Shown here: positions 1 through 46,124 of the stretch, piece after piece
Position numbering within the stretch: the stretch's first letter is position 1
How the letters are laid out: each line of letters starts with the position of its first letter
IMG/VR virus record: IMGVR_UViG_3300030108_001044
Coordinates: 1 to 46,124 of that record
Origin: a virus
Length of the DNA: 46,124 nucleotides
Strand: one strand, 5' to 3'
Position numbers and translations under genes: made by a program
Notes under the pieces: generated by a model
What the model saw: the letters and a program-made list of their open reading frames with translations, nothing else
What the model was told of the DNA's origin: nothing
Database searches by the model: none

Positions 1-545
1 TCTAGAGCCTGAGCATTATACTCCTTAGTTACACCTAGCTCGATCTGTGTACCGCCGGGTTCTGGTCCGGGAGATGCTGTGATAGGATGTGCTTCTCTTG
101 CTGCTTTAGCAATAGTTCTAAACACTTTCTTATCATAAGCTTCTGCTAGAGCGTGACCGATCTTAGCAGAGATCTCTGAGCGTAGAGAGTAATGTGCAAG
201 TGTCTCGTCTAAGTCATATACAAATGCTGAACTAATTAATAGGTCATCGCATTGTATAGTTTTCTCAGCTACTGGTGGATCACCACTTCCAAGGATAGGC
301 TCCCCGGGAGTATGATAAGCCGCTTGCATGCGTCCTGTGAAGATGAACTGTAAACTCTTACCGTTCTTCAAAGTACGTCTTTGCACGGTGTCACGTGCTA
401 TAGTTGCTGACTCATAAGCTTTAAATAGCTCACCTGAGAACAGCTTTAGATAGGTTGCGTATTTGGTATCGTAAGCCTGAGATCCAGCAGTATTAGATAC
501 CGCCTTATTCAAAGCACCAATTACGGATTGTGTAGCGTTAGCCAT
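1..545 (-). CDS. Major capsid protein, N-terminal part (T7 gp10-like; continues at 46026 on the circle)
   Basis: This is the 5' part of the major head protein. The ATG is at 545 and the frame runs off position 1. Because positions 2-99 equal 46027-46124, it continues in frame from 46026 to the stop at 45554, giving about 338 residues, close to the 345 of T7 gp10A. The N-terminus (MANATQSVIG...) and the segments QRRTLKNGKSLQFIFTGR and CDDLLISSAFVYDLDE are typical of podovirus HK97-fold capsid proteins. It follows the probable decoration gene and a 182-base leader. No strong Shine-Dalgarno precedes the ATG, only an AT-rich stretch. Base 1 (t) differs from 46026 (a); this is probably an end-of-contig error, and 46026 gives the sensible Val codon. 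Confidence 0.93.
   Translation of the reverse strand, partial: MANATQSVIGALNKAVSNTAGSQAYDTKYATYLKLFSGELFKAYESATIARDTVQRRTLKNGKSLQFIFTGRMQAAYHTPGEPILGSGDPPVAEKTIQCDDLLISSAFVYDLDETLAHYSLRSEISAKIGHALAEAYDKKVFRTIAKAAREAHPITASPGPEPGGTQIELGVTKEYNAQAL
2..99. repeat. Terminal redundancy of the contig (identical to 46027-46124)
   Basis: These 98 bases are identical to the last 98 bases of the window and lie inside the capsid gene. The capsid reading frame is continuous across the join, so the overlap marks a circular assembly of one whole genome. It is not the biological terminal repeat, because T7-like ends do not fall inside the capsid gene. Confidence 0.95.
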
Positions 546-727
546 TTTTTAATAAAAATTAAAGGTATATTTGCTCGTCTTCTTACGTAAAAAGTTGTGA
601 GTCTCAGTTGGACTCATTGATATTTGTGGTCTATCCCACCGTCTAGACGGCTAATTGGTATCTCCGTAGAGGCAAAAAGCCAACGGCGAAGGAGTCCGAC
701 TCTGAGGTGCTCCTCCGCTTATACTAT
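546..727 (-). promoter_or_regulatory. Leader of the major capsid gene with stem-loops and a 12-bp palindrome
   Basis: This gene-free stretch separates the decoration-like gene from the capsid gene. Read on the minus strand it holds AGGAG/CTCCT arms (710-714 with 690-694) followed by a T5 run (674-678). It also holds a perfect palindrome CCGTCTAGACGG at 639-650 and a 6-bp stem TGAGTC/GACTCA (598-603 with 611-616) followed by T5 at 589-593. In T7 the capsid gene has its own strong late promoter, so a phage-RNA-polymerase promoter is expected here. I cannot identify its consensus. The terminator reading of the hairpins is weak because several bases separate stem and T-run. Confidence 0.4.
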
Positions 728-1207
728 TTAGAAGCGATAGTACTGAACGCTTGAACCTTCACGTACAGTTGCTGCTGTACCATCTGAAGTGTTCTGTGCA
801 AACTGGAACTTAATGTCACCAGCTGTTGCACCATTTTCAATAGTACCTGTTAGTTGTAAACAACCGTCAGTACCAGAAGCTGTTATTGCAATAGCACTAC
901 CTTCAGCTGTGATGATAGAAGCTAGAGCCGCACCAGCGTGGTCGCAACCGTTTTGAGCTACACGATAAGCTGTTAAAGATGCAGGAGTATCAATTAAATA
1001 TTTGATATCACCAGCTGCAGCTGTTGTATAGAAGATATTATACTTAAAGTTAATTCTTTCATACTTACCAATTCTTAATGTAAGATCAGATACATCTACA
1101 AGAGTAGTTGAACTGGTTACATCTTGGTTAGCTAAAACAACTTTAGTGATTGGCTCCTGAGCAGAAAAGTTTACCTGACCTGCTGAAGCGTTTTGATTAA
1201 AAGCCAT
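728..1207 (-). CDS. Small beta-rich virion protein, probable capsid decoration or appendage protein
   Basis: This 159-residue protein lies between psbA and the major capsid gene. It is rich in Thr, Ala, Ser and Gly with alternating hydrophobic stretches (TTLVDVSDLTLRIGKYERI, GDIKYLIDTPASLTAYRV, LQLTGTIENGATAGDIKFQF) and ends in QYYRF. This pattern is typical of single-domain beta-sandwich virion proteins found in many phage head operons. It has no signal peptide, membrane segment or catalytic motif. Its position directly before the capsid gene suggests head decoration or a vertex structure, but that is inference; the family name is not known to me. The ATG at 1207 is preceded by an AT-rich leader with a stable stem-loop at 1231-1261. 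Confidence 0.75.
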   Translation of the reverse strand: MAFNQNASAGQVNFSAQEPITKVVLANQDVTSSTTLVDVSDLTLRIGKYERINFKYNIFYTTAAAGDIKYLIDTPASLTAYRVAQNGCDHAGAALASIITAEGSAIAITASGTDGCLQLTGTIENGATAGDIKFQFAQNTSDGTAATVREGSSVQYYRF

Positions 1208-1230
1208 AATAAATAGTTATTAGTTTGTCA

Positions 1231-1261
1231 CCGATATGCATGGTTCCGCCATGCTGTTCGG
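1231..1261 (-). promoter_or_regulatory. Two-part stem-loop downstream of psbA
   Basis: Outer arms CCGA (1231-1234) and TCGG (1258-1261) flank symmetric three-base internal loops. Inner arms GCATGG (1238-1243) and CCATGC (1249-1254) close a five-base loop. The hairpin sits 24 bases before the start of the decoration-like gene, in the 225-base gap after psbA. It has no T-run, so it looks like an RNA-processing or stability element and not a terminator. A second inverted repeat in the same gap, ACCAAG/CTTGGT read on the minus strand near 1369-1394, has a longer loop. Confidence 0.5.
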
Positions 1262-1432
1262 CCATAGTTTAACGTGGTTACGCACAGCTGAATACTACTT
1301 GTTTCTAGTGTATTCTATGCCACGATATACGTAGGTTACTGTTGTGCAAGACATAGTAATTCTCCATATACCAAGACCCCGTTCCATGCCTTGGTGATCA
1401 TGCGTCCCGTGAGGGATGAACGGATGCGTGGC

Positions 1433-2515
1433 TTAACCTATAGTAGGTGCTGTAAGTGCAACTTCTGTTGACTCAGTTGATGCTAAGTCTAGTGGGAAGT
1501 TGTGTGCATTTCTTTCATGCATAACTTCCATACCTAAGTTCTGTCTGTTAACAACGTCTGCCCAAGTAGGAATAACTTTTCCATTAACATCAACAACTGA
1601 TTGGTTGAAGTTAAATCCATTTAGGTTAAATGCCATTGTACATATACCCATAGATGTTAGCCATATGCCAACAACCGGCCAAGCACCAAGAAAGAAATGA
1701 AGAGCACGAGAGTTATTGAAAGACGCATATTGAAATATTAGTCTACCGAAGTAGCCGTGAGCTGCAACGATGTTATAAGTCTCTTCTTCCTGACCAAATT
1801 TATAGCCATAGTTCTGTGACTCTTGTTCAGTTGTTTCCTTAATAAGTGAGGAAGTAACCAAACTTCCGTGCATAGCAGCGAAAAGAGCACCACCGAATAC
1901 CCCAGCAACACCGAGCATGTGGAACGGATGCATAAGGATATTGTGTTCTGCTTGGAATACGAACATAAAGTTAAAAGTACCAGAGATACCAAGAGGCATA
2001 CCATCACTAAAACTCCCCTGTCCGAAAGGGTACACTAAAAATACTGCTAGTGCTGCAGATACTGGTGCGGAATAAGCTACGCATATCCATGGTCTCATTC
2101 CTAATCTATAACTAAGTTCCCATTGGCGTCCCATGTAAGATGCTGCACCGATAAGGAAGTGAAAGACGATGAGTTGATAGGGTCCACCATTGTAGAGCCA
2201 TTCGTCGAGAGTACCTGCTTCCCAGATTGGGTAGAAGTGTAGTCCGATGGCGTTGGAGCTGGGGACAACTGCTCCTGAGATAATGTTGTTGCCATATAAA
2301 AGAGATCCTGCCACAGGTTCACGGATGCCATCAATGTCTACTGGAGGAGCAGCAATGAAAGCGATTATAAAACAGGTGGTTGCGGTTAAAAGTGCGGGTA
2401 TCATTAGTACACCAAACCATCCTACATAAAGGCGGTTGTTAGTGTTTGTGACCCATTGACAGAAACTTTCCCAGTTACTGGCTTGACGTTCTCTTGATAC
2501 TGAGATTGCTGCCAT
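1433..2515 (-). CDS. psbA: Photosystem II reaction-centre protein D1
   Basis: This is a full-length D1 of 360 residues, the same length as cyanobacterial D1. It would replace damaged host D1 in the thylakoid membrane during infection. Functional residues are present in standard numbering (this protein is offset by +1): Asp170 in SFSDGMPLG, Glu189/His190 in QAEHN, His198, His215, Ser264 in QYASFNNSR, His332/Glu333 in [12 protein letters not shown], Asp342 and Ala344, followed by a C-terminal extension that is normally cleaved. Residue 130 is Gln (YMGRQWELS), so this is the D1:1-like form, not the high-light Glu form. The start overlaps the hli stop as TAATG, indicating translational coupling. 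No intron is present. Confidence 0.99.
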
Positions 2516-2715
2516 TAGAATATACCGGGAATAATTTGTCCTGTTGTGATGTATGCTCCAAGAGCTGCAACGAATCCAAGCATAGCTGCCCAGCCGTTAA
2601 ATCTTTCTGCTTCGTTTGTCATAATAGGGTTTTTGTTTATTGGGTAATTAGGAATAACTCTCGCTGGAGTTTCATTTGCATGTATGTTTTGCTTTCCGTA
2701 TTCGGAAGTAATCAT
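2515..2715 (-). CDS. hli: High-light-inducible protein (single-helix chlorophyll-binding type)
   Basis: The C-terminal half carries the HLIP helix: [19 protein letters not shown] then [10 protein letters not shown], a form usual in cyanophage and Prochlorococcus HLIPs. The Glu-x-x-Asn chlorophyll-ligand pair is present. The usual Arg after NG is Trp here, which is common in phage versions. These proteins protect photosystems under excess light and sit in the thylakoid. The stop overlaps the psbA start (TAATG). The start is uncertain: ATG at 2715 gives 66 residues with an unrelated 31-residue lead, while ATG at 2622 gives 35 residues starting MTNEAERF, and neither has a clear Shine-Dalgarno. 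A stem-loop lies just upstream at 2742-2771. Confidence 0.93.
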
Positions 2716-2741
2716 AGTTGTAATAAGAGTGGGGAATACCT

Positions 2742-2771
2742 GTGGCGAGGACGATAATTTCGGGTCGCCAC
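2742..2771 (-). promoter_or_regulatory. Stem-loop in the leader of hli-psbA
   Basis: A perfect 7-bp inverted repeat, GTGGCGA at 2742-2748 and TCGCCAC at 2765-2771, has an inner CGA/TCG pair of arms in the loop. It lies between the 54-residue basic gene and hli, in a 62-base gap. No T-run follows on the minus strand, so it is more likely an RNA-processing or stabilising hairpin, or part of a phage promoter region, than a terminator. Confidence 0.5.
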
Positions 2772-2777
2772 TAAGTA

Positions 2778-2942
2778 CTATTTAATTTTTAGTTTGTTTT
2801 TCTTTGCTGTCTTGGCTGAACGCCTAAAGTTAGCAGCAGTAGGAGCACCGGGAGAACCGGGTTTCCTCATTTTCTCACCAGAGCCAGCGGCGATACGCTT
2901 TCTCTTGGCATGTATGTTTGCATAAAGTCCGGGTTTAGCCAT
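2778..2942 (-). CDS. Small basic protein starting MAKPGLYANIHAKRKRI
   Basis: The ATG at 2942 overlaps the stop of the preceding mini-gene (TAATG). It encodes 54 residues, strongly basic, with the pattern KPGLYANIHAKRKRIAAGSG followed by EKMRKPGSPGAPTAANF. I recognise this pattern from many cyanophage genomes, where its function is unknown. It has no membrane segment. It belongs to a run of tiny basic genes between scaffold and hli. A nucleic-acid-binding or virion role would fit the charge but is not shown. Confidence 0.85.
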   Translation of the reverse strand: MAKPGLYANIHAKRKRIAAGSGEKMRKPGSPGAPTAANFRRSAKTAKKNKLKIK

Positions 2943-2998
2943 TAGCGTTTACCTTTTCCTCCTTTAGATCCACAGGATCCTTTGCCTTTGTGTGCCAT
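2942..2998 (-). CDS. Eighteen-residue Lys/Gly-rich peptide
   Basis: ATG at 2998 gives MAHKGKGSCGSKGGKGKR and a stop that overlaps the next ATG (TAATG). The preceding gene ends at 3000, so it fits exactly between two coupled genes. Within it a GGAGG-like run (aaaggaggaaaagg) could also be the ribosome binding site of the next gene. Only its tight fit supports it as a gene. Confidence 0.45.
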   Translation of the reverse strand: MAHKGKGSCGSKGGKGKR

Positions 2999-2999
2999 G

Positions 3000-3248
3000 T
3001 TAACATTTCCATTTACGTAATGCAAGTGCCTTCCGTGTTGGACGACCCTTGCTATCTTTCATTGGTCCTTTAACTCCACCCATTCTAGCACAGAAAGATT
3101 TCTTTCGTGGACCACCTTGTGGTTGTGGAGCTTTTAGATTAGAACCCGTAGCTGCATTATACTTCTTACGACCTGCAGCTGTCAAGCCGCCTGAACGACT
3201 TTTATGTTTGCCTATCTTTAGACTAACACTCTTTCGTTTAGTTGTCAT
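3000..3248 (-). CDS. Small basic protein with LTAAGRKKYNAATGSNLKAP motif
   Basis: It has 82 residues and a high Lys/Arg content. The central pattern (LTAAGRKKYN, then GSNLKAP, then GPRKKSFCARMGG) belongs to a small protein family widespread in marine phages and of unknown function. The C-terminus KALALRKWKC is basic. The ATG at 3248 overlaps the stop of the gene before (TAATG). Its position near scaffold and its charge suggest a nucleic-acid or capsid partner, by inference only. Confidence 0.88.
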   Translation of the reverse strand: MTTKRKSVSLKIGKHKSRSGGLTAAGRKKYNAATGSNLKAPQPQGGPRKKSFCARMGGVKGPMKDSKGRPTRKALALRKWKC

Positions 3249-3367
3249 TACTTTTTCCTTTTGTTAGCTAAAAGTAGTAATGTTTTTTTTCTCATCTCAG
3301 CTTTGTTTGGCAAAGATTGTGCCATAGCTTTAGATTTTTTTTTCTTGTCTCCGTAGTGTCCCGGCAT
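3248..3367 (-). CDS. Thirty-nine-residue basic peptide
   Basis: Starts ATG at 3367 (MPGHYGDKKKKSKAMAQ...) and ends KRKK; Lys makes up over a quarter of it. Both ends overlap neighbouring genes as TAATG, so translation is coupled along the run. MPGHYG followed by a Lys run recurs in small phage proteins near the capsid genes. The function is unknown. Confidence 0.65.
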   Translation of the reverse strand: MPGHYGDKKKKSKAMAQSLPNKAEMRKKTLLLLANKRKK

Positions 3368-3555
3368 TACTGTTCAGCTCCTGCGTCTTGTGTGCCGTTG
3401 GTTGTTTTACCAACAAGTTTAGTACATTGAGCTACTTGCTCTGCTGTAGTGCCATTGTCATTATAAGGAATGAACCAACGATCGCCTGCAGTATTTACTT
3501 TATATTTTACCCTCATAGCATTGTCTCGTGATGAGGGGTCATAAGCTTTAGACAT
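3367..3555 (-). CDS. Small hypothetical protein (62 residues)
   Basis: MSKAYDPSSRDNAMRVKYKV... followed by DRWFIPYNDNGTTAEQVAQC. It lies two bases after the scaffold gene and ends into the next ATG (TAATG). It has no membrane segment or known motif. It is translationally linked to the small basic genes downstream. Confidence 0.65.
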   Translation of the reverse strand: MSKAYDPSSRDNAMRVKYKVNTAGDRWFIPYNDNGTTAEQVAQCTKLVGKTTNGTQDAGAEQ

Positions 3556-3557
3556 AA

Positions 3558-4343
3558 TTAAAATTGAATATCAGAACGTTCGAGTTTGTCATACACATCT
3601 TGTCTGTATGCTTCATCTCTATCGTAACGAGGGTCTGACATAGCTTGTACAACCTCAGCTTGACTACGGAATCCATCCGCAGCTGGAGCACTTTTGCCTG
3701 TAAGCATTCGACCTTCGTAACCTTCTTGAGCTTCATACTCAGCTCGTAGTCCGGCAACTGCAATTTGTATAGCGGTAGCATTACCTCTATCTATCATATC
3801 ATTAAAAGCATCTAGCTTTGTTTCTGATAAGTTTTCAGCTGCCCAACTTGTTAATCTTCCATACTCTGCTTCACCACCTGCTGAGTTATAAACTTGGTTC
3901 ATCTCAGCATCAGTTAAGTCAGCCGCTACACCACCATCTATATCTGGGTTGCGATCTCTGATAGCCATGTAAGCTTCTACTAAATCTGAACTAGACATCT
4001 CTGTAAAACGTTGCATTGTTTCTTCAGAGAGTGCTCCTTCATTTTCATAGTATTCTTCAGAAGCAGTAGTAATTAAGTCTACACCTTCTGCAACTTCTTC
4101 AGGATACTCATCTTCATCAAACGTAGTTTCTTCAACTTCATCATCATCTTCGTCAGAGGATCCTAATTTTTTTTGTAGATTTATGTATGCTTCTTCTAAT
4201 TCTTCTGCACTCTGGTACTTACCAGCATACAGTTCAGATTCTTCTTGACCTAGTTTCTCCGCAACGGCTAGTGAGTCTTGTTCATCTTCTGTAAACTCAG
4301 GAGCGTCAGCTGGAGTTGGGTCATACGTTAGTTTTTCCGTCAT
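3558..4343 (-). CDS. Capsid assembly scaffolding protein (T7 gp9-like)
   Basis: It has 261 residues and is strongly acidic in the first half, with runs such as SSDEDDDEVEETTFDEDEYPEE; the C-terminal third is more mixed (RYDRDEAYRQDVYDKLERSD). Acidity, length (T7 gp9 is 307) and the position right after the portal identify it as the scaffold that directs prohead assembly and then leaves. The ATG at 4343 lies inside the end of the preceding small gene, an overlap of 23 bases. Confidence 0.85.
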   Translation of the reverse strand: MTEKLTYDPTPADAPEFTEDEQDSLAVAEKLGQEESELYAGKYQSAEELEEAYINLQKKLGSSDEDDDEVEETTFDEDEYPEEVAEGVDLITTASEEYYENEGALSEETMQRFTEMSSSDLVEAYMAIRDRNPDIDGGVAADLTDAEMNQVYNSAGGEAEYGRLTSWAAENLSETKLDAFNDMIDRGNATAIQIAVAGLRAEYEAQEGYEGRMLTGKSAPAADGFRSQAEVVQAMSDPRYDRDEAYRQDVYDKLERSDIQF

Positions 4344-4548
4344 CTTTGTATCCTTTAGCGGTGGTTACTTTTAGGTTGCCTAAACCAAATGTTGTTACTA
4401 GCTCAGGATCTGGTCCTATGTTTGCTCTAGTAGTGAACTTAGTTGGTGTGGCTCTTTCGTTCTCTTCAACGAGAGACTCTGGTTTGCTAACCTTCGGGAG
4501 GGGTTTCTTCGCCACCTTCTGTGGGCGGCTCGCCTTCTGTGTTGCCAT
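4321..4548 (-). CDS. Small protein overlapping the end of the portal gene
   Basis: It has 75 residues: a basic Lys/Pro-rich lead (MATQKASRPQKVAKKPLPKV) and then a more ordered tail with ELVTTFGLGNLKVTTAKGY. Its first 62 bases are read inside the last codons of the portal gene in another frame, and its end overlaps the scaffold start. Such a nested gene between portal and scaffold is plausible in this compact genome. The function is unknown. Confidence 0.6.
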   Translation of the reverse strand: MATQKASRPQKVAKKPLPKVSKPESLVEENERATPTKFTTRANIGPDPELVTTFGLGNLKVTTAKGYKDDGKTNV

Positions 4549-6124
4549 TTTGTAATTGATCGTATCCGTCTTTTATCATGTTAGCCATGCCTTCATTCTT
4601 ACTTGGGTCCATCATAGGAGTACCAGCCAACTGACCAGCTTGCTTCAGCATTTCCATCTGTTGCATTTTCTGTTCCTGTTGTTGTGCTTCCTGTGCCATA
4701 GTTTCAGGTGTCTTAACTAGGTTAAGTACATCTATACCTTGAGCTGCTGCGAGTCGTTTAACATACTCACCGGGGTCAAGGAACTTAGCCATGATTTCTG
4801 GTCCCATAGTTTGAGCAAGAGTTTGTGCGAACTGAACAAGTGACTGTTGGTCTTGTCCTCTACCTAATGCATTAACACCAGCAACTATCTGTGGGCGTAC
4901 CACGTCTTTAGGGATTTTTGGTAGTTGACCCGTACGTTGTAGTATATGCAAGGTTCTGTTGAGGTAGGGTATTAGGAACTCAACCGTGAGCAAACTGAAG
5001 AGTCCACCTAATTGTTGTTCTAATTCCATTTGCGTGAGGCGTACCTCTTCCGCAGTTGTTCTTTCGCTTTGTCTAACTTGTAGTACAAGAAAAGCTTCGC
5101 TTATCCTACGTTCTAAAGTTGACATCTGTTCTGCTGCTGTCCTGAAGTCAGCTGTTTTGCCTACCTGAATAACACCAACGTCATCAGGTCTACCCTGAAC
5201 GATCGCTCCGTTACCAGCATCGGCTATAGTCTTTGGTTTTGTTGTCGAAGATGGTGATACAAGGAAGACTACTTTAGCAGCTGCTGCAGAGCCTTCTACG
5301 ATAGCCTGAGACAATCCTTCGAGCGATCTAATGTCGCCGAGGAACTCTTCTACTCTACCACGACCATAATCTTCTCCGTCTACCACGTTAAACCTTAGAC
5401 AAAGCCAAGGGTTTGCAGTTTTTGGAGCAGTACTACGACTGTTTGGGAGTATCTTATCGTATGCTTCTTGATGCCATACCCATCGACCATTGTTGAGTCG
5501 GACGTAAGTGTACACTTCTACGTCTTGATCATCGGATCCTGTCTTGTGGCCGTCATCTCCGGGAGAGTTAGGCATAGCTACTTGGAGATCCATACCAAGT
5601 ATCTTACGACTGATTAGTTCCTTTGTGACAATCTCGATGACGTTCCCGTTACCATCTCTGTTTACTACAAAGCGGTTGAGGGGATAGTTCTTGAGACCAT
5701 CTTTGCCCATAAATATTAATGCGTTACCAGACACAATTAAATGTTTTAATGCCTGATGGACTACAACTCTATCACTAGAGGCATTAACATAATCCATGAC
5801 CATCCTTTCCATCTTGGCAAAGGATAAATCTAATTCACTTTTTACTTCACGTGGAAACTCTTCACCAAGTTTATCATCTCTAACTTGTAGTTTAAAGAAA
5901 CTTGTTTGTGGAGGTATCAATGCGAGCATAAGTTTTGCCGCCAAGTTGACAACTGACTTACTACCTACTGATTGCCACGGTGTAAATAATTTTTGATGAG
6001 TGGGACGTGAAGTTAAATCATCTTGGATAAGATAAGGCAACGTTAATCTTGAACATTCAACTGCGGTATCAAGGAACTGTCTTCTACCTACGGTCAGTTG
6101 ATTGTATCTATCACGTGCTTTCAT
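4487..6124 (-). CDS. Portal (head-tail connector) protein, T7 gp8-like
   Basis: It has 545 residues (T7 gp8 is 536). The start MKARDRYNQLTVGRRQFLDT and the following PYLIQDD are typical of podovirus connectors. So are FTPWQSVGSKSVVNLAAKLM and the long helical block ERRISEAFLVLQVRQSERTTAEEVRLTQMELEQQLGG, split here only by wording. The C-terminal 90 residues are Gln/Met-rich and then acidic. A dodecamer of this protein forms the DNA gate at the portal vertex and nucleates scaffold-driven assembly. It follows directly on the small gp7.3-like gene and its end overlaps the next gene. Confidence 0.96.
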   Translation of the reverse strand: MKARDRYNQLTVGRRQFLDTAVECSRLTLPYLIQDDLTSRPTHQKLFTPWQSVGSKSVVNLAAKLMLALIPPQTSFFKLQVRDDKLGEEFPREVKSELDLSFAKMERMVMDYVNASSDRVVVHQALKHLIVSGNALIFMGKDGLKNYPLNRFVVNRDGNGNVIEIVTKELISRKILGMDLQVAMPNSPGDDGHKTGSDDQDVEVYTYVRLNNGRWVWHQEAYDKILPNSRSTAPKTANPWLCLRFNVVDGEDYGRGRVEEFLGDIRSLEGLSQAIVEGSAAAAKVVFLVSPSSTTKPKTIADAGNGAIVQGRPDDVGVIQVGKTADFRTAAEQMSTLERRISEAFLVLQVRQSERTTAEEVRLTQMELEQQLGGLFSLLTVEFLIPYLNRTLHILQRTGQLPKIPKDVVRPQIVAGVNALGRGQDQQSLVQFAQTLAQTMGPEIMAKFLDPGEYVKRLAAAQGIDVLNLVKTPETMAQEAQQQEQKMQQMEMLKQAGQLAGTPMMDPSKNEGMANMIKDGYDQLQNGNTEGEPPTEGGEETPPEG

Positions 6125-6427
6125 TTACTTTCTTCTCCTAAGTCTTTTACTTCTTTTATTACGTGCCACTTGTCCCATACCACCACTCTTTTTAACTGGT
6201 TCTGGAGTAGTCGTTCCGCCTAAACTTACACTTGATTGAGGTTTAAGTTGTGGTCTGTTGGGAAAAGCAGTAAACTCATTTCTAGCTGCTTCCTGCTGAT
6301 CTCTTGGATTAGCATTTTCAATAACCTGATTGTTTACCATATCATCTGGTGACTCAGGTCCAGCTTGATAGACTGGTTTCTTTATTGGTGCTGGTGTGTA
6401 TCCACCACCTCCACCTCCTACGCACAT
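6125..6427 (-). CDS. Small virion-type protein with MCVGG start (T7 gp7.3-like position)
   Basis: It has 100 residues and begins MCVGGGGGGYTPAPIKKPVY, is Pro/Gln-rich in the middle, and ends in a very basic tail (ARNKRSKRLRRRK). It has a strong ribosome site, AAGGAGG, seven bases before the ATG. T7 has two small ejected proteins at this place, gp6.7 (starting MCF) and gp7.3; this gene and the next share the MCVGG start and fit those positions. The role is inferred from position and style, since sequence identity to T7 is low. Confidence 0.65.
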   Translation of the reverse strand: MCVGGGGGGYTPAPIKKPVYQAGPESPDDMVNNQVIENANPRDQQEAARNEFTAFPNRPQLKPQSSVSLGGTTTPEPVKKSGGMGQVARNKRSKRLRRRK

Positions 6428-6436
6428 ACGTCCTCC

Positions 6437-6712
6437 TTATGGTGTGTTGACACCACCGCTTGGTGTATCTGGTAGAGAAGCTGGATTGATAGCTCCAAAG
6501 GTTTTAACACCTTCTTTAACTTTTTTTATTTCAAGAGCTTTCTTTTTCTTTGTTGATAGTTTATCCTCTTCACCGGCTTCATCCTTAATTTTTTCAGGAC
6601 TTACCATTTCTGGAGGAGGTGCAGCTGCTTTCATTGTTGGAGCAGGTTGCTGTCTTTGTGGTGCTGGCATCTGTCTAGCACGACCACCACCAAATAATCC
6701 GCCTACGCACAT
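6437..6712 (-). CDS. Small Pro/Ala/Lys-rich protein with MCVGG start (T7 gp6.7-like position)
   Basis: It has 91 residues: MCVGGLFGGGRARQMPAPQ, then Pro/Ala-rich, then a Lys-rich helix (KLSTKKKKALEIKKVKEG). The ATG at 6712 overlaps the previous stop (TAATG) and is preceded by AAGGAAG. The shared MCVGG lead with the next gene points to a common origin or a common N-terminal function, for example virion targeting. This assignment to the gp6.7/7.3 class is inference. Confidence 0.65.
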   Translation of the reverse strand: MCVGGLFGGGRARQMPAPQRQQPAPTMKAAAPPPEMVSPEKIKDEAGEEDKLSTKKKKALEIKKVKEGVKTFGAINPASLPDTPSGGVNTP

Positions 6713-6897
6713 TATTCTTCTTCCTTTATTAATTGTTTTATATATTCGACCACGCTGGCTTGACCAGCACGGTACATGATGGAGGCTAATTCCTCCTTGG
6801 GGTGGACGGGTTGCCATTGGAAATTATCTTCCACTTTCTTTAGCAACTCCTCCACTCGTTCGTTGTGTAACTTAAGAGTATTGAGGGAGATTGACAT
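6712..6897 (-). CDS. Small hypothetical protein (61 residues)
   Basis: MSISLNTLKLHNERVEELLKK and a helical rest ending IKQLIKEEE. The ATG at 6897 lies inside the end of nrdB (26-base overlap) and the stop overlaps the next ATG. The heptad-like leucine spacing suggests a small helical or coiled-coil protein. The function is unknown. Confidence 0.65.
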   Translation of the reverse strand: MSISLNTLKLHNERVEELLKKVEDNFQWQPVHPKEELASIMYRAGQASVVEYIKQLIKEEE

Positions 6898-7591
6898 TAG
6901 AGTGTTCAAAGAATGCTGGCATCCGAGCTGCCTGTGTCTCAGAAAGCTGTGGAGCTTTACCTTCATACATCAAGCGGTCGCTGGAATCCAGCCAAAATTT
7001 TTTGTCCAAATATTTATCCGGATTATTACCTAAGGGTTGAAATATCCAGTTAATAGTTGCTTTCCGAAGCTTGTCCAAAGAAGGACTAGGAACAAGACCC
7101 AGCTCACTACATACAAGACTATTTGTTGCCACGTGGATTTGTTCATCTCTGGAAATATCGGCTGATACTGTTCGGAGAGCAGCATCACCAGTAAAGCGAA
7201 AGAAAGGAAGTAGAACAAAGAATATAGCTCGTTCTGCAACCAAGGCTTTTGTGATAGTGTGGTCTGGGTGTTCAATCCAAGCATCTCTTAACCTCATAGC
7301 TTCGTTTTCTGATTTAGTATCTACACCATGTGCATCTACTATATATTGTAGAGCTTGATCGTGACGTATCTCGTCTCTTACATTATCTGTTAGTAATGTT
7401 CGAGCGTTTTTGGGAACGTCCTTTTCAAGACCTTCTTTAATGAACTCACCGACAGGTAGCTCCATATGACGTATTGCGAGGCAACGTCTGATGGCTTCTT
7501 CGGCTCCGTTTTTAAAGACTCCAGCCTTTGGCTTGACTGGGGTCCATTTTCTTTTCCTACTAAGGAGTTTATCATAAGGGTTCGTTTTCAT
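6872..7591 (-). CDS. nrdB: Ribonucleotide reductase small subunit, divergent di-metal R2-like protein
   Basis: It has 239 residues and the ferritin-like metal site of R2 proteins: candidate first carboxylate Glu44, Glu74-x-x-His77 (DEIRHDQ), Glu120 (VAERAIFF) and Glu150-x-x-His153 (DEQIHVATN). It is shorter than cellular NrdB (about 375). The position of the radical tyrosine (Glu+7) is Leu81, with Tyr83 two residues on. The gene directly follows the large subunit, and ATG 7591 overlaps its stop (TAATG), so the two are made together. Published re-annotation of the P-SSP7 reductase reached the same conclusion: such cyanophage enzymes are class I, not B12-dependent class II. The metal and radical type cannot be read from sequence. 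Confidence 0.82.
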   Translation of the reverse strand: MKTNPYDKLLSRKRKWTPVKPKAGVFKNGAEEAIRRCLAIRHMELPVGEFIKEGLEKDVPKNARTLLTDNVRDEIRHDQALQYIVDAHGVDTKSENEAMRLRDAWIEHPDHTITKALVAERAIFFVLLPFFRFTGDAALRTVSADISRDEQIHVATNSLVCSELGLVPSPSLDKLRKATINWIFQPLGNNPDKYLDKKFWLDSSDRLMYEGKAPQLSETQAARMPAFFEHSNVNLPQYS

Positions 7592-8955
7592 TATTCTTGG
7601 CAATCGCAGTTGATCGGATTATTTAAAATATCTTTCAAGTAATCGTCAACTTCGTCTTGGTCAAGAGCAGCGTAAGCGTTAGTCTTATCCTGAGTATCAC
7701 CCATTACTTGTAAAGAATAGTAAAGGGAGGTCTGAGGAGATTCCAACCACTCTTCGACGAACGCATTGTCGTAGGTTACAACATCACTCCAAGAGTTGAA
7801 GCTGTATCCATGAAGAAGTCCCGTAGCATCGAGAAGTTTTACAATACCATTGGTGACACGTTTGTAAACGTCCCAACCAACTTCTGAAGCGATCTCGACA
7901 TCGCCGTAAGAAACTCTTTCCACACCAAAGGTGCCAGAGTCACGGTCTACACTCTTCGCTATCGGAGGTGCAATTTCTGGAGTACATGTAAATCCTTTTA
8001 CATCTTTACTCTTGTATGAACAGGAAGCTGTTGGAGCTATAGCGAAAGCTCTTGCCATATTATGCTGACGAGCTATATATGCCGCTCCATTTATGGCTTG
8101 TTCTAACTGTTCAACAATATAGAATGCAGTTTGACTACACTCTTTTCCTTCTAACGCATTAGCAAAATCTGAATACGTTACATTGTTATTACTTAGGAAG
8201 TTGGCGAGTCCAAGAACCCCCAATCCAACTTGTCTGTCTGTTTTGCTGGGGAGGTACTCTCCACTAGCTTCAATATTTGTTCTCCCATGGAGATCGCACA
8301 AGCTCGACATACCTGTAGCGAAAGCCTTTTGCAAGTCTTCGATTTCACAGGCACCGAGATTGACGTGTTGCAGGAGGCAAGTTCCTCGTGAGGGCAGATA
8401 TACCTCCAAGCAAACGTTGCCTCTGATTCTGTTGTTGTCGTTGTCATGTTTTATTTTGTTGAGCCAAATGTCCCCTTTGGCAATTCCTTGTAAAATTGCT
8501 GCTTTAACTCCGGCGTGACTATTGGTCCATTTTTCTCTATCGACGTTAACACATCTTTTAATCCATTGGAGTTCTTCTCTGGGCGTTTGCACGAACTCAA
8601 GAATATCGGCATGATCAATGTCAAGGTGAGCAACAACGGCACCGTTTTTAAAGTGACCACCCCTTCGTAATGTTTCATTTAAACTAGAATAAATTTTTGC
8701 AAATGATACTGGTCCACTAGCTACTAAACCTCTACCATTCTCGTGACCTCTAGGTCTGATCTTTGATAAGTGGACTGCTACTCCTGCTCCGTATCTAAGA
8801 GCATGAGAGACAAACCTCCAGCTGGCTTCTATTCCATCGGGACCTTCCATTGAGTCCTCGACGACGAATACAGTACATGAAACTGGTAGGCGTGATTCTG
8901 GGTTATCCAGCCAAGACTGGACCCGACCAGTACGGGAGATTAGTTCTGTTGTCAT
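7591..8955 (-). CDS. nrdA: Ribonucleotide reductase large subunit, short class I form
   Basis: It reduces ribonucleotides to deoxyribonucleotides for phage DNA synthesis. It has 454 residues against about 760 in E. coli NrdA: the ATP-cone and most of the N-terminal region are missing. The active site is complete: Cys27 and Cys193 (redox pair), Asn180-x-Cys182-x-Glu184 (NVCLE), and a C-terminal Cys450-x-Cys452 shuttle pair. Tyr412-Tyr413 (SLYYSL) match the radical-transfer tyrosines of class I enzymes and argue against class II. Loss of the ATP-cone implies no overall dATP shut-off. The start overlaps the previous stop (ATGA), and the partner nrdB follows directly. Confidence 0.94.
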   Translation of the reverse strand: MTTELISRTGRVQSWLDNPESRLPVSCTVFVVEDSMEGPDGIEASWRFVSHALRYGAGVAVHLSKIRPRGHENGRGLVASGPVSFAKIYSSLNETLRRGGHFKNGAVVAHLDIDHADILEFVQTPREELQWIKRCVNVDREKWTNSHAGVKAAILQGIAKGDIWLNKIKHDNDNNRIRGNVCLEVYLPSRGTCLLQHVNLGACEIEDLQKAFATGMSSLCDLHGRTNIEASGEYLPSKTDRQVGLGVLGLANFLSNNNVTYSDFANALEGKECSQTAFYIVEQLEQAINGAAYIARQHNMARAFAIAPTASCSYKSKDVKGFTCTPEIAPPIAKSVDRDSGTFGVERVSYGDVEIASEVGWDVYKRVTNGIVKLLDATGLLHGYSFNSWSDVVTYDNAFVEEWLESPQTSLYYSLQVMGDTQDKTNAYAALDQDEVDDYLKDILNNPINCDCQE

Positions 8956-9197
8956 ATTAAAATACCGAACATAGCATGTGGCTCTTTCGGCCAGCTTTCT
9001 ACTAAGTTCATTAAAGAATTACTTAAAATAAAATTTTGTTTTTGTAATGCCAAGAAGACAGTAATGATATCCTCTTTACTTACATGCTTTTGTTTTAGTT
9101 TGTCGGCTATCAGCCTCATCTTTAGATCCTGCTCCGTTGTCAACTTTGTAATCGGAGGAGGGGGACCATAGTTTAGGTTCTTTTCTTTGGAAGTCAT
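8952..9197 (-). CDS. Hypothetical protein between exonuclease and nrdA
   Basis: It has 81 residues: a Pro-rich lead (NYGPPPPITKL), then a helical domain (DLKMRLIADKLKQKHVSKED). The first 122 bases are read inside the 3' end of the exonuclease gene in another frame, and the stop overlaps the nrdA start (ATGA). The coupling supports it as a real gene. No function is recognised. Confidence 0.6.
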   Translation of the reverse strand: MTSKEKNLNYGPPPPITKLTTEQDLKMRLIADKLKQKHVSKEDIITVFLALQKQNFILSNSLMNLVESWPKEPHAMFGILI

Positions 9198-9870
9198 AAT
9201 CGTCAGCAGTTAATATTTTTGCGAGTCGTGCATTTGTCAACGCATCTTCTTCTGTCATACCTTTTTCTTCAAAGGTTTCCACTACGGCTTTCCAAGTGTA
9301 TCCCTTTTCCTCAAAAATTTTTTCGGCTCTTTTTATGCCGATTGTAGGTACTCCAGCATATCCATCGGTGTTATCACCTGCCATTGTTTGAAGTAAGTGC
9401 CATTTTGCACCTTCTTCTGCAGTTATTGTGAACACGTCGTCAAAATTGTACAGCTGACCCGGGATCTGTTTCATATCCTTATCTGGTGAAACAATTATGT
9501 TTCCGGGAAATTTGGTGGCGTAAATACCAAGTGCATCATCACCTTCTAACAAAGGCTTTTTGATGACCTTATACTCTTTTCCAAGAGCATTGATTATACG
9601 TTTGTATCCGCAAGGTTTTTTACGATTACGATGTCCTTTATAAGATGGTAAAATGTTTTTTCTAAAATTTACACTATCTGAGAAGAACAATATGGTAGTT
9701 GAGAAATTACCTAGTTTCTGTTCGATTCTAGTTATTTCACGCTTTGCGGCGTTGTATGCATCAGTAAAATTACTTGTAACAAGTATAACATCATTACCAA
9801 AGTCTACTTCACTTTCTGCGGCGGCACATGACTTATATACAATATAGTCTGCGTCAATTAAAATTTTCAT
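9076..9870 (-). CDS. 5'-3' exonuclease (T7 gp6-like, FEN/PIN fold)
   Basis: It has 264 residues (T7 gp6 has 300). Acidic metal-binding motifs are in family order: DADYIVYKS near residue 6, EGDDALG near 109, SPDKD near 127, and GDNTDGYAGVPTIGIKRAE, a helix-hairpin-helix DNA-binding segment, near 164. In T7 the enzyme removes RNA primers, degrades host DNA and supports recombination. It follows the polymerase with a three-base gap. Its last 40 residues (NGAGSKDEADSRQTKTKACK) are low complexity and overlap the next gene, so the C-terminus may be evolving under dual coding. Confidence 0.93.
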   Translation of the reverse strand: MKILIDADYIVYKSCAAAESEVDFGNDVILVTSNFTDAYNAAKREITRIEQKLGNFSTTILFFSDSVNFRKNILPSYKGHRNRKKPCGYKRIINALGKEYKVIKKPLLEGDDALGIYATKFPGNIIVSPDKDMKQIPGQLYNFDDVFTITAEEGAKWHLLQTMAGDNTDGYAGVPTIGIKRAEKIFEEKGYTWKAVVETFEEKGMTEEDALTNARLAKILTADDYDFQRKEPKLWSPSSDYKVDNGAGSKDEADSRQTKTKACK

Positions 9871-9873
9871 ACA

Positions 9874-11199
9874 TTAGTGGGTATCCGCCCAAGTCAGTCC
9901 ATCTTTAGCTTCAGCGGCTATTTGGATTCTCATATTATAGTACTCACCTGCTTCAGTAGCAGATAATTCTAATATGGACTTGAGATCTTCTACGTGTTTT
10001 GGATCACATTCAAACTGTAGTTCGTCGTGAATAAATGCGAGTTGATGACAACACAAAGACATATCTTTTATGTGTCTGTGTGCTCCGACCATCCATCTCT
10101 TGGCGATAACCGCTGCTCCTCCCTGTAAGAGGTAATTGAGAAACTTATGCCCTTTGTCCACGCTGATACGACGACCGTCGATGGCGTTTGCATAACCTCT
10201 ATCACTACACTTTTTACAAGCCTGTAACAGCTCCGCAAGACCCGGAATGGCATCAACATAAGCTTTACGAATCTCCCTTCCCTTCTTCCTAGCGGATTCT
10301 TCGGATAGTAACTGATCATAAGAGTGTCCTAGTTTAATATCGCCGCAACCGTATAAAAAGGCGTAGGTAACAGTCTTGACTTGACGTCTTGTTATACCTA
10401 TCTTATCGGCATTGGTTTGGTGTATGTCGCCTGTTGTAAGAATCTCTGCATACCTACCACCATCATATCTAGCTAGATAGTGAGCGAGCATGCGTAGTTC
10501 TATACCCGATAAGTCAGCGGCGACCATGCGTTGACCGGGTGTAGCTATAAATAAACGTCTAAATCGTTCATCACTTGGAACTTGTCCTAAGTTTGGAGTA
10601 CGATGATGGCATCTAAATGTAGCAGTATTTGTAGCACAATAGTGATGTATTCTAGACTTCGTACATAGCTTCTGCCATGCGTTCACGCCTTCGGATATCA
10701 TCCCTAACTGCTTCGTCAGATCCAGTAGTGTCAAAAACTTCAGAGCTGTATCCGTCCCAATGTCTTTGAGTACTGTCTCGTCTATTACTGGTTTTCCTGT
10801 GGATGTCAGCGATTCGGGCGTCCAACCACAATGTGTTTGTAAGATCCATGCGATATGATCCCGTGATGATGGATTAAATTCTTTTAATCGAGTAAACGTA
10901 CAACCTTCGATGTACCCTTGGCTCTTATTATTTCTCTTAGGAGTAAATTCCTTTCCTGCAACGTAAGGATACCTGTCGAGAAGTACCTTAGTAATCGCCT
11001 CATACTCAATTCTGAGAGCAGATTCAAGTTCCCGTGCAGATTGTTCATCAAAATACCATCCATGGATCTCCTGTTGTGTAAGTATTTCAGCTACTTGGTG
11101 TTCAAGTTTGACCCACTCAGGTAGCGGTGGAAGTGATTGCATAGTTTTTGTGTAACAGCAACGTCTTGTACGCAGTAGTCTTCCATCTCTTGGGTCCAT
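9874..11199 (-). CDS. DNA polymerase A, polymerase domain (second part of a split T7 gp5-like gene)
   Basis: Family A polymerase motifs are complete: motif A DLSGIELRMLAHYLARYDGG, motif B RRQVKTVTYAFLYG (with the Tyr found in T7) and motif C IHDELQ. The region FNPSSRDHIAWIL and DETVLKDIGTD also match T7 gp5. The 3'-5' exonuclease half lies in the preceding gene in another frame; recognisable polymerase sequence starts at PEWVKLEHQVAEIL (about 11106), exactly where the exonuclease frame loses similarity. I give the ATG at 11199; a TTG at 11208 and an ATG at 11142 are also possible, and none has a good ribosome site. Together the halves would make about 590 residues, so a frameshift is as likely as two real genes. 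Confidence 0.9.
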   Translation of the reverse strand: MDPRDGRLLRTRRCCYTKTMQSLPPLPEWVKLEHQVAEILTQQEIHGWYFDEQSARELESALRIEYEAITKVLLDRYPYVAGKEFTPKRNNKSQGYIEGCTFTRLKEFNPSSRDHIAWILQTHCGWTPESLTSTGKPVIDETVLKDIGTDTALKFLTLLDLTKQLGMISEGVNAWQKLCTKSRIHHYCATNTATFRCHHRTPNLGQVPSDERFRRLFIATPGQRMVAADLSGIELRMLAHYLARYDGGRYAEILTTGDIHQTNADKIGITRRQVKTVTYAFLYGCGDIKLGHSYDQLLSEESARKKGREIRKAYVDAIPGLAELLQACKKCSDRGYANAIDGRRISVDKGHKFLNYLLQGGAAVIAKRWMVGAHRHIKDMSLCCHQLAFIHDELQFECDPKHVEDLKSILELSATEAGEYYNMRIQIAAEAKDGLTWADTH

Positions 11200-11663
11200 G
11201 TAGACCAATCGGCTTCCTTACCAAAGTTACCTTTGTATTCGCCTAGTCGGTATCCATAGGATTCGAGTGAATGTCTACCATATAATTGTAACGGCATATG
11301 TTTCCAGTTTCTTCTTTTGTCTATCTCTATCATGTTGGGATGGTATAAACGAGATAAAACAAGAGTATCAACAATTTCTCCTTTAGGATCAAACCATGGA
11401 TACATCTTTTTAATTATGGGTATATCAAACCCAATAATATTATGTCCAATAATTCTTGAAGCTTGTTCAATAAACTGAACAGCTCTCACTATTGGTTCTG
11501 CAGATCCTGTGTCATTGTAGCTAACGGTCATCCCTTCATCTACGTAATGTACTGCAATGCAATGGATCTCAGTAGTGTTCTTAAGTAGACCGTTTGTTTC
11601 TAGGTCTATTATTACTGGTCCAGTCAAATGTTTTGTCTCTGAACTTTGCTTTTCGTTTGGCAT
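11091..11663 (-). CDS. DNA polymerase A, 3'-5' exonuclease domain (first part of a split T7 gp5-like gene)
   Basis: It has 190 residues with the DEDDy proofreading motifs: Exo I DLETNGL, Exo II GHNIIGFDIP and Exo III YCVQDVAVTQKL. In T7 this domain is the N-terminus of gp5. Here the frame ends at 11091 after a nonconserved tail (SGSNLNTK), while the polymerase continues one base back (-1 relative to this frame). The two frames overlap by about 110 bases. No classical X-XXY-YYZ slippery site is evident near the switch point, though CAAAAAC occurs upstream. The start is ATG 11663, with 29 bases after the primase-helicase gene and no clear Shine-Dalgarno. Confidence 0.9.
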   Translation of the reverse strand: MPNEKQSSETKHLTGPVIIDLETNGLLKNTTEIHCIAVHYVDEGMTVSYNDTGSAEPIVRAVQFIEQASRIIGHNIIGFDIPIIKKMYPWFDPKGEIVDTLVLSRLYHPNMIEIDKRRNWKHMPLQLYGRHSLESYGYRLGEYKGNFGKEADWSTWTQEMEDYCVQDVAVTQKLCNHFHRYLSGSNLNTK

Positions 11664-11692
11664 CTTTGGTAGGTGGTTTAGGTTTTTGTAGC

Positions 11693-13270
11693 TCAGAAGT
11701 CTGTGCTGGGATTGAAAACTGTGTTCGTAGTTTCATGTTCTGTAAACCTCGATGTAGATAAATCGTATTTTATTTGACCGGCAAATCCAGTTTCTCCTGA
11801 ATAACGGTTTTTAATAATTCTAAGAGTGGTAATATCTTTATCAGTTTCTGCTTGTTGGTCTCGCTCCAAAGCGATGACTTGATCGCTGAGTTGAGCAATA
11901 CTATGAGATCCTCGGAGTTGGCTGAGGGAAACTTTTCCTCCCTCTTCGTGCGAAGTCCTATCATTGTTACTTCTCCTTAAATGAGATACTAGAAATAATG
12001 TAATGCCAGTACGCTCGACTAATGACCTTAGTTTGGTCATGGTGGTATCAATCATACGTCTTTCATCGCCATCCAATCCACTCAGTAATATACTCAGGTG
12101 ATCTAGGAATACAATACGACATTCCAATCCACAGGCAAGGTACTCGATCCTAGAGTAAATTGTCTCAGGATCATACGAGCCAAAACCATCAAACAAGAAT
12201 AGATTCCAATGTTCCAGAGTAAGGCGAAAAGATTCTTCCAGTTCTGATTGTTCATGTTCTCCTATGTGTAATGATTTACCTAATGCACAAGACATTAGAC
12301 CTAAAGCACTTCGTCTGTTAGATTCCTCTAAAGCTAGGTACCCTACTTTTTCTCCTTGATCTAGGAGACCTGCGGCAATTTGCCGGCAGAAACTTGATTT
12401 TCCAATACCTGAGCCTGATGTTATAGTAATCAGTTCCTGATATCGGATTCCGTGTAGCTTTTCATTGAGTCCTTGAAAAGGATACTCGTGATCTGCTGGT
12501 GGTGTTGGTGTTGTGACCAGACTTAATAATGATTTACCTTCGACAATACCATCTGGTCGGTATGGTTTAGCATCCCAGATTGCTTTCCGGATTGCCTCAG
12601 AGTCGTTGGCTTGCAAGGCTTCTGAAGGATCTTTGTATCCCTCCAGACGAGCTATCTTTGTTTTTCCGGGTGGTAATACGGTAGCGGCGTCTTCTGCCGC
12701 CTTGATACCTGCCTCATCATTATCGAAAAATAATACAACTTCCTCATACCCTTGAAATAATGGTATTTGTTTTTGGATATCTTTCTTAGCACTAGCGGCT
12801 CCATGCGGTAGTGAAACCATCGGCCACGAAGGCATGGCTTCATAACAAGAGGCGGCGTCTAGTTCGCCTTCAGTAACAACAATACGTTTACCATTACTAG
12901 GAAAACGATGCTGACCGAATAGCGTATTAGTGGAAACTCCTGCATATCGAAAGTCTTTTTTCTTTGTTTTTGTTTTTATACCCTTCAATACTCCTGACTC
13001 ATCGTGATATGGGAACTTTAGTTCATTACCATCGACGTGAATTTGATAAAATCTGTTAGTTTTTTCAGAAATATTGCGTTTTTGCAACCGTTCGGCTGAT
13101 CCTGTAAGGTATACTTGTCCTTGCATGTTGTCATTGTGAATTGGCTTGTCTCCGTCCGTGACATTATGACAGACGAAGCAGTAAGTGTGTCCATCAGAAT
13201 ACAAAGAATTTGCATCTGACGAACCACAGTTGTCGCAAGGTATATGCCTTACGAACTCATTATCGGTCAT
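11693..13270 (-). CDS. Primase-helicase (T7 gp4-like)
   Basis: This replisome enzyme makes primers and unwinds DNA as a hexamer. It has an N-terminal zinc-binding domain with CDNC and CFVC pairs, then Toprim motifs VVTEGELDAAS and LFFDNDEAG. The RecA-like helicase follows with Walker A GSGIGKSS, Walker B RIVFLDHLS, LVSHLRR, and QLRGSHSIAQLSDQVIALER. The tail NTVFNPSTDF is acidic and ends in Phe. In T7 the C-terminal Phe and acidic tail contact polymerase, so the same may hold here. ATG 13270 overlaps the endonuclease stop (ATGA); a longer start at 13279 adds three residues. Confidence 0.96.
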   Translation of the reverse strand: MTDNEFVRHIPCDNCGSSDANSLYSDGHTYCFVCHNVTDGDKPIHNDNMQGQVYLTGSAERLQKRNISEKTNRFYQIHVDGNELKFPYHDESGVLKGIKTKTKKKDFRYAGVSTNTLFGQHRFPSNGKRIVVTEGELDAASCYEAMPSWPMVSLPHGAASAKKDIQKQIPLFQGYEEVVLFFDNDEAGIKAAEDAATVLPPGKTKIARLEGYKDPSEALQANDSEAIRKAIWDAKPYRPDGIVEGKSLLSLVTTPTPPADHEYPFQGLNEKLHGIRYQELITITSGSGIGKSSFCRQIAAGLLDQGEKVGYLALEESNRRSALGLMSCALGKSLHIGEHEQSELEESFRLTLEHWNLFLFDGFGSYDPETIYSRIEYLACGLECRIVFLDHLSILLSGLDGDERRMIDTTMTKLRSLVERTGITLFLVSHLRRSNNDRTSHEEGGKVSLSQLRGSHSIAQLSDQVIALERDQQAETDKDITTLRIIKNRYSGETGFAGQIKYDLSTSRFTEHETTNTVFNPSTDF

Positions 13271-13632
13271 GTTAACCATTCAATCGGTATATCATGGTAA
13301 GCTGTCCACGGAATGTCATGCTTTTCACAAAACATTGCGTATGTAGTCTTACTTTTTTTATTTATTTTATTATATGGTGCTTGGAATACCATACGTAAAT
13401 CCATGTCTGGATTATCTTTTTTCACGGCCAAAATCTTCCTGCGATCAGCAGGTGACCAATAGCCTTTGGCTTCTAAATATACGTGATTAGGAAGTACAAA
13501 GTCTGGGCAATAGTGGTGTTGGATTGTATAGCAGATTTTCTCAGACTCATATTCGTATTTAACTCCAAGCGTTGAAAAGAGAGTAGCGAGTCTCTCTTCC
13601 AACTTGGATTTGAATTTAGAAGTCGTCGTCAT
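13267..13632 (-). CDS. Endonuclease I, Holliday-junction resolvase (T7 gp3-like)
   Basis: It has 121 residues (T7 gp3 has 149). The catalytic pattern is present: Glu in KLEERLATLF, CPDFVL, and YLEAKGYWSPADR (Asp...Glu-x-Lys). In T7 the enzyme resolves branched DNA before packaging and degrades host DNA. The start overlaps the end of the ssDNA-binding gene by 17 bases, and the stop overlaps the primase-helicase ATG. Confidence 0.94.
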   Translation of the reverse strand: MTTTSKFKSKLEERLATLFSTLGVKYEYESEKICYTIQHHYCPDFVLPNHVYLEAKGYWSPADRRKILAVKKDNPDMDLRMVFQAPYNKINKKSKTTYAMFCEKHDIPWTAYHDIPIEWLT

Positions 13633-14203
13633 CTTCTACTGAACTTGGTGTTGCATCTTCAAAAGCAGGTACTACGTTAGGGTCAGCTGCCTTGTAACCT
13701 GATGACTTACCAAATAATTCAGCGACTGCACTTACGTCCATGTCACCTGTGTCTACGCCAGCCTCACCTTTTACTGAGACAACTTGTACACCAACCAACT
13801 TAAGAGAGCTACCATAGGTAACCCCATCCCTAAGAATATATGGTTTTTGATAGAAACCCAGTTTAACAGTAGATCCTGCATATAATGGAATGTTTGTATC
13901 TGTGAGTTGAGTACCCTCTGTATCTACTACAGGAGGACGGTTCTCTTCGTTCCAAGAGAATTTAATTTTATACTTATCCTTAGAAACTTCCTCCCATGGC
14001 TCAGGCTTGAGCGTGGAGCGTTTCGGATTTTTGAGCTTAGATTCTGCCCATTTTAGGACTTCAGCTCGCTCATCTTCTAACTTGTCAACAACATCTGTGT
14101 CAACAACAGCCGAGAGTGAATAGCCAAACTTACTAGGAGCTAGTATTGCTTGGAATCCCTCAAGTGTTACAGGGTTTTCAGTTTTGTGAATTGTTCTTGC
14201 CAT
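13616..14203 (-). CDS. Single-stranded DNA-binding protein (T7 gp2.5-like)
   Basis: It has 195 residues (T7 gp2.5 has 232). It combines a beta-rich OB-like body (PLYAGSTVKLGFYQKPYILR, GSSLKLVGVQVVSV) with a classic acidic C-terminal tail ending EDDDDF. In T7 the tail and terminal Phe contact polymerase and helicase. It lies between the RNA polymerase and endonuclease I as in T7-like cyanophages. The start overlaps the RNA polymerase stop by one base. Confidence 0.9.
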   Translation of the reverse strand: MARTIHKTENPVTLEGFQAILAPSKFGYSLSAVVDTDVVDKLEDERAEVLKWAESKLKNPKRSTLKPEPWEEVSKDKYKIKFSWNEENRPPVVDTEGTQLTDTNIPLYAGSTVKLGFYQKPYILRDGVTYGSSLKLVGVQVVSVKGEAGVDTGDMDVSAVAELFGKSSGYKAADPNVVPAFEDATPSSVEDDDDF

Positions 14204-16551
14204 TAGCAGAAAAAATAAGTGGAATCAATCACGGATCTCGGTTCGAGGTCTCCAATGATCGGTGGGTCAGTTTCCGCTCCAATTTGTTGGGCGAAAGTAT
14301 TTAGATAATCATGGTCAGCAAACAAGTACATGTATGTTTCCCTGACTATGGTAGACAGTAAAGACATATCTGTAGCTCTGCATAGAACTGAGTCATGTAT
14401 CAATGCGATGGGTGCATCAAATCGTTTGACACTTTCATGTAAAAGAGATGCATCAAGCGAATGTATGAGATTAGGAGCTGTTGCGGCTTTATGCCGACTC
14501 CTATCTACTATTTTACCATCTTCTGTAGCAACTGTCAAGCGACATCTACCAAGAAGTTTAAGATCAATAGTTTCCATTTGCTTCTTCATCAATCGTTGTA
14601 CTACTACAAATCCAGATGGTGTTGTCCATTCTAGTTCTGTAACGCCACGTTTGATAGCTTTAGACACCTCGTCCTCTATCCATTTCATAACAGACATTGG
14701 ACCCGGAACTACCAGAGACATCGCTTCCCTGACAGCTCTGACTGTAAGAGTCAGGTCGTCCTTGTCAACCTCTATACCTTTTTCTTTGAGAGCTTCCTTG
14801 ATGTATTGCCTGTTACTAAACGCCTTAGCATTGTAAGGTATTGTCATAACTGTGCGTTTTACACATTTTCTATCCCAAACTTGCCATAAGACCTCAGGTA
14901 TATGAGGCATAGATACCTCAGCTATAACGGCATAGGCATCTTGTGGTCGATCAGATGGCAACACATTGACAAGTTGTGCTGTCGATTTATCACGGGCGAG
15001 ACCTGCGAGAATCTGTAGACCACTACATGTAGCATCTGTTGCTACACATAGATTTGTAGTCAATCTATCCTTCTTGAGAACGCAATGATAATACTCATCA
15101 CATGCCGCAAGAAACTGCCATGGCTCCTCTGCACCTTCCCAGTCTCCTATATTATCTACAGGATCTTCGGCGATACGAGTTATTGTGGCAATGTTATCTT
15201 TGACCCATTGTTGTCTGTCATCCCATGTATGTTTATCTAGACCATACGTTGTAGCTACTTGAAAAGCTAACCACTTGTACGACTCAGGTGTAACATCAGC
15301 TGACTCAGCAAACTTAATCAAACTTTTTCCAAAGTCAGTATCTTGCGGAGTAAGGAATGCAGGTATTGGGTATGCTCTACCACGATAGTCGAAAGACCAC
15401 GGTATATAGAACACATCTCTATCTTTAAACTTAGACACAGCTTCCATAGTCATACGAGTACGGCAAGACCTTCTAGTCTCTTGAGCTTGTCTATTCATTA
15501 CTTCAGCTACTCTTCTCCTGTAGTTCTTCCTCGACTCCTTGTTCTCAGCTATATCTACAGGTTTAGGAGGTATGTCATAATGTATGATAGGGAGGAATTT
15601 CCCAACACTAATTTCTTTTTTTTGTAAGAACTCAGCAGTACTTACTACAAAGGGATTTAGTTTATATCCGACCTTCTGTATTTTGTTTAGAAAGTCTAGT
15701 GGTGTTTCTCCCTGTATACGGTGGCGGTCGCCTCTTCTGACCATGTCGTGACCACACATAACTTCGTTAAGTATGTAACCTCCTTGTTCTTCATTGCTCC
15801 AATCCCTTGGTGGCACTAGCATTGGCCAAGCTAAAGGCGAGAACAACTCAGCAGTAGCCATAACTTCGTCCTTGATGTCCAAAAACTCAGCTGTAGGTAA
15901 TACATACGTAACAGTTTTATGTCCTTCTCTTATCTTTTCCTGAGTAAACCAACCACTTGATTCCATGATACAGTCAAGTAGCCAACCTCCAAGTTTGACA
16001 CGAATGGATCTACCCCATGGCGTCCATGCAGGTACTTTGTAACGATTCATCAAAGTCTTGATTACGACTAGCTTTTGCTGTGTACCAATAGACTTGTGCC
16101 AATAGTTTTTCTTTAGTGTAGTTAATAGAGCAGGTACCTTCTCCTCATAGTGTCTCATCTGACACTCGTCTTCAATGGCATGACCAATAGAATCACATAC
16201 ATTGACAGCGAAGTTACTACCTTCTTTGAAGCTAAACACTTTATCAAATGTAATCTTACATGCTATAGCGGCGGCGGCTAGTGGTTCCAGACCTGCAAGA
16301 TACTTGTGGATCTCCTTGAATGCTACACCTGTGTGACCTTCGTGGATACGGCGGTTAGTCATTTTGATCTTGTCAACCAATAGTGGTAACAATGAGTCTA
16401 TAGATGCAATACCATAAACTGTAGCTGAGGCATAGCTTTTGTCCTCCAGTTTGAATGTATTATCGTTGAGACTCTTGAGACCTTGACTTACCTGTGATCT
16501 CTCCAGTTTAACTTGTTCTTCAATTAGTGACTCGGGAATACCTGACATCAT
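14203..16551 (-). CDS. Single-subunit phage RNA polymerase (T7 gp1-like)
   Basis: It has about 782 residues against 883 in T7. It transcribes middle and late phage genes from phage promoters. Catalytic motifs are present: DYRGRAYPIP near 388, motif A ATDATCSGLQ with Asp506, motif B VKRTVMTIPYNAKAF near 564-578 including the Tyr equivalent to T7 Tyr639, HSLDASLLH near 696, and motif C ALIHDSVL with the second Asp near 719. The C-terminus is TYFFC, whereas T7 ends in the functional Phe-Ala. The start MMSGIPES overlaps the preceding small gene by 32 bases, and no strong Shine-Dalgarno is visible. Confidence 0.97.
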   Translation of the reverse strand: MMSGIPESLIEEQVKLERSQVSQGLKSLNDNTFKLEDKSYASATVYGIASIDSLLPLLVDKIKMTNRRIHEGHTGVAFKEIHKYLAGLEPLAAAAIACKITFDKVFSFKEGSNFAVNVCDSIGHAIEDECQMRHYEEKVPALLTTLKKNYWHKSIGTQQKLVVIKTLMNRYKVPAWTPWGRSIRVKLGGWLLDCIMESSGWFTQEKIREGHKTVTYVLPTAEFLDIKDEVMATAELFSPLAWPMLVPPRDWSNEEQGGYILNEVMCGHDMVRRGDRHRIQGETPLDFLNKIQKVGYKLNPFVVSTAEFLQKKEISVGKFLPIIHYDIPPKPVDIAENKESRKNYRRRVAEVMNRQAQETRRSCRTRMTMEAVSKFKDRDVFYIPWSFDYRGRAYPIPAFLTPQDTDFGKSLIKFAESADVTPESYKWLAFQVATTYGLDKHTWDDRQQWVKDNIATITRIAEDPVDNIGDWEGAEEPWQFLAACDEYYHCVLKKDRLTTNLCVATDATCSGLQILAGLARDKSTAQLVNVLPSDRPQDAYAVIAEVSMPHIPEVLWQVWDRKCVKRTVMTIPYNAKAFSNRQYIKEALKEKGIEVDKDDLTLTVRAVREAMSLVVPGPMSVMKWIEDEVSKAIKRGVTELEWTTPSGFVVVQRLMKKQMETIDLKLLGRCRLTVATEDGKIVDRSRHKAATAPNLIHSLDASLLHESVKRFDAPIALIHDSVLCRATDMSLLSTIVRETYMYLFADHDYLNTFAQQIGAETDPPIIGDLEPRSVIDSTYFFC

Positions 16552-16684
16552 GTAGTTCGTCGTTTACTTGGTCGGTTAATAGTTTTTTTATTTCATTGTA
16601 ATTAGGATTGATATCCTTTTCACGTTCTAACATATCGAGTGCTTGACTAGCATATGTGTAGACGTCCTTGAATGAGTCTTTCAT
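16520..16684 (-). CDS. Small early protein upstream of RNA polymerase (54 residues)
   Basis: Starts MKDSFKDVYTYASQALDMLE at ATG 16684 with TAGGAGA seven bases upstream. It is acidic and helical, and ends VRYSRVTN inside the start of the RNA polymerase gene. The function is unknown. The good ribosome site supports this start over longer open frames. Confidence 0.7.
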   Translation of the reverse strand: MKDSFKDVYTYASQALDMLEREKDINPNYNEIKKLLTDQVNDELHDVRYSRVTN

Positions 16685-16691
16685 AGTTCTC

Positions 16692-16994
16692 CTATAAAGT
16701 TGTGGCATCAATGTGTGCAACTTGAGTGTGAGTACATATAGTAAGCTCACTATCTCCTTGCTTTAAGATTTTATGAGTGCGGCGTTTAGCGGCAGACATT
16801 TGTTGATAAGTATATTCATTTACTTTATTTGTTTTGAGATTACGTTCTCTTAAAAGACACACTACACCCTCTGGTAGTTCATAACCACCAAGCTTCCAAT
16901 CCATTAAATCTTCAAAATCAATAGATTCAAAATGTTTAGATGGTATAGCCTGTATTTGTTTTACTTTGTTTGGGTAGTACTTTCGGTTAGACAT
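16692..16994 (-). CDS. Hypothetical early protein (100 residues)
   Basis: Starts MSNRKYYPNKVKQIQAIPSK at ATG 16994, overlapping the end of the previous gene by eight bases. It contains FEDLMDWKLGGYELPEGVVC and a basic stretch AAKRRTHKIL. No known domain is recognised. It lies in the early operon ahead of the RNA polymerase. Confidence 0.7.
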   Translation of the reverse strand: MSNRKYYPNKVKQIQAIPSKHFESIDFEDLMDWKLGGYELPEGVVCLLRERNLKTNKVNEYTYQQMSAAKRRTHKILKQGDSELTICTHTQVAHIDATTL

Positions 16995-17157
16995 CGCAAA
17001 TCGGTGTAATGTTTGTAAGGTAATCATCCATGAGACATGCTTCGTCGTGAGCATCCCATGTAGCTTCTTCAGGGTCGAGAGAACTGTTCATTATAATTTC
17101 TCTTCCACTCCTGAGTGTAACGTGGTATTTTACTTTGTGTGGATCGAGAAGTCCCAT
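16987..17157 (-). CDS. Small early protein with a strong ribosome site (56 residues)
   Basis: MGLLDPHKVKYHVTLRSGRE then acidic (LDPEEATWDAHDEACLMDDYL). ATG 17157 is preceded by AAGGAGG with ten bases between. The 98-base leader carries two TTATTGTG repeats and a 7-bp stem-loop, so a new translation unit or transcript segment may begin here. The function is unknown. Confidence 0.7.
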   Translation of the reverse strand: MGLLDPHKVKYHVTLRSGREIIMNSSLDPEEATWDAHDEACLMDDYLTNITPICDV

Positions 17158-17174
17158 GCGTCTCTGCCTCCTTG

Positions 17175-17194
17175 TTATTGTGGTAATTATTGTG
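17175..17194. repeat. Two TTATTGTG repeats in a gene leader
   Basis: TTATTGTG occurs at 17175-17182 and 17187-17194, twelve bases apart, next to CCTCCTTG. On the minus strand this reads CACAATAACAAGGAGGCAGA then GACGCATGGG, very like the array at 19396-19428 (CACAATGACAAGGACGCA then AGGACGCATAGAC). The resemblance covers the repeat and the following ribosome-site region, suggesting that one arose by copying the other. Confidence 0.55.
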
Positions 17195-17199
17195 AAAAT

Positions 17200-17232
17200 T
17201 TGCAGGATGCCAATGACGAGTGACACCTGCAA
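17200..17232 (-). promoter_or_regulatory. Seven-bp stem-loop in an early-gene leader
   Basis: Perfect arms TTGCAGG (17200-17206) and CCTGCAA (17226-17232) enclose a 19-base loop. It lies between two early genes and upstream of the TTATTGTG pair. T7 early transcripts are cut at intergenic hairpins by RNase III, so this could be a processing site; no T-run follows. Confidence 0.4.
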
Positions 17233-17255
17233 TGATAAAACAGTTTGTAATGATA

Positions 17256-17522
17256 TTAAGTAATATGAAGTAGCGGTTTGTTATCTTCTTCGCCTCCTAT
17301 GTACAAACAAGGGTTTTCTTCTTCTTCCAAGCAATGGTCAATCAGCTCGAACTCCATGTTGTTACAAAAGTTCGTAGCATACTTGGCGGCATCGTCATAA
17401 TCAAAGACAATATCCCCATCAACGTCTAGTTTAATGAGCAAGTAAAGAGGTTTAAGTCTTTGCCTGTAGTTATCGTAAGCAATTTGCTCGTCGATTTCTT
17501 CATTTAGTTTGGTGTCGTTCAT
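17256..17522 (-). CDS. Acidic hypothetical early protein (88 residues)
   Basis: MNDTKLNEEIDEQIAYDNYR, then a Leu-rich strand region and FDYDDAAKYATNFCNNMEFEL, ending in an acidic CLEEEENPCLYIGGEEDNK. It is very acidic. Acidic small early phage proteins often bind host enzymes, but nothing here shows a target. The start overlaps the previous stop (ATGA). Confidence 0.75.
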   Translation of the reverse strand: MNDTKLNEEIDEQIAYDNYRQRLKPLYLLIKLDVDGDIVFDYDDAAKYATNFCNNMEFELIDHCLEEEENPCLYIGGEEDNKPLLHIT

Positions 17523-17650
17523 AGTAATTCATCAATAAGTTCTTGGATCTCTTCAGGATCAAGTGGGTGTGTAAGAATTGAATCGTTAGCTCTGCCAAGA
17601 GCATCATGTAATACTACTGATAAGTTAGTAGCTTGTTCCATTGTTAACAT
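17519..17650 (-). CDS. Forty-three-residue early peptide
   Basis: ATG 17650 gives MLTMEQATNLSVVLHDALGR and ends LDPEEIQELIDELL; an internal ATG at 17641 gives 40 residues. Both ends overlap neighbours (one-base and ATGA junctions), which supports translation. It is helical and acidic, with no known family. Confidence 0.6.
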   Translation of the reverse strand: MLTMEQATNLSVVLHDALGRANDSILTHPLDPEEIQELIDELL

Positions 17651-17838
17651 TAGAATAAGAATCCTCCATCTTTGTCAAATTCATCTAATTTAGCATTTAC
17701 TTTGTATGGTTTTAGTCTTACGTCCATGTATAAGACTAAGTACTCTGCCGCTTTTCTTACCTTGTCATCATCCCATTCTGGACGTGCTCGGCGTACTGCT
17801 TGTGAGTAGTTAAGTTGTTGAGTGATGTCGATTGTCAT
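17650..17838 (-). CDS. Hypothetical early protein (62 residues)
   Basis: MTIDITQQLNYSQAVRRARP, then WDDDKVRKAAEYLVLYMDVR, ending DKDGGFLF. I chose ATG 17838, five bases after the upstream stop. A helical domain is likely; the function is unknown. Confidence 0.65.
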   Translation of the reverse strand: MTIDITQQLNYSQAVRRARPEWDDDKVRKAAEYLVLYMDVRLKPYKVNAKLDEFDKDGGFLF

Positions 17839-17843
17839 AGTGG

Positions 17844-18050
17844 TTAACAAATAAAGTGTCCTGAACAGTTGAATGACCATTGAAATGGATACATGTCACC
17901 ATACTCTTGGGCAACACGTTTGTCAATGATTTTAGCGATGGCATCCCTGTCTTCATACGTGAGACAGTCATTGACATTGATGTCTTTGGTGCGATGCATC
18001 TTTTTGTTGTGCTCTTCTGCTTGTTGCATGAGATCGTGGTATTCAGTCAT
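17844..18050 (-). CDS. Hypothetical early protein (68 residues)
   Basis: MTEYHDLMQQAEEHNKKMHR, then YEDRDAIAKIIDKRVAQEYG, ending FQWSFNCSGHFIC. The start overlaps the previous gene by eight bases. It is helical with a short hydrophobic, Cys-containing tail. No known family. Confidence 0.65.
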   Translation of the reverse strand: MTEYHDLMQQAEEHNKKMHRTKDINVNDCLTYEDRDAIAKIIDKRVAQEYGDMYPFQWSFNCSGHFIC

Positions 18051-18240
18051 TGGGTTCTAACTCCATAGCATAATCAAAGATGGGTTGGCGTTTGATAGTA
18101 TCATCAAGTACTATATTACCTAGTATACCAGATGATACACCAACTAATACTTGTTGTTGTGCACTTTCTGAACTGTCCGCCTCAATGTGGTAATAGTCAA
18201 CATGAGTCTGTGTGACTCGAACTTCATACTTTCTAGTCAT
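18043..18240 (-). CDS. Hypothetical early protein (65 residues)
   Basis: MTRKYEVRVTQTHVDYYHIE, then ADSSESAQQQVL. The alternation of strand (YEVRVTQTHVDYYHIEA) and helix resembles small DpnD/PcfM-like or ferredoxin-like phage proteins, where a YxVxVxxxxxxxxxVEAxxxxEA pattern is common. That likeness is loose. The start at 18240 overlaps the end of the oxygenase gene. Confidence 0.62.
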   Translation of the reverse strand: MTRKYEVRVTQTHVDYYHIEADSSESAQQQVLVGVSSGILGNIVLDDTIKRQPIFDYAMELEPND

Positions 18241-18839
18241 AATTGTAACCAATTAGTGTTAATGTAAGAATCAGCCGACCCATATGTTCCAATAGGAGCA
18301 AAGTTGCATGCAAATGAGCGTCTGGGTGTTATTGTGGGTTTGTAGCCTAAGTACATGTGATATATTTTTGAAGGAAAGAAAAGTAATAATCTTTCATACA
18401 ATGGGCACATGTATTCTGTATTGCTAAAGATTGTAGGATTAGTATTTTGTGGAAAGAAATCTGAATGATCAACAGGATTTTCTAAAATTAAATTACCTTC
18501 GCCATGTTTTACCTTGTCAAAGTACAATACTGCTGAAAATGAACAGTTGTAGTGCCTATGTAATCTCATTGGTGTGCCATCAGGATTATCTGTAATCCAG
18601 TTTGTAAGCATTCTCCACTTTTGATTTTGATAGTTATACGTATTGTTTACCCATTGAGTAAAGACATCTGTAATAATATCTTTTAATACTGGTAAGTCCT
18701 TGAGTACATCAAAATGAACTGGATCAGTTGATGCACCTGCTTGTACTTGACCTTGTAAAGGTTTAAAACGATCACAAATTTCTTGAGACAATGTAGTCAT
18801 ACCAATAGGTGTGGCAAACATTATTTGGGTATCAATCAT
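18237..18839 (-). CDS. Putative Fe(II)/2-oxoglutarate-dependent oxygenase of the early region
   Basis: It has 200 residues. The core MRLHRHYNCSFSAVLYFD has His94 and His96 followed by the strand typical of a 2OG oxygenase family common in cyanophages. The distal part LLLFFPSKIYHMYLGYKP gives His161, and TPRRSFACNF gives Arg173 or Arg174 for 2OG binding. The start FATPIGMTTLSQ resembles the N-terminus of that family (mostly phage proteins naming a target site at the start). The substrate is unknown. It is the largest gene of the early block and lies far from the two other oxygenases at 21631-22745. The metal site is His-x-His, not the usual His-x-Asp. Confidence 0.75.
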   Translation of the reverse strand: MIDTQIMFATPIGMTTLSQEICDRFKPLQGQVQAGASTDPVHFDVLKDLPVLKDIITDVFTQWVNNTYNYQNQKWRMLTNWITDNPDGTPMRLHRHYNCSFSAVLYFDKVKHGEGNLILENPVDHSDFFPQNTNPTIFSNTEYMCPLYERLLLFFPSKIYHMYLGYKPTITPRRSFACNFAPIGTYGSADSYINTNWLQL

Positions 18840-19074
18840 AACGTGGATACGAGACAGTTACTTTGTTTGTTTTGTATGTCATAGTCTCAACAGGAAAACC
18901 AGAATAATTAAATATTCGATCTAAAAGATCTTCTTCATCTTTAGCTTCCCATCTAGTCAAACATCTTTGATTTAAGACATACACTTCTTTATCAGACAAC
19001 ATCCATTCTGGATCTCCGTCACCCATCTCAGTTGTATACAGTTCAATGTCAGTAACGTGGTATTTATTCATCAT
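18832..19074 (-). CDS. Hypothetical early protein (80 residues)
   Basis: MMNKYHVTDIELYTTEMGDG, then a RCLTRWEAKDEEDLLDRIFN helix. ATG 19074 follows GAGGAGG closely. Its stop overlaps the oxygenase start by eight bases and its start overlaps the preceding 43-residue gene. No known family. Confidence 0.68.
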   Translation of the reverse strand: MMNKYHVTDIELYTTEMGDGDPEWMLSDKEVYVLNQRCLTRWEAKDEEDLLDRIFNYSGFPVETMTYKTNKVTVSYPRYD

Positions 19075-19195
19075 TGTCCTCCTCACATGTAAATCTTACG
19101 TAGCTTAAACCTTCTGTTTGTTGTACAAATGAAGCATCAAGATTATGTTTGTAAACAAACTCGGTAATTAGTTTTTCTAGTTTTGATCTATTCAT
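19064..19195 (-). CDS. Forty-three-residue early peptide
   Basis: MNRSKLEKLITEFVYKHNLD, ending VRFTCEEDNDE. ATG 19195 is preceded by AAGGAGG at ideal spacing, and its own last codons contain the GAGGAGG used by the next gene. This coupling is good evidence for a real gene despite its size. Confidence 0.65.
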   Translation of the reverse strand: MNRSKLEKLITEFVYKHNLDASFVQQTEGLSYVRFTCEEDNDE

Positions 19196-19307
19196 CGGAT
19201 GCCTCCTTGATTAATAATGTTTCACATGAGGAACAAATGTCCTCCTCTAACCATGTTAACACACAGTCGCAATGTGTGCAATAGTCATGTTCATTTGATT
19301 CAATCAT
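19188..19307 (-). CDS. Tiny zinc-ribbon-like protein (39 residues)
   Basis: MIESNEHDYCTHCDCVLTWL, then EEDICSSCETLL. Two Cys-x-x-Cys knuckles (CTHC and CSSC) about 13 residues apart make a likely structural zinc site. Short zinc-ribbon proteins in phage early regions often bind host transcription or translation proteins, which is only a possibility here. An AGGAGG lies 13 bases before ATG 19307. Confidence 0.6.
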   Translation of the reverse strand: MIESNEHDYCTHCDCVLTWLEEDICSSCETLLIKEASDE

Positions 19308-19395
19308 TAAGAATACTTAACCTCCTGCGGCGTATTGGTGTTTGTGGTTGTGTGCGTACGGCACGGTAGATGCGTAGGATGAGAGAACTGTCTAT

Positions 19396-19419
19396 GCGTC
19401 CTTGCGTCCTTGCGTCCTT
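19396..19419. repeat. Three perfect tandem copies of GCGTCCTT
   Basis: Copies lie at 19396-19403, 19404-19411 and 19412-19419 without a spacer. On the minus strand they read AAGGACGC three times, resembling a decayed ribosome-site region. They abut the TTATTGTG array and sit in the 214-base gap before the zinc-ribbon gene. Confidence 0.85.
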
Positions 19420-19420
19420 G

Positions 19421-19484
19421 TCATTGTGAATACTAGTTATTGTGATGGTTATTGTGGTTTATTGTGATTATTGTGATTATTGTG
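19421..19484. repeat. Array of TTATTGTG direct repeats (iteron-like)
   Basis: TTATTGTG starts at 19437, 19449, 19459, 19468 and 19477 (spacings 12, 10, 9 and 9), and a variant TCATTGTG starts at 19421. All copies are in one orientation, in an AT-rich gap with no open frame. This layout suggests a protein-binding array, a replication-origin element, or slippage expansion. The same octamer occurs twice at 17175-17194. Confidence 0.8.
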
Positions 19485-19521
19485 AAATTGTAACAAATGA
19501 TACAAAATAAAGAGATGGCGG

Positions 19522-19806
19522 TTAAACCATCTCAAGTGCTGGTAAGGTAGAAATTGCGACTGCATCCTGTTCAAAAAATTCCTTATAAAGGTTTGCGGCT
19601 TTTTGTACTAAGTCTTTATACTCGGTACATATAGAAACAATTTTTGTTTGTTCCCTTTCTCCTTTCCAATTTCCGACGGCGTCCGATATGGTGTAACCGT
19701 CGAACATTGTATCTAACACTTCGGAAGTGTAGGCGTTAAACTGCTCAGTAGTAATGATCTCATTATCTGGACGGTTTAAGCCTAAAAACATTTGATAAGT
19801 TTGCAT
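19522..19806 (-). CDS. Hypothetical early protein (94 residues)
   Basis: MQTYQMFLGLNRPDNEIITT, then FNAYTSEVLDTMFDGYTISD and VGNWKGEREQTKIVSI. The combination of a FxGLNRPD start, an IT..EF helix and a GxWKGxxExT strand is shared by small alpha/beta dimeric proteins of unknown function. The start overlaps the preceding stop by one base. The repeat array lies directly downstream. Confidence 0.7.
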   Translation of the reverse strand: MQTYQMFLGLNRPDNEIITTEQFNAYTSEVLDTMFDGYTISDAVGNWKGEREQTKIVSICTEYKDLVQKAANLYKEFFEQDAVAISTLPALEMV

Positions 19807-20144
19807 TATACAAAGTTAGGTAATTGAACATCTTTATGAGTCTTTTTAGACTTTGGTAAATCTAAAACATAGTAGCCGTTACGCATTGTTTTATTATCCT
19901 TAGGGATAACTCTCCAGTCCTCTCTGGCTCTGCGAGATTGGAATAAATTTCTATTACACCAGAATCCAAGACTGATTGAAGGATTAACTAGAATATTCAT
20001 AATAGCTCGTTTTGATACATTGCGGTATCCGTAAACGGATCCGTCTTGAAAGTATACAACGGCTTTAGCATTGGCAATGTCAACTTTTACATCTGATAAA
20101 AAAGTAGATGATCTAAAAGGGACGGATACAAACATGTTAAACAT
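19806..20144 (-). CDS. KTSC-domain-like protein (112 residues)
   Basis: The stretch DIANAKAVVYFQDGSVYGYR, NVSKRAIMNIL and SISLGFWCNRNL fits the KTSC pattern (a strand with F.dGsvY.Y..V and then a Ser-x-Gly turn). KTSC domains occur alone in many phages, and their biochemical role is unknown. The tail is basic (KSKKTHKDVQLPNF). The gap before its start (20145-20187) carries a TCATTGTG copy at 20176-20183. Confidence 0.65.
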   Translation of the reverse strand: MFNMFVSVPFRSSTFLSDVKVDIANAKAVVYFQDGSVYGYRNVSKRAIMNILVNPSISLGFWCNRNLFQSRRAREDWRVIPKDNKTMRNGYYVLDLPKSKKTHKDVQLPNFV

Positions 20145-20187
20145 AATAATAAAAAGTGAATAAGTGGGTGAGAAGTCATTGTGAGTA

Positions 20188-20457
20188 TTAATACCTATTA
20201 GGTATATATTCTCTAATTAAGTTGTTAATAACTGATTGATCAACGGATGGGATTTGCTCAGGATTTGGAATATCTGAGTAATCATTTAAGTATCTGTTAA
20301 TGTGGCGAGTAGTTGTCGAACTATACCAATGATCAGTTTTAACATAACCTAATTTGTTAGAATATCCTGCAACTGGTGTTTCATAACTAAAGAATATTTC
20401 TGTGCCATCGTCAAAAATTAATAATGTACGATTAGTGGCGAATGATTTTAATTGCAT
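20188..20457 (-). CDS. Hypothetical early protein (89 residues)
   Basis: MQLKSFATNRTLLIFDDGTE, then IFFSYETPVAGY and the TDHWYSSTTTRHINRYL region. I have seen this pattern (a strand with dG.e.ffSYeTPVA, then SxTTxxHIN) in small phage proteins of unknown function. It starts two bases after the preceding stop. Confidence 0.72.
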   Translation of the reverse strand: MQLKSFATNRTLLIFDDGTEIFFSYETPVAGYSNKLGYVKTDHWYSSTTTRHINRYLNDYSDIPNPEQIPSVDQSVINNLIREYIPNRY

Positions 20458-20459
20458 AG

Positions 20460-20645
20460 TTAATGATGTAGTGCGGATAATAAGAGACGGTCACAAATGT
20501 TTTTTAACCTCTCATCAATTCTATTATAGCAATGATCTGCTAAATATAGCAAGTCGTCGTTACAAATTGTAATATATGAAAGGTGGCGTCGATTGTCAGC
20601 TTCTCTGGCTTTTTCGAGCTCGTCTTTTTTCTTGTTAGTAATCAT
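20460..20645 (-). CDS. Hypothetical early protein (61 residues)
   Basis: MITNKKKDELEKAREADNRR, then YITICNDDLLYLADHCYNRI. It is helical and charged. The start overlaps the previous stop (ATGA). The function is unknown. Confidence 0.62.
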   Translation of the reverse strand: MITNKKKDELEKAREADNRRHLSYITICNDDLLYLADHCYNRIDERLKNICDRLLLSALHH

Positions 20646-20845
20646 AAGTATAATGTGTTACCTTTGATAATAAAATCACCATGCTCTGGTTCGTCGGCAG
20701 GGTCATGGTATGGATAATTCTTGTCATTGTGAAAATTATTTAGAGCTTGTTGCTCATTCTCTAGTTGTGTTGCATACTCAATGAGTTGCTTTTGCATTCT
20801 AGGAGTAAGAGTATTGAATAACTCTTGATACTGTTGTTTAGTCAT
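20642..20845 (-). CDS. Hypothetical early protein (67 residues)
   Basis: MTKQQYQELFNTLTPRMQKQ, a helical Gln-rich protein with an acidic DPADEPEHGDFI end. Its coding sequence includes one TCACAATGACAAG motif (minus strand, near 20727) also seen in the nearby repeats. Both ends overlap neighbours (ATGA). Confidence 0.62.
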   Translation of the reverse strand: MTKQQYQELFNTLTPRMQKQLIEYATQLENEQQALNNFHNDKNYPYHDPADEPEHGDFIIKGNTLYL

Positions 20846-20952
20846 TTAATTTTTTTAAGGATGGTTGCTAGTTGGTCAAGTTGTTTTTGGTTTAGCTTAT
20901 CAAGTGACTTAGTATTGAGAGCTTTTTTAAAACCGAATGGATCTTTGTACAT
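20842..20952 (-). CDS. Thirty-six-residue basic early peptide
   Basis: MYKDPFGFKKALNTKSLDKL, ending LATILKKIK. The stop overlaps the next ATG (ATGA), and two bases separate it from the preceding stop. Basic and helical. Evidence is the tight fit only. Confidence 0.55.
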   Translation of the reverse strand: MYKDPFGFKKALNTKSLDKLNQKQLDQLATILKKIK

Positions 20953-20954
20953 AA

Positions 20955-21089
20955 TTAAAACTTAACTGATTTACGAGGACGATTAATAGTTGTTGGCAGT
21001 TTAGTATATCTAACTGTCATTAACTGTGGTTTGCATTGCATCTGTAGGTGTTCGATGGTTGCTTGTAGTTGTTGTTGATAGTTAAGCAT
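20955..21089 (-). CDS. Forty-four-residue early peptide
   Basis: MLNYQQQLQATIEHLQMQCK, then basic to RPRKSVKF. It is the first frame after the second sigma70 promoter (start about 20-25 bases after the predicted transcription start). No clear Shine-Dalgarno. The function is unknown. Confidence 0.55.
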   Translation of the reverse strand: MLNYQQQLQATIEHLQMQCKPQLMTVRYTKLPTTINRPRKSVKF

Positions 21090-21115
21090 GATGTTTGATT
21101 GATTGCTATATTATA

Positions 21116-21144
21116 ATAATAGTTGATAATGAGTAATAAGTCAA
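21116..21144 (-). promoter_or_regulatory. Second early sigma70 promoter
   Basis: On the minus strand TTGACT (21144-21139), exactly 17 bases, then TATTAT (21121-21116). It lies between the first early gene (stop 21158) and the next (start 21089), so it would reinforce early transcription by host RNA polymerase. Confidence 0.68.
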
Positions 21145-21157
21145 GTGTTGTTTACAT

Positions 21158-21316
21158 TTAGTAACATAACTCTTCAAAGCGTTTACGTGCCATAATCTCA
21201 GCGGCATTGGCTATGTCATCTTGAGTGAATATACCGCATGGATTATGTGTTGTAAAATAGTCTAGCTCTTCTTCGTATAGTGTTTCTAGTAGCTCGTCGT
21301 TTACTGGATGGCTCAT
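21158..21316 (-). CDS. First early gene, acidic 52-residue protein
   Basis: MSHPVNDELLETLYEEELDY, then FTTHNPCGIFTQDDIANAAE and IMARKRFEELCY. ATG 21316 has AGAGG nine bases upstream, and a consensus sigma70 promoter lies about 30 bases further on. It is the first gene transcribed after entry, so host takeover is an attractive role, as for T7 gp0.3-type acidic proteins. No similarity to a known inhibitor is evident. Confidence 0.72.
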   Translation of the reverse strand: MSHPVNDELLETLYEEELDYFTTHNPCGIFTQDDIANAAEIMARKRFEELCY

Positions 21317-21345
21317 AAGGTTTACCTCTGATTGTTTATATTATA

Positions 21346-21374
21346 ATTATATATCATGTATCTGTATATGTCAA
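21346..21374 (-). promoter_or_regulatory. Perfect-consensus host sigma70 promoter for the early genes
   Basis: On the minus strand TTGACA (21374-21369), a 17-base spacer, then TATAAT (21351-21346): both hexamers match the sigma70 consensus exactly at the best spacing. It stands at the border between the GC-rich genome-end region and the first early gene, as the T7 early promoters do. Predicted transcription starts near 21339. Confidence 0.88.
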
Positions 21375-21453
21375 GCAATATGTTTACATTCCGTAACATT
21401 ACAACCGCACAGATGGCGAGCCAGTCGCATCAGTCTCAGAGGTGAGACGCTCC

Positions 21454-21472
21454 GCTCGTGCTTCGCACTCGC
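21454..21472 (-). repeat. Hairpin GCGA-N4-GAA-N4-GAGC, copy 1
   Basis: The minus strand reads GCGAGTGCGAAGCACGAGC: GC outer pair, GA/GA opposed bases, a GTGC/GCAC stem and a GAA loop. The same design appears in opposite orientation at 21545-21563 with a different but still paired stem. Confidence 0.7.
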
Positions 21473-21535
21473 TCGCTTACCACGGTGCAATGCATGTGTC
21501 AAGTGTGCCAGCGTACAAACTGTCCACCGCCGCCG

Positions 21536-21563
21536 AAAAAAAAAGCGAGGCCGAAGGCCGAGC
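21536..21563 (-). terminator. End-of-genome terminator and hairpin copy 2
   Basis: Read on the minus strand, a GGCC-TTC-GGCC hairpin (21563-21545) is followed immediately by nine T (21544-21536). It lies about 70 bases after the last late gene (stop 21631), so it fits an intrinsic terminator for late transcription. On the plus strand the hairpin reads GCGAGGCCGAAGGCCGAGC, an inverted relative of the one at 21454-21472. Confidence 0.65.
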
Positions 21564-21630
21564 GGGCCGGTTTACCGTACCCCAATGGGGGTTGACAGGC
21601 CGCCGGAATATCCGCATAGGTCAGACAAAA

Positions 21631-22179
21631 TTATGTCAAAAATTTATCGCCTTGGTATTTAGCATATTCTCCATTTGCTTTTACATAATGAAAGAAAGTT
21701 TGTATATAAAATTCTGGTTTATCTGTTATTAATAAATCTCTCCAATGTTCTACCTGTGGACCTAAATAAATAACTCCATCGCCCACGTTAGTAATAACTT
21801 TAGTAGTAGAACCTTGTAGGTCTGTAATATAAAGTCCCCAATCAATGGTAGATGCTAAGTTTATAGATACACTAATTTCACATGATGGTCTATCTTTATG
21901 ACTAGCCATATATGAATTATTAGTATATCCAGTTATAAAACAATAAGTTGGTAAAAGTTTTTCTCCTACAACAGTTTCAATTTTAGATTGAACTTGTTTA
22001 TACATCTCTTGTAGTTCAGCTGGATTATAACATTTCCAAACCCATCCTCTATTCCAGTTATAAACCATAGGTTGAGTTTTAATTACTTCATCAGTAAATT
22101 TTTGAGATGTTTTATTACAAAAATCTACTGGTAAAATATTATTTATTTTTTGATAACCTAAAGAATTTAGTGTTGTCAT
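21631..22179 (-). CDS. Putative Fe(II)/2OG oxygenase, last late gene
   Basis: It has 182 residues. SYMASHKDRPSCEISVSINL supplies His94-x-Asp96, and GDGVIYLGPQVEHWRD supplies the distal His145 followed by Arg147. This arrangement, with DWGLYI in between, recurs in many marine phage proteins of the 2OG oxygenase type. Substrate unknown: hydroxylation of a host protein, nucleic acid base or small molecule are all possible. It follows a second oxygenase gene by two bases and ends before the GC-rich genome-end region. These two genes are more AT-rich than the replication genes. Confidence 0.75.
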   Translation of the reverse strand: MTTLNSLGYQKINNILPVDFCNKTSQKFTDEVIKTQPMVYNWNRGWVWKCYNPAELQEMYKQVQSKIETVVGEKLLPTYCFITGYTNNSYMASHKDRPSCEISVSINLASTIDWGLYITDLQGSTTKVITNVGDGVIYLGPQVEHWRDLLITDKPEFYIQTFFHYVKANGEYAKYQGDKFLT

Positions 22180-22181
22180 AA

Positions 22182-22745
22182 CTATTTAAACTGTGGTCCA
22201 TTCATCCAAGCAACAAGGCTATATCTTGTACCTTTTGTAACAGGTGATACTCTATGTACTACCCATGATGGAAACACGCAGTAACTACCAGCTTTCATTG
22301 GTACTGGATAAATAGTCTGATCTTGTGGACTATATATTTCTAAGTCTCCGCCTTCAAAATTATCATTTAATAATAAGGTTATAGATAGTTTTCTAGGTAA
22401 AGGTCTGTCATTATTTATTGGACCTTGGTCTATATGCCAACCATAGTGTTGAGTCTTTTTATATTGAGTTACTTGTATTTGATCATCAAAATGTACTAAA
22501 TCATAACAAAAATAACCAGTATTAACACTAATCATTATGTTGTGTAAAATACCAGCTATCCAGCTATCGTCATGTAACCAACTATTGCTAGAGGTTCTAT
22601 AACTTTTATCTTTCATATTAGTAGTACTTTGACTGTACTCTAAACTTTTTGCTATCTTTAACATTTCTTTTAGCATAATCGTTGGTAATTCCGATTCTGC
22701 TTGAATATGTGTTCTGGCAGCAAACCAAGGGTTAATTTGATTCAT
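22182..22745 (-). CDS. PKHD-type Fe(II)/2OG hydroxylase
   Basis: It has 187 residues with a textbook prolyl-4-hydroxylase-like core: HYGWHIDQG (His104, Asp106), RKLSITLLLNDNFEGGDLEI, and VFPSWVVHRVSPVTKGTRYS (His164, Arg174 for 2OG). The ending LVAWMNGP is typical of the PiuC/PKHD group. Enzymes of this group hydroxylate peptides or, in cyanophages, unknown targets. The start MNQINPWFAAR is clear. It lies in the last transcribed block with talC. Confidence 0.9.
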   Translation of the reverse strand: MNQINPWFAARTHIQAESELPTIMLKEMLKIAKSLEYSQSTTNMKDKSYRTSSNSWLHDDSWIAGILHNIMISVNTGYFCYDLVHFDDQIQVTQYKKTQHYGWHIDQGPINNDRPLPRKLSITLLLNDNFEGGDLEIYSPQDQTIYPVPMKAGSYCVFPSWVVHRVSPVTKGTRYSLVAWMNGPQFK

Positions 22746-22763
22746 AGGTGGTGGATGTAAGGG

Positions 22764-22916
22764 TTATTTTTTTAAAAGACTTTCAAGATATTGTTTTTTT
22801 AGTTGTAACCGCTGTTCATTCATGTTTAACAACGGCCATTTGTTAATTTTTAATGCTATTTTTATTTTTTTCCACCGTTCTAATAGTGCTTTTTCTATTG
22901 CTGCGAAGAGTTTCAT
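22764..22916 (-). CDS. Fifty-residue basic amphipathic peptide
   Basis: MKLFAAIEKALLERWKKIKI then ALKINKWPLLNMNEQRLQLK, ending SLLKK. The start overlaps the previous stop (ATGA). The strongly basic amphipathic helix would favour membrane or nucleic-acid contact. Position after a small membrane protein makes a lysis-related role conceivable but unproven. Confidence 0.55.
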   Translation of the reverse strand: MKLFAAIEKALLERWKKIKIALKINKWPLLNMNEQRLQLKKQYLESLLKK

Positions 22917-23173
22917 GGTTCTTTATCGAAAGGATGTCCTATTGAAATACTCCCATCGTCGTGTTCTCTTACCTCAGGTGTAACTACATCTGTGTCTATT
23001 GCGTCGTTATAATCTTTGATTGCTTTGTCTACGGTCATCTTAGTTTTCCAATTAATGTACCGTTCTTCTAATCCAATCAATATTCCTAGCACTAAGAACC
23101 CTAACCATGGAGGATTTTTAAATTTACTGTGGATATCTTGGAATATCCGAAGTTTTAAAGTTGGTTTCTGCAT
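22913..23173 (-). CDS. Small single-pass membrane protein overlapping talC
   Basis: It has 86 residues with one hydrophobic segment (PPWLGFLVLGILIGLEE, about residues 21-37) and an acidic C-terminal part (VREHDDGSISIGHPFDKEP). The first 50 bases overlap the 3' end of talC in another frame. Cyanophages often have a small membrane protein next to talC; a holin-like or spanin-like role is possible but the sequence does not decide. No clear ribosome site. Confidence 0.6.
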   Translation of the reverse strand: MQKPTLKLRIFQDIHSKFKNPPWLGFLVLGILIGLEERYINWKTKMTVDKAIKDYNDAIDTDVVTPEVREHDDGSISIGHPFDKEP

Positions 23174-23792
23174 AATCTTTGTTAAATTGAGCTAAACCTT
23201 GGTCTGTTAGTACATGTTTGTACATTTTATCAAATACTGCCGGAGGTAAAGTGCATATATCGGCACCATATCGAAATGCTTGGCTTACTGAGGCTACATC
23301 ACGTATAGAAGCTGCTAATATCTGGCAACAAGGCATATGTAAGGCAAATATATCACCAATTAGCTTTAATCCATCTACTGAATTGTCATTTAACCTACCA
23401 ACAAACGGCGAAACGTACCTAGCACCTGCTAAACTGGCTAATATAGCTTGAGCTGGACTAAATACTAAGGTTACGTTAGTTCTAATTTTTTGATCATTTA
23501 GAAGCATACACGCTCTTAGTCCTTCTTCGGTACACGGTAACTTTATGGTTGCAGTTTCGTAGTTATCTGCCGCAGTTATACCTTCTTCGTACATTTGTAT
23601 TGCTGTATCTGCAACAACTTCTATGCTAACGTCAGTTATATAGTCTAAGTTGTCTAGTTGACGGTATACATCCGAAGGTCTACGTCCAGTTTTTCTTATT
23701 AAAGTAGGGTTAGTAGTAACTCCACTAATTAATCCAGTATCAATACGTCTTGCGACTTCATTAACATCTGCTGTATCTAAAAATAATTTCAT
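23124..23792 (-). CDS. talC: Transaldolase, TalC/fructose-6-phosphate aldolase type
   Basis: It has 222 residues. MKLFLDTADVNEV, GVTTNPTLI, the Schiff-base lysine Lys84 in ATIKLPCT, and NVTLVFSPAQA / YVSPFVGRLND are the family signatures. It moves three-carbon units in the pentose phosphate pathway. In cyanophage infection it is thought to push carbon from the Calvin cycle to NADPH and ribose for nucleotides, alongside phage ribonucleotide reductase. It follows the large terminase after a 146-base gap with a hairpin at 23855-23889 and a TATAAT box on the minus strand at 23820-23825. Confidence 0.97.
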   Translation of the reverse strand: MKLFLDTADVNEVARRIDTGLISGVTTNPTLIRKTGRRPSDVYRQLDNLDYITDVSIEVVADTAIQMYEEGITAADNYETATIKLPCTEEGLRACMLLNDQKIRTNVTLVFSPAQAILASLAGARYVSPFVGRLNDNSVDGLKLIGDIFALHMPCCQILAASIRDVASVSQAFRYGADICTLPPAVFDKMYKHVLTDQGLAQFNKDYAETNFKTSDIPRYPQ

Positions 23793-23854
23793 ATTAGGGT
23801 AGAGTAAGTTTGGGTAGGTATTATAGTATGTCCATTAATGGGAAATAGTATAGA

Positions 23855-23889
23855 GAGGAAGTGTTGTCTGTTAGGACGACAACTTCCTC
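23855..23889 (-). promoter_or_regulatory. Stable stem-loop between large terminase and talC
   Basis: Arms GAGGAAG (23855-23861) and CTTCCTC (23883-23889), a two-base bulge, then TTGTC (23864-23868) and GACAA (23878-23882) around a nine-base loop: 12 base pairs in all. No T-run follows on the minus strand. Downstream on that strand lies TATAAT at 23820-23825 but no -35 box, so a separate talC promoter is only suggested. An RNA-processing hairpin is the simplest reading. Confidence 0.5.
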
Positions 23890-23938
23890 ATAGGGGTCGG
23901 GTCCACCCTTCCCTTCCCCTGTATACGGTGGAACTCGG

Positions 23939-25669
23939 TCAGATCCAAGTAGGGGTACCCTTTCCTGAATTGATGCCTCTAGCGGCTTTACGCTGCTCTA
24001 GATTCATACCTAAGACCATGTGATTAGCGGCAGACACAGGGTCATCGTTCCATGTTTCTAACATATCTTGAAACTCTTCTCTTTCTCTTAACTTAACTTG
24101 TTCATATGCTGAGATTGCTAGTGCATCTGTATAATACTTAACCGCCATCGCTAGGACGTCTATACGGTCATCGTGTTTTACAGCACCTTTTTCTCTACAC
24201 ATTCTACTCATTTGGTAAAAGAGCATATATAAGAGCCGACTTTCAGGTGCACAGTCTTTGTTGGAGGAATAGTCCCAATCAATGACAGACCTATCAACAA
24301 CAAGACGGTGTTGGTTAAGCACAGGCTCGAGACTATCAATAATCCTGTCTTCTTTCCGTACATTTGCCCTAACCTCGTCCACAAAAATGTTTTGTTTGGT
24401 TTGTTGAAGATGTTTTTTAAATAATTCACTTACTATACCGTCTCCAAAGTTTGTCTCTATTACTAACGTAGATACATCGTACTTTTTACATCCACGTAGT
24501 ATGTCTAATAATGTTTTGTCACTATATCCATCTCTGTATGCTCTCATCTCATGTAAGTATAAAAACCCGTTCCGTTGAGATAAATAACATGCAGCTGTTT
24601 CGTCAGATCCCCTACCTGAGGGGTCTACGGCACAAATAGTTTCTGTATATGGTCCCCATTCACCTTGCAGTTGCATAGGTTTATAAAAATAGTCTCCCGG
24701 TAAACCAACTGTAGGTAATTCTTTTATTACATTTACAGGGTCTGAACACCAGACGATTGCATCAGGTGCTTCTTTAGGGTTAACGCTAGTTACAATTAGA
24801 TCAGCCATCTTAAGTGGAAACTTCTCAGCATCACTCATAGATGTATCTAACATAAACTGTAACATAAAGTTAGACCTACCCATAGATGCTTCACGATCTA
24901 TTAGGTCTTCGTTATCAAATCTGTCTGGGTCTGTACAAGTTCCTGATTCAGCACCCATATCTATGTCTTCTTGTAACTGTGGAGCTAAGAGTCCTTCGTA
25001 ATTGCTGAGTGATTTTGGGTATCTGGCCGGCCAAACAAATGGTCTATAACTCCGCTCTGCCAACTTACGATAAACAGTAAAAGTAGTCTGAGGAGTCCCG
25101 AGATACATAATACGGCTATCGTCTTTCGGCGTAAGGATTGACTCGGCTTCGGTACAGAGTTGAAGTAATTTTTCACGCATCAACTCCGTCATGCTGTTTC
25201 CCGGTACCTCGATGTCGTCCAGAATCATTAGATCCGCTCTGGACCCCGTGAGCTGACCAGTAATACCAACACTTTTGACTGATGGTGCCTGATGAGGTGA
25301 ACAGTTTACGTCGAAGGAAATCCTTGACCATCTGCTGTCGTCGCTTTTTGGTTGTAGGTGTTTCAGCCATGGTGTTTCTATAATAAGTTTTTGTAAAAAG
25401 ATAGACATGTTATCTGCACGTTCTTTAGACGCAGAGATAATCATTATCTTCTTTTCTGGATTTTTAAATAACGTCCATAACACAAAAGCACCAGTAATCC
25501 AAGACTTACCAACACCTCGGAACGCCTGAATCTGAAGCCTCTTGGGACCACTCTGCAAGTAATCTGCAATAGCATACTGTGCCCTCGTAGGTTGAGGAAG
25601 ATCTAACTGATCCCACAAAGCTTGTAGGAACAGTTTAAAGTCTTCTTGTAATGATGTTAAAACGTCCAT
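23939..25669 (-). CDS. Terminase large subunit (T7 gp19-like)
   Basis: It has 576 residues (T7 gp19 has 586). ATPase domain: Walker A AFRGVGKSW near 49-57, Walker B LMILDDIEV with Asp151/Asp152, and the coupling motif MYLGTPQT near 188. Nuclease domain: CAVDPSGRGSDET with Asp349, LVIETNFGDG with Glu405, and HDDRIDVLAMAV near 516. It pumps DNA into the prohead through the portal and cuts concatemers. The start at 25669 follows directly on the previous stop. A GC-poor gap with a hairpin separates it from talC. Confidence 0.97.
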   Translation of the reverse strand: MDVLTSLQEDFKLFLQALWDQLDLPQPTRAQYAIADYLQSGPKRLQIQAFRGVGKSWITGAFVLWTLFKNPEKKIMIISASKERADNMSIFLQKLIIETPWLKHLQPKSDDSRWSRISFDVNCSPHQAPSVKSVGITGQLTGSRADLMILDDIEVPGNSMTELMREKLLQLCTEAESILTPKDDSRIMYLGTPQTTFTVYRKLAERSYRPFVWPARYPKSLSNYEGLLAPQLQEDIDMGAESGTCTDPDRFDNEDLIDREASMGRSNFMLQFMLDTSMSDAEKFPLKMADLIVTSVNPKEAPDAIVWCSDPVNVIKELPTVGLPGDYFYKPMQLQGEWGPYTETICAVDPSGRGSDETAACYLSQRNGFLYLHEMRAYRDGYSDKTLLDILRGCKKYDVSTLVIETNFGDGIVSELFKKHLQQTKQNIFVDEVRANVRKEDRIIDSLEPVLNQHRLVVDRSVIDWDYSSNKDCAPESRLLYMLFYQMSRMCREKGAVKHDDRIDVLAMAVKYYTDALAISAYEQVKLREREEFQDMLETWNDDPVSAANHMVLGMNLEQRKAARGINSGKGTPTWI

Positions 25670-26611
25670 TTAGATACCTAACAAATCTTCTAATAATGAT
25701 TTACCTCTTTTATCCATTTTTCTAAGTGCATTATCAAGTGCCCGTATTTCTGCAGGTTTAACAACTTGATTCATTTCTTTAGTTAATTTTTGAATATTTT
25801 TAGGATGATTTCCAGTAGGTGTACCTGTACGTCTCATTACTTCAAAATATGCTGCACGTCTTTCAGGTGTCATATTTCTAACTGCGTTTGCAACTCTAGA
25901 TACTTCTATAATATGATCACCATCCATACCTTCGGCTGCAGCTTGAGCCATTATTCTACCAAATTCTGCTGTTTCTTCTGGTGTAATAGTAGGATCTGTA
26001 GCTAACATTTCATTTATTTTACGAGTATTACCTTCTGATGTTATACCACGTCCAGTAGTTTTACGTGTACCTACTCTAGTTGTCTGTCCTTTAGGTGAAT
26101 AACCAGCTGCGTAATTACGTATTTGAAATGGATCACCATCTTTAACAAATTTAGTAGTACCAGCCATTATAGCTTCTTCTTGTGTTTTAGCTCCTTGAGC
26201 AAATGTTTTATCATCTAATCTAGGAGGAACTGGACCTTGTATAGTTCTTTTAGTTTTACCAAATTTAGTTTGACCACCTAACTGACGTAAGTTTTCTACA
26301 GCATCTGGTCTAGTATATCCACGTACAGTCCTAGTCATTTCATCTACATTAGACTGATACTGATCAGCTGCAGATAATGTTTTACTAAAGTCATTAAAAG
26401 ATTCATATGCAACATCATCACCAGCTTTCATACCTTTAAACATAGTTTCTATTTCAGGTATGTCTGCACCTTTAGTTATATCAATATGTCTAGACAAACT
26501 TTTAGTAACCTGAGGTGCAAGGTCAGGCATAATACCTTTTTTTGTAAACCCTTTAAGAGTTTGCTGTCCAAGTTCTATGGCGGCTTTACCTAGTGCTTTT
26601 GTAACACCCAT
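25670..26611 (-). CDS. Hypothetical protein with HNH-like C-terminal motif
   Basis: It has 313 residues. The N-terminal two thirds have no recognised domain. In the last third, GDHIIEVSR (231-239) followed by GNHPKNIQKL and an Asn at 281 resembles the His-(Asn)-His spacing of toxin-type HNH nucleases. The match is by eye and partial, and a zinc site is not evident. Cyanopodoviruses carry a protein of this kind just before the large terminase, so a packaging or virion role is possible. Confidence 0.6.
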   Translation of the reverse strand: MGVTKALGKAAIELGQQTLKGFTKKGIMPDLAPQVTKSLSRHIDITKGADIPEIETMFKGMKAGDDVAYESFNDFSKTLSAADQYQSNVDEMTRTVRGYTRPDAVENLRQLGGQTKFGKTKRTIQGPVPPRLDDKTFAQGAKTQEEAIMAGTTKFVKDGDPFQIRNYAAGYSPKGQTTRVGTRKTTGRGITSEGNTRKINEMLATDPTITPEETAEFGRIMAQAAAEGMDGDHIIEVSRVANAVRNMTPERRAAYFEVMRRTGTPTGNHPKNIQKLTKEMNQVVKPAEIRALDNALRKMDKRGKSLLEDLLGI

Positions 26612-26620
26612 GTTAACCTC

Positions 26621-27052
26621 CTACTTTTTTCTTTTAGCAGCTCTAGCAGCTTTAAAATCAGCATGTCTTTTTCTAGCTCTAGCTCTCATAGCTTCTTTTC
26701 TTTCTTCTAATCTCATTTGGTATGCAGAAAGTTTTCTACCTTTAACTCTTTTAGTTTTAGTTTTAGGTGTATCTGTTTTTTTTACTTTGTGTTGATCAGA
26801 AAATTTATCTTTATTTGCTTTAGTTACTCTATCAAAAGTTCTGATATTTTTTGTAGGATCTTTAGCTTCTTTTTGAAGTTTTTTATTTTTACTTGAATCT
26901 TCTCTAAAACTAGCAAACCTTTTGTCTGGTGTTTTTGTGCCAGTTTTAGCACTATAATCTTTGTTTTTTCTTCTTTTAATTTTAAAAACATCTTTTAGAC
27001 GTTTTACAAAACGAGTACTGGTATCTCCTGTACTTCCGTATTTTTTAGACAT
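26621..27052 (-). CDS. Very basic hypothetical protein (143 residues)
   Basis: Lys and Arg dominate throughout (FKIKRRKNKDYSAK, KTKTKRVKGRKL, ARARKRHADFKAARAAKRKK). It has no membrane segment or zinc motif. Low-complexity basic proteins of this sort coat nucleic acid or sit with packaged DNA; that role is inference from composition. It lies in the packaging gene block. Confidence 0.72.
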   Translation of the reverse strand: MSKKYGSTGDTSTRFVKRLKDVFKIKRRKNKDYSAKTGTKTPDKRFASFREDSSKNKKLQKEAKDPTKNIRTFDRVTKANKDKFSDQHKVKKTDTPKTKTKRVKGRKLSAYQMRLEERKEAMRARARKRHADFKAARAAKRKK

Positions 27053-27054
27053 AA

Positions 27055-27333
27055 TTACTTAGCGATGTAAAGTTTACTTTTGTTTTTTTTACGTGGTCTA
27101 GCACGATTAGTTGATGGACTTTCTAATCCATGCTTTCCGGGACCATGCATGTTATGCGAGGCATCTTTACCATCGCCATTGCCATATGTACCCATTTTAC
27201 GATTTAACTTGACAGCTTCTCTAGCAATTTTATTGCCTTTACCACTTTTGTTATATCGTGTTTGTTGTGCAATCCTACGCTTGTTAGCAGCAGGATTAGC
27301 ATCATAATATCTTTGTGTTTTACCTTTTGCCAT
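27055..27333 (-). CDS. Small basic protein with GDGKDASH motif (92 residues)
   Basis: MAKGKTQRYYDANPAANKRR, a basic helix, then MGTYGNGDGKDASHNMHGPG and STNRARPRKKNKSK. This layout (basic helix, Gly-rich GKD.SH, then NRxRxR) is common to a family of small phage proteins near terminase genes and is sometimes considered nuclease-like. The function is not known. Its start overlaps the small-terminase stop by 14 bases. Confidence 0.75.
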   Translation of the reverse strand: MAKGKTQRYYDANPAANKRRIAQQTRYNKSGKGNKIAREAVKLNRKMGTYGNGDGKDASHNMHGPGKHGLESPSTNRARPRKKNKSKLYIAK

Positions 27334-27559
27334 ACATCCTCCGAGTTATTAACTCAGGATCTACTTTAGGCATTAACTGATTTAACTTATCTAATGGGTT
27401 ACCATCATAGGCTACACCGCTAATATCATTAGCTTTGAGCCAGTCACAAGCTGCTTTTAGATCTTGTGTGGTTGCCTCGCCGTTACGAACTCTATTAAGA
27501 AATTCCGTAGTGACAAGGTTATGCAGTTCGTTAAACTGCTCTTCGTTAGCTTTGTTCAT
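27320..27559 (-). CDS. Putative terminase small subunit (T7 gp18 position)
   Basis: It has 79 residues. The segment EFLNRVRNGEATTQDLKAAC then WLKANDISGVAYDG matches the compact pattern (LxxRxxxGEAT..dL..a..fLKdN.I) of small terminase proteins in podoviruses. T7 gp18 has 89 residues and precedes the large subunit. Here three genes intervene, as in other cyanopodoviruses. The role would be recognition of concatemer DNA for packaging. Confidence 0.68.
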   Translation of the reverse strand: MNKANEEQFNELHNLVTTEFLNRVRNGEATTQDLKAACDWLKANDISGVAYDGNPLDKLNQLMPKVDPELITRRMYGKR

Positions 27560-27560
27560 T

Positions 27561-27890
27561 TTAATTTATATGAGATAGGATCACGTGCTCCCGGTCTGGA
27601 TTGTATCCAAACGTGGCTCGCATCCAATCAAGCCAATTTCTACTACCTTTTTCCTGATTACATCGACGGCACGACGGTACAACATTAGCTGTAACATCTC
27701 GTCCACCTTTACATTTAGGTCGGACGTGGTCAATAGTAAGATTGTGTAATTCATGTAATTCTCCGCAATAAACGCATGTACAGTTGAAGTGCTCTTTGAC
27801 CGCTCTTCTCCAGAGCTTCTTTGCATCAGGACTTTGCATTGTTATTAAATTTTGTAGATAATGTTCAGGTGAAGGTAGTAACTGAGTCAT
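27561..27890 (-). CDS. HNH homing-type endonuclease
   Basis: It has 109 residues: Cys39-x-x-Cys42, IDHVRPKCKGGRD (Asp54-His55), Asn69 in ANVVPSC and Cys74-x-x-Cys77 (CRRCN). This is the full HNH zinc-finger nuclease pattern. Free-standing HNH genes beside terminase genes either aid packaging cleavage or are selfish homing genes. It overlaps nothing and fits with one base before the small terminase. Confidence 0.92.
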   Translation of the reverse strand: MTQLLPSPEHYLQNLITMQSPDAKKLWRRAVKEHFNCTCVYCGELHELHNLTIDHVRPKCKGGRDVTANVVPSCRRCNQEKGSRNWLDWMRATFGYNPDREHVILSHIN

Positions 27891-27895
27891 AAAAA

Positions 27896-28060
27896 CTATT
27901 TAGATCCGACAAAGATCTTAGTTTCTATGAACTCTACTGCTGCATCATCAAGCTGATTATCTGTGGTAGCTACTAGCTTTTTAAGGACATCCACGATGAG
28001 CCTCTTAACTGAGTCAGACTTAGCAAAAGTTAGAATTATTGGTTTGAGTAAAGTAATCAT
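27896..28060 (-). CDS. Small hypothetical protein (54 residues)
   Basis: MITLLKPIILTFAKSDSVKR, then LIVDVLKKLVATTDNQLDDA. It has a hydrophobic start without a clear signal cleavage site, then an amphipathic helix. I recognise this style from cyanomyovirus genomes in the same gene neighbourhood. ATG 28060 lies six bases after the preceding stop. Confidence 0.68.
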   Translation of the reverse strand: MITLLKPIILTFAKSDSVKRLIVDVLKKLVATTDNQLDDAAVEFIETKIFVGSK

Positions 28061-28065
28061 TTGGG

Positions 28066-28593
28066 TTAGAATAGTTTAAATTTTTTTTCTTTTTTAGGCT
28101 TGACTTTAACGATAGGTACTATGTCCTGACATACCTTAGCCATAGGTGTGTTAGGTCTATACATAAAACCCTTTTTCATTAAATCTGCACATTTGTGTGC
28201 TCTTGTAATCTCGTACTCGAGCCTCATCTTATCTGCTTGGCGTTTAGCCAATTCTTTACATTGTTTGTAACCTGACTTATCTAAAGGTACCATAAAATTA
28301 ATCTGGAACCCCCAGTTTTCTGCCAACGTATAGCTACTAGGTTGCATGTTTTCATCAAGAGGTTTAGTATGATTGCCCATATAAAAAGGTTGGAATGTCA
28401 TTGTACTGCCATTACAACTTATATTAGGACCATAATACTGCCTACTTTGTGCTCCATTGTTCTGAAATTGCACAGCTTGATTGGTCACATTTCCCGTCGC
28501 TGCGGCCACAGGGTTACTTACGTTGTTATCCTCACCTTCAGCAAGTACGGGTGTACCTATTGAGAGAAGATAGAGTAAGATGAAGTAGTTGAG
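28066..28593 (-). CDS. Exported protein with no acceptable start codon (signal-peptide-like start)
   Basis: The conserved part begins with a signal-peptide-like segment LNYFILLYLLSIGTPVLA and then EGEDNNVSNPVAAATGNVTN, QNNGAQSRQYYGPNISCNG and a TLAENWGFQINFMVPLDKSG region, ending KPKKEKKFKLF. Cyanomyoviruses carry a close relative that has its own ATG and signal peptide. Here there is no ATG, GTG or TTG at the right place: the nearest in-frame choices are TTG at 28668 and ATG at 28749, both adding a long basic lead. I set the limit at the first codon of the hydrophobic segment. Possibilities are a rare start (CTC or ATC), a frameshift from the overlapping upstream gene, or a sequence error. 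Confidence 0.72.
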   Translation of the reverse strand, partial: LNYFILLYLLSIGTPVLAEGEDNNVSNPVAAATGNVTNQAVQFQNNGAQSRQYYGPNISCNGSTMTFQPFYMGNHTKPLDENMQPSSYTLAENWGFQINFMVPLDKSGYKQCKELAKRQADKMRLEYEITRAHKCADLMKKGFMYRPNTPMAKVCQDIVPIVKVKPKKEKKFKLF

Positions 28594-28913
28594 TCTGTGT
28601 CGATTACTCGATCTATAGTTATAGTTTCGATAGTTCCTGCCTCTCTGGTTGTGATCTGTAGATCCCAATCTGTTGCGTTGGCTGTTGGTGCATAAGTAGC
28701 GTTGTCTGTACCTATTCCACCAGTTACCGTAATATTTGTACCGCTCCATGAGGAAGAGGCTGATCCTTGAATATCGTGAACTATTTCTTCTGTTATAGTT
28801 TGTTGTGTTGTGGTTGTGGACTGCATACTTCCTGTTGTGAAGGAAGGAGTCACGGTGTTTGCTCTTGCTATGCCGGGTGATAACAGAGCCAAGAGTATGA
28901 TCCATTTTTTCAT
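28557..28913 (-). CDS. Exported Thr/Ser-rich protein (118 residues)
   Basis: The signal peptide MKKWIILLALLSPGIARA is followed by a Thr/Ser-rich beta-prone protein (VTPSFTTGSMQSTTTTQQ, EEIVHDIQGSASSSW) and ends SYSIFSQ. The same family precedes the EGEDNN-type protein in cyanomyoviruses. The last 37 bases overlap the signal-peptide region of that protein in another frame. ATGA overlap with the gene before. It is probably periplasmic during infection or virion-related; the function is unknown. Confidence 0.82.
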   Translation of the reverse strand: MKKWIILLALLSPGIARANTVTPSFTTGSMQSTTTTQQTITEEIVHDIQGSASSSWSGTNITVTGGIGTDNATYAPTANATDWDLQITTREAGTIETITIDRVIDTDSTTSSYSIFSQ

Positions 28914-29227
28914 ACTTTTGGTTTGGGTTTATTCATTGGGCAGTTTACTGGTGCTTTACTACTACCATTTTTACCTGTAGTCAAACCGAAAGTTGCCAAA
29001 GCTCCCGTAAACACGCTGGCTACGAAAGTGATATCTGAGTTACCAGACTTCTTTACCATCGGTATATCTACATAGTTCATAGTAATAATAAAACCTGACC
29101 AGACGACTACTCCTAGTCTAACAAAGGTACCTAAGATTTCTATCTGATGCTCCTTATCTTCAGCAGCATCTTTTAGTTTACCTAAGAGTCCTTTCTTTTT
29201 TTCTTCTTCAGGCGGTTTTCCTTCCAT
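28910..29227 (-). CDS. Two-helix membrane protein, possible holin
   Basis: It has 105 residues with a charged N-terminus (MEGKPPEEEKKKGLLGKLKD) and two membrane segments, FVRLGVVVWSGFIITMNYV and DITFVASVFTGALATFGL, then a basic Pro-rich end. The size, two helices, charged ends and position between tail fibre and terminase match where T7 has its class II holin gp17.5. Cyanomyoviruses have a close relative of unknown role, so holin is a candidate, not a demonstrated function. Confidence 0.65.
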   Translation of the reverse strand: MEGKPPEEEKKKGLLGKLKDAAEDKEHQIEILGTFVRLGVVVWSGFIITMNYVDIPMVKKSGNSDITFVASVFTGALATFGLTTGKNGSSKAPVNCPMNKPKPKV

Positions 29228-29589
29228 TTGTTTATCTTACCTTGTAGGAATTTTTGTATTTTCTTCTTTATATTCTCTATAATTGGCTGTGTAAAAGTTG
29301 TAGCTGCAACTGCTGTAACAGCTGCTATGCTAGTTGTAACTAATACCTCAGTCGAAGGTATAGGTATGGGCGGTAAGTTTGGTATCTTTAACTTAGGAGC
29401 TGGCGGTGTTTCAGTTTTAGTTTCCTTAGGTTTTACTCCTTTTTCATCTCGAAGATCACTAGGAGGTACAACCATAGGTACATAATAAGGTACGTCAGCT
29501 GTAGGTAAAGGTATTTCTACAGTTTTTATTTTATTTGGACTCGGAAAGTTGACCGTTGGTATATTCCAACTCGGTATCTGAGGTTCCAT
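29182..29589 (-). CDS. Pro-rich membrane-anchored protein (135 residues)
   Basis: The first half is Pro-rich (PQIPSWNIPTVNFPSP, ELP-type repeats, PYYVPMVVPPSDLRDEKG). It is followed by one membrane segment (EVLVTTSIAAVTAVAATTF, about 80-98) and a very basic end (KWKENRLKKKKRKD). The IPSWNIPTVNFPSP start is one I recognise from cyanomyoviruses. The start overlaps the small exported-peptide gene, and the end overlaps the holin-like gene by 46 bases. Confidence 0.78.
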   Translation of the reverse strand: MEPQIPSWNIPTVNFPSPNKIKTVEIPLPTADVPYYVPMVVPPSDLRDEKGVKPKETKTETPPAPKLKIPNLPPIPIPSTEVLVTTSIAAVTAVAATTFTQPIIENIKKKIQKFLQGKINKWKENRLKKKKRKDS

Positions 29590-29671
29590 CGTGAGTGTGT
29601 AATTTTATCTCTGGATGTGCGAACACAACACTTGTTGAAAACAATAATGTGAGGGTAGTTAATAATTTCAT
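29531..29671 (-). CDS. Exported 46-residue peptide overlapping the Pro-rich gene
   Basis: ATG 29671 gives the signal peptide MKLLTTLTLLFSTSVVFA and a mature part HPEIKLHTHDGTSDTELEYT, with the stop at 29531. The reading frame overlaps the first 59 bases of the next gene. The His-rich HPEIKLHTHDG piece could bind metal. The clear signal peptide and its place in a row of exported or membrane proteins support it. Confidence 0.68.
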   Translation of the reverse strand: MKLLTTLTLLFSTSVVFAHPEIKLHTHDGTSDTELEYTNGQLSESK

Positions 29672-29675
29672 ATTT

Positions 29676-29969
29676 TTACCAAGGTTTACCTACAGCAGTT
29701 GTATAAGATACATCTCTTTCATAAGCTGCACACAGCTCTGGACCTAATTGAGTTTTAACCCAACCAAGTACAGTTGCTTCATCCAAACTATCGTAAGCAA
29801 TAAAATCACTTGGTAATGATGTAGGTTTTGCAAACCAAGCTGAACCTCCACGTTGTCCTGTCATTGTATCACCATCTTTTCCTGTTAAAACCCATAACGC
29901 ATTTCTTACGAAACCGTCAGATGGGTCACGTTCTAACGTGTCGATTTCCCATGTTTTAGTAATTGCCAT
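29676..29969 (-). CDS. Small protein shared with cyanomyoviruses (97 residues)
   Basis: MAITKTWEIDTLERDPSDGF, then WVLTGKDGDTMTGQRG and SLPSDFIAYDSLDEATVLGW, ending TTAVGKPW. I recognise this pattern as a small family of unknown function found beside fibre or tail genes in T4-like cyanophages. It is probably virion-associated. It starts five bases after the fibre-like gene. Confidence 0.82.
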   Translation of the reverse strand: MAITKTWEIDTLERDPSDGFVRNALWVLTGKDGDTMTGQRGGSAWFAKPTSLPSDFIAYDSLDEATVLGWVKTQLGPELCAAYERDVSYTTAVGKPW

Positions 29970-29974
29970 AATAA

Positions 29975-31006
29975 TTAAGTCTTCATAATAAATGCAAGAG
30001 CATAGTAAGGAGGTGTTTTGTCATATGAATGACTAAAGTTTCCACCCCAACCATGTTGGTGTCTATCTCTTGAGTTAAAAGGTTCTGGAGATGCGTTAGG
30101 CATACTACTAGCGTTAGCGTACTGTGACGCCCAACCAGTATTACCATTAACAGAAACTGTCATAGAACCAGAGAAACCACCACCAGTAGCTCCGGGAGAA
30201 ACTCCGGGAAGAGAAGTATCACCAGTACCAGCTGTGGCACCAATTACAAACCTGTCTCTTAAATCTGGTGTACTGTTGTTGCCGTCACATATAACCCAAC
30301 CAGAAGGAATAGCACTTGTAGCTCCAGACCATATAGCAATAACACCAGATGGTATTCCTGCGATGCCTGTTAATGCAGAGCCATCACCAGCAAGAGCTGT
30401 AGCTGTTAAAGTTCCTGTTACGGTTACACCACCAGTTACAGTTTCAAGTTTTTTAGAAGCGTCATAATATAAATCTACTGACCCATTTTGAGTCATTTCA
30501 ATATGTTTTTCTGCTGTACCAGCATCTCTTATTATGATTTGGCTACCTTGAATAATTAAATTACCACCACCTACTTCTGTAATAAAACTGTCACCACTAG
30601 ATGATTGATGTTCTAGTTTTAAATCACCACCAGCACCTAATTTAATTTCATCATCATCAGCCATCAATATATCATTACCATTACTTGCTAAGTCACCGCC
30701 TAGCTGTGGTGTTGTATCAGCTACTAAGTCTGTGTTTACTACCTCAAACGTAGGATCTGCTCCGTTGTTTGCACGTAAAAACTTACCATTGTTGCTACTT
30801 GTACCATGTGGTAAATGATTTAGTTGAATTGCTTGGTCAGCAAGGTTAGAGACATCTTCTCTTAAAAGTGGTCTACCACCAGCTTGTGAGCCGTCATGTA
30901 CAACTGCTGTATCTTTAGTTGTGTCGATAGTAACTTCGCCTTCGGCTCCAGTAAAGCTACTATGTTGCGAGGTTGTTCCTCGTCTTAGTTTTAATAATTT
31001 TGCCAT
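29975..31006 (-). CDS. Tail-collar-domain fibre protein (343 residues)
   Basis: The N-terminal LLKLRRGTTSQHSSFTGAEG and VTIDTTKDTAVVHDGS form the short beta-prism domain frequent at the start of phage fibre proteins. The C-terminal third, IPSGVIAIWSGATSAIPSGW then VICDGNNSTPDLRDRFVIGA, is the phage tail-collar domain, and the end TPPYYALAFIMKT is typical of it. It probably forms part of the receptor-binding tip. Its start overlaps the tail-fibre stop by one base, so the two are coupled. Confidence 0.88.
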   Translation of the reverse strand: MAKLLKLRRGTTSQHSSFTGAEGEVTIDTTKDTAVVHDGSQAGGRPLLREDVSNLADQAIQLNHLPHGTSSNNGKFLRANNGADPTFEVVNTDLVADTTPQLGGDLASNGNDILMADDDEIKLGAGGDLKLEHQSSSGDSFITEVGGGNLIIQGSQIIIRDAGTAEKHIEMTQNGSVDLYYDASKKLETVTGGVTVTGTLTATALAGDGSALTGIAGIPSGVIAIWSGATSAIPSGWVICDGNNSTPDLRDRFVIGATAGTGDTSLPGVSPGATGGGFSGSMTVSVNGNTGWASQYANASSMPNASPEPFNSRDRHQHGWGGNFSHSYDKTPPYYALAFIMKT

Positions 31007-33261
31007 TAAATTGTTCCGAAGTCGATTTGTAAGTTATTACCGCTAACAGTTCCTACCTCAGTAAGGTTGTTGTCATTACAGTCTAATGCAGCAGCTAGTT
31101 CAGGTGAAGGGTCATTTGCTAATGATGCAATACCGGGAGCTATTCCTACAAATGCACTACCTGAGTAGTAATAAAGAGTATTTGCAGAAGTGCTATACCA
31201 AAGATCACCAGCACTTGGAGAACTAGGTGTACTGCCTTGTATTACGTATTCAGCAGCATATCTGTTTACATCAGCTATTGAAGCTCCAACAGTATTTACG
31301 TTAGAAATTGATCCAGCAACTGTATTTATATTTGATGCGTTAGAAACAGCACTATTAATATTTGATGCATTACTTACAGCACTATTAATATTTGAAGCAT
31401 TAGAAACAGCAGAGTTAATGTTAGATGAATTTCCAGCTACTGCTGTAATGTTTGAGTTGTTTCCAGCTACTGTGTTTATGTTTGCAATGTTTGATGCAGC
31501 GGTGTTAACATTAGCTATAGAAGCAGCAACTGTATTAACTGAGTTATTACCAGATCCAGTATTTAAAGCGTCAGTAATTAAACCTAAATCTTCACTATAG
31601 ACAATTTGTCCGGCAACAATATTTATGTTAATTAAATCAGACTGGTTAGGTGTAGCAGCACTAAATCCATCTCCAGAACTACCATCATAGATCATCAACA
31701 CTTTGTTAGATGAGCTATCAAACCATAAATCACCATTAGCTAATGATGAGCTATCAGCTCTAGCTGTAGGTGCAGAATTACTTATTTGATATATGTCTGC
31801 AAAGTTGTTTATATCCGCAACATTAGTTGCAGCCGTTGCAATAGCTGTTGCGTTTGCAGCAACTGTTGTAACCTCTGTGGCTTTTGGTACTAATCTGTGA
31901 AATGTGTAAGTGTTAAGTGTAGTAGTTGTTTCTACAATCATTCCAAAAGTAGCAGCATAAGTTGTGCTATTTGCTAAACCATTAATAGTCACCGTTGAGT
32001 TACCAACCGTACCATTAGAGATTGTAGCTACTCCAGACCCATTAGATACAATATTATTAGTAAGAGCTTTAATAGAAACAAGAGTTCCGGCTCCATTATT
32101 TACATCTGGATTAGCGTTAGGAAAACTTGTTTCATTTGCTATAGGTACAAAACCACCTACATCATCAACAAGGTCAACAACACGAGCATCTATAGCACCT
32201 GTAGTAGCTACAAAAGCATCAGAGCTAGACCATGTATCACCACTAGCTATAGTTTCACTAGAGTCTTGTCTAAAATATCTTGCGTCTGATTCTGTTTCTG
32301 TAAAATATCTGTTGTCTAAAGTACCTGTAGCAATTTCACTATCAGTTATCTTATCTGACTGTAATAATGTTTTTATTTCTGATGCTGTCTGGTCATCTTT
32401 AGCATTCGTTTCTATTCCGTCTAGTTTTGTACCATCAACAGAAACATCTCTACCATCTACAGTTCCGGTAGTTGCTATATTTTGAGAACCAAAGTCAGGT
32501 GAAATTTTACTACCAGCAATAGCTGCTGACGCATTTATATCATCATTAACAATCGAACCATTAACTATGTTTGATGAGTTAACAGTAATACCAGATTTTA
32601 ATAAACCATCAGCAATTTTACTATTATCTATATTTGCACTTGCATTTATATCGGCATTAAGAATAGTTCCATTATTAATCATTGTTGATGTAACAGTTCC
32701 CGAATCACCTGTTGTGATAACGGTTCCTGTAGTATCAGGTAACGTAATTGTTCTGTCAGCCGTAGGATCAGTTACAGTTAATGTTGTCTCATATGTATTA
32801 TCTGTATCACCTTCAAAAGTTAAGTCAACGTTTTGACCCATATGAAGGTTACCTGTCATCGTACCACCACGAGAAGATAACTTCTGCTCGTTATACTCCA
32901 TTGCTTTACGCATTACTTGGAGTTGGTTATTATTAAGGTCTTGAGAAGTAATAGAAGCTCCGGCAGTATAGGTTGCCCTTGGTGTAGGGTCACCCATATC
33001 TGTAACCGGCTGTATTATAACAGTATCACTACTTGTTAAATTAGCTCCACCAACGTGAACTGTTTTATTATTAAAATCTACTGTGTATTCTCGGGGTGAG
33101 GCGGATTCATTAATCGTGCTAGTAGTAAAAGTAAGTGCTATGTTATCTAGTTCTACTTCTACTTCTGAAGCTTTAAATACATCGAAACTCCCTGAGTAGC
33201 TAAATGTATTTGCTGTACCTGTATTTTGGGTACCTGTTTTTGTTACTTTTGTATGTGCCAT
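31006..33261 (-). CDS. Tail fibre (T7 gp17-like N-terminal domain)
   Basis: It has 751 residues. Residues 1 to about 130 match the T7 fibre domain that attaches to the tail (FSYSGSFDVFKASEVEVELD, PREYTVDFNNKTVHVGG, ITSQDLNNNQLQVMRKAMEY). The shaft is Asn/Ser/Ala/Thr-rich with short repeats, including near-identical ten-residue units NINSAVSNAS. SSDAFVATTGAIDARVVDLV is a motif common in cyanophage fibres. The C-terminal receptor part seems small (NNLTEVGTVSGNNLQIDFG), suggesting that the next gene supplies the tip. Confidence 0.93.
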   Translation of the reverse strand: MAHTKVTKTGTQNTGTANTFSYSGSFDVFKASEVEVELDNIALTFTTSTINESASPREYTVDFNNKTVHVGGANLTSSDTVIIQPVTDMGDPTPRATYTAGASITSQDLNNNQLQVMRKAMEYNEQKLSSRGGTMTGNLHMGQNVDLTFEGDTDNTYETTLTVTDPTADRTITLPDTTGTVITTGDSGTVTSTMINNGTILNADINASANIDNSKIADGLLKSGITVNSSNIVNGSIVNDDINASAAIAGSKISPDFGSQNIATTGTVDGRDVSVDGTKLDGIETNAKDDQTASEIKTLLQSDKITDSEIATGTLDNRYFTETESDARYFRQDSSETIASGDTWSSSDAFVATTGAIDARVVDLVDDVGGFVPIANETSFPNANPDVNNGAGTLVSIKALTNNIVSNGSGVATISNGTVGNSTVTINGLANSTTYAATFGMIVETTTTLNTYTFHRLVPKATEVTTVAANATAIATAATNVADINNFADIYQISNSAPTARADSSSLANGDLWFDSSSNKVLMIYDGSSGDGFSAATPNQSDLININIVAGQIVYSEDLGLITDALNTGSGNNSVNTVAASIANVNTAASNIANINTVAGNNSNITAVAGNSSNINSAVSNASNINSAVSNASNINSAVSNASNINTVAGSISNVNTVGASIADVNRYAAEYVIQGSTPSSPSAGDLWYSTSANTLYYYSGSAFVGIAPGIASLANDPSPELAAALDCNDNNLTEVGTVSGNNLQIDFGTI
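31317..31421 (-). repeat. Thirty-bp tandem repeats in the tail-fibre shaft
   Basis: Three near-identical 30-base units encode NINSAVSNAS in succession, flanked by weaker ten-residue units (NINTVAGNNS, NITAVAGNSS, NVNTVGASIA). Nearly identical DNA shows recent expansion; shaft length may vary between relatives. Confidence 0.8.
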
Positions 33262-36200
33262 TTAGTTCTTCTTAGGGTTGCCTAAATCTAGGATTTCGTT
33301 TCGATTTTCTCTTGTACGAGATGTGTGTCCATCTTTTTCAGACATTAACTTTTGTACAGCAGAGTATCCGGGATGGTTAGGTTGTTGAAGTTGTGCCCAA
33401 GCTTTCGACCTTGCTTGGTTCATTACATTATCTATAAGAGTATTATGTGGATAACTTGTAGGATTTATATCAAAACTCTCAGGATTATTAACATTATCTT
33501 TCATCCGTTTCATAGATTTTTGTACATCTGGTCTACTTGCTAAATGATTTAAAGCTTCTTCTACATTCTTAAACTTTTTAAATCCTATTGTTATAGGACT
33601 TGTACCTATAGCATTTTGGAAATGTGCTCGTACACGTGCATCTTTAGTAAATGAGTATCCACCATATGCATATGTTGTAGATTTTAAATCATAGTTACTT
33701 TCTAATAATAACTTTCTACCGGGTGTATCTCTTCTAATATCTAACGATATAGGTGATATAGCGTTAAATGATCTGCCTACAATATTCCAATTATTAATTG
33801 GTTTACCGTTTAACAAGTCACTTTTTTCTGGTAAAGGATCTAATGCTAATGCTTCACTAGCTAAGTTTCTGTTTCTAATAGAAGACCACATATCAGAGTT
33901 AAGTTCTTTCATGTGTGGGTTAATCCATTTACCAAACTCATTACGAGCACCAGCTAACGGAATACTATTATTAAGTAAATTAGCTGTACCTCTAGTTAAA
34001 GCACCGGGTTTCATTTGTGATATCTGCATTAATTGATCTAATCCAGACATATATGTTTTACCTTGTAAACCTCTACCTACAACAAATGCAACTGCTTGCA
34101 ATCTTTTTTCCGCCCATTCAGAACCCATAAGCTCCATGTTATCACCAATGTCAGCAATAGTAGAGAATATAACGTTGTATGGTTCAAGAGATCTGTAGTC
34201 AAATCCTACATCACCTATATAAAAATGATTAGGTTTCCAACCAGCATTCATCCATTGTTGTTTAAGTTGTCTATCAGCAGGACCATTACCACTTAATTGT
34301 CCTCCCATATACATCATACCAAAAGTACCTACAACAGCAGAACCCATAGCTTGTCTACCTGCAAATAAACTTCTTGCAGCTTTTAGATCAGCAGCATTCT
34401 TAATACCATACTCAGCTAGTTCTGTAAAATCAGTACCTTTGTGTGTAAGTATTGCAATAGATTCTTTATGTAATGCACCTATTAATGGTGTGTTTTTATA
34501 TGTAAAGTTAAGACCGTTAACACCAGTTCTAGCAAATAAATAAAATGGTTTAATTAATGGTATGTTACCAAATAACTGATCCATCTTACCTGCTGTACCC
34601 TTTAACTCAGATGTTAAAGTAGCTTCTCTAAATTGCTTTTCTAAGAAAGAATCTGCAGCCATATTGATATTACCATCACCATCTAATAGATTACCGTAAT
34701 GTAAATCTTCGGCTTTTTTTAGCATTTCAGGAGTAATCTTAGCAAAATCATCTCCTACTTCTTCCATTGCTTTACGCATTGCAATTTCTTTAGACCTAGA
34801 TCTTACTAATAAATGTTTAAAAGTATCATCAACTGCAGCTAATGCACGAGGTGACCATCCAAATAATTTATTATTAGTTAAATTTCTAGTAATATTGTTT
34901 ATATAAAACGCTGCTTTTTCGCCATCTGTACCACGTTGTTCTACATGAATACGTTTAGCTTCTAATAATTTATCTGTTTCAGTATCTACTTCAGTAAATC
35001 TAGTCTGTATATCTGCAATGTTTGCATTAAATTTAGCATTCCATTGTCTTTGAAATACTTGATATGCTTCAGGTATAAGTTCAAACTGACCTTTTAACTT
35101 AGCCATAGATGCTTTATAAGTTGCTACGTCGTTTGTAAATGGTAAACGTATAGCTGCACCAAATGCTTGGTTAATAGTATTAAGGTAACTGTTTACTGTA
35201 GTACCCATCAAAGCTCTTAACGGAGTTTTAGGACCACTAAGTATACTCTGTACCATGACTTTTTGTAAACCTTTTATTAGTTCACCAGTTTTTACTTCAC
35301 CATTAAACTTACCACCAACTATCTGTTGCTTCATAAATGCATCAAAATCTTTCCAGTTATGGATATCGTTAGAAACTTTAAATACGTCTAATACGGCTCC
35401 AGCAAGCTCCTCATCGCCTGTTTCACGCATCATGGCTGTCATTGTATTAACAGCTTCTTTTGTCTCTGTTAGAAGGCGTTTAGACTGTGCTTTAGATGCT
35501 TTGTTTAATGCTGCTATATCCTTAGGTGTAAGCTTACCACCTTTGGCTTTTAATAGTGTATCAGCTTGACTCCAAATAAATTGTGTTCTTTTTACTTGAT
35601 GTAGTGCTGCAGTTAAATTATCTGCAACGTTTTTCATTGGACCATCTGTAGCAAATATATCAGTTTTACCTACCATCTCACTAGATGTAGCAGAAAGATC
35701 TCTTAATTGCATAAGAAGACTTTTCATAACTGCATTTTGTACATCAGTATTTTGAACTGCCCAACGGTCAACCTCAGACATCTTAGTCCAATTTTTCTTT
35801 AGTTTAACCTCATTATCTAAGAACTCACCAAAGAAAGTTTTAGGATCAACAGTAGATGCATCTCTACCTAATAGAGTTTCTTTAATATCATCTAATGCTT
35901 CCTCTGATCTTTTACCTATAGTCTTATTACTAGGATCTATACTATCTAAATATCTTTGATAGTTTTCATCAGCAACTAAACTTTCACCTTGTTTAGAAAG
36001 TTCAGCGTCATTTATACCAGACTTAGCTGCTTTAGCCATATCTGTTTGACTGACTACTGAGTTAGTACTTCCTTTTTTACCTGTAAATTTAGTATGTTTA
36101 ATTTCTTGTATATCTTTTATGACCTGTGTAAGACCATCTCTAGCTTTAGTTAAACCTTGACCCATCATTTTAGAGCCATTTTTATATGCACCATATGCTC

Positions 36201-37974
36201 CTTTTAGCATACCATCAGACATATTTTCTTCTGTAAATGCATTTTTAAATCCATCAGCTAGTTTATTTGCTTGTTCTTGACCAGCTTCTGCTAAATCTTT
36301 TAACTGTTTCTGTTGTTGTTCAAACCAATATTTTTGATTAACAAACTCAGAATCTAATTTAGTAGAGAAAGATTTTGTACTAACAGCAAATTGATCTAAG
36401 TTCTTCTGTCCCCAACGTGTGGCTTGTCCAGAAACCTCAGGTAATTTACCTAATACTCTTTGACCATTTGAAAATATTGATTTACCAAATCCACCAATAC
36501 CTACGACACCCATGGTACCATAAGCTGTTTCAGTAGCTATAAAATCTAATTGTTTAAATAATGGTGAGTTAATACCTTGAGCAATTTGTTGTGCAAACAT
36601 ACCACTTTCAGGATATTGTTCGAGTATTTGTTGGAAAAAACCATCTTCTTGTATCATACCTCTACCATCTTCTTGTAAGTTAGAAAATGCTGCTAAAGGT
36701 AAATCAGATATGAGAGTTGTTTTAGCACCACTCTTTACCATATTTAAACCTTGAACTATTTTCTGCCTACCAAAAAATCCTGTAGCTGGTTTTATAAATG
36801 TTGTACCAACTGTTTTTGTTCCAATATTACTAACTGCTACAGCTTTACCACCACTAAGGGTAGGTTTTAAAAACATACCTGCTCTTATTAAAGCTGGAGT
36901 TTTAGTTGCCATTAATCCTTTTCCTACAACACTTGCAGCACCACCAGTTAAAATAGTAGGCAATGCCCAATAAGCTGCTTCGTATGTAAGAAAGTCACCT
37001 GCAGATCTAGCTATGTTTTGGTTAACTAGATATTCTAATGATTGTTCGTTTTTAGTTTGTAGTAACCTTTCATCTAAATCAGAGTTTTTAGTTAGTAAAG
37101 ATAAATCACCTTCTCCTACTGCAGCACCAATACGTCCTGCTGCCTCTAATCCTAAACTAGATAAATCAAATAAAGCTCCAGCTGCATTTTGTCTTACACC
37201 TTCGCCAACGTTACCATTCATACCAAACCAACCTTCTTCACCTTCTCCTACTTCAGACAAAGCATGTCTTCTTCTAAGGTTAATATATCTAGCCATGTTT
37301 TGACCAGCACCATTCTGTTGCCATAGTGCTTTAGCTCTAGACATCATAGTAGGATTTTCTAAACCTGCTAACCACTCAGCTGTAAGCTGTGCGTCAACTT
37401 CTGGGTTTAATCTTTTAAGTTCTGGATCCCAATCTTCGTGGTTTGTAGTATCAAAAAAATCGTCATATGTTACTTCACCATCTCCATTATGATCATATCT
37501 AGCTGTAAGTTCAGGATCATTTTTAATCATATAAAATGCTTGAGCTTGTTTTTCTAGATTATTACCATCTTTAAATAGTTCATTTAACTGACCTTCTTTA
37601 TCTTCTAAATATCCATAATTTAATTTTAATGCTCTTCTTGCTCCTTCTGCAGGTAATTTACCACCATAAGCTGCCATAAGCTGCTCATCTGATATCATGC
37701 CATTTTCGTCAGGAGTAAAAAACTGAGATTTAGGTTGTGGTTGTGGATCAGGTTCCGGGAAAGGATTCTGAGTTTCTACTGCTGTAGGTTGTATATTTTC
37801 TTCAGGTGTTAGTTCTTGTTGTAATGCTTCAGTTTCAGCAATCTCTTCGGGTGTACGAAAATCTTCTTCAGGAAATTCTTGTGTAATTTTTTCTATTTGA
37901 TCTTCATAACCTTCTACCTCGTAAGTGTCATCTGTTTTACCTACAGCATCAGGTTGTAAATTTAAAATGTCCAT
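33262..37974 (-). CDS. Large internal virion (ejection) protein, T7 gp16-like
   Basis: It has 1570 residues (T7 gp16 has 1318) and is the largest gene. Its place after gp14/gp15-like genes and before the tail fibre, plus long helical and hydrophobic stretches (YWALPTILTGGAASVVGKGL, AVVGTFGMMYMGGQLSG), identify the protein that leaves the head to form the DNA channel across the cell envelope. I see no lytic transglycosylase domain at the N-terminus, unlike T7. Residues about 156-168 (YDHNGDGEVTYDDF) form a canonical EF-hand calcium loop. The N-terminal 100 residues are acidic and Pro/Gln-rich. Confidence 0.88.
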   Translation of the reverse strand: MDILNLQPDAVGKTDDTYEVEGYEDQIEKITQEFPEEDFRTPEEIAETEALQQELTPEENIQPTAVETQNPFPEPDPQPQPKSQFFTPDENGMISDEQLMAAYGGKLPAEGARRALKLNYGYLEDKEGQLNELFKDGNNLEKQAQAFYMIKNDPELTARYDHNGDGEVTYDDFFDTTNHEDWDPELKRLNPEVDAQLTAEWLAGLENPTMMSRAKALWQQNGAGQNMARYINLRRRHALSEVGEGEEGWFGMNGNVGEGVRQNAAGALFDLSSLGLEAAGRIGAAVGEGDLSLLTKNSDLDERLLQTKNEQSLEYLVNQNIARSAGDFLTYEAAYWALPTILTGGAASVVGKGLMATKTPALIRAGMFLKPTLSGGKAVAVSNIGTKTVGTTFIKPATGFFGRQKIVQGLNMVKSGAKTTLISDLPLAAFSNLQEDGRGMIQEDGFFQQILEQYPESGMFAQQIAQGINSPLFKQLDFIATETAYGTMGVVGIGGFGKSIFSNGQRVLGKLPEVSGQATRWGQKNLDQFAVSTKSFSTKLDSEFVNQKYWFEQQQKQLKDLAEAGQEQANKLADGFKNAFTEENMSDGMLKGAYGAYKNGSKMMGQGLTKARDGLTQVIKDIQEIKHTKFTGKKGSTNSVVSQTDMAKAAKSGINDAELSKQGESLVADENYQRYLDSIDPSNKTIGKRSEEALDDIKETLLGRDASTVDPKTFFGEFLDNEVKLKKNWTKMSEVDRWAVQNTDVQNAVMKSLLMQLRDLSATSSEMVGKTDIFATDGPMKNVADNLTAALHQVKRTQFIWSQADTLLKAKGGKLTPKDIAALNKASKAQSKRLLTETKEAVNTMTAMMRETGDEELAGAVLDVFKVSNDIHNWKDFDAFMKQQIVGGKFNGEVKTGELIKGLQKVMVQSILSGPKTPLRALMGTTVNSYLNTINQAFGAAIRLPFTNDVATYKASMAKLKGQFELIPEAYQVFQRQWNAKFNANIADIQTRFTEVDTETDKLLEAKRIHVEQRGTDGEKAAFYINNITRNLTNNKLFGWSPRALAAVDDTFKHLLVRSRSKEIAMRKAMEEVGDDFAKITPEMLKKAEDLHYGNLLDGDGNINMAADSFLEKQFREATLTSELKGTAGKMDQLFGNIPLIKPFYLFARTGVNGLNFTYKNTPLIGALHKESIAILTHKGTDFTELAEYGIKNAADLKAARSLFAGRQAMGSAVVGTFGMMYMGGQLSGNGPADRQLKQQWMNAGWKPNHFYIGDVGFDYRSLEPYNVIFSTIADIGDNMELMGSEWAEKRLQAVAFVVGRGLQGKTYMSGLDQLMQISQMKPGALTRGTANLLNNSIPLAGARNEFGKWINPHMKELNSDMWSSIRNRNLASEALALDPLPEKSDLLNGKPINNWNIVGRSFNAISPISLDIRRDTPGRKLLLESNYDLKSTTYAYGGYSFTKDARVRAHFQNAIGTSPITIGFKKFKNVEEALNHLASRPDVQKSMKRMKDNVNNPESFDINPTSYPHNTLIDNVMNQARSKAWAQLQQPNHPGYSAVQKLMSEKDGHTSRTRENRNEILDLGNPKKN

Positions 37975-37980
37975 AAGTAA

Positions 37981-40203
37981 TTATTGTAAAAAAGGTAACA
38001 CTTCTTCAGGATCATCCCAAACTGAGCTAGGGATTTGTGAATCAGGAAAAGTATCTCTTAGTAATTGATATGCATATATAACGTTTTGTTTAGTAGGATT
38101 CTGTTGTGCACGTTCTACAGCTTTAATAATAGGTTGAAATTTTTGAGGGTCAGCAATAGTTTTACCTTTCTCATCTTTACCTTCATATAAATTATATAAC
38201 TGTGGACGTTCATCTGGCCACAATCCATCGTGACCTACAGTTTTTAACTGTGCATCTACTAGACCCATCCAGTTAATATTGCGACCACGTGCTAAACCTT
38301 GATAATAACGTACTGCACCTTTGTCTTTTAGAACACCTTTACTGTGTCCATATTTGTTTATGTTGGTAATAATAGTATCAAGTTGTTTTTTACCATATGT
38401 ACCACCAATAGGTTTCTCAAAAATAATATTAGAGTCATTCATTAATTCTCTTTTACCTTTAGCAATTTCTGCTACTCTAATTTTACCTTGGTTTTGTTCA
38501 CCTTTAATAAGAAAATCCTCACTAACATATTGAGGTTTTCTGTTTTCTTGATCAGATTTTTTAATGTGATATATAACACCTTCAGAGTTTGGTATGTCTT
38601 CGCCAGTTTCTTTATCTTTAACTGACTCTGCATTTAATGCATAGTAACTAGCTTCTCTTTGTGAGTAACCCATAGCTACATAATTATTAAATTTTTGAAT
38701 ATAATCTTCTTTTGCATTAGCTAATGCTATTTCATATTCAAGAGTCTTTTCATTACCTTTAAGACCCATACCTTCAAATACTGTGTTAAGTGCAGCAGAT
38801 ATTTGTTTATCTCCATCAAACTGAGCAATAGAAGATTTTTCTAATTTACTAGCTTTTTCTCTAAATTCTACAGCTGCCTGAGGATGAAACTGATCTAACT
38901 GAGCATTAGATATATAGCCATTTTGACTAGCCATCAATGCTTTTATTTCTTGTGTATCTTCTCTCTGATCTCTCATGGTAACTGTTTCATAGTTAGTTAT
39001 ACTAGATGGTATAGGTAGACCTATGCTTCCAAACTCTCGTTTGTATTCATTTACTCGTTGAGTAGATAGATTACCTTTTCTAGCTTCTTCTATAAATTTA
39101 GCTTTTAATGTAGTACCAGCTGACTCTAAGTTTTTTAACTCGTTGTCAATCTGTTTTGTATACCCATCTCTAATAGCTTGTTTTAGAGTAGCAACTTTAC
39201 CCGGCCAATGTTCAGAGTATGTTGTACCTTTCTTAGCACCTAACTGTTTAGCTAACCTATCTGGCATAGGTTGGTTAAGTATTTCAGCTGCATATTCAGG
39301 ATCGTTTTGACTAATACCTTCTTGTACTATAGTAGCTTCTAAAGCTTTCCATGCACCAGCATTACCAACTATATTATTAGATCCATCTACAGTAGCAGCA
39401 GTTTTTACTAAATAATGATGTATATCTTCACCTGTTTTTTGACTGGTTTGCCAAGTTTTTTGTGCTATACTTCTAGTAATAGAAGATGCTTCTATATTAT
39501 ATCTTTGTCTATATTTAGCTGTAGAATCTTCTTTAGCTTTTTGTATAGCATCATTAGTGCCAGCTAGTTTTAATAACTCTGGAGAAAACTTATGTAAACC
39601 TGCAGCTCTTTTAATATCATTAGCTACAACCTGTATAGCAGCTTCTTTAAATGCTATACCGTGTATATTATTATCGTGTAATTCTTTAGGTGTAAAATTT
39701 ATACCTTGAATATTAATAGCTTTCTCACTATTCTGCATAGCATGAGCAAGTTTGTCAGGAAACGTATCATTAAACATACGTAACTTTTCTTTAGCAAAAC
39801 CTACCTGTCCCCAAGGAGAAAGTTGTGATATTCTATCTGCATCAGGATAAATATCTGGACCTGACATCTTAAGCATTTCACCTTTGATTTCATGGTACCT
39901 AGTATCTGTGTCTGTTAATGTAGATAGTTCTTTTTCTAATGCTACTAACTTTTCTGCATTTATTTCTTGTGCTTCTTGAGCTGCTATTCTACCTTTTTCT
40001 AATTTTTCTTCTATATCTTTTTTTCTCATCTCTTTTAATGTAGATGAAAATGCAGATAATTGATCACTTAATTGACCAGCTTCCCTTATACCACGATTAC
40101 CCATGGTGTTAGCCATAGCTGTGCGTTGAGCATTGGCTTGTTGAACGTTAGCTCTTTCACGAGACCTCATACGTTCAATATTTTGATTGTATGATGATGT
40201 CAT
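37981..40203 (-). CDS. Internal virion (ejection) protein, T7 gp15-like
   Basis: It has 740 residues (T7 gp15 has 747), mostly helical and charged, with no membrane segment. It starts MTSSYNQNIERMRSRERANV, and the C-terminal part contains KGAVRYYQGLARGRNINWMG and YQLLRDTFPDSQIPSSVW. Length and position between the gp14-like and gp16-like genes support the call. In T7 the protein is part of the internal core and the periplasmic tunnel. The start overlaps the previous stop by one base. Confidence 0.85.
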   Translation of the reverse strand: MTSSYNQNIERMRSRERANVQQANAQRTAMANTMGNRGIREAGQLSDQLSAFSSTLKEMRKKDIEEKLEKGRIAAQEAQEINAEKLVALEKELSTLTDTDTRYHEIKGEMLKMSGPDIYPDADRISQLSPWGQVGFAKEKLRMFNDTFPDKLAHAMQNSEKAINIQGINFTPKELHDNNIHGIAFKEAAIQVVANDIKRAAGLHKFSPELLKLAGTNDAIQKAKEDSTAKYRQRYNIEASSITRSIAQKTWQTSQKTGEDIHHYLVKTAATVDGSNNIVGNAGAWKALEATIVQEGISQNDPEYAAEILNQPMPDRLAKQLGAKKGTTYSEHWPGKVATLKQAIRDGYTKQIDNELKNLESAGTTLKAKFIEEARKGNLSTQRVNEYKREFGSIGLPIPSSITNYETVTMRDQREDTQEIKALMASQNGYISNAQLDQFHPQAAVEFREKASKLEKSSIAQFDGDKQISAALNTVFEGMGLKGNEKTLEYEIALANAKEDYIQKFNNYVAMGYSQREASYYALNAESVKDKETGEDIPNSEGVIYHIKKSDQENRKPQYVSEDFLIKGEQNQGKIRVAEIAKGKRELMNDSNIIFEKPIGGTYGKKQLDTIITNINKYGHSKGVLKDKGAVRYYQGLARGRNINWMGLVDAQLKTVGHDGLWPDERPQLYNLYEGKDEKGKTIADPQKFQPIIKAVERAQQNPTKQNVIYAYQLLRDTFPDSQIPSSVWDDPEEVLPFLQ

Positions 40204-40916
40204 TATTTAAAAGTCCTTATTTCATGTCCAAAGGTTGGATCTATTTGAGTATCAAAGGAAGGTGTATTTACCTTAGGAGCTTTCCCAGCTTTAAAGTCTT
40301 GATAACCTCCTACGGCACTACCAGCTAATCCTAGTATTAATCCAGCTGACGACTTCTTCGGTTCCAGTTCTGGAGCCATCGGCGTCACACCATGTATAGG
40401 TGCAAATCTAACTTGTTCATATAAGTCACGTGATTTAGACGCTGACGATTCTCTAGACATATCTTTAGCAACTATTGCTTCTTCTTCAGACATCATTAGA
40501 TTATGTAGTATTTCAGACTTTTCTTGTCCTAATTTCTTAGCACTTTTACCTGCTAATCGAGCTGCAGTCCTACCTGTTTGTGTACCTGCATACTCATTTT
40601 CATACATTTTTACAACAGCTTTTTCTATTTTTTGATCAGCTTGGGCAAATAATCTATTTAATTTTTGATCTTCTTGAGTCCATTGATCTACCATAGCTCG
40701 ATAAACATCATCTTGTTTGATGTCCTCAAGCTGCATATCATTACGATATTGAGCACGATCGAACATTACTTCCCGATCGTATAATCTGTTTTGTTCTTGA
40801 TGGTTACGTAGCTTTGCACGGTTCCTGCCAGCTATGGCATTATTTTCCGCTTGATGTTCTGCTACTTGACCGGCCATTGATAGACCGGTTGTTATCATTG
40901 TTACTGGTTCGCACAC
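40203..40916 (-). CDS. Internal virion protein, T7 gp14-like
   Basis: It has 237 residues (T7 gp14 has 196). MCEPVTMITTGLSMAGQVAE at the start, a long charged helix, and a Gly/Ala-rich SSAGLILGLAGSAVGGY segment near 190-205 are characteristic; T7 gp14 also begins MCW/MCxP-like and inserts in the outer membrane. The start lies inside the preceding gene (77-base overlap). Confidence 0.85.
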   Translation of the reverse strand: MCEPVTMITTGLSMAGQVAEHQAENNAIAGRNRAKLRNHQEQNRLYDREVMFDRAQYRNDMQLEDIKQDDVYRAMVDQWTQEDQKLNRLFAQADQKIEKAVVKMYENEYAGTQTGRTAARLAGKSAKKLGQEKSEILHNLMMSEEEAIVAKDMSRESSASKSRDLYEQVRFAPIHGVTPMAPELEPKKSSAGLILGLAGSAVGGYQDFKAGKAPKVNTPSFDTQIDPTFGHEIRTFK

Positions 40917-41340
40917 GGCAAAATTCTATAAAGGTTAATTTGTTAGGACCATGTTGAAGTTCCCGTAAGAACTTAAATCCTAGAAACTTTAGAAGTTTTA
41001 GATGAGCGGTATTCCGTTTATCTACAATGTTCCAAAGGAGTTTCTCTTCTCTACTTTCTATAAATCGTTTAGCTTCTCGTGCAAAGGTGAGAGGATAGTC
41101 ATGTATAGCTGGGGTACATAACATCCAAATTTTACCACCCTCCTGTACACCGGCTAATCCGGCAGTCTTGCCGTTAGGCACGTTAAAGTAAACTGTGTCT
41201 CCATTAAAAGCAGCAAATGGTATATACCAGCGTGGGAAATGGCCGTGACCCTCCCATACTTCTCTATAGTCATCTGTACGAAGATTAGAGGCAACCTCGA
41301 CGGCAGCCTCCATTGTAATTGGGTGAATGTATTTAGACAC
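40840..41340 (-). CDS. GNAT-like virion assembly protein, T7 gp13-like
   Basis: It has 166 residues. AAVEVASNLRTDDYREVWEG, then KIWMLCTPAIHDYPLTFARE and LWNIVDKRNTAHLKLLKFLG, GFKF follow the N-acetyltransferase fold as in T7 gp13, which is needed for assembly but not known to be an enzyme. The last 25 residues (SNNDNNRSINGRSSSRTSSG) are low-complexity and coincide with the overlap onto the gp14-like start. Confidence 0.85.
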   Translation of the reverse strand: MSKYIHPITMEAAVEVASNLRTDDYREVWEGHGHFPRWYIPFAAFNGDTVYFNVPNGKTAGLAGVQEGGKIWMLCTPAIHDYPLTFAREAKRFIESREEKLLWNIVDKRNTAHLKLLKFLGFKFLRELQHGPNKLTFIEFCRVRTSNNDNNRSINGRSSSRTSSGK

Positions 41341-44300
41341 GTTGATAATATCTTGGTGAGTAATCCCCTTCCCAGTTCATTGAATGTAAGGTTGCTGGTG
41401 AGGGATGGTTAGATTTTATAAATACGCTTAGGTTTGTATTCCTATCGTATACTGGTATTGTATGTATATATCCTGACGCTATCGCTGCTGTACTAGCATT
41501 TATATTATCGTATTCTTTTGATTCTACTGTGTATGTATAGTCAGCTCTACCTTTACGTTTGAGTGTTACATCTAATACACCTACATCTCCAAAGTCAAAG
41601 TTCATTCTATGTAATACAAGAGATCCTCTAGTTTCAGATCTAGTCTTCTCACCTTCTTGTCTGGTAACAAATACCTTAGGTAACTCTATTTCAAACTCAT
41701 ACTCAAAACCAATAATTACATCTGTATTAACAGACACATTAGACGCACCAGCTTCGGTAGATGTCTTCCAGTTTCCGGGTAAAGTAATTGTTTGGTTAGG
41801 AGCTGTACCTGTAATAGCAGATGCTGGGATATCATAACTTTTACCAGCTGCGTCACTCGGTGTTGTACAATAAGCCGTGAGTGTACGAGTGCTATAAAAT
41901 CCTGCACCTAAAGTAAACGTTGTTACATCATTAACTGTATCATATGTTAATGCAGATGATGCAAAAGTTTTTTTAGTATCTAAGTGTACACGGTTTTCAT
42001 CTGGAGGTTCCCCTATCATAGGAGTTGCTGTTGACAATTTTATGTCAAATTTTTCTAGTGTATATGTAGAACCTGTATTTAATACAACAAAATATTGATC
42101 ATCCATCATGCAATGAAAGATAACATTATTAGGTAATGTCCATCTAAACCATGCAGACTGAGCACGAGTATCTCCAGCTTCATAAAACTTATAACCCCAT
42201 ACTTCATTAGTTGCAGTATGTAATGTACTATCTACTGAAAATAATAAAAGTTGGTTTTCTGTAGATGCGGTTACATTGGTTAAATTTTGTGGAAATAACT
42301 CTGCTATAATTTTACTTTGTTCTACAACTGTAGGTTCGTTTCTGGTAGAGACATCTGATATTTCATAGAACCTAGCTTCACGTGCGGTGTTGTTTAAAAA
42401 TCCTATTGTAGTTCCTAACGACACAGGATTACTATCTGAGTTAAATGCATAAGATGCTGCATACGTTATCTTAGCTGTTTCAGGAGTAAGCAAAGCTTCT
42501 GCTCCAGAACTTAGCAAGAACTGTTCACTAGCACTAAAGATAACTAAACCTCCAGCATTTTCAACAGCATCAAACAATCGAGTAGGATACGTTGAACTAG
42601 ATTGTAAATCAATAGGGTCAGCGTTAGAAATAGCCATCGCAGTTTTTACCCAAAAATTATAGAAATCATTTACCCTAGATAGGATAATATTTTCTTCACT
42701 AAGTAAAGCTATTCTATTTCTAAAAAACACCATTTTTTGAATACGATGTCCTACAAACGACGGTTCACCATTTGTTATGTCATCTCCTACGTCACGTTTA
42801 CCCCAGTCTGGATAACCAAATTGAAATGCACCGTTAGGATAGGATTGAGCTGAACCACCATTAATCGCAAATGTCCCGGGAAGCACTCTAGTGAGCTTCA
42901 GAGGCATTGTTGTGTTGTCAAAGGTAGTTGTTATCCCCGGCTCTGCACACTCTTCCCACACGCCCTCTCCGTAGCGAACTGGGTGAACTGTGACGTTACC
43001 ACTTGTTGTACCTGAGGAAGCATCTGTTACTGTAAATGTATTTGTAGCTACGTTAGCAATAGTATAATATCCATCACTACCATTACCAGATGTTACATCT
43101 AAGATAACTTGATCACCATTACTATATCCGTGGTTTGCTAAGGTTACAGTTATAGTAGACCCTGATCTAGCATATGTAGCTGATTTAGTTAATGGATCAT
43201 CTTCTGTATCTGTTACACCTTCAGCATAAAACTTAAGGTAGTAATCATCCATATCTTCACCACTATTAACTATACGTACAGTATATCCATGACGACATAC
43301 ACGTGGTAAATCAGCTATATTATTTGCTTCAGTTGTAGTTACAGTCATCAACTGTTTTTCTGGTGATGTTACACCAAACGGTGTAGCTCTATATAAATGT
43401 AAACCATTTCCAGAAATAGTTGCTGTAATACCATGACCACTAATACTATCTAATGTTGATTTAATATCACCTAATATACCATTAGACGATACATGTTCGT
43501 CAGCACTAGATGATGTAGGAGCTGGGCGTACCGCTGCTACGTTAGCTCTAGATATAACATTTACATGACTTTTAACAGTAGTTGTAGTAGTTACACCTTT
43601 ACTAGATGTATGTTGGTGTGTATCATTTGTTGTCCAATTTTCACCACCAAACTGTAATTTTACATAACATTGATAAGTATCGTGATATCTATCAATAGCT
43701 TCAGTATCACTATGGTTAGAATCTACCTGAGGTGTACAACGTGTGTCCATCTCATATCTAAGATTAGCTTTACCAGTTGCACTATTATTAGGAGGTGATG
43801 TATCACATTTACTTGTACCTGTTTCTACATTAACAACCTCTCTACCTGCTCCTTGGCAATCACCATTACTGGTGCCACTATAACTATTAATGGTACCAAC
43901 CGAAAGAGAAGTGGCTCGAGGATACGTAATAGTATCATTATTTGACGGATCATATATATCTAAAGCATATTGTTTACCATAAGATATAGTATCTAATGAT
44001 ATAAAAGCTTCATTTAACTGAGGAGGTGCTTTATCTGCAGCATCAGTTTTCATTGCTACAGTTTTTCTTCTATTAACAAAGAATGTAGTTTCGTTAATAG
44101 TCATAACCTGTATATCAGAAGATTTTTCATCTGATAATGCAGTATTATCTAAGTAAGTAGCTTTGTTAGTACCTGCTACATACGCATAATCTACGGGTAT
44201 TTCTACACCGTCACTACATCTCCATATTTTAACTGCACCATCTGCACCACATTGACCTATATACTGTTCTTCATCGTTAGTATATATGTTAAACCATTTA

Positions 44301-44485
44301 GTATGTGGATCTGTTGATGGAGTTATTGTATTTACTAATTGACTTCCCGGACGTTTTATAAGTTGTCTTACAACATCAGGAACGCCATTAACTAAGTCTA
44401 CTACTTGACCCGGAACTTTTTTTTCATCAGGTTGTGTAGACATACCTAATACGTAACTAGGTACTTTCTGTGTAACACTTGCCAT
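41333..44485 (-). CDS. Tail tubular protein B (T7 gp12-like) with inserted modules
   Basis: It has 1050 residues against 794 in T7 gp12. The start SVTQKVPSYVLGMSTQPDEK, the QLIKRPGSQLVNTI region and the end YDRNTNLSVFIKSNHPSPAT are family-typical; it forms the tail nozzle. Two insertions explain the length: a Cys/Ser/Thr-rich stretch at about 205-330 and a compact beta-module at about 433-502 (GSTITVTLANHGYSNGDQVI, NTFTVTDASSGTTSGNVTV). The module sits exactly between YYLKFYAE and GEGVWEECAEPG, which are neighbours in gp12 relatives. The start overlaps the tail tube A stop by one base. Confidence 0.95.
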   Translation of the reverse strand: MASVTQKVPSYVLGMSTQPDEKKVPGQVVDLVNGVPDVVRQLIKRPGSQLVNTITPSTDPHTKWFNIYTNDEEQYIGQCGADGAVKIWRCSDGVEIPVDYAYVAGTNKATYLDNTALSDEKSSDIQVMTINETTFFVNRRKTVAMKTDAADKAPPQLNEAFISLDTISYGKQYALDIYDPSNNDTITYPRATSLSVGTINSYSGTSNGDCQGAGREVVNVETGTSKCDTSPPNNSATGKANLRYEMDTRCTPQVDSNHSDTEAIDRYHDTYQCYVKLQFGGENWTTNDTHQHTSSKGVTTTTTVKSHVNVISRANVAAVRPAPTSSSADEHVSSNGILGDIKSTLDSISGHGITATISGNGLHLYRATPFGVTSPEKQLMTVTTTEANNIADLPRVCRHGYTVRIVNSGEDMDDYYLKFYAEGVTDTEDDPLTKSATYARSGSTITVTLANHGYSNGDQVILDVTSGNGSDGYYTIANVATNTFTVTDASSGTTSGNVTVHPVRYGEGVWEECAEPGITTTFDNTTMPLKLTRVLPGTFAINGGSAQSYPNGAFQFGYPDWGKRDVGDDITNGEPSFVGHRIQKMVFFRNRIALLSEENIILSRVNDFYNFWVKTAMAISNADPIDLQSSSTYPTRLFDAVENAGGLVIFSASEQFLLSSGAEALLTPETAKITYAASYAFNSDSNPVSLGTTIGFLNNTAREARFYEISDVSTRNEPTVVEQSKIIAELFPQNLTNVTASTENQLLLFSVDSTLHTATNEVWGYKFYEAGDTRAQSAWFRWTLPNNVIFHCMMDDQYFVVLNTGSTYTLEKFDIKLSTATPMIGEPPDENRVHLDTKKTFASSALTYDTVNDVTTFTLGAGFYSTRTLTAYCTTPSDAAGKSYDIPASAITGTAPNQTITLPGNWKTSTEAGASNVSVNTDVIIGFEYEFEIELPKVFVTRQEGEKTRSETRGSLVLHRMNFDFGDVGVLDVTLKRKGRADYTYTVESKEYDNINASTAAIASGYIHTIPVYDRNTNLSVFIKSNHPSPATLHSMNWEGDYSPRYYQRV

Positions 44486-45117
44486 TAACGTCTAAGCATT
44501 CTATAAGGTTTATAAGATTGATATGCAGAATCATCCGGCCATCCCATAAAGTTATGGTCACCCTGATTGCATTCATATTCCATACACGCAGCTCTAGCCT
44601 GTGATTCAAAAGTTGACATCATTTTCTGTAGTTCAGCGTTGGAAACTAATTGTACTGCAGCTCTACCGCAAGCTTTATATATAATATATCTTTGAAACGG
44701 AGCTGGTATATCTTCAAAATTTAAAAGTCGTACATAGTTAAAATAAAAAAACTCATCATCTGGAAACTCAAATGTATGATTTACTCTATCATATATTTTC
44801 CATAATCCATCTGTATCTTTTCTTCTAACAAAGTCTCTTGTACGATCCCACGCATCTGACATGTCTATACGCATAACATCTGCTGGAATAATAAATTTAT
44901 TATCTACTGTTTTGTTAGTATTTTTAATGTGGTATTCTTTATTAAATATCCAACCTTCGCTCTGTACATCTTGATTAGATTCTTTCAGTAGGTTGTATAC
45001 AAATGATACCTCTGGATTGGTGAAGTCTAATTGAGATATAGGAGACTGACCTATACTACCCAAGATTGAGTTTACTGCGGATAGTTCGGTATCGAGTGTT
45101 GTAGTTGTGGTAGTCAT
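44485..45117 (-). CDS. Tail tubular protein A (T7 gp11-like)
   Basis: It has 210 residues (T7 gp11 has 196). LDTELSAVNSILGSIGQSPI, VNHTFEFPDDEFFYFNYVRL and YIIYKACGRAAVQLV are family patterns. It forms the ring that links portal and nozzle. It is the first gene after the terminator at 45136-45163. Confidence 0.95.
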   Translation of the reverse strand: MTTTTTTLDTELSAVNSILGSIGQSPISQLDFTNPEVSFVYNLLKESNQDVQSEGWIFNKEYHIKNTNKTVDNKFIIPADVMRIDMSDAWDRTRDFVRRKDTDGLWKIYDRVNHTFEFPDDEFFYFNYVRLLNFEDIPAPFQRYIIYKACGRAAVQLVSNAELQKMMSTFESQARAACMEYECNQGDHNFMGWPDDSAYQSYKPYRMLRR

Positions 45118-45135
45118 AGGTTAAGATTTATGAAT

Positions 45136-45163
45136 AAAAAAAAGGGAGGTCGTGAAACCCCCC
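45136..45163 (-). terminator. Intrinsic terminator after the capsid group (T7 T-phi position)
   Basis: On the minus strand CCCCCC-paired arms (45163-45157 with 45150-45144: 7 bp including one G-T pair) close a six-base loop and are followed by eight T (45143-45136). It lies after the capsid gene and two small genes and before tail tube A. In T7 the main late terminator T-phi is also between capsid gene 10 and gene 11. Confidence 0.85.
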
Positions 45164-45173
45164 TGTATGTGTG

Positions 45174-45371
45174 TTAAGTATATTGTCCACCGACAACAGC
45201 ACATGTGTCATTGACACCTGAACCGCCGACTGTGTTATATGCTAAACGTAAGTTTTGTGTTGTGGATGCAACAGCTGATGCGTTGCCTGATCCACTTGTA
45301 TCGGAAGGAGATATACGAGTCTCTGTACCTTGACAAGATCCGTATTCTCCAACTGCTGTTGGAACTGCCAT
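45174..45371 (-). CDS. Small Ser/Gly/Thr-rich protein (65 residues)
   Basis: MAVPTAVGEYGSCQGTETRI, then SASAVASTTQ-type low complexity and a LRLAYNTVGGSGVNDTCAVV end. It lies between the capsid gene group and the terminator, so it should be made in capsid-like amounts. Probable minor virion protein; family unknown. Confidence 0.65.
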   Translation of the reverse strand: MAVPTAVGEYGSCQGTETRISPSDTSGSGNASAVASTTQNLRLAYNTVGGSGVNDTCAVVGGQYT

Positions 45372-45383
45372 AATATTATATTG

Positions 45384-45551
45384 TTAAGAAACTGTTCCTA
45401 GAAGTGTACTGTCAGAGTGCTGCCTTCCATACTCCAAAGGAGTTGAAGGGTCTTTAGTAACAGACTTATCGACTGTACCAATACCGCTAAGACTTGCACC
45501 ATTACCAGTAGTTCTAGTAACTGTTTGTGAAGTACCGGGTTTTAAAGACAT
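45384..45551 (-). CDS. Small protein directly after the capsid gene (55 residues)
   Basis: ATG 45551 gives MSLKPGTSQTVTRTTGNGAS, then LEYGRQHSDSTLLGTVS and a stop at 45384. It begins two bases after the capsid stop and is Ser/Thr/Gly-rich like its neighbour. Its placement before the terminator implies high expression. The role is unknown; a minor head component is a reasonable guess. Confidence 0.62.
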   Translation of the reverse strand: MSLKPGTSQTVTRTTGNGASLSGIGTVDKSVTKDPSTPLEYGRQHSDSTLLGTVS

Positions 45552-45553
45552 GA

Positions 45554-46124
45554 TTAGCTACGTGCTGAAGTTAGTTCGATTGCACCTGCTGGGTTAAGTG
45601 TTCCTACACCCATAGCAAGTCTACCAACCATAACGTCACCTTGGTATAAAACTGACACATCCCCTGATGTCACTTGAACCTGAGGTCCAACTGCTTCTAC
45701 AATACCTGCAGCGTCTCTTTGATAGATAAGACCGCAATGAGTTGAGAAGTCACCAGAGTAATCGTTGTTTTCACCAGACTGACCATTAACTGTACCAGCT
45801 AAGAATGGTAGGTTGTTTGAACGCTTGATCTGAATACCAGCAATTTCAACTAGACCTTCACCAGAAGTTAGGTTACCTTGATTGTTACCATAATCTCTGT
45901 TTAAGATGTTAGAAGAAACCTGTGATACCAAGGCATAGTATTGTCTTGGATTCAATATCGCAGTACGTCCAGTTTTTGGGAGATTTTTTTCATCAAGAAC
46001 TGCAGCTGCTTCAAAGAAAGCATCTACTAGAGCCTGAGCATTATACTCCTTAGTTACACCTAGCTCGATCTGTGTACCGCCGGGTTCTGGTCCGGGAGAT
46101 GCTGTGATAGGATGTGCTTCTCTT
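45554..46124 (-). CDS. Major capsid protein, C-terminal part (T7 gp10-like; N-terminus at 545)
   Basis: This completes the capsid protein started at 545. It contains ALVDAFFEAAAVLDEKNLPK, TGRTAILNPRQYYALVSQVS, FLAGTVNGQSG and AVGPQVQVTSGDVSVLYQGD, ending AGAIELTSARS, all usual for T7-type cyanophage capsids. An apparent start at 45955 is only an internal Leu codon (TTG) in ILNPRQYY. The last 98 bases repeat the window start. Confidence 0.95.
   Translation of the reverse strand, partial: REAHPITASPGPEPGGTQIELGVTKEYNAQALVDAFFEAAAVLDEKNLPKTGRTAILNPRQYYALVSQVSSNILNRDYGNNQGNLTSGEGLVEIAGIQIKRSNNLPFLAGTVNGQSGENNDYSGDFSTHCGLIYQRDAAGIVEAVGPQVQVTSGDVSVLYQGDVMVGRLAMGVGTLNPAGAIELTSARS
46027..46124. repeat. 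Terminal redundancy of the contig (identical to 2-99)
   Basis: Copy of the window start; see the entry at 2-99. It should be removed once when the genome is counted as a circle. Confidence 0.95.

Follow-up and report, generated by a model that had tools for sequence, protein, structure and literature searches.

Phages with T7-type genome ends, such as T7, T3, P-SSP7 and Syn5, carry a direct terminal repeat (DTR) of 150-250 bp between the terminase and the early genes, which in P-SSP7 was measured at 206 bp (PMC3350473). How the left terminal repeat is completed in these phages is still not fully understood (PMC3350473). According to one report, T7 RNA polymerase pauses at the concatemer junction and engages the terminase (PMC3276506), and ATCTGTT is the class II termination signal of this polymerase (PMC9624206). 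Small hairpins closed by a C-G pair are known from other settings. The DNA minihairpin d(GCGAAGC), whose C-GNA-G triloop sits on two or more G-C pairs, has a Tm of 78 °C and is nuclease resistant (PMC4686876); the cited cases are synthetic oligonucleotides. The small promoter hairpins of the N4 virion RNA polymerase need a C-G closing pair and loop bases 5' G and 3' A to extrude from duplex DNA, they extrude in vivo, and their stem sequence is partly free (PMC4496689). REP and REPIN elements, tagged with GTAG or CGTC, are short palindromes that often form inverted dimers (PMC3733652). Here, we describe a conserved inverted pair of such hairpins inside the predicted DTR of marine cyanopodoviruses, for which no earlier description was found in the literature on hairpins in cyanophage terminal repeats.

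The DNA analysed (called the window for simplicity) is the whole IMG/VR virus record IMGVR_UViG_3300030108_001044 with a length of 46,124 bp. About 98 identical bases are repeated at both ends of the record, indicating that it was assembled as a circle. On the minus strand it encodes a T7-like large terminase, a transaldolase, a T7-like RNA polymerase, a DNA polymerase, a primase/helicase, a portal protein and psbA. The large terminase shares about 85% identity with those of P-SSP3, P-SSP2, NATL1A-7 and P-SSP7, and the virus is a P-SSP7-like cyanopodovirus. Its RNA polymerase scored best with the phrog_414 RNA polymerase family, far above the N4-like family. An endonuclease I and a 5'-3' exonuclease are encoded as well; their T7 counterparts act on branched DNA and on ends. 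Read in gene direction (minus strand, to which left, right, top and bottom refer throughout), the genome has the terminase and transaldolase genes followed by two oxygenase-like genes, a GC-rich island (57-61% GC versus 26-39% nearby), a consensus sigma-70 promoter and the early genes, i.e. the island separates the last late gene from the first early promoter. This promoter (TTGACA-17-TATAAT, 21346-21374, minus strand) matches the consensus at 12 of 12 positions. Comparison of positions 20600-22300 with cultured phages by DNA similarity gave no match.

The island contains two 19-mers at the places and on the strands given in an earlier, sequence-only reading of this DNA: H1 (GCGAGGCCGAAGGCCGAGC, GCGA-GGCC-GAA-GGCC-GAGC) at 21545-21563 on the plus strand, which is the bottom strand with respect to gene direction, and H2 (GCGAGTGCGAAGCACGAGC, GCGA-GTGC-GAA-GCAC-GAGC) at 21454-21472 on the minus strand, i.e. 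the top strand. They are the sole two matches to GCGAN4GAAN4GAGC in the 46,124 bases, far above the chance expectation of 0.01 derived from dinucleotide shuffles, none of which contained two. The same reading had described them as oppositely oriented, about 70 bases apart and differing in two stem pairs with pairing kept; indeed, the copies are inverted, 72 bp apart and exchange two base pairs without loss of pairing. Predicted DNA folding energies of -2.7 and -3.4 kcal/mol (z of -0.5 and -0.7) are those of ordinary hairpins. The energy model may undervalue sheared G.A pairs, and the case for H1 and H2 rests on conservation and not on predicted energy.

To place the pair relative to the genome ends, DTR edge motifs were calibrated on three cyanophage records with direct terminal repeats, namely P-SSP7 (206 bp), Syn5 (237 bp) and S-TIP37 (150 bp), of which the ends of P-SSP7 alone are backed by a paper; all DTRs called predicted below were obtained by transfer of these motifs. 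In all three records the distance from the first base of TTTTGRCA to the start of the repeat is 26 nt. The surroundings of this motif are conserved also at positions outside the search pattern, and T7 and T3 have a similar left-edge sequence. ATCTGT directly follows the repeat in Syn5, S-TIP37, T7 and T3 (P-SSP7 has ACCTGT) and is present at the junction of K1F, K11 and SP6 too. In the window, the left-edge motif (TTTTGACA) lies at 21634-21641 and ATCTGT, as at the T7 concatemer junction, at 21409-21414 (both minus strand), which delimits a predicted DTR of 201 bp at 21415-21615 (minus strand, 5' edge at 21615) with the sigma-70 promoter just outside. The predicted DTR coincides with the GC-rich island, and the H1/H2 pair is therefore placed inside the genome end and not at the cut. 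The genome-end location claimed by the sequence-only reading is thereby borne out; its suggestion that the hairpins mark the packaging cut is not supported: H1 starts 52 nt past the left edge and H2 ends 39 nt before the right edge, and the inferred cuts fall at other conserved motifs. Its further idea of a terminase or processing site holds in spirit, as a site related to processing, but not as the cut itself. Assembly programs hide terminal repeats in circular metagenome assemblies, and TTTTGRCA (26 nt before) together with ATCTGT (directly after) appears to allow placing them in circularly assembled cyanopodovirus contigs.

The predicted DTR resembles that of T7 in its place and length, its ATCTGT right edge, its left-edge sequence and a C-run/G-run hairpin near its start (CCCCC-ATT-GGGG, 21580-21591, minus strand). 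The T7 repeat carries CCCCC-ATA-GGGGG at +25, and a C3+/N2-5/G3+ element was found at +10 to +70 in 41 of 49 predicted DTRs; this hairpin is common to most cyanopodoviruses and T7. At a place similar to that of H1, T7 (DTR +65) and T3 (DTR +78) have bottom-strand C-GAA-G hairpins with differing stems. However, T7, T3, P-SSP7, Syn5 and S-TIP37 are devoid of the GCGA/GAGC clamps and of a second top-strand hairpin of this kind. A hairpin universal to the T7 family was considered and rejected, as gh-1, K1F, K11 and SP6 show none.

Related cyanopodoviruses were searched for the pattern at the same border, where it was present. In IMG/VR, 127 matches to GCGAGNNCGAAGNNCGAGC were found when the two inner pairs were allowed to vary; 74 of them were paired at both free positions versus about 8 expected, the others behaving like chance. 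About 45 of these 74 are located on cyanopodovirus contigs, in the stretch that separates terminase/transaldolase from the first early genes. A sample free of motif choice, consisting of 80 contigs taken by their terminase alone, showed clamped hairpins downstream of the terminase, bottom strand then top strand, and none upstream of it; 14 of the 26 contigs having both edges contained the element. Many contigs counted elsewhere were fetched with the hairpin pattern, which biases frequencies outside the terminase sample upward toward carriers, and with this in mind 33 of the 49 distinct predicted DTRs contained the element, and 28 of these 33 had the bottom-then-top pair, with the two copies mostly 50-76 bp apart. 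The 49 predicted DTRs hold 62 hairpins in total, as compared to zero in 100 rounds of shuffling. For the 42 distinct junctions that have both edges, the 8,675 bases of DTR contain 49 hairpins and the 390,908 bases outside contain six, two of which sit just past a DTR.

With further loci added, 73 junction contigs had at least one copy, in the order bottom-then-top in 44; the others were mostly truncated or had an extra copy. The consensus reads 5'-RA-GCGA-stem(2-5 bp)-GNA-stem-GAGC-GG-3'. These contigs contain 23 different stem sequences of 2-5 bp, and loops (GNA being required in the search) were GAA in 107 copies, GTA in 32, GCA in 4 and GGA in 2; a scan of the terminase sample with the loop left free again yielded junction hairpins that were nearly all GNA. 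The most common H1 is GCGA-GC-GNA-GC-GAGC with a two-pair stem. Near relatives with about 83-90% identity between their repeats differ in stem sequence and length but share clamps and loop type: in three close relatives (L008, L024 and L065), the place of H1 is taken by GCGA-GC-GAA-GC-GAGC, and L016 has GCGA-GCAGC-GGA-GCTGC-GAGC at the place of H2. Selection for structure, proposed earlier from the constant loop and covarying stem of two copies, is thus upheld across related cyanopodoviruses. Each read on its own folding strand, both H1 and H2 are preceded by RA and followed by GG, indicating that a single directional element is present in two opposite orientations. The distances to the edges are variable (52-168 nt with a median of 63.5 from H1 to the left edge, 23-80 nt with a median of 40 from H2 to the right edge), unlike a ruler for a cut site. 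In cultured phages, short-sequence searches gave NATL1A-7 as the sole real case, and S-RIP1 and P-GSP1 were added by reading their junctions. The edge motifs predict repeats of 229 bp for P-GSP1, 254 bp for S-RIP1 and 175 bp for NATL1A-7, each with its end immediately ahead of ATCTGT. The junctions of P-SSP7, Syn5 and S-TIP37 do not contain the element, which is hence not essential for T7-type ends but one solution among several. Presence of the element changed about five times on the terminase tree.

In 83 copies whose variable pairs had been left free in the search, all 166 pairs were Watson-Crick and none was G-T; these copies are related and do not represent 166 independent events, but they cover many stem types. 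The lack of G-T pairs disfavours covariation at the RNA level. Many H1 copies contain exactly GCGAAGC, the GAA form of the two-pair stem, and since the C-GNA-G triloop on a two-pair stem is the published ultra-stable DNA minihairpin, we read the element as a DNA rather than an RNA structure. The cyanophage element differs from the synthetic minihairpins in that it adds G.A clamps and is conserved in genomes. Next to the stem, the CGA/GAG step has the appearance of a tandem sheared G.A step, judging from the letters and from what is generally known of sheared G.A pairs. Each hairpin would then consist of a C-GNA-G triloop, a stem of 2-5 bp and a clamp made of the putative tandem sheared G.A step and two outer G-C pairs.

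The fold is probably of importance to how the genome ends are made or processed. We favour, with the balance about even, the view that H1 and H2 form, inside the DTR, a conserved and inverted pair of minihairpins of the DNA type, which is used as strand-specific structural signals or boundaries when the repeat is processed. The repeat would become partly single-stranded or be copied again when concatemers form and are cut, and the hairpins may fold whenever it is single-stranded or negatively supercoiled, be it while concatemers form, while ends are resected or while the repeat is being duplicated by copying ahead of packaging. An exposed bottom strand would fold H1 and an exposed top strand H2. 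In the interval from the left-edge site to the ATCTGT junction, the folded hairpins could act as strand-specific signals or as boundaries against nucleases, and the encoded endonuclease I and 5'-3' exonuclease are, by analogy with T7, candidate enzymes of the right kind. More tentatively, we suggest that a class of T7-like phages may mark its DTR with a strand-specific minihairpin pair, which would be recognized by a dedicated enzyme of phage or host origin in order to duplicate the repeat and finish the left end. Roles as the cut site or as a general terminator do not apply to the element, nor does it form a dispersed REP family. A conserved hairpin pair inside the terminal repeat of common ocean viruses offers a concrete sequence to test for left-end completion and, if the proposal is true, an example of the GNA minihairpin being used in nature outside N4 promoters.

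Protection of 3' single-stranded ends, in which each resected overhang folds one hairpin that resists nucleases, would be a narrower form of the reading favoured above. Resection of 5' ends exposes the bottom strand (H1) at the left end and the top strand (H2) at the right end, so that each 3' overhang carries one foldable hairpin, GNA minihairpins are known to resist nucleases (PMC4686876), and a 5'-3' exonuclease is encoded. The hairpins are, however, internal, 23-168 nt from the predicted ends, and sequence cannot separate such protection from a broader role in processing; we consider it doubtful, if still the foremost of the alternatives. It is improbable that the hairpins are N4-type promoters or sites of single-strand initiation, with a phage polymerase or primase starting from the folded strand. 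The C-GNA-G loop and the partly free stem do follow the N4 promoter rule (PMC4496689) and one copy per strand would suit a start on each strand, but the encoded polymerase is of the T7 type, loop centre and stem length vary, no constant start-site sequence follows the GG, and the N4 hairpins differ in place and order from the inverted cyanophage pair. Still less probable is an element acting in transcripts across the repeat as terminator, processing site or stability element. Each 19-mer folds on its own as RNA, and a pause of T7 RNA polymerase at the concatemer junction has been reported (PMC3276506). A tract of nine T on the minus strand (21536-21544, nine A on the plus strand) directly follows H1 in gene direction, and H1 is followed by a T tract in the close clade as well, which agrees with the nine-T terminator of the sequence-only reading as far as this clade is concerned. 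It does not generalize: at least four T directly trailed 2 of 67 bottom-strand and 0 of 69 top-strand hairpins. Moreover, H1 and H2 fold on opposite strands, so a single transcript shows just one of them, two-pair stems are common and unlikely to hold in RNA, and G-U was absent from the 166 pairs. An intrinsic terminator as the general role was rejected given these rare T tracts, and a terminator scanner found none in the window.

Least probable among the alternatives is a selfish or regulatory repeat of the REP/REPIN kind that has settled in the phage terminal repeat. Idiomarina aquatica has the same core at 13 sites, some of which form inverted pairs, and Sandaracinus has several copies as well; inverted pairing is reminiscent of REP dimers (PMC3733652). 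To this extent the REP-like element suggested by the sequence-only reading has a counterpart in some bacterial chromosomes. The phage copies, on the other hand, are almost wholly confined to the DTR in a fixed order (in the window two copies, both in the predicted DTR), carry no GTAG or CGTC tag and are flanked by RA/GG instead of the ACC/CTA of Idiomarina. A Y1 (RAYT) transposase (PF01797) was absent from the record, in a search whose control matched in 5 of 14 genomes. Among the matches listed in a scan of bacterial chromosomes, 88 of 129 were paired versus one quarter expected, and there was no cyanobacterium. The bacterial copies look like independent use of a stable fold. In Idiomarina aquatica, they lie within hairpin arrays with other flanks, in which GCGA-stem-GNA-stem-GAGC units are joined by CCTAAACC-like spacers; these arrays are REP-like without a GTAG or CGTC tag. 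In Sandaracinus sp., four copies of the hairpin core are spaced by about 120 or 235 bp in a tandem repeat.

Several further features of the window were observed. A search of the window for structured RNA families returned only a glutamine-II riboswitch, elsewhere in the genome (1370-1425, minus strand), which is next to psbA and well above the Rfam threshold. Positions 21631-22745 hold two adjacent 2OG-Fe(II) oxygenase-like genes. A protein search with the gene adjoining the island (21631-22179) found no relatives. The first of the two genes matches PHROG families labelled ferrochelatase, a label that may be wrong because all that Pfam shows is a weak match to an oxygenase. A 22-nt repeat (TGTTTACATTNNGTAACATNAC), a possible regulator site, is present twice in the early leader region, at 21149-21170 and 21381-21402, with 86% identity; one copy lies just upstream of the sigma-70 promoter.
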